Positions 1 to 48,169 of a stretch of 48,169 bases of DNA are shown piece after piece. A program made the translations under genes and the position numbers. The first letter of the stretch is position 1. Each line of letters starts with the position of its first letter. Under the pieces are notes generated by a model that ran no database searches, was not told the origin of the DNA, and was given only the letters and a program-made list of their open reading frames with translations. Source of the DNA: a virus; IMG/VR virus record IMGVR_UViG_3300027974_000052, positions 1 to 48,169 of that record; one strand, given 5' to 3'.

Positions 1-1
1 T

Positions 2-1171
2 AATACAGGAGAGTTAGCTGAGGGCTTTGGTCGTAAGGTACGTAACTTAGTAGACTCTGATGAGTACAGACGCATTTTTCCAGATGTTAAACTTCGCACA
101 GATTCCAAAGCGGCAGGACGATGGAACACTAACCATCAAGGGGACTATTTTGCTGCGGGTGTTGGGGGTACTGTAACGGGGCGAGGAGCTGACTTGCTTA
201 TCATTGATGACCCTCATTCTGAAAACGATGCTGTTATAGCGCAGTATAACCCTGAAATTTACGATAAAGTGTTTAGTTGGTATTCGTCAGGGCCAAGGCA
301 ACGGCTACAGCCTGGAGGGGCTATAATTATCGTTATGACTCGATGGAGTCTTGCGGATTTAACGGGGCAAATATTAGATCACTCTGCTAAAAACGGTGGG
401 GATCAATGGGAAGTGGTGGAGTTCCCTGCAATAATGCCAAGTGGTAGGCCGCTATGGCCTGAATTTTGGAGCATAGAAGAGTTAGAAGCTGTTAAAGCTG
501 AAATTCCAGTAGGCAAATGGCAAGCTCAATACCAACAGCAGCCCACATCAGAAATTACAGCGATTATTAAGCGTGAGTGGTGGCAAAAATGGCCTAAAAA
601 AGACCCTCCGCCTTGCGATTATGTGCTTATGTCTATGGATACAGCGTTTGAAAAAAAGACAAGTGCTGACTATAGTGCCGTTGTTATTTTTGGAGTCTGG
701 GAAAACCCAGAAGATGGAGACCAACCTAATTTAATTTTATTAGAAGCATGGCGAGATCGGCTTGAGTTCCCTGATTTAAAAATTAAAACGCTAGAGATGT
801 ACGAAGAATGGCAGCCTGATGGGATAATAATAGAGAAAAAAGCATCTGGAGCGCCCCTTATATACGAGCTTAGACGCATGGGCATACCTGCGCAGGAGTT
901 CACCCCCTCTCGTGGGCAGGATAAAATTTCTAGGCTTAACGCTATATCGGATATATTTGCTTCAGGCAAAGTATGGGCTCCTGCTACACGTTGGGCAGAC
1001 GAGGTTATTAATGAGGTAGCGTCATTTCCTTCTGGTCGCAACGATGATTTTGTTGACGCCGTCAGTTTAGCATTAGCTAGGTTTCGTTCTGGGGGGCTTA
1101 TTAGTTCTGCTAAAGATAAAGATATGGATGAAGACCTTTGGTCATATAGAAAAAAGGCCAATTACTACTAA
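2..1171 (+). CDS. terL: Terminase large subunit, 5' truncated by window edge
   Basis: This is the ATPase-nuclease motor that packages DNA through the portal. The frame is open from base 2, so the start and the Walker A region lie outside the window; the TTG at 194 is internal. A Walker B-like strand (LLIIDDPHS) lies around 191-217. The C-terminal RNase H-like nuclease shows three acidic positions expected of the family: Asp in SMDTAF (638-640), Glu in IIIEKKASG (833-835) and Asp in DDFVDAVS (1055-1057). It is the first gene seen of the rightward structural module. Family assignment is firm; the packaging type (pac, cos or direct repeats) cannot be read from the fragment. Confidence 0.95.
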   Translation, partial: NTGELAEGFGRKVRNLVDSDEYRRIFPDVKLRTDSKAAGRWNTNHQGDYFAAGVGGTVTGRGADLLIIDDPHSENDAVIAQYNPEIYDKVFSWYSSGPRQRLQPGGAIIIVMTRWSLADLTGQILDHSAKNGGDQWEVVEFPAIMPSGRPLWPEFWSIEELEAVKAEIPVGKWQAQYQQQPTSEITAIIKREWWQKWPKKDPPPCDYVLMSMDTAFEKKTSADYSAVVIFGVWENPEDGDQPNLILLEAWRDRLEFPDLKIKTLEMYEEWQPDGIIIEKKASGAPLIYELRRMGIPAQEFTPSRGQDKISRLNAISDIFASGKVWAPATRWADEVINEVASFPSGRNDDFVDAVSLALARFRSGGLISSAKDKDMDEDLWSYRKKANYY

Positions 1172-1174
1172 ATT

Positions 1175-1369
1175 ATGAAGTGCCATATAAAACTATTGGT
1201 GGGGATGTGCGGGGTATTAATGACTTCCTGTACAAATTTTACTTGCAGCCCATCGGTATTTCCTATATACGATAATGGTATAACAGAACAAACTATTATT
1301 AATCCTACAGGGTTAATGTTTAAAATCAATTGCAAAGAGGTGGCGATATGTCAGTCGGTAATCAAATAG
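1175..1369 (+). CDS. Small lipoprotein-like protein, possible spanin component
   Basis: This is a 64-residue protein with a short basic start, a hydrophobic stretch (LLVGMCGVLM) and a lipobox-like LMTSC placing a candidate lipidated Cys near residue 19. Two more Cys follow. It starts three bases after the terminase stop and its 3' end overlaps the next gene. A lipoprotein one gene away from the lysozyme suggests an outer-membrane spanin role (Rz1-like), but it lacks the Pro-rich stretch of classic Rz1 and no inner-membrane Rz partner is evident beside it. The lipoprotein reading is inference from the N-terminus. Confidence 0.5.
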   Translation: MKCHIKLLVGMCGVLMTSCTNFTCSPSVFPIYDNGITEQTIINPTGLMFKINCKEVAICQSVIK

Positions 1370-1665
1370 AAGAAGCAGTAATATCAACTTTTGTAGATTT
1401 AATAGGTCATGGGAATGTATTTGCAAGAATTGTTAGTGAAATTGAAAGAACTAATGCAGCAATGCCAAACGCTACTGGCAAAGATAAACGAGCTAAAGTA
1501 TGGGCCGATCTTGATATTATTTTTGATGACCTAATAGAACCCATTGCTAAAAATATAATAAACCTATTAATTGAATTAGGCGTGGCCTATACGTATGCAC
1601 AAAATCCAGTGCTAGGACAAGTAGCTAGACAAGCTGCGAATGTAGCTGAAGACAAATTAAAATGA
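1348..1665 (+). CDS. Unknown small phage protein upstream of lysozyme
   Basis: This is a 105-residue protein that I do not recognise. The start is taken at ATG 1348 because GAGGTGG sits just upstream; an in-frame TTG at 1330 has no such support. The C-terminal half contains a moderately hydrophobic helix-like stretch (IIFDDLIEPIAKNIINLLI onward) followed by a short charged tail. It overlaps the start of the lysozyme by four bases, so the two are translationally coupled. Position would fit a lysis accessory or holin-like role, but there is no clear transmembrane segment free of charges. Confidence 0.6.
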   Translation: MSVGNQIEEAVISTFVDLIGHGNVFARIVSEIERTNAAMPNATGKDKRAKVWADLDIIFDDLIEPIAKNIINLLIELGVAYTYAQNPVLGQVARQAANVAEDKLK

Positions 1666-2114
1666 TAACGCCCTTAAAGCAACAACTAGAGTTTGAAGAA
1701 GGAAGGAAGTTAAAAGCCTATACTTGCTCTATGGGACATAAAACCATTGGCATTGGACATAATCTTGCTATTAAACCCTGCTTTAATGGTCAACGCATAC
1801 CTGATGTAATCAGTAACCAACTATGTGATCTTATTTTTGACCGAGATGTTGAAGACACCATTATACAACTTAATGCTAATTGGCCTTATAACTCAAGCTT
1901 AGATGCACCTAGACGTGACGCTGTTATTAATATGTGTTTTCAATTAGGGGTTAATGGGGTTATGAAGTTTAAATATATGCTCAATGCTTTAGAACGCGCT
2001 GATTGGGTGGCAGCTAAATCTCATGCTTTAGATAGTGCTTGGGCTGTTCAAACAACTGAAAGAGCAAAAAGAGTGGCAAACCAATTACTGACTGGAACTT
2101 ACTATAAAGTTTAA
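1662..2114 (+). CDS. Endolysin, GH24 (T4-type) lysozyme
   Basis: This is a 150-residue muramidase that degrades host peptidoglycan at lysis. The N-terminal block EEGRKLKAYTCSMGHKTIGI aligns by eye with the T4 lysozyme active site: Glu13 corresponds to catalytic Glu11, Thr28 to Thr26, and Cys22 takes the place of Asp20. Cys at this position occurs naturally in other GH24 phage enzymes, and T4 D20C is known to remain active, so the enzyme is probably functional. There is no signal peptide, so release should depend on a holin. The start overlaps the preceding gene (ATGATAA). Confidence 0.93.
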   Translation: MITPLKQQLEFEEGRKLKAYTCSMGHKTIGIGHNLAIKPCFNGQRIPDVISNQLCDLIFDRDVEDTIIQLNANWPYNSSLDAPRRDAVINMCFQLGVNGVMKFKYMLNALERADWVAAKSHALDSAWAVQTTERAKRVANQLLTGTYYKV

Positions 2115-2126
2115 TAGGACGCATAA

Positions 2127-4808
2127 ATGATAGATAAAAGTATGAACCCTGCACCGCAAGGTATAACTAGCTTAGCAGGAGCAGAACCTGACCTTGAGAT
2201 TGAGATTGAAAACCCAGATGATGTGACTATGGTTATAGATGGCATGGAGATTGATCTAATGCCTGATATGGAGGACGATAGCTTTAGCGATAATTTAGCT
2301 GATTATTTAAGCGATTCAGAACTTCAAATGCTAGCAGGAGAACTACTTGCTGACTTTGATGACGATATAGCCTCAAGAAAAGATTGGATAACGACATATA
2401 CTGACGGCATAGAGCTGCTGGGTATGAAGATTGAAGAAAGGTCAGAACCTTGGGAAGGCGCATGTGGGGTATATCACCCTCTTTTATCTGAAGCGATTGT
2501 TAAGTTTCAGGCTGAAACAATGATGTCCTCTTTTCCAGCAGCAGGGCCAGTACGCACACAAATCATAGGCAAAGAAACTCAAGCTAAAAAAGACTCTGCC
2601 GCTCGTGTTCAAGAAGATATGAACTATCAGTTAACTGATGTAATGGACGAGTTTAGACCTGAGCATGAACGTATGCTTTGGGGTTTAGGTATGGCGGGTA
2701 ATGCCTTTAAAAAGGTGTATTTTGATTCTCAGCTTGATAGACAAGTATCTGTATTTGTTCCAGCAGAGGACTTAGTTGTGCCTTATGGGGCGATGAATTT
2801 AGAACAAGCAGAACGTGTAACGCATGTAATGCGTAAAACAGAAAATGAGCTACGCAGACTACAAGTAGCGGGGTTTTATAGTGACGTTGACTTAGGAGAA
2901 CCTAGTAACTCATTAGATGATGTAGAAAAGAAAATAGCTGAAAAAATGGGCTTTAGAGCTACATCAGATAATAGATACAAGATTTTAGAAATGCACGTTG
3001 ACTTAGACCTGCCAGGATTTGAACATGAAGAAGACGGTGAATTTACAGGAATTGCCCTACCCTATGTTGTTACCATTGAAAAAGGAACAAGCACCATTCT
3101 ATCTATTAGACGAAATTGGGAACAAGATGATAAGTTATATAAAAAACGGCAGCATTTTGTGCATTATGGTTACGTTCCTGGTTTTGGGTTTTACTGTTTT
3201 GGGCTTATCCATCTTGTCGGTGCTTTCGCTAAGTCTGGTACATCTCTCATTAGACAGCTTGTGGACGCGGGTACACTCTCTAATTTGCCAGGGGGCTTTA
3301 AAACTAGGGGAATGAGGGTAAAAGGTGATGACACACCTATTGCTCCTGGTGAATGGCGGGATGTAGATGTGCCATCAGGCACAATGAGGGACAATTTTGT
3401 GCCCTTACCCTATAAAGAACCAAGTCAGACATTAATGGCTTTGTTAGGTCAAATTATTGATGAGGGTAGACGGTTTGCCAATGCTGCGGACTTACAAATA
3501 TCCGATATGTCGGGGCAAGCTCCTGTAGGAACTACACTTGCAATTCTTGAAAGAAACACTAAAGCTATGTCAGCTATCATGGCTAGAGTGCATTTTGCAT
3601 TTAAGCAAGAGTTGGGATTATTAAAGGGCATTATTGCGGCCTATACTCCTGAAGATTACGAGTATGAACCTAATGTGGGCAATAGAAAAGCCAAGCGATC
3701 AGATTATGATATGGTTGAAGTTATCCCCGTATCTGACCCTAATGCCTCTACAATGGCGCAAAAAATTGTACAGTATCAAGCGGTACTTCAATTAGCACAG
3801 ACAGCTCCGCAAATATACAACATGCCGTTACTTCATAGACAGATGTTGGATGTTTTAGGCGTAAAAGAAGCGCATAAGTTAGTGCCTTTAGAAGAAGATC
3901 AAAAACCAACTGATCCTGTTACAGAAAACCAAGCCGTTTTAATGAACAAACCTGTAAAAGCGTTCGCCACACAAGACCATAAATCACATATTGCCGTACA
4001 CATGGCACCTATGCAAGACCCTAAAATGCAGCAAATAATGCAAAACAATCCTGCAGCGCCACAAATGATGGCTGCAATGTCAGCGCATATTGCTGAACAT
4101 TTGGGATTTGAGTATAGAGCGCAGATAGAACAACAGTTAGGATTCTCATTGCCCCCACAAAAAGATGAAAGCGGTGAAGAACAACACATGAATCCTGAAG
4201 TGGAGGCTAGATTAGCTCCATTATTAGCTCAAGCGGCTCAACAATTACTCCAACAAAACCAAGGAGAAGTCGCCCAACAACAGGCTAAACAACAAGCACA
4301 AGACCCACTAGTACAGATGCAGCAACAAGAGCTACAACTCAAACAGCAAGAGCAACAACGAAAGGCTCAAAAAGACCAACTCGATGCACAAATAAAAATG
4401 CAACAACTTCAAGTTGAAAGAGAAAGGATTCAGGCTCAACAGCAAACTGCTGCGGAACAAACTAGAGTAGCAGCATTAAGCAACGCGGCTAAACTTGAAG
4501 CAACTAAGACTAATGACGCGAGTAAATTAAAAGTGCAAGCTTTATCAGAAGCAGCACGGTTAACCGCAGATAATAAAAAAGCGGCTACAAATACTAAATT
4601 ACAGGCACTATCAGAAGCAGCGCGTTTAACGGCTGATAACAATGGAGCAGCATCAAATACTAGAACGGACGTGCTAAAAACAACTGCTCAACTGGCTGAA
4701 CAAAAACGCCAACATGATACTAAACTTGAGCATGAAGGGTTGCAAAAAGCGTTAGATCGTGAGCATCAAATAAGCACACGACAAAACCAGCCACTAGAAG
4801 GTGAATAA
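2127..4808 (+). CDS. Portal protein
   Basis: This is an 893-residue portal forming the ring at one capsid vertex through which DNA enters and leaves. The N-terminus is very acidic, then comes a conserved portal block (around residues 80-150: RSEPWEG.CGVYHPLL.EAIVKFQAE). The last 200 residues are Gln/Ala-rich coiled coil, including two nearly identical copies of a segment around ALSEAARLTADN. This resembles the long barrel-type C-termini of P22-like portals. It is preceded by AGGAC and its stop overlaps the next start (TAATG). Confidence 0.9.
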   Translation: MIDKSMNPAPQGITSLAGAEPDLEIEIENPDDVTMVIDGMEIDLMPDMEDDSFSDNLADYLSDSELQMLAGELLADFDDDIASRKDWITTYTDGIELLGMKIEERSEPWEGACGVYHPLLSEAIVKFQAETMMSSFPAAGPVRTQIIGKETQAKKDSAARVQEDMNYQLTDVMDEFRPEHERMLWGLGMAGNAFKKVYFDSQLDRQVSVFVPAEDLVVPYGAMNLEQAERVTHVMRKTENELRRLQVAGFYSDVDLGEPSNSLDDVEKKIAEKMGFRATSDNRYKILEMHVDLDLPGFEHEEDGEFTGIALPYVVTIEKGTSTILSIRRNWEQDDKLYKKRQHFVHYGYVPGFGFYCFGLIHLVGAFAKSGTSLIRQLVDAGTLSNLPGGFKTRGMRVKGDDTPIAPGEWRDVDVPSGTMRDNFVPLPYKEPSQTLMALLGQIIDEGRRFANAADLQISDMSGQAPVGTTLAILERNTKAMSAIMARVHFAFKQELGLLKGIIAAYTPEDYEYEPNVGNRKAKRSDYDMVEVIPVSDPNASTMAQKIVQYQAVLQLAQTAPQIYNMPLLHRQMLDVLGVKEAHKLVPLEEDQKPTDPVTENQAVLMNKPVKAFATQDHKSHIAVHMAPMQDPKMQQIMQNNPAAPQMMAAMSAHIAEHLGFEYRAQIEQQLGFSLPPQKDESGEEQHMNPEVEARLAPLLAQAAQQLLQQNQGEVAQQQAKQQAQDPLVQMQQQELQLKQQEQQRKAQKDQLDAQIKMQQLQVERERIQAQQQTAAEQTRVAALSNAAKLEATKTNDASKLKVQALSEAARLTADNKKAATNTKLQALSEAARLTADNNGAASNTRTDVLKTTAQLAEQKRQHDTKLEHEGLQKALDREHQISTRQNQPLEGE

Positions 4809-5314
4809 TGAGTAACGATTTTTGTGATTTAACCGCTTTTATGAATTGGTGGTTTAGCAATAATAGACCCGTAAATATTCCATTAGATAATCCTGTGAAT
4901 ATTTATGATGATTTTAGTAATGACGTGGATGCTAAAAAAATAACCTGCATAAATTTATATCGCAGTGGGGCGTACCAAGTTCAATTAATTGTGGTTCCCC
5001 CTAATTCTACAATTAGGCAGCATATTCATCCTAATATGGATAGTTATGAAGTTTACAATTCAGGTTCGTTGGAAGTTGAAGTAGATGGAATAGTGCATGG
5101 GCCAGGAGCGTGCCCTCCAATTCGAGTACTCCCCACATCATGGCATGGGGCACCAAAAGAAAATGTGCTAGCTATAGAGGGAGGTAGTTTTTATTCTGTT
5201 CAAAAATGGTTGAATGGGCATTTACCCTCTTGTGCAGGTGCCGATTGGTTAGGCAATGATGGCAGTACAAAAGGACATGCTGTTAGTTCTGTCGAACAAT
5301 TAAACAAAGTATAG
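4808..5314 (+). CDS. Cupin-like protein in the head gene cluster
   Basis: This is a 168-residue protein with a recognisable single-domain cupin pattern. Motif 1-like HIHPNMDSYEVYNSG provides two His and a Glu, and motif 2-like VLPTSWHGAP provides a third His; these could bind a metal. No substrate can be inferred. It lies between the portal and the small 5322 gene with one-base overlap upstream, so it is co-expressed with virion proteins and may be structural rather than enzymatic. A second cupin-like protein lies at 21945-22379. Confidence 0.7.
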   Translation: MSNDFCDLTAFMNWWFSNNRPVNIPLDNPVNIYDDFSNDVDAKKITCINLYRSGAYQVQLIVVPPNSTIRQHIHPNMDSYEVYNSGSLEVEVDGIVHGPGACPPIRVLPTSWHGAPKENVLAIEGGSFYSVQKWLNGHLPSCAGADWLGNDGSTKGHAVSSVEQLNKV

Positions 5315-5321
5315 GTGAGTA

Positions 5322-5510
5322 ATGGACGCATTTGAAGCAATTACTTTTCAAATAAATGAACAAATTCAAAGTATTAATGAAGCGATTACATCAGGTCGCC
5401 CAGATACCTTTGATGAGTATAAAAGACTCTGCGGAGAGGTTCGAGGTCTACTCTTTGCTAGAGATATAGTAAAAGACCTTAAAAACAAAATGGAAAACTC
5501 AGATGACTAA
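5322..5510 (+). CDS. Small conserved phage head-cluster protein
   Basis: This is a 62-residue, largely helical, charged protein with a central segment GRPDTFDEYKRLCGEVRGLL. Short proteins with this kind of DEY+RLCG...GL..A+ pattern recur beside portal and capsid genes in many phages, but their function is unknown to me. AGGTGAG lies before the ATG, and the 3' end overlaps the next gene by eight bases. Confidence 0.75.
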   Translation: MDAFEAITFQINEQIQSINEAITSGRPDTFDEYKRLCGEVRGLLFARDIVKDLKNKMENSDD

Positions 5511-5931
5511 AACGGTACAAAAAATATTGGTAGGCACAAACCCTTCCAATCCGCAGGTAGTTGGCGCGATTGATTTAGAAGCTAGTGCTGAAGAGAAAGC
5601 AACACAATTACCCACACCGTCAGGATACCACATATTATGTGCCGTTCCAGATGTCGAAAAAGAGTATGACAGTGGCATTATTAAAGCTGATATGACTGTG
5701 AGACATGACGAAGTCTTAGCAACAGTTCTTTTTGTAGTTGCGATAGGCCCCGATGCTTATAAAGATAGCTCAAGATTTCCAAGTGGGCCTTGGTGCAAAG
5801 TAGGAGACTTTATTCTTGTTAGACCTAATGCAGGTTCTCGAATAGATATACACGGCAAAGAGTTTCGTCTTATCAATGACGATACTCCAGAAGCAGTTGT
5901 TTTAGACCCTCGTGGCATCAAACGTAAATAA
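5503..5931 (+). CDS. GroES-like co-chaperonin
   Basis: This is a 142-residue protein with a GroES-type beta-barrel pattern. After about 40 extra N-terminal residues come PSGYHILCAVPD (strand 1), then a loop with SGIIKADM resembling the hydrophobic GGIVL mobile-loop tripeptide that docks onto GroEL. The C-terminal CKVGDFILVRPNAGSRID.. and EFRLINDDTPEAVV match the GroES 'KVGD.V.F..G.G' and final strands. T4 gp31 is the known example of a phage GroES substitute needed for capsid folding. Its place between portal and capsid genes supports a role in folding the major capsid protein with host GroEL. Confidence 0.8.
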   Translation: MTKTVQKILVGTNPSNPQVVGAIDLEASAEEKATQLPTPSGYHILCAVPDVEKEYDSGIIKADMTVRHDEVLATVLFVVAIGPDAYKDSSRFPSGPWCKVGDFILVRPNAGSRIDIHGKEFRLINDDTPEAVVLDPRGIKRK

Positions 5932-5941
5932 GGAGCAGCCC

Positions 5942-6847
5942 ATGTCAGCACAATTTAATGATGAATATAAATTTCCAGACGAAATAGATAGTGATTCGTA
6001 CAGTGTAGAAATTGAAATAGAAGATGACACGCCAGAAGAAGATCGTGGCCGTCAACCTATGCCCAAACACATTGTAGATGATTTAGACAATGATGAATTA
6101 GAACAATATGATGAGAGTGTTAAGCAAAAGCTTAAACAACTTAAAAAAGTTTGGCATGATGAACGTAGGGAAAAAGAACGCGCCCTTCGTGAACAACAAG
6201 CATCGATTGATTTATCTGCTCAACTATATCAAGAAAATCAAAGATTACGTTCTGCATATAGTTCAGGCGAAAAAGAATATATAAACACATCACAACAAGC
6301 AGCTCAAATGGAAGTTGAAGCCGCAAAAAGAATGTACCGTGAAGCATATGAATCAGGAGATACCGAAGGGGTTATAAACGCGCAAGAAAAATTGCAGTTT
6401 GCTAACTTAAAATTGATTCGCGCTAATAATTTAAGAGAAACCCCTTTACAAGAGACTCCGTTTCCTGTACAAAGAAGTCGAGAAGAGTACCAGCAACCTG
6501 CTCCTCAAGTAAATCCTAAAGATTTAGCGTGGCAAGAACGCAATAAATGGTTTGGGGACGATGAGGAAATGACATCTGCTGCACTAGGATTACATAACAA
6601 ACTTGTAAATAGTGGCATGATCGCTGGCTCAGATGAATATTACAGCACATTGGACAAAACAATGCGCAAACGATTTAGCGAGTATTTTGGACAAAGAACT
6701 AAACCAACCACGGTGGTAGCTTCTGGTTCACGTAGTACAAGCTCCAATAAAATAAGACTAAATCAGAGCCAAGTCCAGATAGCAAAAAAACTGGGCATAA
6801 GCCCTGAAGTTTACGCAAAAGAAGTTTTAAAATTGGAGACTAAATAA
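5942..6847 (+). CDS. Probable scaffolding protein
   Basis: This is a 301-residue protein. The start is set at ATG 5942 because AAGGAG lies nine bases upstream; an in-frame earlier start at 5912 sits inside the GroES-like gene. The N-terminal third is acidic, residues about 55-160 are predicted by eye to be coiled coil (KQKLKQLKKVWHDERREKE), and the C-terminal part contains WQERNKWFGDDEEMTSAAL with a basic end. Charged, helical, non-enzymatic composition and location directly before the capsid genes are typical of internal scaffolds that direct procapsid assembly. Confidence 0.75.
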   Translation: MSAQFNDEYKFPDEIDSDSYSVEIEIEDDTPEEDRGRQPMPKHIVDDLDNDELEQYDESVKQKLKQLKKVWHDERREKERALREQQASIDLSAQLYQENQRLRSAYSSGEKEYINTSQQAAQMEVEAAKRMYREAYESGDTEGVINAQEKLQFANLKLIRANNLRETPLQETPFPVQRSREEYQQPAPQVNPKDLAWQERNKWFGDDEEMTSAALGLHNKLVNSGMIAGSDEYYSTLDKTMRKRFSEYFGQRTKPTTVVASGSRSTSSNKIRLNQSQVQIAKKLGISPEVYAKEVLKLETK

Positions 6848-7302
6848 TGACTACTAACCCTATAAACAAAATTACTCGTGCATCAGAAACCAGAGCGTTG
6901 ACAGAGCGTCCTAAGCAGTGGATGCCTCCAGAAGCACTCCCTGAGCCCGACAAACAGGCTGGGTACACATATAGATGGATTCGCGTAGCAATGCTAAACA
7001 AGGCTGACCCTAGCAATATTTCTAAATCATTGCGTGAAGGTTGGGAACCTGTAAAGATTGAAGAGCAACCACAATACACACTGTTAGCCTCTCGTGAAGG
7101 TCATTTTAAAGACAACATCGAGATTGGCGGGTTATTACTTTGCAAAATACCCACTGAATTTATGGAACAACGTAGCGCGTACTACAGCAACCTAACTAAT
7201 CAGCAGGCAGAAGCAGTAGATAATAGCTTTATGAGAGAAAATGATGCTCGTATGCCTTTATTTAAAGAGCGCAAATCGAGTGTATCTTTCGGAAATGGTT
7301 AA
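6847..7302 (+). CDS. Conserved phage protein upstream of capsid genes
   Basis: This is a 151-residue protein that I cannot assign. It has YTYRWIRVAM, SKSLREGWEPV and a C-terminal SFGNG. Proteins with this 'YRW.R.......N....REGW.P' pattern are seen next to capsid genes in environmental podoviruses. It begins in a TAATG overlap with the scaffold-like gene and is followed by a clear AGGAG for the next gene. A minor head or assembly role is inferred only from position. Confidence 0.7.
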   Translation: MTTNPINKITRASETRALTERPKQWMPPEALPEPDKQAGYTYRWIRVAMLNKADPSNISKSLREGWEPVKIEEQPQYTLLASREGHFKDNIEIGGLLLCKIPTEFMEQRSAYYSNLTNQQAEAVDNSFMRENDARMPLFKERKSSVSFGNG

Positions 7303-7321
7303 TTAATTTTAGGAGTTTACA

Positions 7322-8188
7322 ATGGCTTATCCTGTTATTTCGGCCCCTTACGGCCTAAAGCCAGTTAATGAAATCGGTGGTTTACCTTATGCGGGTTCAA
7401 CTCGTATGGTGCCGATAGCAACTGGTTATGCTGCAAACATTTTCTTCGGTGACGTTGTTAAATTGTCTGCGGGTACTGTAATTCAAGACACATATACACC
7501 TGCTACCGCACCTACTACACCAATTCCAGGTGTTATTGGTGTTTTCGTAGGTTGTGAATACACTTTAGCAGCCACTGGTCAACGTATCCGTGCGCAATAC
7601 TGGCCTTCTGGTACTGTTGCTCAAGACGCTGTTGCTTATGTTGTTGATGATCCACGTGTAGTTATTAAAGTAGTTATGGGTTCACAAGCAACAGCCTTGG
7701 CTAATACTTCTTCAGGTGTGGGTTATGCTTCACAACAATTTGTTGGCACTAACGTATATCCTTTATATGGTAATACTGGCAACACTTTAACTGGTGATTC
7801 TGCTGTTTCTGTATCTGGTGGTGTTGTTACTAATGGTACTGGTAACACTCGTGTTGTAGCTGCTGCTCCTTTACGTGTTGTTGGTTTAGTTCCTGAAACT
7901 GCTGTTACTGTTGCTGCTACAGCTTCTACTTCTGGTTCAAGTACTACTGTAACTCTGACCGCTGCTAATACTGCTATCCAAGCTGGTATGCAATTAATTG
8001 CTCCATCTGGTACTGGTTCTTTAGCTGGTAACTATATCACTGTTACTAACGTAAATGGTGTAACTTTAACTGTATCTAGCGCTATTACTTTGGCATCAGG
8101 TACTGCAGTTACTTTTGTGGGCTACCCTGAAATTTTGGTAACTTGGAATAACACTTTCCATAGTTATACAAACGTAGCTGGCATTTAA
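7322..8188 (+). CDS. Virion structural (decoration-type) protein
   Basis: This is a 288-residue beta-rich protein with no catalytic motif. The N-terminus (PYGLKPVNEIGGLPYAGS, then FFGDVVKL) is a pattern widely seen in phage structural proteins adjacent to the capsid gene. Residues about 195-270 form a separate Thr/Ser/Val/Gly-rich beta module (TSGSSTTVTL...SSAITLASG). A strong AGGAG precedes the ATG and codons look highly biased, consistent with abundant expression. Capsid decoration is the likeliest role; an alternative is a second capsid subunit. Confidence 0.75.
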   Translation: MAYPVISAPYGLKPVNEIGGLPYAGSTRMVPIATGYAANIFFGDVVKLSAGTVIQDTYTPATAPTTPIPGVIGVFVGCEYTLAATGQRIRAQYWPSGTVAQDAVAYVVDDPRVVIKVVMGSQATALANTSSGVGYASQQFVGTNVYPLYGNTGNTLTGDSAVSVSGGVVTNGTGNTRVVAAAPLRVVGLVPETAVTVAATASTSGSSTTVTLTAANTAIQAGMQLIAPSGTGSLAGNYITVTNVNGVTLTVSSAITLASGTAVTFVGYPEILVTWNNTFHSYTNVAGI

Positions 8189-8203
8189 TTAGGAGATTAA
8201 CAC

Positions 8204-9115
8204 ATGGCAATTTCACGCGCCCAGTTACTAAAAGAGTTACTACCTGGCTTAAACGCCCTATTCGGTTTAGAGTATGCTCGTTACGGTGAAGAACATAAAG
8301 AAATCTATGAAACAGAGACTTCTGAGCGTTCTTTTGAAGAAGAAACAAAACTGTCTGGCTTTTCAGCAGCTCCTGTCAAAAACGAAGGCCAAGCTCTTCA
8401 ATATGACAATGCTCAAGAAGCTTGGACTGCTCGATACAACCACGAAACTATTGCTTTAGGCTTCTCATTAACTGAAGAAGCTATTGAAGATAACTTGTAT
8501 GACTCTTTGTCTGCTCGTTATACTAAAGCATTAGCTCGTGCGATGGCATACACTAAACAAGTTAAAGCAGCTAACGTGCTTAATAACGGTTTTAGTTCCG
8601 CTGTTGTTGGTGGTGATGGTCAACCATTGTTTTCAAGCGCTCACCCATTAGTAAATGGTGGCACTAACAGCAACGTACCTTCTACACCTGCTGATTTAAA
8701 CGAAACTTCATTAGAAAATGCTGTGATTCAAATTGCTGCATGGACTGACGAACGTGGTCTTTTGATTGCGGCTAAACCTAAAAAGTTGATCGTTCCACCT
8801 GCGCTACAATTCGTTGCTACTCGTTTGTTAGAAACTGAATTACGTGTTGGCACAACTGACAATGACATCAACGCGATTAAGAGCAACGGTGCTGTTCCAG
8901 AAGGTTATGCTATTAACCACTTCTTGACTGACACTAATGCTTGGTTCTTAACAACGGATGTGCCCAATGCATTGAAGCACTTCGTTCGTACTCCATTACA
9001 GAACTCAATGGATGGTGATTTTGATACAGGCAACGTTCGATATAAGAGCCGTGAAAGATATTCTTTCGGCTGGAGTGACAGCTTAGGTATCTACGGTTCA
9101 TCTGGTTCAAGTTGA
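8204..9115 (+). CDS. Major capsid protein
   Basis: This is a 303-residue protein that builds the icosahedral shell, HK97-type fold by family. Diagnostic stretches are AQLLKELLPGLNALFGLEY, LSGFSAAPVKNEG.A, YDNAQEAWTARYNHETIALG and LARAMAYTKQVKAANVLNN. No N-terminal delta domain or protease gene is apparent, which fits a separate scaffold. It has a strong AGGAG ribosome site and is followed at once by an intrinsic terminator, as expected for the most abundant virion protein. Confidence 0.92.
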   Translation: MAISRAQLLKELLPGLNALFGLEYARYGEEHKEIYETETSERSFEEETKLSGFSAAPVKNEGQALQYDNAQEAWTARYNHETIALGFSLTEEAIEDNLYDSLSARYTKALARAMAYTKQVKAANVLNNGFSSAVVGGDGQPLFSSAHPLVNGGTNSNVPSTPADLNETSLENAVIQIAAWTDERGLLIAAKPKKLIVPPALQFVATRLLETELRVGTTDNDINAIKSNGAVPEGYAINHFLTDTNAWFLTTDVPNALKHFVRTPLQNSMDGDFDTGNVRYKSRERYSFGWSDSLGIYGSSGSS

Positions 9116-9141
9116 TAAAAGTCAATAACTTAGGTTAGATT

Positions 9142-9167
9142 AAGGCCCACTTCGGTGGGCTTTTTTT
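9142..9167 (+). terminator. Rho-independent terminator after the capsid gene
   Basis: A perfect six-base-pair stem, GCCCAC (9145-9150) and GTGGGC (9155-9160), is capped by a TTCG tetraloop, extended by flanking A/T pairs, and followed by seven T (9161-9167). This is a classic intrinsic terminator 30 bases after the major capsid stop. Confidence 0.93.
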
Positions 9168-9222
9168 ATGAGCAAAAATAAATAAAGAAGATTATAAAAA
9201 AGCCAAACGTAGAAATCAACAC

Positions 9223-9251
9223 TTGCAACAGCCCTAAAAAAAGAGTATAAG
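9223..9251 (+). promoter_or_regulatory. Candidate sigma70 promoter downstream of the capsid terminator
   Basis: TTGCAA at 9223-9228 and TATAAG at 9246-9251 are separated by exactly 17 bases, in the only sizeable gap of the structural module. It would restart host-polymerase transcription of the 9344-36763 genes after the terminator. The match is 4/6 and 5/6 to the consensus hexamers. Confidence 0.55.
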
Positions 9252-9274
9252 TACCTTTAACAGGGGAACATCCT

Positions 9275-9317
9275 GCTTATCAAACTGCCCCCACAGACGC
9301 ATAGAAGATTGATAAGC
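9275..9317 (+). promoter_or_regulatory. Stem-loop in the 5' leader of the 9344 gene
   Basis: Perfect nine-base inverted repeat GCTTATCAA (9275-9283) and TTGATAAGC (9309-9317) with a 25-base loop. It lies between the candidate promoter and the ribosome site AAGGA (9332-9336). It may be a leader hairpin that stabilises the message, a processing site, or an operator. The rest of 9168-9343 shows no open reading frame of note. Confidence 0.5.
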
Positions 9318-9343
9318 TTATACTTTCTATGAAGGAAACTACA

Positions 9344-9826
9344 ATGGGTTTAGCTACACACCTTGGGCCTTGGTTATTAGGCACTGTAAAAAATACCACA
9401 GGTACTGTTGCAGGTACTATTCGCAACACTGGTGTTACTTCTGTTGGTCAAACTGATCCTGTCACTTACACAGATACTGCGGCTTCAACTGTAGCCGTTC
9501 TTCCAGCAGGTTCTTTAATTACCAATCTTGCGCTGTACCAAACTACTAAATTTGCTGGTACTTCTGGCGTAATCACTATTTATCTTAACGGTACTGCTAT
9601 TGCAGCGACTTCAGCAATTACTGCTGGAGCGTCAGGTATTATTTCTTTTGCCCCTGCTTCTGACGCTCAAACTGCGTTATTTGCTAATGTTGGCTCAACT
9701 GATGCGATTATTACTTATACGGTGGGTTCTTCTGGAACTTTCTCTGCTGGAGCTGGATTTTTCTTAGTTGAGTACTTAGTACGAAATTCAGACGGCTCAT
9801 CTGCACCTACTGCATATACTGCATAA
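9344..9826 (+). CDS. Virion-associated beta-rich protein
   Basis: This is a 160-residue protein. ATG 9344 is preferred over the in-frame ATG 9329 because AAGGA sits at the right distance from it and the product then begins MGLATHLGPWLLGTVKNTTG, a start common in phage structural proteins. The rest is Thr/Ser/Ala/Gly-rich beta sequence with no enzymatic motif. It is bracketed by its own promoter-like site and a terminator, suggesting separate strong expression. A head-fibre or decoration role is plausible but unproven. Confidence 0.72.
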   Translation: MGLATHLGPWLLGTVKNTTGTVAGTIRNTGVTSVGQTDPVTYTDTAASTVAVLPAGSLITNLALYQTTKFAGTSGVITIYLNGTAIAATSAITAGASGIISFAPASDAQTALFANVGSTDAIITYTVGSSGTFSAGAGFFLVEYLVRNSDGSSAPTAYTA

Positions 9827-9836
9827 TTAATGTATT

Positions 9837-9858
9837 AGGGGGTGCTAGCCCCCTTTTT
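9837..9858 (+). terminator. Intrinsic terminator
   Basis: GGGGG (9838-9842) pairs with CCCCC (9849-9853) around a six-base loop, followed by TTTTT (9854-9858). It lies between the 9826 stop and the next ATG at 9882. Downstream genes would depend on read-through or a further promoter. Confidence 0.75.
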
Positions 9859-9881
9859 ATAAACCCAGTAGGAGATTAATT

Positions 9882-10178
9882 ATGGCTATGCAGTTTGACG
9901 TAAAAAGCAAACATTTAAACGCGGCTGGCAGCATCTATGCCGATAGAGCTAGGCTTAAAGGTATTGTGGTAGCTCCTGCTATTAGTACAGCAGCTACTTT
10001 TGAAATTAGAGATGGCGGGGCTACGGGTGAAATTCTGTATCAGATGGATATTCCCGTAAACTCAAACCCCAATACATTTGATGTTCTTATACCTGGCGAA
10101 GGTATTTTATTCCGCACTAATATTTATTTAACTTTTAGTGTTGGCTCGGTAACGGGTGTCACTGCATTTTACGGTTAA
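9882..10178 (+). CDS. Small conserved virion protein
   Basis: This is a 98-residue beta-rich protein: LNAAGSIYADRARLKGIVV, then FEIRDGGATGEILY and LIPGEGILFRTNIYL. The 'R+.RLKG......A.....F+DGG..G' pattern recurs among small structural proteins of phages, function unknown. It has a good AGGAG and no signal peptide. Its position in a run of short late genes suggests a minor head or neck component. Confidence 0.72.
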   Translation: MAMQFDVKSKHLNAAGSIYADRARLKGIVVAPAISTAATFEIRDGGATGEILYQMDIPVNSNPNTFDVLIPGEGILFRTNIYLTFSVGSVTGVTAFYG

Positions 10179-10182
10179 GACT

Positions 10183-10431
10183 ATGCCTGACGTCACTCCA
10201 GAAATTAGAAATGCAAGAGAATTAGCTTCACATAGCACCGAGATTAAACATTTGCAAAATGACATGGACAAACTTAGCAAAGACATGGAAGAGGTGAAAG
10301 ACGCTCTTAGAGAGATAAGTCACACTTTATCTGCAGCTAAAGGTGGTTGGCACATGCTTATGGTAGTTGGAAGTATAGGTGCTGGCATAGGTGCTGGCGT
10401 GGCGTGGCTTTTTGACTTTATGAAACACTAA
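10183..10431 (+). CDS. Coiled-coil membrane protein, XhlA-like, candidate holin
   Basis: This is an 82-residue protein starting at ATG 10183 (an upstream in-frame start at 10156 lies inside the previous gene). Residues about 8-45 are a heptad-rich coiled coil (HLQNDMDKLSKDMEEVKDAL) and residues about 55-75 a single transmembrane helix (MLMVVGSIGAGIGAGVAWLF). This layout matches XhlA/haemolysin-type small phage membrane proteins that act in lysis. It is a candidate holin or lysis regulator, alongside the second candidate at 18733-18930. Confidence 0.6.
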   Translation: MPDVTPEIRNARELASHSTEIKHLQNDMDKLSKDMEEVKDALREISHTLSAAKGGWHMLMVVGSIGAGIGAGVAWLFDFMKH

Positions 10432-10718
10432 TGGCTACTAAATCTAAAAAAGCTCCAGTACTAGCTGTTGGCAGAGGCGAGAAACTTCCCGTATCTAAAG
10501 GTGCGGGCTTAACTGCTAAAGGTAGATCCAAATATAATGCAGCTACTGGTTCTAATTTAAAAGCCCCTGCTCCTCATCCAAAAACAAAAGCAGATGAGGG
10601 CAGGAAAAAATCATTTTGTGCAAGAATGAGTGGGGCAAAAGGCCCTATGAAAGACGAAAATGGCAAACCTACTCGTAAAGCAGCAGCATTAAAAAGATGG
10701 AATTGCAGTGCCAAGTAG
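10431..10718 (+). CDS. Small basic conserved phage protein (DUF6321-like)
   Basis: This is a 95-residue Lys/Arg-rich protein. The segment GAGLTAKGRSKYNAATGSNL, then KSFCARMSGAKGPMKDENGK and KRWNC, is a strongly conserved small-phage-protein pattern that I recognise as the domain of unknown function DUF6321. Two Cys are conserved. It starts in a TAATG overlap and overlaps the next gene by 11 bases. DNA binding or virion packing is conceivable from its charge, but no function is known. Confidence 0.8.
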   Translation: MATKSKKAPVLAVGRGEKLPVSKGAGLTAKGRSKYNAATGSNLKAPAPHPKTKADEGRKKSFCARMSGAKGPMKDENGKPTRKAAALKRWNCSAK

Positions 10719-11217
10719 AAGTTTGAAACAACATAATTTAATGGAAGCTGTAGCCCATAACAAAGGTTTTGCTAAAAAAGTGGGTATCCCCCAATCAGTA
10801 GGTAAAGACTTTGCAAGCGCAGACAAGAATAAACAATTTAAAGCAGGTGGAATAATGAAAAAGCATGATGACGCGGCGCAAGATAAAGCGCTTATTAAAA
10901 AAATGATTAGTCAATCTGAAAAGAAAGAAGCTAAAGGCATGAAAAAAGGCGGTACGTGCATGGCTAAAGGCGGTGCAGCTAAAGAAACTATGGGCCCAAA
11001 AACAATGGCAAAAGATGTTGAAAAAGGTTCAAATAAATTAACTGAGTTTGGTGAATCTGCTATACAAAAACGTGGCAAAACCAAAGGCGTTAACTTAGGT
11101 GATTCAGGAAAAATTGAAGGTATCGAAGGTTTTAAACCTAAGAAATTTGCTAAAGGCGGTTGTACTAGAGCCGATGGTATTGCTCAAAAAGGCAAAACAA
11201 AAGGTCGTTACATCTAA
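10708..11217 (+). CDS. Basic protein joining several small phage motifs
   Basis: This is a 169-residue protein from a GTG start (MPSRSLKQHNLMEAVAHNKG), overlapping the previous gene. Three parts can be told apart. Residues 1-40 carry the PSRS..QH.LM.A...N..FA++.GIPQ.VGK.F...D pattern. A middle part has KKHDDAAQDKALIKKMISQ. The C-terminus has two KRGKTKG/QKGKTKG motifs plus RADGIAQKG. An internal ATG at 10855, preceded by AGGTGGA, could start a shorter product. It looks like a fusion of elements that are separate small genes in other phages; function unknown. Confidence 0.7.
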   Translation: MPSRSLKQHNLMEAVAHNKGFAKKVGIPQSVGKDFASADKNKQFKAGGIMKKHDDAAQDKALIKKMISQSEKKEAKGMKKGGTCMAKGGAAKETMGPKTMAKDVEKGSNKLTEFGESAIQKRGKTKGVNLGDSGKIEGIEGFKPKKFAKGGCTRADGIAQKGKTKGRYI

Positions 11218-11384
11218 TGATGGCTAGTCGAGGTATGGGGGATATAAACCCATCCAAAATGCCAAACAAGAAAAAGATTATTCGTAAGGATGATCCCAAT
11301 GATGTAGATGTGTACAAAAAAGGAGGGGTGACTAAATCATTTCCTCCTAATACTAAACCCAAAAGCAAACGGGCTAAGAAATGA
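11217..11384 (+). CDS. 55-residue basic phage protein
   Basis: This small gene runs from ATG 11217 (overlapping the previous TAA) to TGA 11382-11384, where its end overlaps the next ATG (ATGA). The product begins MMASRGMGDINPSKMPNKKK and ends in a Lys/Arg-rich tail. 'RGMGDINPSKMPKKK' is a start I have seen in small phage proteins next to neck genes. The coupling on both sides supports translation. Function unknown. Confidence 0.75.
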   Translation: MMASRGMGDINPSKMPNKKKIIRKDDPNDVDVYKKGGVTKSFPPNTKPKSKRAKK

Positions 11385-12109
11385 CAACTTCGGGCACTAG
11401 CAGTTTTAACCTATCTATATTAGATATAATTGAGGAGGCGCATGAACGGTGTGGTTCTGAGGTTAGAACAGGTTATGATTTACGCACAGCTCGAAGAAGT
11501 CTTAATTTATTAACTATAGAATGGGCTAATATTGGTATTAATTTATGGACTATCGAAGAGGGTATTATTCCTTTAGTTCCAAACCAAATAGTCTATGATC
11601 TGCCTAATGACACTATAGATTTATTAGATCAAGTAGTGCGTACAGGCACTGGTCAACAGCAAACTGATATTAATATCAACAGAATTTCATCGTCTACTTA
11701 CTCAACTATTCCTAATAAGAACGCGACAGGTAGACCGATACAGGTATGGATTAATAGGCAATCAGGAGCTACATATCCTGTTACAGGCGTAGCTAATCCT
11801 CAAATAAATATATGGCCCGCACCAGATCAAGGAAGCGTAAGCAACCCTTACTATTATTTTGTTTATTGGCGGTTACGCCGTATTCAAGACTCTGGTAATG
11901 GGGACAATACCCAAGATATACCTTTTAGATTTTTAAATGCGATGGTTGCAGGGCTATCTTATTACTTGGCTATGAAGCTGCCTACTGTTGATGTAAATCG
12001 TGCAATGGGTCTCAAAGCGGAGTACGACCGCCAACTGCAATTAGCGACTGAAGAAGATCGCGATAAAGCCCCTGATAGATATGTGCCTAGAATTGGCTAT
12101 GGTAGATAA
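11381..12109 (+). CDS. Head-tail adaptor / neck protein (P22 gp4-like role)
   Basis: This is a 242-residue protein: ILDIIEEAHERCGSEVRTGYDLRTARRSLNLL at the N-terminus, a central beta region with IWPAPDQG, and a helical C-terminus with FLNAMVAGLSYYLAMKLP and AEYDRQLQLATEEDRDK. This arrangement is typical of podovirus neck proteins that extend the portal and recruit the tail. It starts in an ATGA overlap and ends in a TAATG overlap, inside a tight cluster with the zinc-ribbon protein and a second adaptor at 12861. Confidence 0.75.
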   Translation: MTTSGTSSFNLSILDIIEEAHERCGSEVRTGYDLRTARRSLNLLTIEWANIGINLWTIEEGIIPLVPNQIVYDLPNDTIDLLDQVVRTGTGQQQTDININRISSSTYSTIPNKNATGRPIQVWINRQSGATYPVTGVANPQINIWPAPDQGSVSNPYYYFVYWRLRRIQDSGNGDNTQDIPFRFLNAMVAGLSYYLAMKLPTVDVNRAMGLKAEYDRQLQLATEEDRDKAPDRYVPRIGYGR

Positions 12110-12498
12110 TGGCTACTAAGTATGCCGCTGGCAAGTATGCTATAAGCGAATGTGATATTTGTGGACAACGCTATAAATTACATCAGCTAAAAAAGCTTGT
12201 TATTAAAACTAAAACAGTGGCAATTAAAGCCTGCCCTGAATGTTGGAACCCCGATCAACCGCAGCTTAAGCTTGGTATGTATCCTGTTTTTGATCCACAA
12301 GCTGTTTTAGAGCCTAGGCCAGATAATAGCTATCAAGTATCAGGACTGGATACCGAAGGATACCAAGGTGAAGGAAGTCGCAATATTCAATGGGGATGGA
12401 GTCCTATTGGAGGATCTAGGGCAAATGATGCTATACTAACACCCAATTATTTAGTTGCGACAGCGTATGTCGGGACAGTAACAATTACATTATCTTAG
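12109..12498 (+). CDS. Zinc-ribbon virion-cluster protein
   Basis: This is a 129-residue protein with CDICGQRY and ACPECWNPDQPQ, a CxxC...CxxC pair 28-30 residues apart that should bind one zinc. The C-terminal half carries RNIQWGWSPIGGSRAND and LVATAYVGTVTIT, a tail shared by small phage structural proteins. Such ribbon proteins are common beside neck genes and are sometimes labelled HNH-like, but no catalytic His is visible here, so a structural or DNA-binding role is more likely. Confidence 0.75.
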   Translation: MATKYAAGKYAISECDICGQRYKLHQLKKLVIKTKTVAIKACPECWNPDQPQLKLGMYPVFDPQAVLEPRPDNSYQVSGLDTEGYQGEGSRNIQWGWSPIGGSRANDAILTPNYLVATAYVGTVTITLS

Positions 12499-12507
12499 GA
12501 GTACAAA

Positions 12508-12693
12508 ATGGCTAAAGGCGATGGTATAGAAAGTAAAGGCAAAACTAAAGGTAAGCAGTTAGGCATTGATGGGTCTAAAGCAGGCCAAGATGGGATTATG
12601 CTATCTAGCGGCAAAGCCAAAACAGTGACTTCAGAAGCTATGAAAAAGTTTGGCCGTAACTTAGCTCGTGCTAAAAATCAAGGTGGTAAATAA
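12508..12693 (+). CDS. 61-residue basic protein with DGI..KGKTKG motif
   Basis: The product starts MAKGDGIESKGKTKGKQLG and is rich in Lys and Gly. Its DGI..KGKTKG motif is also present at the end of the 10708-11217 protein and, in weaker form, in the next gene. A strong AGGAG precedes the ATG. The family is small, positively charged and of unknown function. It could be disordered and nucleic-acid binding. Confidence 0.75.
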   Translation: MAKGDGIESKGKTKGKQLGIDGSKAGQDGIMLSSGKAKTVTSEAMKKFGRNLARAKNQGGK

Positions 12694-12854
12694 TGGCCGC
12701 ATCTGACGAAAACAAATATAAACAACCACAACCTAATAATGCCCCAACAGGCAAAAATGGGTATCCCGATACAAGTGCAAAAACTGACGGGATAGAAACT
12801 CGTGGTAATGGTTGCGCTACTAAAGGGCGTAAAGCTCGCGGGCCAATGGCATAA
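12693..12854 (+). CDS. 53-residue protein with TDGIETRGNG motif
   Basis: ATG 12693 overlaps the preceding TAA (TAATG), and the frame ends at TAA 12852-12854. The product has KTDGIETRGNGCATKG and ends GRKARGPMA, again the DGI..(K/R)G pattern. The first half is Asn/Pro/Gln-rich and polar. A short, probably unstructured protein of unknown function, encoded tightly between two other late genes. Confidence 0.75.
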   Translation: MAASDENKYKQPQPNNAPTGKNGYPDTSAKTDGIETRGNGCATKGRKARGPMA

Positions 12855-12860
12855 TTTAAT

Positions 12861-13511
12861 ATGTTATACGCAGACCTTTGTGCCACTATCCAAGACTACG
12901 TAGAGAACTCTTTTTCTACTACACAGTTAAATACATTTATTCAGCAGACTGAACAGCGAATATATAACAGCGTTCAGCTCCCTGATTTACGAAAAAATGT
13001 AACAGGCACTTTAACAATAGGCAATCCATATTTAGCGTGTCCAAATGATTTTTTGTCCGCGTATTCTTTAGCAGTTATTGATATGAGCAATAACTACACA
13101 TACCTATTAAATAAAGATGTTAACTACATCAGAGAAGCGTATCCATCAACAGCTTATCAAAGTCTACCTAAATACTATGCTATTTTTGGGCCTCAATCTA
13201 CCAGCGAGCTGTATTTATCCTTTATATTAGGGCCTACACCAGATCAAAACTACAATGTAGAGCTGCATTACTTTTATTATCCAGAATCACTTGTTACAGC
13301 TAATGAAACTTGGTTAGGGGATAATTTTGATTCAGCATTATTGTATGGGTGTATTCTTGAAGCCTACACTTATTTAAAAGGTGAACAAGACGTGCTAACG
13401 GTATATAAAGGTCGCTATGATGAAGCAATGGCATTACTAAAACAACTAGGCGATGGCAAAGATAGAACAGATGCTTATAGGTCTGGTCAGGTAAGGTATC
13501 CTGTTAAATGA
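12861..13511 (+). CDS. Tail/neck adaptor protein (SU10-adaptor-like)
   Basis: This is a 216-residue protein. The N-terminus YADLCATIQDYVENSFSTTQ followed by FIQQTEQRIYN, a central LYLSFILGPTPDQNYNVELH and the C-terminal LLYGCILEAYTYLKGEQD.L..Y+.RYDEAM are the hallmarks of podovirus adaptor/tail-tube-like proteins near the neck. The ATG has only a weak ribosome site. It couples to the next gene by ATGA. The role, as a second ring below the portal, is inferred from family and position. Confidence 0.75.
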   Translation: MLYADLCATIQDYVENSFSTTQLNTFIQQTEQRIYNSVQLPDLRKNVTGTLTIGNPYLACPNDFLSAYSLAVIDMSNNYTYLLNKDVNYIREAYPSTAYQSLPKYYAIFGPQSTSELYLSFILGPTPDQNYNVELHYFYYPESLVTANETWLGDNFDSALLYGCILEAYTYLKGEQDVLTVYKGRYDEAMALLKQLGDGKDRTDAYRSGQVRYPVK

Positions 13512-13921
13512 TAACGCAAACACAAACAACAAGTTTTAAAAGTGAGTTATATCAAGGGGTGCATAACCTTTTAATTGATAATCTTTATATCGCTCTTTAT
13601 ACCGCCAATGCAAACTTAGACGCTGATACAATACAATATACTAGCGTGGGTGAAATAACGGGTACAGGGTACACCGCAGGTGGGAATTTAATTACAGGCG
13701 TTACTGTTAATAGTTATGGGTCTACCGCATATGTTAGTTTTGATAACCCTTCGTGGGTTGGAGCGTTTACAGTAAGAGGGGCATTAATTTATAATGCTAG
13801 TAAAAGCAATAAGTCTATTGCGATATTAAATTTCGGTGCGGATAAAACATCTACTAACACTTTTACAATAACACTGCCTGCAAACACTGCGGATAGTGCC
13901 TTAATTAGATCATCAAATTAA
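13508..13921 (+). CDS. Beta-rich tail-associated protein
   Basis: This is a 137-residue protein. TTSFKSELYQGVHNL, LYIALYTANANLD, GTGYTAGGNL and FTVRGALIYNASKSNKSIAI form a conserved pattern seen in many phages within the tail or fibre region. No enzymatic motif is present. The start overlaps the previous stop, and AAAGG follows for the next gene. Structural role inferred. Confidence 0.75.
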   Translation: MITQTQTTSFKSELYQGVHNLLIDNLYIALYTANANLDADTIQYTSVGEITGTGYTAGGNLITGVTVNSYGSTAYVSFDNPSWVGAFTVRGALIYNASKSNKSIAILNFGADKTSTNTFTITLPANTADSALIRSSN

Positions 13922-13930
13922 AAGGTTTTT

Positions 13931-14485
13931 ATGTACTCAGATAAACTCAACACCTTAGATATTACTGATGTTGCCGTAGCAAAAAGCAGTAGCCTAAAAG
14001 ACCTAGTGGGTATTAAAGGGCACTATAGCGTAATATGCCTAGATGCTAACAAGCAAATAAAATGGGAAGATAGTATTGAGAATTTAGTGGTCACTGTTGG
14101 TTTAAATGACATGGCTAATAAATATTTCACAGGTTCTGGATATACCCCTGCATGGTATATGGGCTTAGTTAGCGGTGCGACTACTCCTAGCTATGTTGCT
14201 GGCGATACATTAGCTTCTCATACTGGTTGGGCAGAAAGTACAGCATATACAGGCACAAATAGAATTACTGTAGGGTTTGGCGCAGCAAGTGGTGGGGTAA
14301 TCACATCAACATCAACTTCATTTGCTATTAATGCAACGGCTACTATTGCAGGTGCCTTTTTAACGCAGACTCAAAGCAACTCAGTTAATACGGGCATATT
14401 GTTTTCTGAAGGCAGTTTTACTGCGGGAAATAGACTTGTACAGTCTGGTGATACTCTTCTTGTCACATATTCTTTAACTTTATAA
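13931..14485 (+). CDS. Conserved tail-region structural protein
   Basis: This is a 184-residue protein with GIKGHYSVICLDANKQIKWE, NLVVTVGLNDMANKYFTGSG and AWYMGLVSG, a pattern common to tail-associated phage proteins. It ends in a beta-rich GNRLVQSGDTLLVTYSLTL. It forms a pair with the preceding gene in many phages. Function unknown; a component of the tail or fibre base is the likely role. Confidence 0.75.
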   Translation: MYSDKLNTLDITDVAVAKSSSLKDLVGIKGHYSVICLDANKQIKWEDSIENLVVTVGLNDMANKYFTGSGYTPAWYMGLVSGATTPSYVAGDTLASHTGWAESTAYTGTNRITVGFGAASGGVITSTSTSFAINATATIAGAFLTQTQSNSVNTGILFSEGSFTAGNRLVQSGDTLLVTYSLTL

Positions 14486-14497
14486 AAAGAGGTTAAT

Positions 14498-14671
14498 ATG
14501 GCAGCTACATTTAAAATAGGGCAAACGGTAAAAGTTATCGCTATCATTCCTGAAGGCCCTGTAGAACAAATAGCAGTAGACCAAGAAGGGAACATTACTT
14601 ATTTAGTTACCTGGAAAGACGCTAATGGGGTGATGCAGCAGTCGTGGTTTAATGAAGCAATCTTAGTTTAA
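14498..14671 (+). CDS. 57-residue SH3-like small protein
   Basis: The frame runs from ATG 14498 to TAA 14669-14671 and fills the gap between two larger genes; AGAGG lies upstream. The product reads as a small beta-barrel: FKIGQTVKVIAIIPEGPVEQ, then YLVTWKDANGVMQQSWFNEA. 'G..V.......GPV......G..Y.V.W......+.WF.E' is typical of short SH3-like phage proteins. Function unknown. Confidence 0.72.
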   Translation: MAATFKIGQTVKVIAIIPEGPVEQIAVDQEGNITYLVTWKDANGVMQQSWFNEAILV

Positions 14672-14685
14672 TTGAGATATATTAA

Positions 14686-15186
14686 ATGGCATTAATTCTA
14701 GCAGATAGAGTATTAGAAACGTGTACAAGTCCAGGAACAGGTGCAGTTTCTTTATTGGGGGCAACTAGTAGCTTTCAGACTTTTTCTGCGGGCATTGGCA
14801 ATGGCAATACTTGTTATTATACGATAGTTGACCAAAATGGGAGTAATTGGGAAGTAGGGATAGGTACCTACGCTTCTAGTGGAAATACCCTAACTAGAAC
14901 AGCTCCTATTTCAGGCAGTACCGCCACTCCTGTTAATTTTAGTTCAGGAACGCAGAATGTATTTGTGTCCTACCCTGCTGAAAAAGCAATATATAAAGAC
15001 GCTTCAAATATAGTATTAATACCTACACTAAATCTAACTAATGCCTTAACTCCAGCATACGGAGGTACAGGCTTAACCGCAGTAGGGACATCAGGTAATT
15101 CTATTGTTTCTAATGGTTCTACGTTTGCATCCTCCAATGCCCCAAGAGTGTTTTCAAGCATTATGGCTTTAGTGATGGGGGTTTAA
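14686..15186 (+). CDS. Short tail-fibre-type protein
   Basis: This is a 166-residue protein beginning MALILADRVLETCTSPGTGA, with FQTFSAGIGNGNTCYY and the AEKAIY and LTPAYGGTGLTAVGTSGNS elements. These are found at the N-terminal attachment ends of phage tail-fibre proteins. It is short for a fibre and lacks a receptor-binding tip, so the fibre may be split over several of the genes between 14686 and 18203. It is followed by a GTG start two bases after its stop. Confidence 0.72.
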   Translation: MALILADRVLETCTSPGTGAVSLLGATSSFQTFSAGIGNGNTCYYTIVDQNGSNWEVGIGTYASSGNTLTRTAPISGSTATPVNFSSGTQNVFVSYPAEKAIYKDASNIVLIPTLNLTNALTPAYGGTGLTAVGTSGNSIVSNGSTFASSNAPRVFSSIMALVMGV

Positions 15187-15187
15187 T

Positions 15188-16033
15188 GTGTTTGGTATTT
15201 CTGCTATTGCACAAACTCCTTTTACTACTGTAGCTAATATTCCGTGGGCGGCTAATGTAACAGATACGATTACGCTAACTGACACACGCACAAATACATT
15301 AACAGCGGTAGGAGCGGTAGCGGATACGCGAAACCCAACTGATACTTATACTAATGTTCTATCTTTACCCGTAAATATTTCAGAAAGTATAACTATAACT
15401 GATACTTATGCCGATGTGTTATCCATACCCGCAAGCGTAGTAGACAATCTAACTTTTACTGATACTTATGCTAATGTGTTATCTATACCAGCGGCACTAG
15501 CAGATACGATTACGCTAACTGACACACGCACAAATACATTAACAGCGGTAGGAACGATAGCGGATACGCGAAGTTTAACTGATACTTATAGTGTCCAATC
15601 AACATTTATTGGAAATGTATCTGAAAGCACCACCGTTATTGAAACCCTATCAAACACTTTAGTTACCCTTGCAGGTGTTGTGGAGAGCGCTTTTTTTACC
15701 GATACATATACTGCAAACATAAGCAGTGCTAGCCTAATACAAGAAAACACACTTTTATTAGACACATATAGCACAGTATGTATTATGTCGGTGAGTATTT
15801 CTGATACAATTACTATAAGTGATTCTATATTAAGTAAATTTTTATGGGAATCAATAGACGATGGGCAAGTGCCTAATTGGACAGTTACCCCAGATACAAA
15901 TAACCCTAATTGGCAAAATAGTAACACAACGCAATTTTCAGGTTGGTCGCTAGTTGTAAATGCAAATACAGTTACCTGGCAAGCTGTCAATAATTTTCAA
16001 ACATCTCCTTGGACACCCATTAAAACTTATTAG
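15188..16033 (+). CDS. Repetitive fibre-like protein
   Basis: This is a 281-residue protein from a GTG start. Residues about 20-190 are irregular repeats of about 20-27 residues built on T(D)TYxNVLS(I)PA...DxITLTDT, almost free of Lys and Arg. The C-terminus has several Trp spaced in NPNWQNSNT.., TWQAVNN and SPWTPIK. This is a repetitive beta-structure of the fibre or adhesin type. The DNA carries a close 240-base repeat (see separate entry). No known fold is recognised. Confidence 0.65.
   Translation: MFGISAIAQTPFTTVANIPWAANVTDTITLTDTRTNTLTAVGAVADTRNPTDTYTNVLSLPVNISESITITDTYADVLSIPASVVDNLTFTDTYANVLSIPAALADTITLTDTRTNTLTAVGTIADTRSLTDTYSVQSTFIGNVSESTTVIETLSNTLVTLAGVVESAFFTDTYTANISSASLIQENTLLLDTYSTVCIMSVSISDTITISDSILSKFLWESIDDGQVPNWTVTPDTNNPNWQNSNTTQFSGWSLVVNANTVTWQAVNNFQTSPWTPIKTY
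15261..15573 (+). repeat. Two-copy 73-base repeat, 240 bases apart, within the 15188 gene
   Basis: Bases 15261-15333 recur at 15501-15573 with only a few differences; the first 50 or so bases are identical. Spacing is exactly 240 bases (80 codons), so the reading frame is kept. The near-identity at silent sites points to recent duplication or gene conversion rather than old protein-level repetition. Confidence 0.85.
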
Positions 16034-16042
16034 GATACATAC

Positions 16043-16489
16043 ATGTCCACAAATTATACAACATTATTAGGTTACGCCCTACCTGTTCAAGGAGAACTTA
16101 CAGGTATTTGGGGAGATGCAGTCAATAACAGCATTACGCAGTTAGTGGAAGATTCTGTTGCTAACTATGCAACGTATGACGTGACCTCTTCTGATTGGAC
16201 TTTATCAACAACAGGGTCTGGTGTATCAAACGAAGCGCGTATGGCAATACTTATACCAACAGGTACTCCTGGGATTACACGCAATATTATAGCCCCCGCC
16301 CATAGTAAAGTGTACATGGTGTGCAATAAGTCTAACGCTTCTGTGTATATTAAGGGTGCTTCTACTACAGGAGTGTTAGTTGGAATTAATATTAACGCCG
16401 TTGTTGTTTGGAATGGGTCAGATTTTGTTTTAATCAATACAGGTGTTTCGACTAGCAAAGCCATTGCACTTGATTTAGTATTTAGCTAA
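16043..16489 (+). CDS. Tail-fibre-region protein
   Basis: This is a 148-residue protein beginning MSTNYTTLLGYALPVQGELTG and then WGDAVNNSITQLVEDSVA. 'LLG.ALP..GELTG.WGD.VN' is a frequent start among phage fibre-region proteins. The remainder is beta-rich (VYMVCNKSNASVYIKGASTTG). Good AGGA ribosome site. Probably part of the same host-contact apparatus as its neighbours. Confidence 0.72.
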   Translation: MSTNYTTLLGYALPVQGELTGIWGDAVNNSITQLVEDSVANYATYDVTSSDWTLSTTGSGVSNEARMAILIPTGTPGITRNIIAPAHSKVYMVCNKSNASVYIKGASTTGVLVGININAVVVWNGSDFVLINTGVSTSKAIALDLVFS

Positions 16490-16506
16490 TTTTAAAGGAC
16501 TCTATT

Positions 16507-16878
16507 ATGTCAGCTCCAAATCTTATTAATGTAACATCTATTATAGGAAACACTGCGTCTGTTTCCCTAACTACAACTTCTGCAACTTCACTTGCTTCTA
16601 ACGCAGCTTCATCTGGCACTGCTTATAAAATAGAATCTATCGTAGTGGCTAATACTAGTGGTTCAGCAGCCACTATAACTATCAATGTATATAGCGCAGC
16701 GGCGTTAGGCGGTACAGCGTTTCCAATAGCCTCTGCCATTTCTATTCCTGCTGGCGCGGCGTTAGTTGTGACAGATAAAACTACTACTTTTTACTTGTTA
16801 GAAAATCAATCTATCGGTGCTACTGCTGGCACAGCAAATGCCTTAGTAGTAACTGCTTCATGGGAACAATTATCATGA
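16507..16878 (+). CDS. Small conserved tail-region structural protein
   Basis: This is a 123-residue beta-sandwich-like protein: MSAPNLINVTSIIGNTASVS, IESIVVANTSGSAATITINVY, AISIPAGAALVV, and a terminal ASWEQLS. This pattern is common among small proteins next to tail fibres in many phages and is of unknown function. Its stop overlaps the start of the fibre gene (ATGA), indicating coupling. Confidence 0.72.
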   Translation: MSAPNLINVTSIIGNTASVSLTTTSATSLASNAASSGTAYKIESIVVANTSGSAATITINVYSAAALGGTAFPIASAISIPAGAALVVTDKTTTFYLLENQSIGATAGTANALVVTASWEQLS

Positions 16879-18203
16879 AATTTGTTGGTGGTATTACTTA
16901 TGGCCCAAACACTTTTACTTTTCCACAGACCTTTTCGGCGCAAATAATATCGACAATTACAACAGGAACGGCCCCATTTTCTGTTGCGTCTACCACTAAT
17001 GTGGCAAATCTAAATGCCTCTAGCTTAAATGGAGCCACATTTGCTTCTCCAAGCGCAATAGGGTCAACAGCAGCAAGTACAGGGGCATTTACTACTTTAT
17101 CCGCTTCTGGGCAAACTACCTTAACTAACGCAAGTGGATACAATCTATATGCTTCTGGAGCTGGCAATAACTACATGGCTGGTAGTTTAGGGATTGGCAA
17201 TCCTAGCGGTGCAGGGCAGATGTTGTATGTTAACAAGAATACAACAGGCTCTACATCTACTGCGGGTGTTGCAGTTTCAACAGCTATACAATCTGATGTT
17301 ACAGGGCAAGCAGCTTTATTTAGCACGTATGTGTTAACACAGGCTGCAACTTTTAATTTAGCAGCTCTAAAACATTATAACGCCAACCAAGGGGCATTTG
17401 GTGCAGGTTCGTCTGTAAATATTCAGTCTGGATATTTTGCAGACGCTTCTTTAACAGGTGCAACCAATAACTACGGTTTCTTCGGTGCTATCGCTTCAGG
17501 TACAGGTCGTTACAACTTGTATATGGGTGGTACTGCTGATAACTATATGGCTGGTAGTTTGGGGATTGGATCTACACCTGCTGTGGGGTCTACATTATTT
17601 ATTCAAAAGAGCATTACAGGTGCAACGACTGGGTATTCAATACGCAATATCGGAACCGTACAATCCGATGTTACTACTGAAGGGATAGGGATTTTTAATT
17701 CACTCAGCACACAAGCTGCTTCTTTTACCCTACCTACATACGAGCATTTTTATGCTTCACAAGGAACCATAGGTGCGGGTTCTGCTATAACAAGTCAATA
17801 TGGTTTTTACACTGGTTCAAATCTGACAGGTGCGACCAACAACTACGGTTTCGTCGGTACTATCGCTTCAGGTACAGGTCGATATAACTTGTATATGGGT
17901 GGTACTGCTGCAAATTACTTAGCAGGCGATTTACAACTAAGTAAAACAGTCACAGCAGCAGGTACTACTGGCGCACGAACTATTAACACCACGACAGGGA
18001 CTGTTAACTTTGCAGCAACGGCTACTTCCCTCGTTGTTACGAATAGTTTAGTAACAGCAAACAGTATCATTATCGCAACCGTAGGTACTAATGACACCAC
18101 TATGAAATCTGTACAAGCTGTTGCGGCAGCGGGCAGTTTTACGCTATATGCAAATGTAGCAGCGACTGCGGAAACACGAGTCAACTTTCACATAACCAAC
18201 TAA
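16875..18203 (+). CDS. Tail fibre protein with 124-residue repeats
   Basis: This is a 442-residue protein. ATG 16875 is chosen for its ATGA overlap with the previous gene; an in-frame ATG at 16860 is possible. The N-terminal region carries ASSLNGATFASPSAIGSTAA. Then two full copies and a third partial copy of a unit running from YNLY..G..NYMAGSLGIG through IQSDVT, QAASF.L, H..A.QG..GAGS to LTGATNNYGF.G.IASGTGR. The C-terminus is a beta-rich end with no intramolecular chaperone motif. This looks like a repetitive fibre shaft, probably contacting the host surface. Confidence 0.72.
   Translation: MKFVGGITYGPNTFTFPQTFSAQIISTITTGTAPFSVASTTNVANLNASSLNGATFASPSAIGSTAASTGAFTTLSASGQTTLTNASGYNLYASGAGNNYMAGSLGIGNPSGAGQMLYVNKNTTGSTSTAGVAVSTAIQSDVTGQAALFSTYVLTQAATFNLAALKHYNANQGAFGAGSSVNIQSGYFADASLTGATNNYGFFGAIASGTGRYNLYMGGTADNYMAGSLGIGSTPAVGSTLFIQKSITGATTGYSIRNIGTVQSDVTTEGIGIFNSLSTQAASFTLPTYEHFYASQGTIGAGSAITSQYGFYTGSNLTGATNNYGFVGTIASGTGRYNLYMGGTAANYLAGDLQLSKTVTAAGTTGARTINTTTGTVNFAATATSLVVTNSLVTANSIIIATVGTNDTTMKSVQAVAAAGSFTLYANVAATAETRVNFHITN
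17454..17913 (+). repeat. 372-base-period repeat in the fibre gene
   Basis: The block starting ACAGGTG at 17454 recurs at 17826, 372 bases (124 codons) later, with most of about 85 bases conserved, including silent positions. A weaker earlier copy of its end lies around 17146-17200. Such direct repeats within a fibre gene can recombine and change fibre length. Confidence 0.75.
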
Positions 18204-18212
18204 GGAAATAAC

Positions 18213-18533
18213 ATGTCAAATACATACGAATACAAAGTAACTAACCTACAACGTGATAATAATGGTATTATTATTGCCGCTTCTTTCACTATTACAGCAT
18301 CTGATGGTGTTGATAGCAATACTCATAACTACCACACTGCCTTTACTGCGCCTAAAGGCACACCAATTGACTACGCTAAAGTAACTGAAGCTGATGTTAT
18401 TGGTTGGATCAAAGATATGTTTGACACTAAAGATGATGAAGGTGTTAGACAAAATGCGCATGAAGGTCAAGCAGATGCTGAATTAGAAGCGTTCAAACAA
18501 CGTAAAGCCGTTAAATCTGGCTTGCCTTGGTAA
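18213..18533 (+). CDS. Small conserved phage protein after the fibre gene
   Basis: This is a 106-residue protein: YKVTNLQRDNNGIIIAASFT, then TPIDYAKVTEADVIGWIKDM and a helical charged end. The pattern (V.nl.+...G.i..a.....a......+......F..y..vTE.DVI.Wi) is known among phage proteins near fibres, sometimes related to fibre assembly. AAGGA precedes the ATG. Function not established. Confidence 0.7.
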   Translation: MSNTYEYKVTNLQRDNNGIIIAASFTITASDGVDSNTHNYHTAFTAPKGTPIDYAKVTEADVIGWIKDMFDTKDDEGVRQNAHEGQADAELEAFKQRKAVKSGLPW

Positions 18534-18565
18534 TTTAATTAATCAATCACAAATTGGAAAATAAC

Positions 18566-18724
18566 ATGAAAGAAATAACTTGGACTTTATCAATTGAAGA
18601 AGCATCAGCAATTTTAGCAGTATTAGGCGATTTACCTACTAAGACAGGTGCATTTCCTTTATTGATTAAATTGAAAGACCAAGCTGACGCGCAAGTACCT
18701 CCTGAACAAGAAAGCGCAGAGTAG
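18566..18724 (+). CDS. 52-residue small phage protein
   Basis: The frame runs from ATG 18566 (with GGAAAATA upstream) to TAG 18722-18724. The product has SIEEASAILAVLGDLPTKTG and ends with a Gln/Glu-rich tail. 'T....EEA..IL..LG.LPTK.GAF.LI.K...Q' is a pattern found in small phage proteins near lysis and tail genes. Function unknown. Confidence 0.72.
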   Translation: MKEITWTLSIEEASAILAVLGDLPTKTGAFPLLIKLKDQADAQVPPEQESAE

Positions 18725-18732
18725 TTTTAGTC

Positions 18733-18930
18733 ATGGATAAGGTATTGGGTTTTTGGATATACTTTCAAGCGCGGTTAGCAGAACCTTCAACTCATGCATC
18801 TATTGCTTCTCTGCTAGCTTTAGCGGGGCTAAATTTGGATGTGGGTGTTGTGCATGATGGGCTAATTGCATTAGGTGTTCTGTTTGGCGGCTTGGGGTTT
18901 TTTGTAAAAGAAGCTAGACCTTTAAAATAG
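18733..18930 (+). CDS. Candidate holin
   Basis: This is a 65-residue membrane protein. After ARLAEPSTHASIASLLALAG comes a second hydrophobic segment HDGLIALGVLFGGLGFFV and a charged C-terminus (KEARPLK). 'R..EPST.A.I..LL...G......' with one or two membrane helices is a known small phage holin pattern. A holin would permeabilise the inner membrane to release the 1662-2114 lysozyme; the two genes are well separated here. The 10183-10431 protein is the competing candidate. Confidence 0.65.
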   Translation: MDKVLGFWIYFQARLAEPSTHASIASLLALAGLNLDVGVVHDGLIALGVLFGGLGFFVKEARPLK

Positions 18931-18942
18931 TAAGGAAAGAGG

Positions 18943-21075
18943 ATGCTCAAAAAAATTGTATTTAAACCTGGTGTTAATAGAGAAAATACGCGGTATTTTA
19001 CCGAAGGTGGCTATTATGATTGCGATAAAATACGATTTAGACAAGGCACTCCTCAGAAGATAGGCGGGTGGCAAAAAATATCTAACACCACTTACTTAGG
19101 TGTATGCAGGTCATTATGGAATTGGATAACGCTTAATCAATATAGTCTTATTGGGGTGGGCACTAATTTAAAGTTTTATATCTCTAAAAGCGGGCTGTAT
19201 TACGATGTTACTCCTATTAGATCAAGAGCTACTTTATCCAATCCTTTCACAGCATCCGCTGGTTCTAGTGTTATTACAGTAGTCTCCGCAGCACATGGCT
19301 GCGCGACAAATGATTTTGTTACTTATAACGGTGCTTCCTCTTTAGGAGGCACTATAACCGCAGCTTTATTAAACAAAGAGTACCAAGTTACCTTTATTGA
19401 CATTAATACCTATACTATTGATGTTGGGGTAGCGGCTAATAGTTCTGACACAGGACATGGCGGCACGGTATACGCCGCTTACCAAGTTGCCACAGGAGCT
19501 GAATACGAAGTACCTAATAATGGGTGGGGTGCGGGGCCTTGGGGATACGGGTCTTGGGGTAATGGTCAACCCTCTAACGTCTCATTACAGTTATGGAATC
19601 AATCTAATTACGGGCAAGATTTGATCTTTGGCCCTAGAGGTGGAGCTTTATATTATTGGTATGCGGATAAAGGGCTCTCAGACAGTTCTATAACTATAAC
19701 TATAGCATCTCCTGCTGTGGTGACAAGTACTTTGGTTATGGATGAAGCAACGCCTATTATGTTTACTACAAGCGGTGCACTTCCCACTGGACTACTTACA
19801 GGCACGGTTTATTATGCTAGAAACTATAACTCAGTAACAAGCACCTATAATATATCCGCTACACCAACAGGCGCTTTAATAAATACGTCTGGAACTCAAT
19901 CGGGAACTCAATATATTTCTCCAAGGGGCGTAAATTTAACGTCTCTTAATGGCGCAACTGATGTGCCTATAATTCAAAATTACCTTTTTGTATCTGACAT
20001 CTATAGGTTTGTATTTGCCTTTGGGTGCAACGATTATGGAAGTACTACGCAAGACCCATTACTAGTTAGATGGTCTGACCAAGAAAACGCAGTGGACTGG
20101 TCACCGACAGCCGTTAACCAAGCGGGTAGCGTAAGGTTATCGCACGGCTCACAAATTATCACCTGCCTACAAACAAGACAAGAGCTATTAGTTTGGACAG
20201 ACTCAAGCCTGTATTCTATGCAATATTTAGGCCCTCCTTATGTATGGGGAACTCAACTTTTAGGGGACAATGTATCCATTGTTTGTCAAAACGCGGTAGC
20301 CCTAGCATCTGGGGTTGTCTATTGGATGGGCAACAATAAATTTTATAAATATGATGGGCGAGTGCAAACACTTCGCTGTGATTTGCGGGAATTTGTATTT
20401 AGCAATTTTAACTTTGCCCAATGCCAACAAGTATGTTCAGGCACTAATGAGATGTTTAATGAGGTGTGGTGGTTTTACCCTTCTAGCCTTACTCACAGCA
20501 CTCAAGTAGATAGGTATGTTGTCTATAATTACCTTGAAGATATTTGGTATTATGGAACTATGGGGCGTACCGCTTGGTTAAACACAGGAACACTTCAATA
20601 CCCTATTGCTGCAACATACGCTCAAAATATTGTTAACCATGAATATGGTTTAGACGATTACTCTACTGACCAACCGTACGCTATAGAATCCTATATTACT
20701 ACTTCAGAGTTTGATATTGATGATGGGCATAATTTTGTGTTTGTCCGTAGAATTTTACCTGACGTTACTTTTACAGGATCTACCCTAGATACTCCCTCAG
20801 TGACAATGTCCATTAGCCCCATGCTTAATTCTGGTTCAGGCTACACAAATCCCCCTTCTGTTGGAGGAGATGACTACGGATACGTAACTAAAGTCCCAGA
20901 CCCGTTGCAATTTAATATAGAAAAGTTTACTGGACAATTATTTATACGAGTGAGAGGCAGGCAGTTTGCTTTTACTATTTATAATAATCAATTAGGGGCT
21001 AATTGGCAGCTAGGTGCAGCTAGATGGGATTGTCAACTTGATGGTAAACGGGGCGCTCCTGGCGGGGCAATATAA
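18943..21075 (+). CDS. Tail hub / accessory protein, P22 gp10-like
   Basis: This is a 710-residue protein beginning with KPGVNRENTRYFTEGGYYDC and DKIRFRQGTPQKIGGW, a start typical of podovirus tail accessory proteins that plug the portal channel and form the tail nozzle. Residues about 100-180 contain an inserted beta module (SSVITVVSAAHGCATNDFVT). Later come VRWSDQENAVDWSPT and RQELLVWTDSSLYSMQY, which belong to the beta-propeller-like core. A strong AAGGAAAGAGG precedes the ATG and the stop overlaps the next gene (TAATG). Confidence 0.78.
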   Translation: MLKKIVFKPGVNRENTRYFTEGGYYDCDKIRFRQGTPQKIGGWQKISNTTYLGVCRSLWNWITLNQYSLIGVGTNLKFYISKSGLYYDVTPIRSRATLSNPFTASAGSSVITVVSAAHGCATNDFVTYNGASSLGGTITAALLNKEYQVTFIDINTYTIDVGVAANSSDTGHGGTVYAAYQVATGAEYEVPNNGWGAGPWGYGSWGNGQPSNVSLQLWNQSNYGQDLIFGPRGGALYYWYADKGLSDSSITITIASPAVVTSTLVMDEATPIMFTTSGALPTGLLTGTVYYARNYNSVTSTYNISATPTGALINTSGTQSGTQYISPRGVNLTSLNGATDVPIIQNYLFVSDIYRFVFAFGCNDYGSTTQDPLLVRWSDQENAVDWSPTAVNQAGSVRLSHGSQIITCLQTRQELLVWTDSSLYSMQYLGPPYVWGTQLLGDNVSIVCQNAVALASGVVYWMGNNKFYKYDGRVQTLRCDLREFVFSNFNFAQCQQVCSGTNEMFNEVWWFYPSSLTHSTQVDRYVVYNYLEDIWYYGTMGRTAWLNTGTLQYPIAATYAQNIVNHEYGLDDYSTDQPYAIESYITTSEFDIDDGHNFVFVRRILPDVTFTGSTLDTPSVTMSISPMLNSGSGYTNPPSVGGDDYGYVTKVPDPLQFNIEKFTGQLFIRVRGRQFAFTIYNNQLGANWQLGAARWDCQLDGKRGAPGGAI

Positions 21076-21932
21076 TGAGCAAGCCTATTAGAAACCCAGC
21101 GGTGCCTAATCTTCCTTTAGCACCTGTTGATTATGAAAAGCAATACCAAGAGCAGCTTAACAATGTACTGCGTTTGTACTTCAATCAGCTTAACAATTTA
21201 AACGCTATTCTTGTGGGTTCTACAGGAGGAGCGGTACTGCAATTCCCTAACGGCGCTTTTCATCAAGATGGTGTGACTACCTTAACAACAAGTATTACTA
21301 ACACATCCACTACACCTATTGTGGTTGGGTCTACTGCTGATTTTTTATCCGCTGGGGCGTTAATAATTGACACCGAAGTAATACAATATACGGGAACAAC
21401 ACCCACATCATTTACAGGGATAACTCGCGGAGCCTATGGTTCGACTAAAGCTGTTCATACCGCAGGTGCTTATATATCTGAAGCTCAACCAGTAGTATCA
21501 CCAACAACACCTTTGAGTATACAGCTCACAAAAACAGATGTTAGCAATCAAGTTTATCTTAACCCTTTGGACAATACTCAAGTTGTTCACGCTATAGCAG
21601 GTTATTATAATGTCCAGTTTAGTGTGCAGCTTTTAAACTATACAAATGATATAGACAACGTGACTTTTTGGTTTAAACAGAATGGCGTGGATGTGCCTAA
21701 TAGCGCGGGTATAGAAGCAGTAACAGCCTCTCATGGAGGGGTTGCGGGCGCAGTTATAGTGTCTTGGAATATTGTGCTTCCTTTAAATGCAGGGGATTAC
21801 ATTCAGCTATTATACACATCGGATTCTGGAAATACTTTAGCGGCTACTTACCCCCCAGGAATAACTCCTGTTCACCCCTCCTCACCATCAATTATATTGA
21901 CATCAACATTCGTATCTGCTTTATATTTATGA
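21075..21932 (+). CDS. Tail-associated structural protein
   Basis: This is a 285-residue protein. An N-terminal helix (VDYEKQYQEQLNNVLRLYFN QLNN) probably docks to the tail. A beta module follows with IIDTEVIQYTG and FTGITRGAYGSTKAVHTAGA, common in phage virion proteins. The C-terminal 110 residues look like a C1q/TNF-type jelly roll (VVHAIAGYYNVQFSVQLL ... FWFKQNGVDVPNS). This may form a short tail spike or collar. It is coupled to the gp10-like gene. Confidence 0.7.
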   Translation: MSKPIRNPAVPNLPLAPVDYEKQYQEQLNNVLRLYFNQLNNLNAILVGSTGGAVLQFPNGAFHQDGVTTLTTSITNTSTTPIVVGSTADFLSAGALIIDTEVIQYTGTTPTSFTGITRGAYGSTKAVHTAGAYISEAQPVVSPTTPLSIQLTKTDVSNQVYLNPLDNTQVVHAIAGYYNVQFSVQLLNYTNDIDNVTFWFKQNGVDVPNSAGIEAVTASHGGVAGAVIVSWNIVLPLNAGDYIQLLYTSDSGNTLAATYPPGITPVHPSSPSIILTSTFVSALYL

Positions 21933-21944
21933 TATTATTTTGTT

Positions 21945-22379
21945 ATGAATGACTTATCTAAACAAGGTAATACTCCTAGCATTTTGGCCATTGAAGAGGC
22001 CATGAAAAATGATTTTGACCAAGAACTTTTAAAAGCGATAACAGTTACTGAGCATTATCAAATTAAAGGGGTATACGTCAGGTCTATGTTTGTTCCAGCG
22101 GGCATGTTGGTAACGGGAAAGGTACATAACTTTGAAAGTATCGGTATTTTGGCTCAAGGCACGATGCGTATAACCAACGGTGAAACAAGCAAAATAGTCT
22201 CGGCTCCTTACATTGCTGTGGATAAACCAGGTATTAAACGCTTAGGCTATGCAGAAACAGACTGCACTTTTATTAGCGTGCATAAAACCGATGCAGAAGA
22301 ACTAACAGCTATCGAAGATGAGCTTGTCTCCGATACTTTTGAACAATACGAAATTAAAAGATTGGAGAGATCATTATGA
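21945..22379 (+). CDS. Second cupin-like phage protein
   Basis: This is a 144-residue single beta-barrel: VYVRSMFVPAGMLVTGKVHN, GILAQGTMRITNGETSKIV and CTFISVHKTDAEEL. The cupin-like core is followed by a charged helical tail. One His of a metal site (VHN) is visible but the full set is not, so it may be structural rather than enzymatic. No clear ribosome site precedes ATG 21945. Its stop overlaps the next ATG (ATGA). Confidence 0.68.
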   Translation: MNDLSKQGNTPSILAIEEAMKNDFDQELLKAITVTEHYQIKGVYVRSMFVPAGMLVTGKVHNFESIGILAQGTMRITNGETSKIVSAPYIAVDKPGIKRLGYAETDCTFISVHKTDAEELTAIEDELVSDTFEQYEIKRLERSL

Positions 22380-23524
22380 GCTTTATTTCAGCTTTGGCAG
22401 CTATAGGTATTGAAGGCATTGCGGGTACGATTGGTGCAGGCGCATTAATGGGAGCGGGTATAGGTGCGGGCACTTCGGCTCTTACAGGACAAGATATTGG
22501 CAAAGGCGCTCTTATGGGGGGCATTACTGGGGGTATCGGTGGTGGCATATCTGGTGGTTTGCAAGCTTTAGCCCCAGAGGGGCTGGCTACTGAGGCTGCT
22601 ATTATTGAGCCGTCCGCTGGAAATGCGTTGCAAGCAGGATCTGGGGCGGTGGCTGATACTTCTGCTGGGACTTCAGCATTGGGCTCTTCTGGTTTTGGCG
22701 CGTCACCCGCACAGCTCGCTGCAAGCAATATGGCTCCTTCATTATCCGTAGATACCACTCCAGCGCTTTACCAAGGCGCTTCAAATGCGGGCGCTAATTT
22801 AGCTCCAAATGTAGGGGCTAATATGGCTTCAAATGCGGCTAGTGCTGCTTCAACTGCAGCCCCAGCACCTAGCACCATGACAGAAAAAATAGGCTCATGG
22901 GCGGCTAGTCATCCTAATATAACAACAGCAGGCGCTTCGTTATTGGCGAGTCCTTTTGTTAATAATATGTTTGCTTCAGACACTTCTAAACCTCAAGGCC
23001 TTGCTGCTTATAATGGGCCCTTATCGTATTATAAATATGATCCAACTAAATATCGTCCTAGCTTAACACCTTCTTATGCTACAGGCGGCATAACTGACTT
23101 AGATGGGTATCAATCAAATTCTCAAGTTGTACCTGAACAAGGCACATTAAATGTTCCTAACCCATTAGACGTGGCCGACCCTGAAGGATACGCAAGTAAC
23201 TCAACTATGAGTTATGCCGAAGGCGGTGTTGCTGATTTAGGTTCGTATGCTACAGGTGGTATACCTAATCTTTTAAGAGGCCCTGGTGATGGTGTTAGCG
23301 ATTCTTTACATGCCACAATTGGGGGGCATCAACCCGCTCGATTAGCCGCTGGTGAATATGTCGTGCCTTCTCGCATTGTATCTGAATTAGGTAATGGTTC
23401 TACTGATGCTGGGGCTAAACGTCTTGATGATATGGTTAAAAAAATTCAAGCAGGGCGCAGAAATACTTTAAAGGGCAAAGACTTCGCTAAAGATACCCAT
23501 GCTTATAAACATTTACCCGTATAA
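22376..23524 (+). CDS. Internal virion protein with GPGDG...ARLAAGEYVVP domain
   Basis: This is a 382-residue protein. The N-terminus is a long Gly/Ala-rich hydrophobic stretch (IAGTIGAGALMGAGIGAGTS) that could insert in membranes. The middle is disordered and Ala/Ser/Pro-rich. The C-terminal domain has RGPGDGVSDSLHATIGGHQP then ARLAAGEYVVPSRIVSELGNG and GAKRLDDMVKK. That domain is widespread in phage internal proteins. Likely ejected with, or assembled around, the DNA entry machinery. Good GGAGAG ribosome site. Confidence 0.72.
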   Translation: MSFISALAAIGIEGIAGTIGAGALMGAGIGAGTSALTGQDIGKGALMGGITGGIGGGISGGLQALAPEGLATEAAIIEPSAGNALQAGSGAVADTSAGTSALGSSGFGASPAQLAASNMAPSLSVDTTPALYQGASNAGANLAPNVGANMASNAASAASTAAPAPSTMTEKIGSWAASHPNITTAGASLLASPFVNNMFASDTSKPQGLAAYNGPLSYYKYDPTKYRPSLTPSYATGGITDLDGYQSNSQVVPEQGTLNVPNPLDVADPEGYASNSTMSYAEGGVADLGSYATGGIPNLLRGPGDGVSDSLHATIGGHQPARLAAGEYVVPSRIVSELGNGSTDAGAKRLDDMVKKIQAGRRNTLKGKDFAKDTHAYKHLPV

Positions 23525-23544
23525 TAAAATAAAAGGATATTACT

Positions 23545-25923
23545 ATGGCAGATTCTAGTAGTGGTGGAACTTCAGCGGTAGCAGCAACGGCTCCTACTTC
23601 TACAGCGGGGGCATCAGCTCCTGCTTCTTCAGCGGCGGCGGCTCAAGCGGTAAATGCTCTTATAGGAGCTGCGGGCGTTCCAACTAGTGGGTACTATTTT
23701 GGTGGGGCTCCAAATCCTTATGCCACAAATGTTAATAATTTAAATAACCCCGTAGGGCTGCCCGCCTCTTTTACTAGCAATACAGGTGGGTTTGGTTCAG
23801 CGGGCACTGGCTTTGGTGCAACAGGAGGCTTATCTCCGCAGGCTCTAGTGACTGGCTTTAATGCAGTTAAGTCTAATCCTCAAGCGCTTGCAACGGCTAT
23901 GCAGCAAAATGGCATAAGTGCTACCGACTTAGCTAATTTAGGGCTCATGTCAAATGAGCAGTATACCCAAACAATGAGACCTAGTTCTAATAGTTCTCAG
24001 GCAATAAACCCTGCCCAAACATACCAACCTATTTATGGTTCACAATATCAAAACTACTACGCCCCTGCATATCAGACTTTAGGGTATGGCAATGGGATGG
24101 GCTTATATGATACGGGGGCGTATCAAACTAATTTTGGGGGTCTACTATCCTTTTTAGGAGGGGGTAATAACCCTATGGGCAGTTTAGGTACTGGAACCCC
24201 AACTTCAACTCCAACTACAACATCGGGCGGATTAACATTTAACGCCCCAACTAATGCACCTTTTGTAGGGCCTACGCAAACTCCAACTAAATCGACAGTG
24301 CAGACTCCTGTTGGTGGGACTACTACAACTACACCTACTACAGAAACTACTTATGGCCCACAAAAAATAACGCAATCTGCTATACAGTCGTTTATTACTC
24401 AAAATATAAGTAACCCGCAAGCTATTGCTAATGCTGCAACATTATATGGGCTAACCAATGCCGATTTAGCTGCCGCAGGGAAATTTACAATAGACCAAGT
24501 TAACGCATTTTTAGCCCCTACAACGGCCCCCAGTACAACTACATCTACTACAGCTAAACCTACAACCACGACTACGCCTACAACTACAACTACAACTACG
24601 CCTACAACTACTACGCCTACAACTACGCCTACAACTACTACGCCTGCTGCTACGCCTACAACTACTACGCCTGCTGCTACGCCTACAACTACTACGCCTA
24701 CAACTACTACGCCTGCTGCTACGCCTACAACTACTACGACTACTGCTAAGCCTACTACAACTACTACACCTGCTGCTACGCCTGCTGCTACGCCTGCTGC
24801 TACGCCTGCTGCTACGCCTACAACTACTACACCTGCGCCTACTCCTGCAACGTCAGGAACATTTGGAAGCCAAAATATATCCGCAGCTCAAATAAATAGT
24901 TTTGTTAATGCTAATTTGACCAACCCACAAGCTATTCTTACTGCTATGAATCAGTATGGGTTATCTGCCGCAGATTTAGCCACTGCTACAGGATATACTC
25001 CAGCACAAGTAAATAGCTTTCTTGCTCCTGCTATACAATCAGCATGGGGTACGCCTACAACTACTACGCCTGCTGCTACGCCTACAACTAATACGCCTAC
25101 TGCTACGCCTACAACTAATACGCCTACTGCTACGCCTGCTGCTACGCCTGCTGCTACGCCTGTCACACTTTCACCAGCAGCGGCTAATGCTCCAGTAACG
25201 GGGCCAACACCTACAGCCGCACAAACAGCTGCTGCACAAGCACAAGCACAAGCCGCTGCACAAGCCCAAGCTCAAGCTCAAGCCCAAGCACAGGCACAAG
25301 CACAAGCCCAAGCACAGGCACAAGCTCAAGCACAGGCGCAAGCCCAAGCCCAAGCCCAAGCCGCTGCACAAGCACAGGCACAAGCTGCTGCACAAGCACA
25401 GGCGCAAGCTCAAGCTGCTGCACAAGCACAGGCACAAGCCGCTGCACAAGCACAAGCACAAGCACAGGCACAAGCTGCTGCACAAGCACAAGCTGCTGCA
25501 CAGGCACCTACGCCTACGACCTATGGCAGTCAAAATTTAACTTCCGCACAAATTAGTAATTTTGTTGCCGCTAATATAAGTAGCCCAGAAACTATACTTA
25601 CCGCTATGAATCAATACGGTTTAAGTCCTGCGGATATTGCTTCAGCTACGGGGTATACTTTAGCGCAAGTAAATAATTTCCTTGCTTCTGCTATGAAATC
25701 ATCATTGACTTCCGCGCAAATTAGTGATTTTGTTGCTGCTAATATAAGTAGCCCTCAAACTATACTTAGTGCTATGAATCAATATGGGTTATCTGCCGCA
25801 GATTTAGCCGCTGCTACAGGATATACTTCAGCGCAAGTGAATAACTTTTTAGCTCCTGCTATAAAAGCATTATGGACTACCGCTAAAACAGGCGGCTTAA
25901 TAGCATTAAGGAATAAAAGATGA
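23545..25923 (+). CDS. Repetitive internal virion protein: helical units on Thr-Pro and Ala-Gln linkers
   Basis: This 792-residue protein combines a short structured unit of about 50 residues with very low-complexity linkers. The unit (AQISNFVAANISSPETILTA, MNQYGLSPADIASATGYT, AQVNNFL) occurs at least four times, at about residues 275-325, 445-500, 665-715 and 720-775, with a weaker copy near 105-145. Linkers are (T)nP/AATP repeats (about residues 330-435 and 500-540) and an almost pure Ala-Gln alternation (about 560-655). No enzyme motif. It is coupled to the next gene by ATGA and sits among internal proteins. Role unknown; possibly an extended tether. Confidence 0.7.
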   Translation: MADSSSGGTSAVAATAPTSTAGASAPASSAAAAQAVNALIGAAGVPTSGYYFGGAPNPYATNVNNLNNPVGLPASFTSNTGGFGSAGTGFGATGGLSPQALVTGFNAVKSNPQALATAMQQNGISATDLANLGLMSNEQYTQTMRPSSNSSQAINPAQTYQPIYGSQYQNYYAPAYQTLGYGNGMGLYDTGAYQTNFGGLLSFLGGGNNPMGSLGTGTPTSTPTTTSGGLTFNAPTNAPFVGPTQTPTKSTVQTPVGGTTTTTPTTETTYGPQKITQSAIQSFITQNISNPQAIANAATLYGLTNADLAAAGKFTIDQVNAFLAPTTAPSTTTSTTAKPTTTTTPTTTTTTTPTTTTPTTTPTTTTPAATPTTTTPAATPTTTTPTTTTPAATPTTTTTTAKPTTTTTPAATPAATPAATPAATPTTTTPAPTPATSGTFGSQNISAAQINSFVNANLTNPQAILTAMNQYGLSAADLATATGYTPAQVNSFLAPAIQSAWGTPTTTTPAATPTTNTPTATPTTNTPTATPAATPAATPVTLSPAAANAPVTGPTPTAAQTAAAQAQAQAAAQAQAQAQAQAQAQAQAQAQAQAQAQAQAQAQAQAAAQAQAQAAAQAQAQAQAAAQAQAQAAAQAQAQAQAQAAAQAQAAAQAPTPTTYGSQNLTSAQISNFVAANISSPETILTAMNQYGLSPADIASATGYTLAQVNNFLASAMKSSLTSAQISDFVAANISSPQTILSAMNQYGLSAADLAAATGYTSAQVNNFLAPAIKALWTTAKTGGLIALRNKR
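24541..24846 (+). repeat. Thr/Pro/Ala-coding short tandem repeat
   Basis: Irregular tandem repeats of CCTACAACTACTACG and CCTGCTGCTACG units encode TTTTP and AATP blocks. A second, shorter tract with the same units lies at about 25050-25162. The units are multiples of three, so slippage would change length without breaking the frame. Confidence 0.85.
25228..25503 (+). repeat. Ala-Gln hexanucleotide repeat tract
   Basis: About 275 bases of GC(N)CA(A/G) hexamers interspersed with GCTGCTGCACAA units encode (AQ)n with AAQ breaks. Synonymous third-base variation (GCA, GCT, GCC; CAA, CAG) shows the dipeptide pattern is held at protein level. In-frame expansion or contraction is likely between relatives. 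Confidence 0.88.
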
Positions 25924-26336
25924 GAGTAGCTCCTGTTGGTATCGAATACATCCATCAAACATGGCCTTTAGTTGAAAAGTATATACAGTCTGCTTTTGAC
26001 GAAGGGGCATCGGGGGAGATGTTATACACTATGGATAATGTTAGAGCCTATTTAGCATCTGGAGAATGGCAATTGCTAGTGGCCGTTGATGAAAACAACT
26101 TAATAAAAGGCGCGGCAACTATAGCTTACACAAATCATCCTTTGCAGAGGGTCGCTTTTGTAACTGCTATTGGAGGCAGATTGATTGCTAATAAAATTCT
26201 TTTTGAACAGTTTAAATTAATTATGAAACAGAATGGAGCTACTATACTACAAGCGCATGGTAAGGCTTCTATAGTCAGATTGTGGAGAAGATTAAACTTC
26301 ACTGCACATAACACTTTAGTGGAGCTTAAATTATGA
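25920..26336 (+). CDS. GNAT-like protein in the internal virion cluster
   Basis: This is a 138-residue protein with the strand/helix order of a GNAT acetyltransferase: MRVAPVGIEYIHQTWPLVEK, a core GEWQLLVAVDENNLIKGAAT, and a C-terminal HGKASIVRLWRRLNFTAHNT that resembles the family's 'G....Y.+.GF' end. The acetyl-CoA P-loop (Q/RxxGxG/A) is not clear, so catalytic activity is uncertain. Similar GNAT-like genes sit beside internal virion genes in podoviruses. Overlaps both neighbours by ATGA. Confidence 0.68.
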   Translation: MRVAPVGIEYIHQTWPLVEKYIQSAFDEGASGEMLYTMDNVRAYLASGEWQLLVAVDENNLIKGAATIAYTNHPLQRVAFVTAIGGRLIANKILFEQFKLIMKQNGATILQAHGKASIVRLWRRLNFTAHNTLVELKL

Positions 26337-28687
26337 AAGAAAGTTTTAGTTTATGGAATTTATTTAATTTATTCCAATATAAAAATGGCGTATTAGTATG
26401 TAAGTTAGTGCCTACCTTTTTTGGTGGAGGCTCAAGTGGCCCAACACAAACAACATCTACTGTAACACAGTCTACTATTCCTGACTGGCTACGTCCTCAA
26501 ACTGAAGCACTGCTAGGCGGGGCTACCCAACAAATATTTCAAACAGATAGCAAAGGGAATATCACGGGCACTAATCCTTATGTGCCTTATAGTTCTAATG
26601 CTGCGGATTATGTTGCGGGCTTTAGCCCCATGCAACAACAATCTTTTGCTCAAGCAGCTAACATGCAAATGCCCTCTCAGTTTGCACAAGGCAGTAACTT
26701 ATCTAACACCGCTGGGCTAGGGGCTTTACAAACTGCTAACAATGCTCAAGGTTATGGAACTATGGGGGCGCAAGCTGGCGCTGCCGCAGGTAATTTAGGC
26801 ACTAATGCCGCAAACATCGCTATGGGGGATGCGGGCAATTTAATGAACGCCGCTGCTACCTACGGCACTCAAGGACAACAATCTGGGTTAGCGGGCCAAA
26901 ATATTGGCGTTAATGCCGCACAAGCATCAGGACTTAATGCCGCCGTACTATCATCAGGGCTTCAACAATATGGCAATCAATCGGCTAATCTAGGGCAAGC
27001 TGCTACTAATTATGGAGTAAGTGGAGGACAAGCAGCTCAAAATGCAGCTAATCAAGCAGCAAACGCAGCCTACGTTTATGGTGCACAAGGAGCGCAAGCT
27101 GGGGCGCAGGGGCAAAACTTTGGAATAACTTCTGCTCAGAACGCTCAAAATATGTCCCAAAATTACGGGGCGCAGGGTGCCAACTTAGGGCAACAAGCGG
27201 CTAATTTAGCGGGAACTTCTCAAAACTATGGAGCACAGGGTGCTAACTACGGGAACCAAGCGGCTACTATAGGGAATATGGCATTACAAGCGCAGCAAAC
27301 TGGAAACCAAATAGGAACCCAAGCGCAAAACTATGCAGCTCAAGCGGCTAATGCGGGTCAGAATTTGCAAAGTAATTTGACTAATTCCAATAATGTACAA
27401 GCGTACATGAACCCTTATTTGCAGTCGTCATTAGCCCCTCAACTAGCGTTATTGAATCAGCAGTTTGGTATTCAAGACGCGGCAATTAAAGGAGCAGCGT
27501 CACAAGCTGGTGCTTATGGTGGTGGAAGACAGGCGGTACAACAATCGTTAAACCAACAAGCTGAAGACTTAGCTAAACAAAAGATGATTAGCGAGGGGTA
27601 TACTTCGGGGTTTAATAACGCACAACAGCAAATGAACAACGTAGCTGGAGTAGGCTTACAAGGTTTACAAGGGGCTAATCAAAGTTTAAACACCGCATTA
27701 CAAGGAGGTAATTTAGGTTTATCGGGCATAGGACAAGCTATATCTGGACAGCAGGCGGGTATGCAAGGAGCGGGCTTAGGACTTACAGGTGTTAATGCAG
27801 CTAATCAAGCGTATCAAACGGGTATTCAAGGTGCTGGTGTAGGTCTTACAGGCGCTGGGCAGTATGCTAATGCTGGACAACTTGGCTTACAAGGCACTGC
27901 TCAAGGTATGCAAGGGGCGGGGGTAGGTCTTACTGGTGTAGGTCAAGCAACTAATGCAGGGCAATTAGGGTTACAGGGTACTCAAGCAGGGTTATCAGGA
28001 TATAACATAGGGTTGCAAGGGCAAAATCAAGGTATCCAAGCCCTAGCTCAAGGGATAAATGCAGGTCAGTATGCGCTTCAAGGGGCTCAAACGGGACTAC
28101 AAGGTACTGCTCAAGGTATGCAGGGCGCTGGTGTGGGTCTTACTGGCGTAGGTCAAGCGACTAATGCGGGACAGTACGGTCTTCAAGGTGTTGGGCAGGG
28201 TATATCGGGGCTAAACGCTAATATGCAGGGTGCTAACATAGGACTTCAAGGAGTACAAGGGGCGCAAGCTGGGTATGGGCTGGCTAACACTACCGCAGGT
28301 ACTTTAGGTAATTTAGGTACTAATCAATTAGCCGCACAGCAAAGCATTATAAATGCTCAGAACGCTATGGGTACTCAGCAACAAACTCAACAGCAAAACA
28401 TTATTAACGCCGCTATTAACAATTATGCCAATGCTCAACAATACCCAATGCAGCAGCTTAATTCTTATAATGCTCTATTAAGAGGATATGCCGCACCGAC
28501 AACAGCAAGTACTACTTATGCCCCCGCTCCAAGCGCACTATCTCAACTAGGTGGGTTAGGAGCTACTGCGTTAGGTGTTGCTGGCGCATCAGGAGCGTTT
28601 AAGAAAAAAGGTGGGGTAATTAGAGAGCAAAAATACGCAAGTGGCGGGTTAGTTGAATTGGCAATATCTAAAGCGATAGGAGCATAA
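26333..28687 (+). CDS. Gln/Gly/Ala/Asn-rich repetitive internal virion protein
   Basis: This is a 784-residue protein. An N-terminal region typical of the family (FFGGGSSGPTQTTSTVTQST, IPDWLRPQTEALLGGATQQIF) is followed by about 600 residues of degenerate repeats. Examples are NYGAQGANLGQQAANL in the first half and GLQGTAQGMQGAGVGLTGVG, QATNAGQ in the second. They are spaced at about 11 residues, suggesting amphipathic helix or solenoid packing. The extreme N-terminus (MKESFSLWNLFNLFQYKNGV) is unlike the rest; an in-frame GTG at 26408 just before PTFFGGG is an alternative start, but it has no ribosome site. Likely an ejected core protein. Confidence 0.7.
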   Translation: MKESFSLWNLFNLFQYKNGVLVCKLVPTFFGGGSSGPTQTTSTVTQSTIPDWLRPQTEALLGGATQQIFQTDSKGNITGTNPYVPYSSNAADYVAGFSPMQQQSFAQAANMQMPSQFAQGSNLSNTAGLGALQTANNAQGYGTMGAQAGAAAGNLGTNAANIAMGDAGNLMNAAATYGTQGQQSGLAGQNIGVNAAQASGLNAAVLSSGLQQYGNQSANLGQAATNYGVSGGQAAQNAANQAANAAYVYGAQGAQAGAQGQNFGITSAQNAQNMSQNYGAQGANLGQQAANLAGTSQNYGAQGANYGNQAATIGNMALQAQQTGNQIGTQAQNYAAQAANAGQNLQSNLTNSNNVQAYMNPYLQSSLAPQLALLNQQFGIQDAAIKGAASQAGAYGGGRQAVQQSLNQQAEDLAKQKMISEGYTSGFNNAQQQMNNVAGVGLQGLQGANQSLNTALQGGNLGLSGIGQAISGQQAGMQGAGLGLTGVNAANQAYQTGIQGAGVGLTGAGQYANAGQLGLQGTAQGMQGAGVGLTGVGQATNAGQLGLQGTQAGLSGYNIGLQGQNQGIQALAQGINAGQYALQGAQTGLQGTAQGMQGAGVGLTGVGQATNAGQYGLQGVGQGISGLNANMQGANIGLQGVQGAQAGYGLANTTAGTLGNLGTNQLAAQQSIINAQNAMGTQQQTQQQNIINAAINNYANAQQYPMQQLNSYNALLRGYAAPTTASTTYAPAPSALSQLGGLGATALGVAGASGAFKKKGGVIREQKYASGGLVELAISKAIGA

Positions 28688-28689
28688 AC

Positions 28690-31278
28690 ATGATAGGTAG
28701 CGTGGCAAATTTACAGAATGACGCTCAGCATTTGTCTGTACAACAACTTCAGCAAGCTATGCGGGATGGCTCATTACCTGCCTATATAGGCATGCCCATT
28801 CTTCAAGATAAAGTACAAAAAGAAAAACAAGCGCAGATTGCCATGCAAGGGCAGCAAGCCGCTCCGCAATCTATTGCCCAACAGATTGAAGGCGAAGCAC
28901 AAAACTTACATAGGCCACAAGCGCCTATGCCGCAAGGTGTTAATTCATTGCCTAGTAACTTACCTGAAGAATACGCTCAAGGTGGAATTATTGGTTTTGC
29001 AAAAGGTTCTCAAGTTCCAGAATCACGCGCCCAAACAATTGGTGAGTTAATAGAAGAAGCAATGCAAAGAAAATTAGCCTCAGAATATAACCCTACTGGT
29101 TGGACACCCGAAGCAGTCGAAAGTTACCAGCCTTGGGAGAGACCAATTGCGAGTAGAGAGCTAGCTCCATATACTGGTCAAGGCACACCAGAATACCCAG
29201 CATCTAAATGGGTACCAGGACAAAGAGTTCCTGATGAGAATGTAATACGTCTAGGTGATATGAATAACCCTACCCCTACGGGAACACCAAGACCTCCACA
29301 ATTTCAAAGTGTCGCTCAAGGTAGCCAAGTTGGCGCATATACTCCACCAACAGAAAGTGTTTCTCAGCCACAAGGTATTAGCGGTTTGTTAGGTAAAGAC
29401 GCAGTAAGTGGGGAATATATACCTAATGCTGCGCAAAATCAAAGCCGCCTTGGTTACGAACGAGCCCCTATCGAAGGGGAAACAGTGCCTCTTAAATATG
29501 GTAAGACACAAAAAGAATATGAAGAAGCTATGAGGAAATGGCGAGCTGATAGAGCTGAGCGTGCAAAATATAACGCTAACGCTGGGCAAGAGTTTGAACA
29601 AAAACTTGCTGACGCAAAAGCCGCCACAACGGGAGAACCTATTGGAGTAGAACCAATTGCCGAACCAAACATAAGTGTTGGAGAAAAAGGCATTAATTTA
29701 AAACAGTTAGGGGGGGCTAGTTTAAAAACATTAAGTGCCCTTAGTCTTCCCGACTTAATAGATACTGTTACTGGGCAACCAGCCGATAAAGAAGATTTGG
29801 ATAAATACGCCGCTATTAAAAAAAGCCAAGGCATAAAGGGCGTACTACAAGAGATGAATAGGGCAGTGGCAACTAGTAATGCAGATATAGCAAATAAAAT
29901 ACAAGGTGACGTAATATCCCCCACTAAAAATTGGCTGCAAACTCAATGGTCAGGAGAAGAAGGGCAGCAAGCTGCTATTGCAAGAGCTAATGCCGCCGCT
30001 GCTGAAAAACATGGTGTTCCTGTTGAGGTAATGAATGGGCTGTCAGCCACAGAATCTAGTAACAATCCTAATGCTGTAGCTAAAGGTAGCAGCGCGGCAG
30101 GGGCGCATCAAATCACTAAAGGTACATGGAACGACTTTGGCACAAACGATTTAAATGATAGGTTTAATCCTTTTATAAGTGCAGATATTGCGGGTGGTAT
30201 TATGGCGCGTAACATAGCCAAATACCCTAATGACCTTCAAAAAGCAGTAGCTGCGTATCATTTAGGATCAAATGCTGCTGAAGATAGATTGGCTGCGGAC
30301 ACTGCATATACAAATAAAGTGTTGGGTCAGGCTCCACAACCACAGCCGCAACCGCAACAAGGGATACAAACGCCTTTCGCTATACCCGAAGCGCCACAGC
30401 AAAATTATAGTATGCCTGACTTCAGCGCTTTAAAACGTCCTGAAACACCTGCCGCTGAATACCAAAAACAAATGCAACAAGCTCTAGGGGATAATGTAGG
30501 TCTTGGGGCTATTAAAGATAAACTTGCTAAACTAGAAGAAGAGGGCGCATCGGCAAAAGAAAAAGCCCCTTGGATGGCTTTAATGCAAGCAGGGTTAGGA
30601 ACAATGGCGGGAACTTCTCCATTTGCTTTGACTAATATAGGACAAGGCGGTATAGCTGGACTAAAAGCCTACACAGAAGCGCAAGACAAATTAGATAAAG
30701 GTGAAGAGAAACGCCTTGAAATAGAAAGCCAATTAGCCAATGCCCAACGAGCAGAACAAGTAGCCGCTTGGAAATACGGCGTTGATAGTAATAAAGCTGA
30801 CGTAGCTGAAAATAAAGCTGTTGGGTTAGCCGAGGCTAAAGCTAAAATAGACGCTCAACAAAACAAAAACAAAGACGCATTGGATTTATATAAAGCACAG
30901 TTAGGTGTCCCTGCGGAGCAAGCAAAGGCTGCTTACTACAATGCTCATGCTGCTCAACAACCCACTGCTGCTAATTTATCTGACTACGAGGGGGCTAAAA
31001 AAGTAGCGATGGATAATCCTACCGCTCCACAGTATGCAAAATATTTTAAAACTGACCCATCGGGTAAACCTGTTTGGGATGAGTTATCGTTCCGTTCTGA
31101 TTACTCTAAAAAAGAAGTTATTGATAAAACGCCAATTGCTGATTTGTATAAAATAATTAGCGAATCGTATGACCCGCATATGGTGGACTTAGCAACAAAA
31201 AAACTTCAAAATGTTTTAGGTGATAATAAAGCTCCACAAGTTGGAGTAAAAGAAGGTTGGAAAGTAACTAGAGACTAG
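28690..31278 (+). CDS. Internal virion protein with lytic transglycosylase domain
   Basis: This is an 862-residue protein. The N-terminus (LSVQQLQQAMRDGSLPAYIG, MPILQDKVQKEK) is a conserved start among internal proteins; the next 400 residues are Pro/Gln-rich. Residues about 440-540 form an SLT-type domain: VPVEVMNGLSATESSNNPNA with catalytic Glu455, then GAHQITKGTW and AVAAYHLGS. It would cleave peptidoglycan as the genome is ejected, as T7 gp16 does. The C-terminal third is coiled coil with AGLGTMAGTSPFALTNIGQ. It precedes the giant protein by 10 bases. Confidence 0.82.
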   Translation: MIGSVANLQNDAQHLSVQQLQQAMRDGSLPAYIGMPILQDKVQKEKQAQIAMQGQQAAPQSIAQQIEGEAQNLHRPQAPMPQGVNSLPSNLPEEYAQGGIIGFAKGSQVPESRAQTIGELIEEAMQRKLASEYNPTGWTPEAVESYQPWERPIASRELAPYTGQGTPEYPASKWVPGQRVPDENVIRLGDMNNPTPTGTPRPPQFQSVAQGSQVGAYTPPTESVSQPQGISGLLGKDAVSGEYIPNAAQNQSRLGYERAPIEGETVPLKYGKTQKEYEEAMRKWRADRAERAKYNANAGQEFEQKLADAKAATTGEPIGVEPIAEPNISVGEKGINLKQLGGASLKTLSALSLPDLIDTVTGQPADKEDLDKYAAIKKSQGIKGVLQEMNRAVATSNADIANKIQGDVISPTKNWLQTQWSGEEGQQAAIARANAAAAEKHGVPVEVMNGLSATESSNNPNAVAKGSSAAGAHQITKGTWNDFGTNDLNDRFNPFISADIAGGIMARNIAKYPNDLQKAVAAYHLGSNAAEDRLAADTAYTNKVLGQAPQPQPQPQQGIQTPFAIPEAPQQNYSMPDFSALKRPETPAAEYQKQMQQALGDNVGLGAIKDKLAKLEEEGASAKEKAPWMALMQAGLGTMAGTSPFALTNIGQGGIAGLKAYTEAQDKLDKGEEKRLEIESQLANAQRAEQVAAWKYGVDSNKADVAENKAVGLAEAKAKIDAQQNKNKDALDLYKAQLGVPAEQAKAAYYNAHAAQQPTAANLSDYEGAKKVAMDNPTAPQYAKYFKTDPSGKPVWDELSFRSDYSKKEVIDKTPIADLYKIISESYDPHMVDLATKKLQNVLGDNKAPQVGVKEGWKVTRD

Positions 31279-31288
31279 GAAAATATTA

Positions 31289-34200
31289 ATGGCCGTATAT
31301 AAAGTTCAAGACCCGCAAGGAAATAATTATACTGTTGAAGGCCCTGATGGAGCTTCAGATGAAGAAGTCTTATCCCAAATCCAAGCTTATAATCAACAAC
31401 CTTTACCCGCTGAAACTAAAAAGCCCTCACTAGGGGAACGCTTTAAAACAGGCGTACAAGAAACATTAGAAGGATTAGGCACTGCTATTCAAGCGCCTTT
31501 TCTTTCTAATGAAGAATTAGCTCAAAGATTTAAAGAGCATCAAGCTAACCAAAAACCATCTGCTGGTAGTCTTGAAAAAGTACAGCAAATTGCTGAAACC
31601 CAAGGGTATTTACCTGCTGGTAAAGAAGCTTTATCACAAGTTCCTGGAGTTGTTGCAGAACAAGGGGGCAATTTAGGTGCGGTAGGTGCGGGTGCTTTAG
31701 GCGGTGCTGCGTTAGGTTCTGTTGTTTTTCCAGTTATAGGCGCCCCGATGGGTGCGTTAGCTGGTGCGGGAGCAGCTCTGTTTGGAATATCTGCTGGTTC
31801 TAATATTGAACGTCAAATATCTGAGCAGTTAAAAAACAATGAAAAGGTTGATCCTAATTTATTAGCCGCTTATGGTACTGCCGCCGTGCAAGCGGGTATT
31901 GATGTTATTGGCGGCCCTGAAAAGTTTTTTGTAGAACAGTTTGGCAAAGTCGCAGGCAAGCAATTAACAGAGCAATTTTATAAAGAAGGGCTCGGCAAAA
32001 CCATTGGTATGGGTATTGCTAAAAATATAGCCACAGAAGTACCTACTGAAATTGGGCAACAAGCGCTAGAACGTGCCCAAGCACGACTACCCGTAACTGG
32101 TGATGAAGCTATTAAAGAATATGGACAAGCGGGCTATCAAGCCTCACTAGCATCCCCTATCGGTGCGCCTATCCGCATGTATGAAAAAGGGCAAGCTCAA
32201 ACAGAAGTAGCTAATCAGCAAGCTGAAGAACAACGTAAGGTCGAAGCGCAGCAAGCTGAACAAGCAAAGCAAGATGCCGAGCAGCAGGCATACTATGCGG
32301 ATATAGCTAGCCATATTAAACCTAATGAGACTTCTTTACAGGACGTTATTAATCGACAAGTAGAAGCTGCTTCACAGCTTTCAGACAAAGATAAAAAGCA
32401 ATACGCTAAAGAGTTAGAAGCTCATGCTAATGAACCGTCGGGTCAACTAACACACGATGAGAACGGGCATGAAGTGCCTTTAAGTAATTGGGACGTTTAC
32501 TACCGTGACCATGTAGCGCAAATAGACGCTGCTAAAAAAGAACAAGATGCTCTTGAGGCTGCACATGGACAAACTACCATTCCTGGCATAGAGCCTGTTG
32601 TACAACCCGTTTCAAATACAGCAGAAGCTCCTGAAGCGGTTAACGAACAAACAGCTGCTGAATATTTATCAGGGTTAGACACTCGTTTTACAAACCCATC
32701 TCAAATAAAAAAGGCTTTAAAAGATACTGATTACAGCGCTCTAGGCCCTAAAAAAATATTAGACATTTATAAAACTCTTCCTAAACAAGAGTCGGTATTT
32801 GGTGAAGAAGGAAAACTAAACCAAGCTGTTAAACCAGAAGAGCAGGTAATAAAACCTGAAGGACAAGTAGCAAAACCTGAAGAACAAGCGCAAGCTGTTA
32901 GACCCGAAGAGCAAGCAGTATTTGATTTATTTAATGAAGATTTGTTTAAAGGGGCTGAGGAAGAAAAACAAAAAAATGATCTTATACGAAACAACATTGT
33001 TTCTTTTTTAGACAATCACGCTGATTCTGAATTAAAAAGAGCCGAAGAATTAGCGGCTAAAAAATATAAAAAAAATACAAATATTATTGATTTTGAAGAT
33101 AAATACCACCCTTACTCAGATAAAGGGGCCATGTCTATTGAAAATATCAATGAAAGCAAGCGACAAAAAATAATATCACAATATAAACAAAATGCCAATT
33201 CTGCAAATAAACTTGCTGAAAAACTACGTTTAAAAACATTGTCTATACAAAAATTAGATGACGAATTAAAAAGAATTGAAGACTTAGTTAATAGCAACCA
33301 ACTTGACGTCCCAGAAAGTTTTAGTAAAAAAGGTTTTAGTAAAGACGATTTTATAATGAGCCTATTCTCTAGCAAAGTTCTTAATGACTCTTACGGAACT
33401 TTTGGCAAAAATAGTCTTGCCCAAAAAGTAGTTGCCGAAATTAAAAAAGCTAGAACTCCATCTGAAAGCACATACTCAATAGCCCCAACAGAAAGTGCTA
33501 CGCCTCACACTTCTGAATCATTAGCTGGATCATTATCTCCTGAAATGAAGAAGCTTGTTGCTTCTGGCAAAGCCGTTATGCATGATACACAAGAAACATT
33601 GCCTGGTGAAAATCATCCTGCAAACGTGCAAGGTATGACTACTGCTGATGGTGTTACTCATTACGTTGCTAATAAACTTACCCCCGAAACTATACAGAAT
33701 GTTGCTCTGCATGAAATGGGCGTGCATGTCGGTATGGAAAAAATGGTAGGGTCTAAAGTTTGGGAAAATATTAAGAATCAAGCTATGACTAACCAAGGTA
33801 AAGCATTTGATGCAGCTCGCGCGGCTATACCTAAAGATACCCCCGCTCATTTACACGCAGAAGAAGCACTGGCCTATCTTGTAGAGAAAGCGCCTAACCT
33901 ACCTATTGTGCGTAGGGTAATATCTGCTATTCGTAACTGGGCGCGTACCACATTAGGAGCGAACTTAAAACTTACTGAAGCTGACGCTCGACATCTTGCG
34001 ACTAAAGCCTTGCGTAAAGAAGCAAATACATCTGAAAGAACCGCTCGTAATGGGGACACACGCAGCTCAATACAAACACCACAAAACGATGCCGACTTAA
34101 GAGCGGCTACAGAAGTTTACGCTACGCCAAAGCCCGCAAAGAAAACCTCTGCTACTGATAGAGCCCTTGCTGCTGGTAAATATGTTTCTGAAAGCCCCGT

Positions 34201-36763
34201 GTCTCAATTAGTTGATGACCTTAAAGGCGGGTTAGATAAGTTTAGAACACAGGTAGCTAGTTCAGGTTCACCTATCCAACGTGAATATCAAAAGCGTTTT
34301 AAAGGTGCGTTGACTAACCCATTGACTAAAGAAATCAGTGGGCATTTTCTAATGGATCAAGCAGCAGACTCAGCAAAATTTACATTAGCTGCGGCTCAAC
34401 AAGGCAGGCCTGTTATTGAGGATGGGGTTGTTAGAATAGAAAAAGATGCTAACAACTTAGATAATTTACAGGCGCTCTATAAAAAATTAGCAGATCGTAT
34501 TGGTTCTCGTAGTGATGCTGACCACGCAGCGTCTGCTTATTTACAAGCCCAAAGATACCAACACCTGTTAAATAGAAATGCTGAAATACAAGGGCAAATA
34601 GACGCATTAGGAACTAGCGCTTCAGCCAAAAGTAAGGTCGAAAAACTTAAAAAACTACTTGTCAAAGTGACTCCTGAACAAGCCGCCGCTATTGATAGCG
34701 GTTTAGCATACGGTGAAAGACATCCTGAGATTAAGCAAATAGCTGATATGTGGAAAGCTATTAAAGATGGTATTGTCGATTTTCAAGAAAATACAGGGGT
34801 TATAAGTAAAGAGCTCGCAGATAAATACCGTGCTGATTCTGCCTATGTTCCCTTATATAGAGTGATTGACGACATAGAAAAAACAAATCCAGGCTACCGA
34901 TCTAAAGTTATGGGTATTGCTGGCGTTAATGCTGAAAAGCATTTTACAGGTTCTGATAGAGATGTGCATGATGTGTTTGCTAATATGGTGCAGCGTGTCG
35001 CATGGGGTATTCAAAGCGGGCTTAGGAATCACGCTAACCAACGAGTTGCTGAAGATTTAGGCGTAGTCGATGACGAAGGTAACACTGTATACCATAGCGC
35101 ACCGCCAAAAGATAGGGCGAGTTACTCCGCTCCAGTATGGATAGAAGGTAAGCAAAAATGGGTAGAGTATAGTGATCCTTCAATGGTCACTGCTATAAAA
35201 GGCATAGAACCTATTGCCCATCCTATTATTACTATGTTTGGCAGTGCAAGTAGATTGCTGCGTATGAGTGTCACCTCTCTGCCTATGTTCCAAGTAATTA
35301 TGATAGCCAAGGATGCTCCAAGAGCGGCAACACAATCAGGGGTAAATAAACCTTTTGAACTAATGGGGCGTGTTGTCAAGAACGGCTTTACCCTTTACGC
35401 AGATATGCTGAAAGGAAGAGAAAACGAAATAGTCAAAGAAATGGCTAGAGCAGGGGTTACTGGTGGGTATTCTCAAAATCCTCAAGAATTATCAGCGCAT
35501 ATCAACAGGAAATATAACCAAGAAGCTAATACGTTGGTTCAAAAGTTTTTAGATAAAATCGAAGAGATTTCTGCTATTTCTGATTTAGCACAACGCAAGG
35601 CTATATACGAACAGACTTTAAAAGAAACTGGCGATAAGATTTTAGCGGAAGATCGAGCAAGGAATATTGTAAATTGGAATCGTCATGGGGCTGACCCTAT
35701 GGTTAGGGTGCTTGCTCAAACAGTGCCTTTTATGAACGCTTATATTCAGTCAATGGATGTGTTGTTAAACACTATGAATGGCACGGGTATTAGTGCTAAA
35801 GAAAAGTCTATTGCTAGAAAAGAGTTCTATAGAACCGCTATGAATCTATCCATACTATCTTTTGTATATGCTATGGCTGTAGGTGGGGATGACGAATACC
35901 AAAAAATGAACGACAAAGATAAAATCAACAATCTTGTTATTCCTGGAATAGGTAAGATTCCTATAGCGTCTGAAGTTGGGTTTTTATATAAAGCGTTTCC
36001 TGAAATGTTGTATCAGTATGTGTCTCGTGAAGATACTAAAAACCCAATGGACGCGACTAAACTACAGAGCGCTTTGTGGAACTCTTTTGCTAATGCCGTG
36101 CTAAGTCCTAACATGATGCCACAACTAGCCAAACCCGCAATTGAGGCTGCAACTAATCACAGCTTTTTAACAGGTAATGAGCTTATCGGCCCTCACTTAA
36201 AAGACAAAGAAGCTGCACTACAGTTTAATGAAAGTACCTCTGAGCTTGGCAAGTTGCTAGGCTCTACAGGACTTATTGCTCCTATTAAAGCTGACCATTT
36301 AATAAAAGGCTACGGTGGCACATTAGCCAGCTTAACCCTAATGCTGACAGATGCTATTGTGGATCAATTCTCTGATGTTAAACGACCCGCACAATCTCTT
36401 TATAAAAACCCAATTATAGGATCATTTGTTAATGACCCACGTTATAAAGACCAAATAGACAGCTACTATGACCTATTAGAAGAATCTAATAAAGTTGCGG
36501 GTAGCTTAAAAAGGCTAAAAGACTTAGGGCGTGTTGACGAAGCTAAAGAGTATCAAGCGGAGCATAAAGATATGCTTAGAACACGATCTCAAGTACTTAG
36601 CTTACAAAGGCAAATGACTACGCTTAGAGCCCAACACGTTAAAGTAGTTAGCGATCCTAACCTAACCGCAGATGAAAAAAGACAAAGGTTAGATGCCCTA
36701 GAAGAGCGTATGGGTAAGGCTACTCGTAATATTAATTTGCTTAGAGTTAAAGCTGGAATGTAA
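31289..36763 (+). CDS. Giant polyvalent internal virion protein (zincin-like and LPD38-like regions)
   Basis: This is an 1824-residue protein, the last structural gene. The start (VYKVQDPQGNNYTVEGPDGA) is common among large phage internal proteins. Residues about 130-180 are a Gly/Ala hydrophobic membrane-active stretch. Residues about 785-880 resemble the peptidase-like module of phage large polyvalent proteins: ALHEMGVHVGMEKMVG with His808, Glu809 and His813, then HAEEALAYLVE. Its spacing is HExxxH rather than classic HExxH, so activity is uncertain. Residues about 1430-1700 match the LPD38-type domain (ARNIVNWNRHGADPMVRVLA, VPFMNAYIQSMDVLLNTMNG, NPMDATKLQSALWNSFANAV). Likely ejected into the host with the DNA. 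Confidence 0.8.
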   Translation: MAVYKVQDPQGNNYTVEGPDGASDEEVLSQIQAYNQQPLPAETKKPSLGERFKTGVQETLEGLGTAIQAPFLSNEELAQRFKEHQANQKPSAGSLEKVQQIAETQGYLPAGKEALSQVPGVVAEQGGNLGAVGAGALGGAALGSVVFPVIGAPMGALAGAGAALFGISAGSNIERQISEQLKNNEKVDPNLLAAYGTAAVQAGIDVIGGPEKFFVEQFGKVAGKQLTEQFYKEGLGKTIGMGIAKNIATEVPTEIGQQALERAQARLPVTGDEAIKEYGQAGYQASLASPIGAPIRMYEKGQAQTEVANQQAEEQRKVEAQQAEQAKQDAEQQAYYADIASHIKPNETSLQDVINRQVEAASQLSDKDKKQYAKELEAHANEPSGQLTHDENGHEVPLSNWDVYYRDHVAQIDAAKKEQDALEAAHGQTTIPGIEPVVQPVSNTAEAPEAVNEQTAAEYLSGLDTRFTNPSQIKKALKDTDYSALGPKKILDIYKTLPKQESVFGEEGKLNQAVKPEEQVIKPEGQVAKPEEQAQAVRPEEQAVFDLFNEDLFKGAEEEKQKNDLIRNNIVSFLDNHADSELKRAEELAAKKYKKNTNIIDFEDKYHPYSDKGAMSIENINESKRQKIISQYKQNANSANKLAEKLRLKTLSIQKLDDELKRIEDLVNSNQLDVPESFSKKGFSKDDFIMSLFSSKVLNDSYGTFGKNSLAQKVVAEIKKARTPSESTYSIAPTESATPHTSESLAGSLSPEMKKLVASGKAVMHDTQETLPGENHPANVQGMTTADGVTHYVANKLTPETIQNVALHEMGVHVGMEKMVGSKVWENIKNQAMTNQGKAFDAARAAIPKDTPAHLHAEEALAYLVEKAPNLPIVRRVISAIRNWARTTLGANLKLTEADARHLATKALRKEANTSERTARNGDTRSSIQTPQNDADLRAATEVYATPKPAKKTSATDRALAAGKYVSESPVSQLVDDLKGGLDKFRTQVASSGSPIQREYQKRFKGALTNPLTKEISGHFLMDQAADSAKFTLAAAQQGRPVIEDGVVRIEKDANNLDNLQALYKKLADRIGSRSDADHAASAYLQAQRYQHLLNRNAEIQGQIDALGTSASAKSKVEKLKKLLVKVTPEQAAAIDSGLAYGERHPEIKQIADMWKAIKDGIVDFQENTGVISKELADKYRADSAYVPLYRVIDDIEKTNPGYRSKVMGIAGVNAEKHFTGSDRDVHDVFANMVQRVAWGIQSGLRNHANQRVAEDLGVVDDEGNTVYHSAPPKDRASYSAPVWIEGKQKWVEYSDPSMVTAIKGIEPIAHPIITMFGSASRLLRMSVTSLPMFQVIMIAKDAPRAATQSGVNKPFELMGRVVKNGFTLYADMLKGRENEIVKEMARAGVTGGYSQNPQELSAHINRKYNQEANTLVQKFLDKIEEISAISDLAQRKAIYEQTLKETGDKILAEDRARNIVNWNRHGADPMVRVLAQTVPFMNAYIQSMDVLLNTMNGTGISAKEKSIARKEFYRTAMNLSILSFVYAMAVGGDDEYQKMNDKDKINNLVIPGIGKIPIASEVGFLYKAFPEMLYQYVSREDTKNPMDATKLQSALWNSFANAVLSPNMMPQLAKPAIEAATNHSFLTGNELIGPHLKDKEAALQFNESTSELGKLLGSTGLIAPIKADHLIKGYGGTLASLTLMLTDAIVDQFSDVKRPAQSLYKNPIIGSFVNDPRYKDQIDSYYDLLEESNKVAGSLKRLKDLGRVDEAKEYQAEHKDMLRTRSQVLSLQRQMTTLRAQHVKVVSDPNLTADEKRQRLDALEERMGKATRNINLLRVKAGM

Positions 36764-36786
36764 AAAAGCCCCGCGTAAAGCGGGGC
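36762..36786 (-). terminator. Terminator ending the replication operon
   Basis: A seven-base-pair stem GCCCCGC (36768-36774) and GCGGGGC (36780-36786) with a five-base loop is followed on the minus strand by six T (A-tract 36762-36767 on plus). No T-tract exists on the plus-strand side, so it mainly stops leftward transcription from the primase gene. A second seven-base inverted repeat, GCAATGC/GCATTGC (36815-36821 and 36833-36839), lies in the same 83-base convergent gap. Confidence 0.9.
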
Positions 36787-36846
36787 AAGAACCACGGAGA
36801 AACACTTAATAAGCGCAATGCCATAGTACCACGCATTGCCCCGTTG

Positions 36847-39798
36847 TCAATGATGTAAATAGTCGGTAGTCAGTTTAGACGAGTCTAGCCAAAGTACAGG
36901 AACTGGAACCCCCGCAGCTTCCGTATTCTCAGCTAACCGCTTGCGCGTTTTAATACTTATCACAACACCCTTACTTTCTATATCGGAATAAAAACTACGC
37001 ACTGGGATTCTGCGTTCTGCACACCATCGTTCTAAGGCGCTCTTTGCTATGAACATGTGATTATTATCGGGTTCAACACGTACAACTAATGCCCCCATAG
37101 CTTCTTTAGTAGGCCTCTCATTTAAAATGAGATCATTAATAGTTACACTGCCCCCATTAACAACGATAACATTTCTATTATGCTCATTTAAAAACCGCCC
37201 TAGCACTGCCATAGAATCTTCAGAGCTGCACTCTTTTACTGTGTCTTGAATATTGCCTAATGTACGCACCCCCCACTGCATTACAGACTCGATGTCTATA
37301 TCATGAAGACCCAACTTTTTAGATATTTCAGCTCCAGTAAAAGCTGCTGCACAACATGCTGAGTAAAACCGAGCTTTGCTTTTAAATCCTGCGCGTTTAT
37401 CAAATGCTCGTTGTATCTCATCCATGCGAGCAATGACTGCGGGTAAATTCTCCACTACGTACTCCATATATACTTCCCCTGCCATACCATAGTTTTCAGG
37501 CAGTATACGTTCGTACCACACGTCAGACTCTTCCTTAGTCATGCTCTCATCATCATCTATAGCTATCTCCATAATACGGTACATTTCCCCCTCTACAGAA
37601 GATTTGTGGCTTTTAAGTGTATCGTATAAGCTGTTGTTGCCTGATGTTATAGCGATAGTATCCCAAGAAGTTTTATTTTTACGTAGGGTGTTGGTATGAG
37701 ATGACATACGTTCTTTGCCCTTATTCTGAGATATATCAAACACGAAGTCACTTAACTTGTCTGGATCCATATTAGTTATCTCGTCTATGAGTAGGGGCAA
37801 ATGGCGTAGTATACCGAACCTGTGAAACTTAGCGTTAGTAGTATCTTTGGTAAGCATAAGAGTATCTTCTGGATGCCCCCAAATACTACCCGCCATTTTC
37901 TGAACGGTTGTTTTACCCACACCAGAAGCTGAGTTAGTGAGATGCACCGTCATACTGCCTAAGTTTAAAAAGTTATATAGTGGCGCACCGAAACCAACGA
38001 ACAAACCAAATGCCCTAGCCTCATTACCTTTTTTAGCATATAGGTTAGCTACACTTTTCCATACCTCTAGTGTCCCCACGCGCTGATACAAAGGAGTTAC
38101 TTCATCTGCAACGGCAGAAGTAGGGCTAAATAGTATGCCTTTACCTTGAGCTATTTCACGATTGCCCATAACAAAGCTAGTATTATCATCATGCCACCCG
38201 AATTGTGCCCTTGCTTGTTCTGGCTTACCCGCCTTTTTCTCCAGCATCTCAATCCAATCCATAAAATATTGTTGTAGTAACCCTAAGCTTCTAGGGGATA
38301 TAGCCTTATAAACACCATGAAAAGATAATATCTCTTGGCACCTATCTCTCTTGCCTATATCAGTTAAGGGCATAATAAACTCTATGACCTTTTTAGGCTC
38401 ATTGAGTCCTTGAGAAGCAATATGTACTATCTGTACCGATGACCCACTGCAATGCGGATCGTCTAAACGCTTTTTAACCCAAAGGTCATTTTCATAAATA
38501 ACATCTTCCGCCTGCTCATTAGAGGCATCCTCTTCGTCTTGGTTCTCTATTGATAACTTGACGACACCTCCTGTCGCGCGTCTAGCCCACCCATAAGGAT
38601 AGGTGTGAGGGGCTTCCATGGTTACGTTCTGTTTTAACCCTTCATGCACTACGTCTTCTAATACATTGTCCGTAGGAGTAGCAAGTTCTGTATATTTCCC
38701 TAATTGAATAGGGCTTGTAATTTTTCCTTTGTGGAGACATCCTTTGCATCCATCTGGCTCTAACTGCTGAAATTGTAAGCAAGTGCGTGGCCCTTTAAAG
38801 CGATCTGCTTTAGCTTCGGTTAACCCTTCGTCATACCCAGGATGCCCCTTAGACATTATGTGTATGTATTCAGCACTGTCTGTACATGCTTTGGCAATAG
38901 AAAGGACTGCCCACCACATAGGCTCGCCTAACGTAGCTCTATTTTTATAAGCGTCTAGTATCTGTGGGCATCCCGCGCAGCGTTCAAATATTTTATTTTT
39001 AAAACTGACTTCTTCATTACCCTCTTTATCAGTGATAATGGTTTTTACTTTTTCTTGATTAGTTACATACTTATGACTTTTACGTAAGATTATTTCAAAC
39101 TTACTAGGCGACTGCTCGCCATTGCTCATTAAGCTTTTAGTTAATTCGTCAGCAGATGTTAAGTTATTATGCGATATAGCAGGCGGTATCTTCGCTGAAA
39201 AGTCTGCAAAAGATATAGGCGCTGAAGCATTTCTAACTAATACGGGTTTCTTTTTAAGTGGGTCTTTAGTATTGAAAGTATCAGGCACCCGTAAAATACG
39301 CGCCCCATCTCCAGTAACACTATTATCTGCATGAAAGCCCAGCTCTTGTGCTTTTTCTTTTAGTCCAATACCTACGGGTTTCCATAAGTCATAAGGCACA
39401 TCTTCTGTTAAAAACCAATATGCATGGATACCATTACCTGAATCTACTAATGTTGGTATAGGCAGTTCTACGTGCGTACAAAACTCATACAGGGCTTTAA
39501 CTCCTTCGTTTTTAGTTTTGTATGTCTTAGTTGCACCACAATCTATATCGACAAAAAATGATCGGTGATAAGCGATATTAGATACGCTCGCTTGTTTAGT
39601 ATTATCTACAAAAGCTGGAGTGCCAAAATACACCTCGCGGCCTTGTTCTAACAACTCTCCTATAAAAGCATCGGCTTGATCTAGGGAGCTAAAAAATTTG
39701 GATATGGGCAATCCACGAGTCTGGTCGTAATACAGACCTCTTATATTGATGTAACCCGTTGGGCCAAACATCTTATTAAAAAACTCTCTCCGTGTCAT
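36847..39798 (-). CDS. Primase-helicase (AEP-like primase plus superfamily 3/DUF927-type helicase)
   Basis: This is a 983-residue replication enzyme. Residues about 80-130 carry archaeo-eukaryotic primase motifs: SFFVDIDCG (Asp84, Asp86) and DSGNGIHAYWF (His125). A Cys cluster follows (FERCAGCP around residue 270; TCLQFQQLEPDGCKGC around 345). The C-terminal half is a DUF927-type ATPase: Walker A-like SASGVGKTT (Lys629) and Walker B LLIDEITNMD (Asp672, Glu673), preceded by VGFGAPLYNFLNLG. It should prime and unwind DNA at the phage fork with the family A polymerase. ATG 39798 has AAGG upstream; an intrinsic terminator separates it from the preceding gene. Confidence 0.85.
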   Translation of the reverse strand: MTRREFFNKMFGPTGYINIRGLYYDQTRGLPISKFFSSLDQADAFIGELLEQGREVYFGTPAFVDNTKQASVSNIAYHRSFFVDIDCGATKTYKTKNEGVKALYEFCTHVELPIPTLVDSGNGIHAYWFLTEDVPYDLWKPVGIGLKEKAQELGFHADNSVTGDGARILRVPDTFNTKDPLKKKPVLVRNASAPISFADFSAKIPPAISHNNLTSADELTKSLMSNGEQSPSKFEIILRKSHKYVTNQEKVKTIITDKEGNEEVSFKNKIFERCAGCPQILDAYKNRATLGEPMWWAVLSIAKACTDSAEYIHIMSKGHPGYDEGLTEAKADRFKGPRTCLQFQQLEPDGCKGCLHKGKITSPIQLGKYTELATPTDNVLEDVVHEGLKQNVTMEAPHTYPYGWARRATGGVVKLSIENQDEEDASNEQAEDVIYENDLWVKKRLDDPHCSGSSVQIVHIASQGLNEPKKVIEFIMPLTDIGKRDRCQEILSFHGVYKAISPRSLGLLQQYFMDWIEMLEKKAGKPEQARAQFGWHDDNTSFVMGNREIAQGKGILFSPTSAVADEVTPLYQRVGTLEVWKSVANLYAKKGNEARAFGLFVGFGAPLYNFLNLGSMTVHLTNSASGVGKTTVQKMAGSIWGHPEDTLMLTKDTTNAKFHRFGILRHLPLLIDEITNMDPDKLSDFVFDISQNKGKERMSSHTNTLRKNKTSWDTIAITSGNNSLYDTLKSHKSSVEGEMYRIMEIAIDDDESMTKEESDVWYERILPENYGMAGEVYMEYVVENLPAVIARMDEIQRAFDKRAGFKSKARFYSACCAAAFTGAEISKKLGLHDIDIESVMQWGVRTLGNIQDTVKECSSEDSMAVLGRFLNEHNRNVIVVNGGSVTINDLILNERPTKEAMGALVVRVEPDNNHMFIAKSALERWCAERRIPVRSFYSDIESKGVVISIKTRKRLAENTEAAGVPVPVLWLDSSKLTTDYLHH

Positions 39799-39824
39799 AA
39801 CCTTGCCTGTTTAAATTAGAGGGT

Positions 39825-39849
39825 AAAAAAGGGGGCTACGCGCCCCCTT
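39825..39849 (-). terminator. Intrinsic terminator upstream of the primase-helicase
   Basis: An eight-base-pair stem AAGGGGGC (39829-39836) and GCCCCCTT (39842-39849) around a TACGC loop is followed on the minus strand by a run of T (A-run 39825-39830 on plus). It sits 17 bases after the ssDNA-binding-type gene and would reduce expression of the primase-helicase relative to it. Confidence 0.85.
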
Positions 39850-39866
39850 ACACTAGACTAAAGTTT

Positions 39867-40766
39867 TTAGTCTTCGTCATCGCCCCATTGATTTAATACG
39901 TCAGCTAGGTCTTTAACTACGGGTGCTGACTTCTTTTCTCTAACGGTAGGTGCTTTTTCTTCTTCAGGTTGTGGCTCACGAAATAAAGGAGCAGCAGGTT
40001 TTTCAAAAGGCAACTCTTTATCTTTTTTAGCTTGGCCATCTATTGCGCCAGGATTATTAGACACTGCTTGAACCGCTGCTGGGCTTTGCCCCTTTTCTAC
40101 AGCAATAGATATTTCTTCTATGCTCAAAGGTTTAACCGCACGGAATGTCAGCTTGGGAGTAGCCGAGCTAGTATCAAAACGAATTTCAGTTACTACACTT
40201 GAAATACTTAGCCCATTACCGCCTAAAAATTTAGCGTAGGCTTCTAAAGGCATTTTACCATTATCCGCTTTGCCAAAGATAGACTGCGCTGGCAGTATCA
40301 ATTGGTAAATATCGCTATCTTCTGTTGGCTGCCCTAACACTACGGCTAGTCTACGACTAAAACGGCACGCTCTTGATGTACCTTGACCAGAGCCTGCTAT
40401 ATTTTGCGGGCATACTGCACAGGCACTTGCTTGTGCTTTCTCAGAAGAAGCATCAGGTTTAACACCATCATTAGACCAGCAAGACGGTAGTACCACCTCA
40501 CCTTCTTTAAAAGTATCTGCATAATATGTCCTGCTAGTTTTAGGCGCTGCGTTAATAATAACTAAGTCCATAGAGCGGTCTTCGTTTTTCATAACTTCTT
40601 GACCATCTACGATCATTCTAAAGATGCCGCCCTTAATAGAAATGCGCTTGTTGTTTACACCACTTCCACCCATAAGACTTTTAGTTAGTTCATCTAAAGC
40701 ACCTGTACGTAGATGTGCAGGGATTACCGCTGATGACTCACGGAATAAAGACATTTCATTTGACAT
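39867..40766 (-). CDS. Probable single-stranded DNA-binding protein
   Basis: This is a 299-residue protein. A central Cys motif reads LPSCWSNDG, then ACAVCPQN and ACRFSRRLAV: four Cys likely bind zinc within an OB-type core, as in several phage ssDNA-binding proteins. The C-terminus is long, Pro/Glu-rich and ends in the very acidic WGDDED, the tail type by which SSB and gp32 recruit partners. High expression is suggested by AGGAG and by the terminator directly downstream. Assignment rests on motif and location in the replication operon. Confidence 0.68.
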   Translation of the reverse strand: MSNEMSLFRESSAVIPAHLRTGALDELTKSLMGGSGVNNKRISIKGGIFRMIVDGQEVMKNEDRSMDLVIINAAPKTSRTYYADTFKEGEVVLPSCWSNDGVKPDASSEKAQASACAVCPQNIAGSGQGTSRACRFSRRLAVVLGQPTEDSDIYQLILPAQSIFGKADNGKMPLEAYAKFLGGNGLSISSVVTEIRFDTSSATPKLTFRAVKPLSIEEISIAVEKGQSPAAVQAVSNNPGAIDGQAKKDKELPFEKPAAPLFREPQPEEEKAPTVREKKSAPVVKDLADVLNQWGDDED

Positions 40767-40767
40767 T

Positions 40768-41001
40768 TTATATGCTCCTAATTGTATTTTGTTGGATTAT
40801 TAAATCGGCTAACTCTGCTTTGTTGTATAAGTTTTTTCCACTTAGTCCTTTACGATAAGCCTTTATTAGCCCTTTATTTCTGAGAGTGGCTAGCTTCTGT
40901 CTGCTTACCTTAAGCAAGTCGAGTACTTCCACAGTGGTTAGCCACTGGTCATCAGTGAGGGGGTTATCATAGCCCTCGTTTACTACATCGTCAATTATCA
41001 C
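40768..41001 (-). CDS. Small helix-turn-helix DNA-binding protein
   Basis: This is a 77-residue protein with an excisionase/MerR-type winged helix: WLTTVEVLDLLKVSRQKLAT, LRNKGLIKAYRKG and LYNKAELADLI. Such proteins act as small regulators or recombination directionality factors. There is no integrase in the window, so regulation of phage transcription is more likely. It starts from GTG (41001) with an excellent AGGAGG upstream. Confidence 0.75.
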   Translation of the reverse strand: MIIDDVVNEGYDNPLTDDQWLTTVEVLDLLKVSRQKLATLRNKGLIKAYRKGLSGKNLYNKAELADLIIQQNTIRSI

Positions 41002-41012
41002 TTTACTACCTC

Positions 41013-41408
41013 CTATTTGGATTTACGGACTGACACGGTATATCTGCTGTCACTGTTGAGCCCTATGGGCAATTGGTCTGGGTTTTCTTCTAAGAATTTT
41101 TTAATATTTGTCTGGTGAATACGCTGCTCCATCAAGTACATAGCATCGTTATCTTTTATAAACTGGAACATGTTTGCCCAGTCACTAGTCCAATAACGAG
41201 TCTTTATGGTACGGGTCACCGTACCGTGCTTTGTTTTGATGTTGTCTGCACCTATTTCTTTAAGCATTTCTTGCAGCTTGTCAGACACCATGTCTTGCTG
41301 GGTCTTTAATTCAGTATCTAACTCTTCAAATGCTTTAAGTGCTTGCGCACGTTTGTCTCTAAGCTTTATGTATATGGATACTAGCTTGTCTGCGGTTATT
41401 TCTGTCAT
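41013..41408 (-). CDS. Conserved replication-operon protein with coiled coil
   Basis: This is a 131-residue protein. The N-terminal half is a coiled coil (KLRDKRAQALKAFEELDTEL), and the C-terminal half has TVTRTIKTRYWTSDWANMFQ, FIKDNDAMYLMEQRIHQTN and LNSDSRYTVSVRKSK. This 'RYWTSDW...F..FI..+.A..L.E+R.HQ.N....L' pattern is found in phages near helicases. Some relatives are called Gam- or Gp157-like, but that is not certain. An inverted repeat lies in its leader. Confidence 0.72.
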   Translation of the reverse strand: MTEITADKLVSIYIKLRDKRAQALKAFEELDTELKTQQDMVSDKLQEMLKEIGADNIKTKHGTVTRTIKTRYWTSDWANMFQFIKDNDAMYLMEQRIHQTNIKKFLEENPDQLPIGLNSDSRYTVSVRKSK

Positions 41409-41426
41409 AGTGGTCTCCGATTGTCT

Positions 41427-41443
41427 CTTACGAATATCGTAAG
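41427..41443 (-). promoter_or_regulatory. Perfect 7-3-7 inverted repeat in the leader of the 41408 gene
   Basis: CTTACGA and TCGTAAG flank three bases in the short gap between the helicase stop and the start of the coiled-coil gene. As DNA it is a candidate operator; as RNA it is a hairpin 19 bases before the start codon and just upstream of the GGAG ribosome site. The nearby small helix-turn-helix protein is a possible partner, which is inference. Confidence 0.5.
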
Positions 41444-41467
41444 GTGGTGTAAATATAGCAAAGTTTT

Positions 41468-43027
41468 TCAGGCTTGTCCAATTATATTTTTATACATATC
41501 AAGTAACGTAGTTTGCGCTGCTGTTTTACTAGTAAGATTTGTATAAAGTGTCCGTTCTACTTGGCTGCCTACTAAATGCACTACCGTGCAATGGTTCTTT
41601 TGCCCTGCCCTATGTACTCTAGCATTGGCTTGTAGATAAGTTTCAGTGCTTGTTATCGGCCCCCACCATATTATTGTGTTAGCTGCATGTAAAGTTATGC
41701 CATGAGCTGCGGCTTTGGGTTGAATAATCAGTACCTGTATATCTTTTGTTGTTTGAAAGTCTGTAATTATTTTAGCTCTGTTGGTAGCTGATATGCCCCC
41801 ATGAATAATATCTGACGTTATGCCCAGTGAATCTAAATGGGTTTTTATAGTAATGATCCCATGCTTAAAATTAGCAAATATTAATACCTTATGGCTACTC
41901 TGCTCTATTATGCTCGTCATTTCTTTAAGCTTTGCTGAGCAATCAAACTCTACTACTTCCCCAGTATCGCTATAGACCGCCCCTGAACTAATCTGCAATA
42001 GCTTATTCATTTTTACCGCAGCATTGACCGCGCTAACTTCTTCTCCAGCCGCTTCAAATAACATTTCTTTTTTCAAGATGTCATAATATTTCTTTTGCTG
42101 TGAAGTCATAGGAGTGTCCCGCTCCACATAGGTTAACTCTGGTAAGTCTAAACATTCTTCTTTGGTGTATCGTATAGCGGGCTGTAAAACTTTGAACACG
42201 GTAGCTTGTGCATCGGTACGGGGGATGTATTTAAACTGAGTTAGCCGCAACATAACCTGATCTTTAAACGCTCCTATATATTTAGGCACGGAATTAGGAT
42301 TGAGCATTTTGGCTAGCCCGTAAGCATCCATTGGTGACTGCGCAGCAGGTGTACCTGTTAATAGCCACATCCAAGTATTAGGTGTGATAAGCGAGTTTAA
42401 AGTTTTCCATCGTCTGGTAGTGGGTATTTTTAATGCTGAGGCTTCATCGCATACAATTAAATCAAATTTACCTTTTGCTATATCGTTAACTACTATCTCT
42501 ATGCCGTCATAATTTATGATGACAAATTCTGCATCGGACTTTAACACTTTAATTCTTTTATTTTTTGAACCATGAGCTATATCTACTTTTCTGTGCATAG
42601 CTGTTTTAAATAGATCAGCTCTCCATGCAGTGTCCATAATAGACAAAGGGCAAACAATTAAAACACGGCTAATAATTTTTTTTGATAACAGATAGTCTGC
42701 CGCCCAAGCTACGCTCATAGTTTTCCCGGTTCCCATATCGTTCAGGCAAAACGCTCGTTTGTTTAAAGTTAAAAAAGAAGCTGTCGTTCTTTGATGGTCA
42801 AAAGGTTTATACATACCTGGCCATTCGTATTGCCCTTCTATAGGGGAAGGCGCTTTTTTAAACCCTAGTTTGTGTAAGATAAAGGTGTTAGTTAATGTCC
42901 ATTTAACAAGGACTTCGTACCCTACATCGGGTACTTCCCGTATTACTTTAGACTGCTCTATAACGTCAGTTATTTTATCTGGGTTACGGGTACGGATAAG
43001 CAGTGCTTTATTGTCTATAATTTCCAT
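41468..43027 (-). CDS. SNF2-type DEAD/H helicase
   Basis: This is a 519-residue superfamily 2 ATPase. ATG 43027 is preferred (AGGA eight bases upstream) over the in-frame TTG at 43045. Visible motifs in order are Q-like PFDHQRTTASF, I MGTGKT (Lys102), Ia VLIVCPLSIMDTAW, II VCDEAS (DEAS instead of DEAH), III LLTGTPAAQSP, IV VLIFANFKHG, V LHAANTIIWWGP and VI QANARVHRAGQ. This is a compact SNF2-like translocase, found in many phages and probably acting in replication or recombination by remodelling DNA or protein-DNA complexes. Confidence 0.92.
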   Translation of the reverse strand: MEIIDNKALLIRTRNPDKITDVIEQSKVIREVPDVGYEVLVKWTLTNTFILHKLGFKKAPSPIEGQYEWPGMYKPFDHQRTTASFLTLNKRAFCLNDMGTGKTMSVAWAADYLLSKKIISRVLIVCPLSIMDTAWRADLFKTAMHRKVDIAHGSKNKRIKVLKSDAEFVIINYDGIEIVVNDIAKGKFDLIVCDEASALKIPTTRRWKTLNSLITPNTWMWLLTGTPAAQSPMDAYGLAKMLNPNSVPKYIGAFKDQVMLRLTQFKYIPRTDAQATVFKVLQPAIRYTKEECLDLPELTYVERDTPMTSQQKKYYDILKKEMLFEAAGEEVSAVNAAVKMNKLLQISSGAVYSDTGEVVEFDCSAKLKEMTSIIEQSSHKVLIFANFKHGIITIKTHLDSLGITSDIIHGGISATNRAKIITDFQTTKDIQVLIIQPKAAAHGITLHAANTIIWWGPITSTETYLQANARVHRAGQKNHCTVVHLVGSQVERTLYTNLTSKTAAQTTLLDMYKNIIGQA

Positions 43028-43072
43028 GATAATCCTATGCGCCAATCACTTACGGTGATGAATCGAGTTTAA

Positions 43073-43306
43073 TTAAAGGTAGTCTTTTTCTTCTTCGTCC
43101 TCTGTTTTTAACAGATCAAGCAAGGGCGGTTTAACTATATCAGCGCTCATTACCCACCCTCTGACTTTATTATTGCAGTACTTTCTTTCTCTCTTAGCTA
43201 TGCGCCAAGTGAACTCACACAGAGCGTCTATATTACGTTCTATTAGCTCTTCGTTTAATCCTGAGTCTTTGGCTAACTGTCTTACTGATCTAGTTTTTAT
43301 TATCAT
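43073..43306 (-). CDS. Small unknown protein of the replication operon
   Basis: This is a 77-residue protein: MIIKTRSVRQLAKDSGLNEE, CEFTWRIAKRERKYCNNKVR, and an acidic C-terminus (KTEDEEEKDYL). The N-terminus could form a short helix-turn-helix. It is not recognised. It starts in an ATGA overlap with the HNH-like gene, so the two are co-translated. Confidence 0.65.
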   Translation of the reverse strand: MIIKTRSVRQLAKDSGLNEELIERNIDALCEFTWRIAKRERKYCNNKVRGWVMSADIVKPPLLDLLKTEDEEEKDYL

Positions 43307-43572
43307 TTTGGCTTGTCGTATTTATTTTTAGGTTTACCGTCAGCATCTCTGGCAAAAGTTCTATTCTTTTTAGCGGGGGCTAAAAATGTACCGTCTTTAT
43401 TAGAACCGCCTTTAGCTAAAGATTTAACGTGGCATACATCTTTGCCTGTACGATCTACACCTTTTTTATCTAAGGCACGTCTAGCGCGTTGTCTCTCCAT
43501 GCGAGCTTCAAAGGCACCAGGCTTTGCTTTTTCTAATGCGCGTTCATGAGTATAGTCACGTTTTTTAGTCAC
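43303..43572 (-). CDS. HNH-like small protein
   Basis: This is an 89-residue protein from a GTG start, overlapping the upstream small gene by eight bases. A basic helical N-terminus (ALEKAKPGAFEARMERQRAR) leads to KDVCHVKSLAKGGSNKDGTF and APAKKNRTFARD, a pattern resembling the 'DVDH..PL.+GG.N...N......+NRS' core of small phage HNH endonucleases. The usual Asp-His pair reads Cys-His here. It may be a nuclease or a decayed, DNA-binding relative. It is unrelated in sequence to the two intein-nested HNH proteins. Confidence 0.65.
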   Translation of the reverse strand: MTKKRDYTHERALEKAKPGAFEARMERQRARRALDKKGVDRTGKDVCHVKSLAKGGSNKDGTFLAPAKKNRTFARDADGKPKNKYDKPK

Positions 43573-43690
43573 TGCTTAACACCTTTTTGTTTAATAAGTC
43601 CATTACTTTAGCTGCGTAATGCTCTCTATCTTTAGAACTATTCTTGGGGTCATTATATAGAGCTAAAAGCTCTTTTATTTCTTTGCTCAT
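43565..43690 (-). CDS. 41-residue small protein
   Basis: The frame runs on the minus strand from ATG 43690 to TAA 43565, with GAGGT six bases upstream of the start. The product MSKEIKELLALYNDPKNSSK continues into a short helix ending KKVLSSD. Its stop overlaps the GTG start of the HNH-like gene, supporting translation. It is helical and charged; function unknown. Confidence 0.65.
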   Translation of the reverse strand: MSKEIKELLALYNDPKNSSKDREHYAAKVMDLLNKKVLSSD

Positions 43691-43844
43691 TATGTACCTC
43701 GCTAATTAATATAGGGTAGTGCGGCCTGTGATGAGAAAAAAAATGTAAATTACCACACCCGCACTCTCGGAATTTGTAAGGCCAATCACCCGATAACCGC
43801 CATTTACACCCTTGCCACTGTCTGTGTTAACAAGGGTTTGCAAA
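43691..43844 (-). other. Intergenic stretch with terminator-like structure, possible small RNA
   Basis: This is the only sizeable gap in the minus-strand operon. ACCCTTG (43808-43814) pairs with CAAGGGT (43831-43837), and next to it TGTAAAT (43744-43750) pairs with ATTTACA (43802-43808) across about 50 bases. Directly after the latter stem, minus-strand reading meets eight T (A-run 43736-43743). This could be a structured RNA ending in a terminator. The same stretch holds an open frame on the minus strand (about 43826 to 43650) with a Trp/Cys/His-rich product (WRLSGDWPYKFRECGCGN) but no ATG, GTG or TTG start, so a broken or unusual small gene is the alternative. Confidence 0.4.
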
Positions 43845-44528
43845 TTACTTATTCTTCCCATTATGGGAGCAGCTTAAAGTGCTGCACCACTGCCTACATA
43901 GCCCATTAGGTTTAGGATTGAAAACACCTGTATTATAGGCTATTTCTCTTTGAGTCAATAGCTCACTGTAAGTATTAAAAATGTCTAACCCATTAGCGGC
44001 TGTGAAGTCTTCTTTAATAAACTCTTTAGACACCACAAACAGTAAGGATGTTTTTATCTTTTTAATCTCTGGATGTTTTAGAAATAGTGCAGCCGCCATA
44101 AGGGCAAGCTGTTTTATATCCGCATACTTAGCACTTTTGCCTGATTTGTAATCTACTATCCAAGCCCTATCTCCATCAAGGATAACCAAGTCTGCCACAC
44201 CCCTAAACCAAACAGAAGCATCGTCAAAATCACAGTACTCCAATCTTCCTGCATCATTTTTTTTGATTCCTACTTTTAATTCGCATAGCTTTTCCCCCGA
44301 TATTTTATTCAAATTATCTAAGTAAGGTTTAATAAAAGCAAACCTAGCGTCAATCTCTTTACCATCCCTTATGTATTCTTCAGCAGCTAAGTGCAGTTGC
44401 ACCCCATACAGGGTGGCTTCAGTCTCTTGATACCCTACTTCCTTAGTGACCCTTTCGGACTCATACTTTTTAGGGCAAGTACTAAATAATTTTATTGAAC
44501 TAAATGACCATGCTGGGGGGTTTGCCAT
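43845..44528 (-). CDS. PD-(D/E)XK nuclease, RecB/Cas4-like exonuclease
   Basis: This is a 227-residue nuclease. An N-terminal SFSSIKLFSTCPKKYESE is typical of the PDDEXK_1/RecB family. The catalytic core reads FRGVADLVILDGD.AWIVDYKSGK: Asp in GVADL and the Asp-x-Lys in VDYKSGK. KQLALMAAALF matches the conserved QL motif. A C-terminal Cys/His set (CRQWCSTLSCSH), with the N-terminal Cys, could hold an iron-sulphur cluster as in Cas4 and AddB-type enzymes. It follows the polymerase stop by one base, so it is co-translated, and probably processes DNA ends in replication or recombination. Confidence 0.85.
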   Translation of the reverse strand: MANPPAWSFSSIKLFSTCPKKYESERVTKEVGYQETEATLYGVQLHLAAEEYIRDGKEIDARFAFIKPYLDNLNKISGEKLCELKVGIKKNDAGRLEYCDFDDASVWFRGVADLVILDGDRAWIVDYKSGKSAKYADIKQLALMAAALFLKHPEIKKIKTSLLFVVSKEFIKEDFTAANGLDIFNTYSELLTQREIAYNTGVFNPKPNGLCRQWCSTLSCSHNGKNK

Positions 44529-44529
44529 A

Positions 44530-47500
44530 TTATCCTGCTTCTTTTAATGTCCTACCAAATGCCCCCTCAGCGCCTAGTGGTATGCCAGGCATCCATGCTG
44601 GTTCTTTGCACAGCTCTGCAATAATAAAGTCTAAGGCTTTTTGGGCTTCATCTTCAGGAACTACACAATAACAACTATCATGGATAGTTAGGGCGATCTT
44701 ATAGCGCTTGGTGATTCTCACCATCGCTTCTCCCATTATACACCTTGCTAAAGCCTGCACACAGTTATGCACAATAAAAGGCCCCGTTTTCCCAAGAACT
44801 ACAAAACGAGTTAAAGGCCCACAATCCATTATGTCGTAAACTTTTCTTTCTTGTTCGCGAAGTCTGGTTTTCTTAACAACTCCTCTAAAGGCCACCCCGC
44901 TTTTAATCTGTTGTATATAGTAGTACGCCCTATACCCGATTGTTTTGATAAAGTTGGCACATCTATTCGGATAGTGTTTCTTTTGTTCATCATGTTCTGC
45001 CTTGGCGTTGTCCAATGGCAGTTCTCTTTGTAATACCCTAAATTGTTGTCTATTCGATCTAATTGCAGCCCCTCCTTGTAGGTGTCCTTCATATCCTCCC
45101 AAAAATTTTCGAATGATACCTTCCATGCTTCGCACACTAAAATTCCCCTCCCCCCATAGTTTGCAAAGGCCTTGTGATTCTTGTTCCCACATCGTTGTTT
45201 CATACTGTCCCATACATGATAAGCTAAATGCTTGCTCATTCCATGAGTGCGGTTTTTTTCTGCTACTAATCTTTTGGAAGCGCATCCACAATTTGGAAGC
45301 CCTCCCCTTTTTATCTCCTTTTTTACATCGCTCCCTGACTTTATGCAGGGATTTCCACAAGCGCACAAAAAATTCCAGTGTCTTTTTTTCCCATTTGAGT
45401 GCGCCGCAGATGTCGTTAAGAGTAGACCAAATGTCTGGCCTGTAAGGTCTTGGGTTCGATGATGCAGTTTTCCATCCTTCATTTGTTAATACCTCATGGT
45501 CTGGAGTCATAAATACCCCATCTATACTAACACATGATTGTACAGATTGAAACACCACTCCCCTATGAGATACAAATGAATCCCCATCATGCACTTTGTC
45601 TCGTAAGGTAACTGTCTCTATAGCCTTCCATCCTGAATCAGTAAGTACTAATGTCCCTTCAGATAAGCAATTTTGCACAACTTTTCCAGAATATATCTTA
45701 CGGCGCGAACCTCTATGGCTAGCGTACGTCCACTCCGTACCTGTCTCGGTGCGCATTTCTTTTAAATCAGGGTATTTTAAATAGAGGCCTGAGGGCAACA
45801 ACACTCCCCTCCTGCCCGCTACAAGTAAGTTAATCGTGCCAAAGGTTGCCGCTACATTGTCGCGCATATCTTTTAATACTTGCCCCCCCTTAGCCCACGT
45901 ATTTTTAACCTCGCTAAACTCTTCCCTGTATAAGTCTACAATGCGTGTTGCCTCTGCCGCACCTATATCTGTGCCCGACATAGCTCTAATAGACTCTCTT
46001 AACTTAGCTGCCCCTGTGCCAAAGCCAAGCCCAAGAACACAATTTAGGACTAGCACATTTCCAGCGGTGAATCGTTTTCTAGGCCCTGCGTCTAATATGT
46101 CATAGACTCTAGCCTTGCTTTTAGCACTTTCCAATTTTTGCGCTTGTTGTGCACTGACTCCCATGCTTGTTGTATTATGTCTTCCCCTGTCAACCCTAAA
46201 CGCACATACTTTCGAACCGTGGACATTTGAGTGTAGGGGTTTTCGTTCCATAGCGCGGCTAGAATTAACGCACCTTTCCAATCCACAAACACAGTATTTC
46301 GTCTGTTTTGTATTTGCTGCTGCCGATTTGCTAAACGCAAATTTGTTTTTGTATATCCTTTGTTGTTGTCCACTCTGTCTATTTCTACCCCCTTGTAGTC
46401 TTTGTGGGGTAAATGTTTTTCTACCCATAGAATAAACTCCATTCGGGAGGCAAACTCGCAGTGTATCCCCCGCCCTCCATAATTCGGGTAGTTCCTGTTT
46501 TTGGGGTTTTGGCATCGGGCTATAATGGCATCGTACCTTCGACCTAAAGTTTCTGAGTGTTTTGATTTTGTTTGGGAGCATGATTGACACCCTTTTGTCC
46601 TCCCCCGAGTAAGAGAAGACTTGTTTATCCATTTCTCCATTCCACATTGAGTACACTTTACGTACACATAGATGCTCTTTCCTTGGCGGGTTATTTTGTC
46701 TGAAATAATCTGCACTAACCCGTATTGCCCGCCCACTAGCTCCTGTTCTAATAAGGGTTTCCATTCTGGATGCTGCGACCCCGAAAGGAATCGGCCCTTG
46801 CTCTGTGAATACACCGTGGTCTTCGGTAGCGGTGAGCCCATTGTAAGTGATGACATTTTTTTCCCCTTGATAAATTACCCCTTTATGAGACACCCATTCT
46901 ACCCCGTCCCATACCCTATCTTCAAGAGTTACTTTTTCTATAGCCTTTTCACCATGATTAGTTAGCACTAATGTGCCCTCGGCAATGCAGGTTTTCCCCA
47001 CAAAGCGTTGGTCTTTTGTTACTTCATCATAGGGTACTTTAAACGCAGATGCAGCAAAGTCTTTATATAGGTCTTTACCTTCAGCAATAATCTTAAGCTT
47101 ATCGAACTGTCCTGAAAAATATAAACTCACTCTTAGCTCTATATTGCTTAAGTCAGCACCCACTATAACGTGTCCTTCTGGGGCTTGTATAGCCGATTTA
47201 ATAGGTGATGTTCTAGGGATGTTCTGCATATTAAACGATACCCCACTCCACCTACCCGATACATCTGCGCCATAATATTTAAGCGGTATAGGCAGGTATC
47301 TATTTGCATGAGCAATCTCTATAAAAGTTTGGGTGCGGGTCTCTTCTATAGTAGATTTAGTGCCTAGTCTAGCCGCAACAATAGCTTGAACGTCAAAGTC
47401 TGGATAGTCTAATAATGCTTTCATATCCTCGTCAGTCTTAGCGAAGGCGTATGTTTCCTTACCCGTTGTCGGGCTTATCTTCATAGGCGGTACTACCCCA

Positions 47501-48169
47501 TGCGATCTTAATACATCAGCGAATTTAGGATTAGACATTAAATCTTCTTTAGCCATACCGCTAGCTGCCAGTAGGTCTTCTTTGCGCCTTTTGGTATGGT
47601 GTAAGTGATCCTCTAGCGTAGGCAGGTCTAAGATAAAACTAGGCTCTGTGTGCATACGTATAGTCATATCAATGAGCTTTATCTCAATCCTATTAAAGTG
47701 TGGAGCCAAGTGGTTGAATAGCCCGCGAGTCAACTCTACATCGTTTATGCAGTACTGGCCGTACTTAGCTAGTTCTTCTTCACTAAAGTCTACTCGCCTA
47801 ACTCCCATAGCACTGACTACTTCAGTACCTTTCTGCCCTAACTCATAATGCTCCGCTAGTTTAGCAAGTGACCCCCCTACTTCTGTGCCATGCACTGCCC
47901 TAGCCATAGACAAAGTGTCTATCCATAATTTAGGCTTTATGCCAAACTTCCACGTTAAAATAGTGGCATCAAATAGAGTGTTGTGGGCATAAACCCAGGA
48001 ACTTTCCCAATCAAACTGGGTTAACCATTTATTAGTCTCCTCCATTGTCCCGCTGAACCATTCAGCAGGGGCTTCATTTACTTTTACTGCTACTCCGATA
48101 ACCTCGAAGAGTGGGTGATCTATGTACTCTTGAGTACTTATTTTTGAGAGACTGTATTTTTTGTCGTAA
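44530..48169 (-). CDS. DNA polymerase, family A, interrupted by two inteins; 5' end outside window
   Basis: This is the replicative polymerase with a 3'-5' exonuclease domain. The frame is open to the window edge: beyond the ATG at 48045 it continues upstream with YSLSKISTQEYIDHPLFEVI and VGVAVKV, ordinary exonuclease-domain sequence, so the true start is missing. Visible motifs are Exo II AHNTLFD (Asp 47968-47970), Exo III YCINDVE, polymerase motif A VGADLSNIELRV (Asp 47152-47154), O-helix QRFVGKT/CVLGLGFG split by intein 1, NCVQALAR split by intein 2, and motif C TIHDSCY (Asp 44677-44679; the usual Glu is Ser). The spliced exteins in view total about 594 residues, a normal T7-like size. Activity requires both inteins to be removed. 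Confidence 0.93.
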   Translation of the reverse strand, partial: YDKKYSLSKISTQEYIDHPLFEVIGVAVKVNEAPAEWFSGTMEETNKWLTQFDWESSWVYAHNTLFDATILTWKFGIKPKLWIDTLSMARAVHGTEVGGSLAKLAEHYELGQKGTEVVSAMGVRRVDFSEEELAKYGQYCINDVELTRGLFNHLAPHFNRIEIKLIDMTIRMHTEPSFILDLPTLEDHLHHTKRRKEDLLAASGMAKEDLMSNPKFADVLRSHGVVPPMKISPTTGKETYAFAKTDEDMKALLDYPDFDVQAIVAARLGTKSTIEETRTQTFIEIAHANRYLPIPLKYYGADVSGRWSGVSFNMQNIPRTSPIKSAIQAPEGHVIVGADLSNIELRVSLYFSGQFDKLKIIAEGKDLYKDFAASAFKVPYDEVTKDQRFVGKTCIAEGTLVLTNHGEKAIEKVTLEDRVWDGVEWVSHKGVIYQGEKNVITYNGLTATEDHGVFTEQGPIPFGVAASRMETLIRTGASGRAIRVSADYFRQNNPPRKEHLCVRKVYSMWNGEMDKQVFSYSGEDKRVSIMLPNKIKTLRNFRSKVRCHYSPMPKPQKQELPELWRAGDTLRVCLPNGVYSMGRKTFTPQRLQGGRNRQSGQQQRIYKNKFAFSKSAAANTKQTKYCVCGLERCVNSSRAMERKPLHSNVHGSKVCAFRVDRGRHNTTSMGVSAQQAQKLESAKSKARVYDILDAGPRKRFTAGNVLVLNCVLGLGFGTGAAKLRESIRAMSGTDIGAAEATRIVDLYREEFSEVKNTWAKGGQVLKDMRDNVAATFGTINLLVAGRRGVLLPSGLYLKYPDLKEMRTETGTEWTYASHRGSRRKIYSGKVVQNCLSEGTLVLTDSGWKAIETVTLRDKVHDGDSFVSHRGVVFQSVQSCVSIDGVFMTPDHEVLTNEGWKTASSNPRPYRPDIWSTLNDICGALKWEKKTLEFFVRLWKSLHKVRERCKKGDKKGRASKLWMRFQKISSRKKPHSWNEQAFSLSCMGQYETTMWEQESQGLCKLWGEGNFSVRSMEGIIRKFLGGYEGHLQGGAAIRSNRQQFRVLQRELPLDNAKAEHDEQKKHYPNRCANFIKTIGYRAYYYIQQIKSGVAFRGVVKKTRLREQERKVYDIMDCGPLTRFVVLGKTGPFIVHNCVQALARCIMGEAMVRITKRYKIALTIHDSCYCVVPEDEAQKALDFIIAELCKEPAWMPGIPLGAEGAFGRTLKEAG
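44764..45669 (-). other. Intein 2 at the polymerase C-terminal Q motif
   Basis: This is a 302-residue intein between GKVVQN and CVQALARCIMGEAM. Block A is CLSEGTLVLTDSGWKAIETV (Cys1 at 45667-45669), block B is MTPDHEVLT, block F is KVYDIMDCGPLTRF and block G is GPFIVHN with the standard penultimate His; Cys+1 follows. It is clearly related to intein 1: C..EGTLVLT..G.KAIE.VTL.D.V.DG...VSH.GV is shared. Its B-to-F interval in the polymerase frame is again a basic, Cys-rich linker that overlaps an HNH gene in the +1 frame. All residues expected for splicing are present. Confidence 0.94.
44829..45482 (-). CDS. HNH homing endonuclease nested out of frame in intein 2
   Basis: This is a 217-residue protein in the +1 frame within intein 2. 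GAGGT lies about eight bases before ATG 45482, and both the site and the start are made of codons for intein block B (PDHEVLTNEG). The conserved part begins almost at once: LTGQTFGLLLTTSA, then a zinc-ribbon-like LCACG...NCGCA. The HNH core is VWDSMKQRCGNKNHKAFANY, GGRGILVCEAW, LQLDRIDNNLGYYKENCHW. The C-terminal TLSKQSGIGRTTIYNRLKAG is a NUMOD-like helix-turn-helix. The stop lies in block F. It is divergent from the 46092-46856 protein despite the same fold and position. Confidence 0.92.
   Translation of the reverse strand: MKDGKLHHRTQDLTGQTFGLLLTTSAAHSNGKKRHWNFLCACGNPCIKSGSDVKKEIKRGGLPNCGCASKRLVAEKNRTHGMSKHLAYHVWDSMKQRCGNKNHKAFANYGGRGILVCEAWKVSFENFWEDMKDTYKEGLQLDRIDNNLGYYKENCHWTTPRQNMMNKRNTIRIDVPTLSKQSGIGRTTIYNRLKAGWPLEELLRKPDFANKKEKFTT
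46042..46989 (-). other. Intein 1 in the polymerase O-helix
   Basis: This is a 316-residue protein-splicing element inserted between QRFVGKT and CVLGLGFG. Block A is CIAEGTLVLTNHGEKAIEKV with Cys1 (46987-46989). Block B is TATEDHGVF, with the TxxH pattern. Block F is RVYDILDAGPRKRF. Block G is AGNVLVLN followed by Cys+1. The terminal Asn (46042-46044) and both nucleophilic Cys are present, but the penultimate His is Leu, a known tolerated variant in some inteins. Between blocks B and F the polymerase frame encodes a basic, Cys- and Gln-rich linker unlike any endonuclease. An HNH gene occupies the +1 frame there. Confidence 0.93.
46092..46856 (-). CDS. HNH homing endonuclease nested out of frame in intein 1
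   Basis: This is a 254-residue protein in the +1 frame relative to the intein on the same strand. AAGGGG lies eight bases before ATG 46856; a GTG at 46736, directly before the conserved part, is an alternative start. Residues about 40-95 form a zinc-ribbon-like region (VKCTQCGMEKW, GCQSC). Residues about 105-185 are the LDRIDN-type HNH core: RYDAIIARCQNPKNRNYPNY, GGRGI, EIDRVDNNKGYTKTNLR. The end is a helical DNA-binding region (ALILAALWNENPYTQ). The first 40 residues are the alternative reading of the intein N-terminal blocks. The stop falls inside intein block F. Presumed to cut an intein-less polymerase allele. Confidence 0.9.
   Translation of the reverse strand: MSSLTMGSPLPKTTVYSQSKGRFLSGSQHPEWKPLLEQELVGGQYGLVQIISDKITRQGKSIYVYVKCTQCGMEKWINKSSLTRGRTKGCQSCSQTKSKHSETLGRRYDAIIARCQNPKNRNYPNYGGRGIHCEFASRMEFILWVEKHLPHKDYKGVEIDRVDNNKGYTKTNLRLANRQQQIQNRRNTVFVDWKGALILAALWNENPYTQMSTVRKYVRLGLTGEDIIQQAWESVHNKRKNWKVLKARLESMTY

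Follow-up and report, generated by a model that had tools for sequence, protein, structure and literature searches.

The DNA polymerase gene of the viral contig analysed here, a stretch of 48,169 nucleotides (IMG/VR record IMGVR_UViG_3300027974_000052; hereafter the window), contains two inteins, and the DNA between the splicing blocks of each also encodes an HNH-family protein, one base out of register with the polymerase. We regard it as very probable that both inserts represent composite mobile elements, in which a cis-splicing mini-intein is overprinted by a separately initiated HNH homing endonuclease gene. Out-of-frame HNH genes in inteins are a large and recurrent class of phage mobile elements.

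Two inteins with an overlapping HNH frame

The features of the polymerase gene are as follows (a slash marks a splice junction or insertion point here and below):

44530..48168, minus strand: phage family-A DNA polymerase gene (PF00476, phrog_17), a single open frame across both inteins
46042..46989, minus strand: intein 1, 316 aa, at polymerase motif B, junctions GKT/C...LN/C, with blocks A, B, F and G; an exact insertion compared with empty relatives
46861..46868, minus strand: Shine-Dalgarno-like AAGGGGAA ahead of the HNH1 ATG
46092..46856, minus strand: HNH1 ORF, 254 aa, +1 relative to the polymerase frame, within intein 1
44764..45669, minus strand: intein 2, 302 aa, at a C-terminal polymerase site, junctions VVQN/C...VHN/C, with a Hint domain predicted by AlphaFold and matched to inteins by Foldseek
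45492..45495, minus strand: Shine-Dalgarno-like GAGG, formed by block B codons (D-H-E-V), 9 nt ahead of the HNH2 ATG
44829..45482, minus strand: HNH2 ORF, 217 aa, +1 relative to the polymerase frame, within intein 2, with its stop codon at block F

The polymerase frame is open for 1212 codons, its 5' end being open at the window edge, and the splicing halves lie in this one frame and not on separate ORFs as in a split intein. Both inteins start with Cys and end with Asn, which is followed by Cys at +1, and both have a block B with the TxxH motif and a block F. Position 1, TxxH, the terminal Asn and the +1 residue are all as in inteins, and C1, T55, H58 and N302 are invariant in A5; the penultimate residue of intein 1 is Leu and not His, which we count against our interpretation. 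For intein 2, AlphaFold predicts a two-part Hint domain formed by residues 1-80 and 268-302 (pLDDT about 89-98), and a Foldseek search with this model gave matches at a probability of 1.00 to the gp41-1 and Mtu RecA inteins (best E value 0.0019). In addition, a profile match of the intein to PI-MtuI was obtained at 2e-6. The alignments for structure prediction were built without rows from the phage collection. A group I intron carrying an HNH gene was considered and rejected, as no Rfam match for an intron RNA was found at the insertion up to an E value of 1. The sequence-only reading, which had described a polymerase frame open through two inteins with an HNH ORF in +1 within each, was right in coordinates, frames and lengths.

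The HNH label is based on PHROG families together with a weak profile match to I-HmuI. Among the PHROG HNH families, phrog_374 was matched at 2e-30 by HNH1 and at 7e-54 by HNH2, with further matches to phrog_3377 and phrog_2081, and the HNH family matched I-HmuI at an E value of 0.0024. In the core motif, DRxDN, D-R is aligned to D-H of I-HmuI, the Asp and a later Asn being kept and Arg replacing the motif His. No HNH model of Pfam or NCBIfam matched either protein. The AlphaFold model of HNH2 has a mean pLDDT of 87, and Foldseek of the HNH model against the PDB gave no significant fold match. Due to the Arg at the position of the motif His and the lack of both a Pfam HNH match and a significant PDB fold match, HNH catalysis is a predicted activity.

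The polymerase frame is kept open over the HNH genes

That the polymerase frame is open over the HNH ORFs is far from what would be expected by chance. Permutation of synonymous codons within HNH1 and HNH2 introduced on average 9.7 and 11.0 polymerase-frame stops, respectively, with 0 of 20,000 permutations being stop-free, and the phage's own codon usage predicts 22 stops for HNH1 and 18 for HNH2. A probability of 3e-5 had previously been calculated for a chance second frame; this estimate correctly placed the arrangement far from chance, but it is too mild, as the permutation evidence is far stronger. At related loci, the 96 distinct embedded HNHs contain 0 polymerase-frame stops, whereas at least one is present in 86 of 95 non-embedded HNHs (mean of 16.4 over all 95); most of the 9 stop-free ones lie in long open frames, and some are truncated or unparsed inteins. 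In an independent sample of bacterial genomes, scanned with the HNH alignment as query, stops are absent from 12 of 12 embedded HNHs, and 74 of 74 non-embedded ones contain 2 or more (mean 17.7). T-ending codons before AA, AG or GA, each of which would create a stop in the polymerase frame, are entirely missing from the embedded HNHs (0 seen and 916 expected, at 3571 risk sites), whereas in non-embedded HNHs they occur about as often as expected (1546 seen and 1593 expected).

Given the metagenomic origin of the window, one might suspect an assembly or sequencing artefact, in which indels hide an endonuclease that is really in frame with the intein. However, the whole arrangement is encoded at 100% identity in contigs from two other samples (L003, L004), which rules out indel error, and the same architecture is found in the finished genomes of the isolate phages APSE-1, SFCi1, Javan113 and RW. 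The probability of an artefact is therefore vanishingly small and we regard this explanation as refuted. We also looked at indels near blocks B and F and at polymerase-frame stops in close relatives, the observations named beforehand as speaking against the arrangement, and the arrangement stood.

The HNH protein is conserved and the linker is not

The third codon positions of the HNH frame are the first positions of the polymerase frame. In pairs whose HNH proteins are 20% different, HNH codon positions 1 and 2 diverge by 0.16 and 0.13, and positions 1 and 2 of the splicing blocks, read in the polymerase frame, by 0.16-0.18 and 0.09-0.12. Third positions are equally free in the HNHs (0.449) and in the splicing blocks (0.443-0.478). 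Within the HNHs, variation at third positions exceeds that at second positions by a factor of 3 to 4, and non-embedded HNHs at matched divergence have the same third-position share. In the pairs with 20% difference in the HNH protein, the linkers are 50% divergent in amino acids, and the HNH proteins, but not the linkers, are 40-64% identical across hosts. The codon-position divergence thus indicates protein-level conservation of the HNH and of the splicing blocks, while the linker is simply kept open: it is selected only for the absence of stops and drifts at the rate of the HNH synonymous sites. The earlier suggestion that both frames are under selection holds insofar as both are kept open, but not for both as proteins, the linker being highly divergent and predicted to be disordered.

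A fully dual-coding arrangement, with the linker as a second selected protein such as an intein domain for DNA recognition or solubility, would agree with a polymerase frame that is open in all members and with the one helix (residues 167-191) that is predicted in the intein 2 linker. Otherwise, AlphaFold gives this linker a pLDDT of about 45 and predicts it to be disordered. The linker also diverges 2.4 times faster than the HNH, at the rate of free HNH third positions, and deletion mutants exist that lack nearly all of it (L332, L045, L124). On these grounds, we reject a dual-coding linker as quite unlikely. Slightly less probable still is that the HNH frame is a fossil or a chance ORF and the inserts are plain mini-inteins with long linkers from which no nuclease is made, although some copies have nonsense codons or deletions in the HNH and a Pfam HNH match is lacking. 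This proposal is at odds with the codon pattern of purifying selection described above, with the cross-host conservation of the HNHs but not of the linkers, with the predicted folding of the HNH but not of the linker and with the conserved placement of the HNH start and stop, and was rejected for these reasons.

Probable initiation of the nuclease and proposed mechanism

A Shine-Dalgarno-like pairing of -5 kcal/mol or below precedes the best HNH start in 91% of the members, whereas among the controls, start-like codons picked at random from the same inteins, the share is 52%. Such sites therefore also arise by chance, and we count the 52% against our interpretation. Of 98 members, 97 have their HNH stop at the Asp codon of block F or beyond it, 51 of them within a few bases of this codon. 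This placement of start and stop suggests that the HNH protein is probably made by internal initiation, and the Shine-Dalgarno-like sequences support a separate start, in line with the initial idea that the nuclease is expressed separately from splicing. Alternatively, programmed +1 frameshifting could produce a fusion of intein-N and HNH with no internal initiation, in agreement with a frame relation that is constant within each site. However, a start codon with a Shine-Dalgarno-like sequence is found at the beginning of about 90% of the HNH frames, most members have stops in this frame shortly before the start, and 11 members would need a shift of +2 and not +1, which makes frameshifting unlikely.

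We propose that, in the polymerase frame, blocks A-B and F-G form a Hint domain whose two parts would be joined by a long, unfolded and sequence-free linker. Read one base further on, the linker DNA would constitute a gene for an HNH-family homing endonuclease that has a start and a stop of its own: the ribosome site would lie within the N-terminal splicing block or immediately downstream of it, and the stop at block F or immediately downstream of it. Translation in the polymerase frame would produce a precursor, from which both inteins are spliced out to leave a polymerase of roughly 594 residues (the part within the window), and internally starting ribosomes would produce the free HNH protein. 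This protein could then cut uninvaded alleles at the insertion site, and repair would copy the intein across together with the Cys+1 codon. Selection would purge every stop in the polymerase frame, the linker residues being otherwise free. The anatomy, the selection for an open frame, the mobility, the selection on the HNH as a protein and the stages of decay are shown by the data, and we infer splicing, internal initiation, cleavage and homing.

Mobility of the inteins

Judging from their presence and absence in near-identical viral contigs, the inteins are mobile. Both are absent from four relatives that are ~94% identical in the polymerase gene (L007, L008, L009, L014), and L005/L006 have intein 1 only. 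Alignment with the empty relatives shows a clean insertion and fixes both boundaries exactly: the filled and empty sites read AAAACC/TGT vs AAAACT/AGC for intein 1 and CAAAAT/TGT vs CAAAAT/ACC for intein 2. The +1 codon encodes Cys (TGT) in the invaded alleles and Ser (AGC/TCG) or Thr (ACC) in the empty ones, and such a change from Ser or Thr to Cys is what co-conversion should produce. The copies of intein 1 in the window and in L005 differ at 10 of 948 bases (98.9% nucleotide identity), whereas the host polymerase genes are 94.6% identical, which indicates that the intein moved recently, after the hosts had parted.

Distribution among phages and bacterial genomes

The best phage-database matches of both HNH proteins lie beneath genes annotated as DNA polymerase, in APSE phages, Shewanella SFCi1, Caulobacter RW, Streptococcus Javan113 and Gardnerella AB1. 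Scanning viral sequences with the intein alignment yielded 504 loci; 79 were fetched and pooled with other loci, and the pooled set comprises 100 distinct inteins with the HNH in +1, 1 with it in +2, 1 without HNH and 0 in frame. As the first query had included the linker, the scan was repeated with the N-terminal block alone, which gave 64 inteins in +1, 11 in +2, 5 mini-inteins, 0 in frame and 5 entries without a C-terminal block found. Over all viral, phage and bacterial-genome loci fetched, there are 131 distinct inteins with the HNH in +1, 11 in +2, 0 in frame and 7 without HNH, the 131 and 11 being inteins with both splicing halves in one ORF. The in-frame endonuclease of a canonical bifunctional intein is thus seen in 0 of 142 HNH-bearing same-ORF inteins. 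In bacterial genomes, 12 of 12 have the same architecture. The search for further inteins with an HNH in +1, as recommended in the sequence-only reading, was therefore productive, and with over 130 distinct inteins sharing it, the arrangement is not peculiar to one gene. The common +1 relation applies to both inteins of the window, but it is not universal, as 11 inteins use +2. These are inserted at polymerase motif B sites (L306, L320, L326 (= L133), L337, L344, L345, L350, L353, L355, L358 and L359).

The insertion sites are polymerase motif B, the C-terminal polymerase site and an SNF2-type helicase. Several registers are used at motif B, as at the C-terminal polymerase site, where they lie a few codons apart, and this variety may reflect target recognition by the HNH. 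Among L001-L290, registers 3-12 bases apart are found within one conserved region (GGK/C, GGKL/C, GGKLVEN/C; KT/C, ELA/C).

The window also encodes an SNF2-type helicase (PF00176; 41468-43045, minus strand), in which NKLLQIS/SGAVY represents an empty intein site; the same site is filled by an intein with an out-of-frame HNH in L106, L147, L145, L140 and L099. Between the helicase and nuclease genes of the window lies a small ORF of 89 aa (43303-43572, minus strand), which is rich in charged residues and has no Pfam match.

Split, broken and deleted forms

In the HNH tree, the grouping follows insertion site and frame: the C-terminal polymerase (+1), SNF2 (+1), motif B (+1) and motif B (+2) members each cluster together, and three of these four groups are strongly supported. 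The AU test did not formally reject one common clade for all embedded HNHs (p = 0.07), and the splicing-domain tree has too few columns for resolution. The existence of +1 and +2 forms points to at least two captures or re-framings.

Several states of the element were found. A nonsense codon interrupts HNH1 in L005/L006 and the HNH of L051, with the polymerase frame intact. Compared with L129 (3498-4433), L332 (about 3500-4055) has a 531-nt (177-codon) in-frame deletion, which removes the HNH and leaves an open mini-intein; the deletion has a 4-bp microhomology, and the flanks of the two contigs, which come from the same sample, are 99.6-100% identical. Further deletions are present in L045 and L124. 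Truly split inteins occupy a further polymerase site (RWSG/C...HN/S) in L070 (800-4590), L063 (1-2927) and L071 (1-2600), each with one ORF for the polymerase and intein-N, an HNH ORF that overlaps it, and a separately starting ORF for intein-C and the remaining polymerase. In L070, the polymerase with intein-N ends in a stop, the HNH overlaps intein-N in +1, and intein-C with the rest of the polymerase restarts with AGAGGAAAAAGTATG. The polymerase genes of L063, L070 and L071 also hold a cis intein with an overlapping HNH.

Free, split, overprinted, broken and deleted forms thus coexist; the order in which they evolved is our own reconstruction. We lean towards the view that overprinted inteins are a major and repeatedly evolved phage intein design, in which inteins acquired free-standing HNH genes out of frame on several occasions (the +1 and +2 clades being separate), through or alongside split forms; the captured genes are kept by stop-removing selection only and are lost by in-frame deletion, giving rise to mini-inteins. 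If so, repeated out-of-frame capture would be a missing route that links free homing genes, fractured genes and inteins. With empty, split, overprinted, nonsense and deleted forms all at hand, the origin of endonuclease-bearing inteins becomes testable.

Relation to known systems

Canonical large inteins of the PI-SceI type resemble those described here in having an endonuclease between blocks B and F, a Hint fold and a homing pattern. However, their endonuclease is in frame, whereas the HNHs of the window lie in another frame and have separate starts and stops, and the linker is predicted to be unfolded. In fractured genes, reportedly described by Dassa et al. in 2009, a free-standing endonuclease gene is said to lie between the halves of a split intein. 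An endonuclease gene separate from the splicing halves is common to both systems, and the relatives L063, L070 and L071 have true split forms, but in the window the splicing halves are in one unbroken frame and would act in cis. With I-HmuI and free-standing phage HNH homing endonucleases, the HNH proteins share profile similarity, zinc-binding CxC pairs and a C-terminal HTH-like part; I-HmuI, however, is associated with a group I intron, whereas the HNHs of the window lie inside intein DNA and have Arg for the core-motif His.

The closest published case that we found is the out-of-frame HNH of the ShiLan domain in a phage methylase, for which leaderless translation was proposed and in which the authors found neither an intein nor an intron (PMC11855218). 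It is likewise a mobile insertion with a stop-free host frame, an HNH in another frame and a disjunct distribution, but it has no splicing domain, whereas the complete intein blocks A, B, F and G are present in the host frame of the window. Our literature search found no description of an out-of-frame endonuclease inside an intein, although a preprint on actinobacteriophage inteins of 'non-canonical architecture' (Gosselin et al. 2025, cited by PMC11855218) may describe related cases. As to the initial impression that the arrangement was undescribed, an out-of-frame HNH overlapping a phage gene had been described with ShiLan, though not in an intein, and P46 inside P45 of phage APSE-1 was already in GenBank.

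An intein could in this way carry a nuclease without protein fusion, so that splicing and cutting would be uncoupled and each could be lost separately, and the homing gene would retain its own start and stop. These elements also provide many natural cases of long same-strand overlaps under asymmetric selection, with one frame selected as protein and the other only for being open. Because they lie inside a larger ORF, most such nucleases are missed by annotation pipelines.

Phage APSE-1 has the same architecture as the window, with GenBank listing P46, 'HNH endonuclease', inside P45, 'DNA polymerase'; the two are annotated as overlapping genes only, and we found no description of a link between them in the literature. 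The annotated start of P46 (L046 3735-4157, NC_000935.1) is late, the full open frame being an ORF of 216 aa with a GTG start.

Follow-up and report, generated by a model that had tools for sequence, protein, structure and literature searches.

Putative HNH homing endonuclease genes nested out of frame within inteins of phage DNA polymerases

Full-length inteins that carry a homing endonuclease domain in frame with their splicing domain are well known, HNH-containing ones included, and structures such as that of PI-SceI (1dfa) are available. In a second arrangement, the fractured genes reportedly described by Dassa et al. in 2009, an HNH or other homing endonuclease gene lies between the two halves of a split intein. 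The closest published case that we found to the locus described here is neither of these, but the ShiLan insertion in phage DNA methylases, in which an HNH gene lies out of frame within an open host gene; it was proposed to be a homing element, and the question of its translation was raised (PMC11855218, 2025). Those insertions have no detectable splicing domain and no detectable ribosome-binding site (PMC11855218).

The stretch of DNA analysed here, the window, is an IMG/VR virus contig of 48,169 bases, and its right end carries on the minus strand a gene for a family A DNA polymerase with two in-frame inteins, each of which has an HNH gene nested within it (Table 1). Like inteins with an in-frame endonuclease, these have a Hint domain, endonuclease DNA between blocks B and F, and presence/absence polymorphism. 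Here, however, the nuclease is not a domain of the intein but the product of a distinct gene that overlaps it in a different frame and has its own putative start, and the in-frame translation of the nuclease DNA is not conserved. With the ShiLan insertions the locus shares an HNH gene hidden out of frame within an open host gene. In the present case, though, the HNH gene is carried by an intein with a splicing domain, and a ribosome-binding site is both visible and apparently under selection. Fractured genes find their counterpart in four related loci (L051, L054, L059 and L106), where an HNH gene separates the intein halves, whereas each window intein is one continuous open frame rather than the two separate ORFs of a split intein. 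The same +1 nested arrangement is present in an isolate, phage APSE-1, as P45 (polymerase) and P46 (HNH; NC_000935). These are merely annotated as overlapping ORFs, with the P46 start placed 228 nt downstream of the conserved one, and we found no dual-coding analysis of them. That annotation aside, a partial literature search returned no description of an out-of-frame nuclease inside a continuous intein, and priority is uncertain.

Table 1. Positions of the polymerase gene, its inteins and the nested nuclease genes in the window
Feature	Position	Strand	Support or remark
Family A DNA polymerase, outer frame, two in-frame inteins	44530..48168	-	open at contig end
Intein 1, 316 aa, Cys1 ... LN, +1 Cys	46042..46989	-	boundaries from sequence
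AAGGGG, Shine-Dalgarno-like, 6 nt upstream of ATG 46856, in YQGEKN codons	46863..46868	-	sequence; L140, L158 similar
Nested HNH endonuclease gene 1 (putative), 254 aa, +1 to intein 1, ends TAG 46092	46092..46856	-	phrog_374, 2.2e-30
Intein 1 block B, GLTATEDHGVFTEQG, dual-coding with nested gene 1 N-terminus	46795..46839	-	sequence
Intein 1 block F, VYDILDAG; nested gene 1 ends inside, TAG over Leu-Asp codons	46084..46107	-	sequence
Intein 2, 302 aa, Cys1 ... HN, +1 Cys	44764..45669	-	boundaries from sequence
GAGGT, Shine-Dalgarno-like, from Glu-Val codons of intein 2 block B (DHEVLTNEG)	45491..45495	-	sequence; Glu codon conservation
TAA in nuclease frame, one codon upstream of nested gene 2 ATG	45486..45488	-	sequence
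ATG, putative start of nested gene 2, from Asn-Glu codons (AAT GAA) of block B	45480..45482	-	sequence; codon conservation
Nested HNH endonuclease gene 2 (putative), 217 aa, +1 to intein 2, ends TAA 44829	44829..45482	-	phrog_374, 7.4e-54
Intein 2 block F, VYDIMDCG; nested gene 2 ends inside, TAA over Ile-Met codons	44818..44841	-	sequence

We propose that these are homing endonuclease genes translated on their own from within inteins that splice, a reading to which we give a probability of roughly 0.8. The nesting itself, selection on both frames and selected start codons in relatives of intein 2 are evident from the sequences, and the intein fold is predicted from them; initiation, splicing, cleavage and homing we infer.

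The polymerase ORF matches Pfam DNA_pol_A (1.5e-19), a 3'-5' exonuclease (1.5e-5) and the phrog_17 DNA polymerase family (1.2e-70). Intein 1 is inserted at GKT/CVLGLGFG and intein 2 at KVVQN/CVQALARC, and both match splicing-domain profiles (N domain 101 bits and C domain 37 bits for intein 1; 108 and 58 bits for intein 2), while Pfam and NCBIfam recognised inteins and nested nucleases poorly. Intein 2 has the hallmarks of a class 1 intein: Cys1, block B TPDHEVLT with its His, block F, and IVHN/C at the C-terminal junction. Its outer frame is predicted to form a Hint fold; the AF2 model has pLDDT >90 at residues 1-80 and 272-302 and superposes on the Mtu RecA intein (3ifj_A) with Z 15.5 over 112 aligned residues at 1.9 A, and the out-of-frame middle is predicted to be disordered. 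Intein 1 ends in VLVLN/C (46042-46050), with Leu in place of the usual penultimate His that its relatives retain (KLVHN/C), and because of this replacement its splicing is less certain and may be altered. For the nucleases, structural modelling was less informative: the HNH model has pLDDT 75 and matched an HNH nuclease, 4h9d, at only Z 4.0, among other weak matches. A weak profile match links the nested HNH to I-HmuI (1u3e, E 0.0056).

Group I introns of phages often carry HNH genes, those of DNA polymerase genes included (PMC3428280), and the inserts might be such introns, removed at the RNA level. The depositors of Sodalis phage SO-1 annotated a related nested ORF in this way, as a type I self-splicing intron (gp38/gp39, L216:1002-4190), although no Rfam intron RNA was found there. 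Across the window and 11 related loci, searches for a group I or group II intron RNA core gave no Rfam match at the gathering threshold. The outer frame is free of stops, though introns need not be open, and it encodes N and C domains with conserved splicing motifs and a predicted Hint fold. Moreover, five short versions without an HNH gene, mini-inteins of 113-135 aa (L044, L068, L089, L092 and L168), keep the intein domains and the frame. An intron is hardly credible on this evidence, and we regard the inserts as inteins.

How, then, would the nested genes be translated? The first-pass annotation had proposed that block B codons of intein 2 double as ribosome-binding site and start codon of the nuclease gene, and the sequence bears this out: the block (TPDHEVLTNEG) contains the codons CAT GAG GTA TTA ACA AAT GAA, in which GAGGT is followed, after an 8-nt spacer, by an ATG in the +1 frame. 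The synonymous choices that create these signals are conserved across relatives. Where block B contains HEV, Glu is encoded by GAG in 25 of 26 relatives, against 16.4 expected from extein usage (P 4.5e-5), and the Asn or Asp codon that supplies the ATG is AAT or GAT in all 25, against 7.2 expected. Comparison with other codons of the same inteins gives Fisher P values of 3.7e-5 for GAG and, against other Asn/Asp codons, 2.7e-11 for AAT/GAT; all of these P values are upper estimates of the strength of the effect because the relatives are not independent.

In intein 1 (TATCAAGGGGAAAAAAATG), AAGGGG is followed by a seven-A run ending in ATG 46856, again in the +1 frame. Here the earlier description needs amending, since these signals, correctly placed in the YQGEKN codons, are not part of block B: the ATG lies about 15 nt upstream of that block, within which substitutions in relatives keep to the phase of the intein frame. 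In L140 and L158 the nested gene has its start at the equivalent position, preceded by AAAGGAG and AAAGGGG respectively and followed by the same MSS N-terminus, and neither has the A-run. This shared start favours ATG 46856 over GTG 46736, an alternative suggested earlier, which does exist but has its AGGAG only 3 nt upstream and is the weaker candidate. The absence of the run at homologous starts also disfavours the suggested role for slippage at the A-run.

Start positions fall into discrete sets by family. Besides the intein 2 type at the Glu-Val of block B, a second set, L008, L010 and L036 among them, uses Glu-Gly-Trp at the end of block B, and a third, in Streptococcus and Gardnerella phages, uses Lys-Glu-Val upstream of block B, the Gardnerella phage having AAAGGAGGT 8 nt before the ATG. 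Mean Shine-Dalgarno duplex energies in the +1 families are -7.1 to -8.2 kcal/mol, compared with -5.1 kcal/mol for synonymous shuffles. Locus by locus the same test is rarely significant (median P about 0.25), but it has little power, and the codon-specific test is more informative. L143 and L144 have no good Shine-Dalgarno at the conserved position. For the +2 nested genes, conservation of DGxEWV is uninformative on the starts because its Glu-Trp codons always yield ATG or GTG.

The main competitor to internal initiation is a +1 frameshift by ribosomes translating the intein, with the A-run in intein 1 as one conceivable site, so that the nuclease would be made only as a fusion. That run, and the single frame relation common to all +1 cases, would suit such a mechanism. 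However, 62 of 79 +1 cases have a nuclease-frame stop no more than 30 nt before the start (no more than 12 nt in 35 of 79), leaving almost no room for a shift, and in intein 2 the TAA one codon before the ATG would block frameshift entry from further upstream. The existence of +2 nesting, the loss of the A-run in L140 and L158, and selection on the start and Shine-Dalgarno codons also count against it. We consider it very unlikely that frameshifting is the sole source of the nuclease, as had been raised in the first-pass annotation; the nearby stops instead favour internal initiation.

Both frames are under selection. For each nested ORF, the nuclease protein was rewritten in synonymous codons sampled from the polymerase exteins, and outer-frame stops were counted. 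None occurs in 88 nested ORFs, against an average of 9.1 expected per ORF. In L040, whose nested genes are identical to those of the window, 19.6 would be expected in gene 1 and 17.6 in gene 2, and there are again none. Ten free-standing HNH relatives, by comparison, have 4-29 stops in the corresponding frame, around or above expectation, and thus no avoidance. Conversely, given the outer protein, 4.3 nuclease-frame stops are expected per ORF and none is seen.

Between related inteins, most substitutions in the two splicing domains (N and C) affect outer codon position 3. Within the nuclease body most affect outer position 1, the third position of the nuclease codons; in one +2 pair, those in the nuclease body fall at outer position 2. 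The phase shifts near the end of block B and reverts at the nuclease stop. Mean amino acid identity is 52% in the nuclease frame but 27% in the outer frame of the same DNA, compared with 55% in the intein N domain. Together, phase and identities show that the ends are selected as intein and the middle as nuclease, the outer frame of the middle merely being kept open.

Such conservation bears on whether the nested nuclease might be a pseudogene, a former in-frame endonuclease domain shifted by an indel. Inteins often lose endonuclease function, and broken nucleases do occur among the relatives, in L031 and L032 and in L028. These are exceptions, in which the nuclease is lost while the intein is kept; elsewhere the nuclease frame is conserved over its whole length and its start sites are selected, and none of the 119 inteins yielded an in-frame homologue. 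A decayed in-frame domain is highly improbable, and we continue to regard the nested ORFs as genes.

The ends of the nested genes are less constrained than had been suggested. Both had been said to stop at the same point of block F, within VYDI. In fact, the stop of the second nuclease gene overlies Ile-Met and that of the first Leu-Asp, one codon later, and among relatives the stop varies in position, some nested genes ending ahead of block F and others close to block G, so that its placement in VYDI is not conserved.

A DNA similarity search of the phage collection gave no matches, and for that reason relatives were sought by protein, with HNH searches and an N splicing-domain profile, and annotated with HMMs. 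Nested HNH genes were found in 119 distinct intein sequences, 109 of them at +1, 10 at +2 and none in frame. An apparent in-frame HNH piece in L042 was discounted, as it lies downstream of a frameshift in that contig, as were frame-0 entries for L051, L054 and L059, which belong to the second intein of each. The nested set, +1 and +2 together, includes the isolates APSE-1 and APSE-2, Shewanella phage SFCi1, Caulobacter phage RLK, Streptococcus phages Javan113 and Javan255 and Gardnerella phage AB1; prophage or MAG contigs are also represented. About 166 isolate phage records carry the +2 form, and 145 of these bear the name of a Salmonella phage (for example SETP3); in the 30 records whose annotation we read the product is nearly always given as just DNA polymerase or intein-containing DNA polymerase. 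In SETP3 (L209, 3001-3900) the polymerase intein conceals a +2 HNH ORF of about 250 aa, as do those of Salmonella Jerseyvirus and related phages; the gp34 helicase of SETP3 is annotated with a Hint domain too.

Nesting also occurs outside a single polymerase site. At L020:4799-5554 a +1 nested HNH intein interrupts a SNF2-type helicase rather than a polymerase. The L009 and L077 contigs each have a second nested-HNH intein (L009:7886-8806 and L077:7292-7931), located in another gene or polymerase copy. Three single polymerase genes (L063:2747-4474, L076:4001-6127 and L085:2756-4924) each have one +2 nested intein and one +1 nested intein or its remnant.

Close relatives of the window offer a glimpse of gain and loss. 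L031 and L032 carry copies of intein 1 that differ at 10 of 948 nt (the L031 copy is 98.9% identical), and one of these differences turns a Tyr codon of the nuclease into a stop while causing only a Cys to Gly change in the open intein frame. Similarly, L028 has an internal deletion in the nuclease and retains the intein frame. Both L031 and L032 lack intein 2, and their empty site differs from the occupied one at 11 of the 29 nt upstream and at 5 of the first 6 nt downstream, compared with about 6% elsewhere. The flanks compared were the 45640-45760 region of the window and L031:4770-5376, and the differences include a Thr to Cys replacement at the +1 residue. This divergence around the insertion site is the pattern expected of co-conversion during homing and may have arisen in that way, or by another history.

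The two window nucleases do not appear to share an immediate origin. In the HNH tree the intein 1 type (support 98/95) adjoins the nucleases of split inteins (98/94), the +2 type stands apart (100/99), and the intein 2 type falls among free-standing phage HNH genes (100/95), although the intein 2 nuclease was the main query used to sample the latter, and the inner branches of that group are weakly supported. The first-pass annotation had taken the coincidence of the nested genes' limits with conserved splicing motifs as a sign of one ancestral design; as the nucleases fall in different HNH clades, such a design is unsupported. Descent of both nested pairs from a single ancestral nested intein would account for their homologous N splicing domains, their HNH nucleases of phrog_374/3377 and their common +1 relation. 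Nevertheless, the intein 1, intein 2 and +2 types separate in the tree and the start positions differ by family, and we think single descent unlikely, while leaving it an appreciable chance. We favour repeated separate captures, with convergent use of upstream intein codons for initiation. The free-standing HNH genes, for their part, may have escaped from a nested ancestor.

At a third polymerase site (GRWSGC...HNS) the arrangement takes a split form (L051:1-1154, L054:1880-2832, L059:13-965 and L106:2775-3733). The N half stops shortly past block B, the HNH ORF overlaps it at +1, and the C half is in the third frame (+2), starting over or near the end of the nuclease; in three of the four, the C-half ATG (ATG-LVPVYDI) lies 19 nt before the end of the HNH stop. 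It is tempting to speculate that out-of-frame nesting is a widespread and stable form of endonuclease carriage in phage inteins, reached by separate HNH lineages with ribosome-binding sites drawn from N-splicing-domain codons, and that it is a step toward split inteins, of which these four loci would be the next; for this wider proposal we put the chances at even. If it is true, separate starts for the nuclease and the C half would make the continuous outer frame dispensable, and a natural split intein would result.

We propose a model where each intein is a splicing-competent mini-intein, composed of a half with blocks A to B and a half with blocks F to G. In this model, an entire HNH homing endonuclease gene sits in another reading frame between blocks B and F, where inteins usually carry their endonuclease. 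A single mRNA would be read in two ways. Ribosomes in the polymerase frame would read through the nuclease region, producing a long unstructured linker, after which the intein would splice itself out. Other ribosomes would initiate within the intein, at the Shine-Dalgarno and ATG, and release a free HNH nuclease; the initiation site would be made of codons of the N splicing domain, from block B in intein 2 and from the strand just upstream in intein 1. The nuclease would then cut polymerase alleles that lack the intein, leading to the whole element being copied in.

In a broader context, a homing endonuclease can, on this model, occupy an intein without being part of the intein protein. One stretch of DNA would specify two proteins, with the ribosome-binding site itself written in the codons of a splicing motif. 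This would explain why many phage inteins of about 300 residues have a long middle with no recognisable domain, and it predicts unannotated nucleases in the about 166 sequenced isolates. The start site is visible and can be mutated silently, and so bears on the question raised by the ShiLan insertions of how hidden HNH genes are translated. Finally, nested inteins may offer a concrete and testable route from continuous inteins to split ones, which are themselves widely used as tools.
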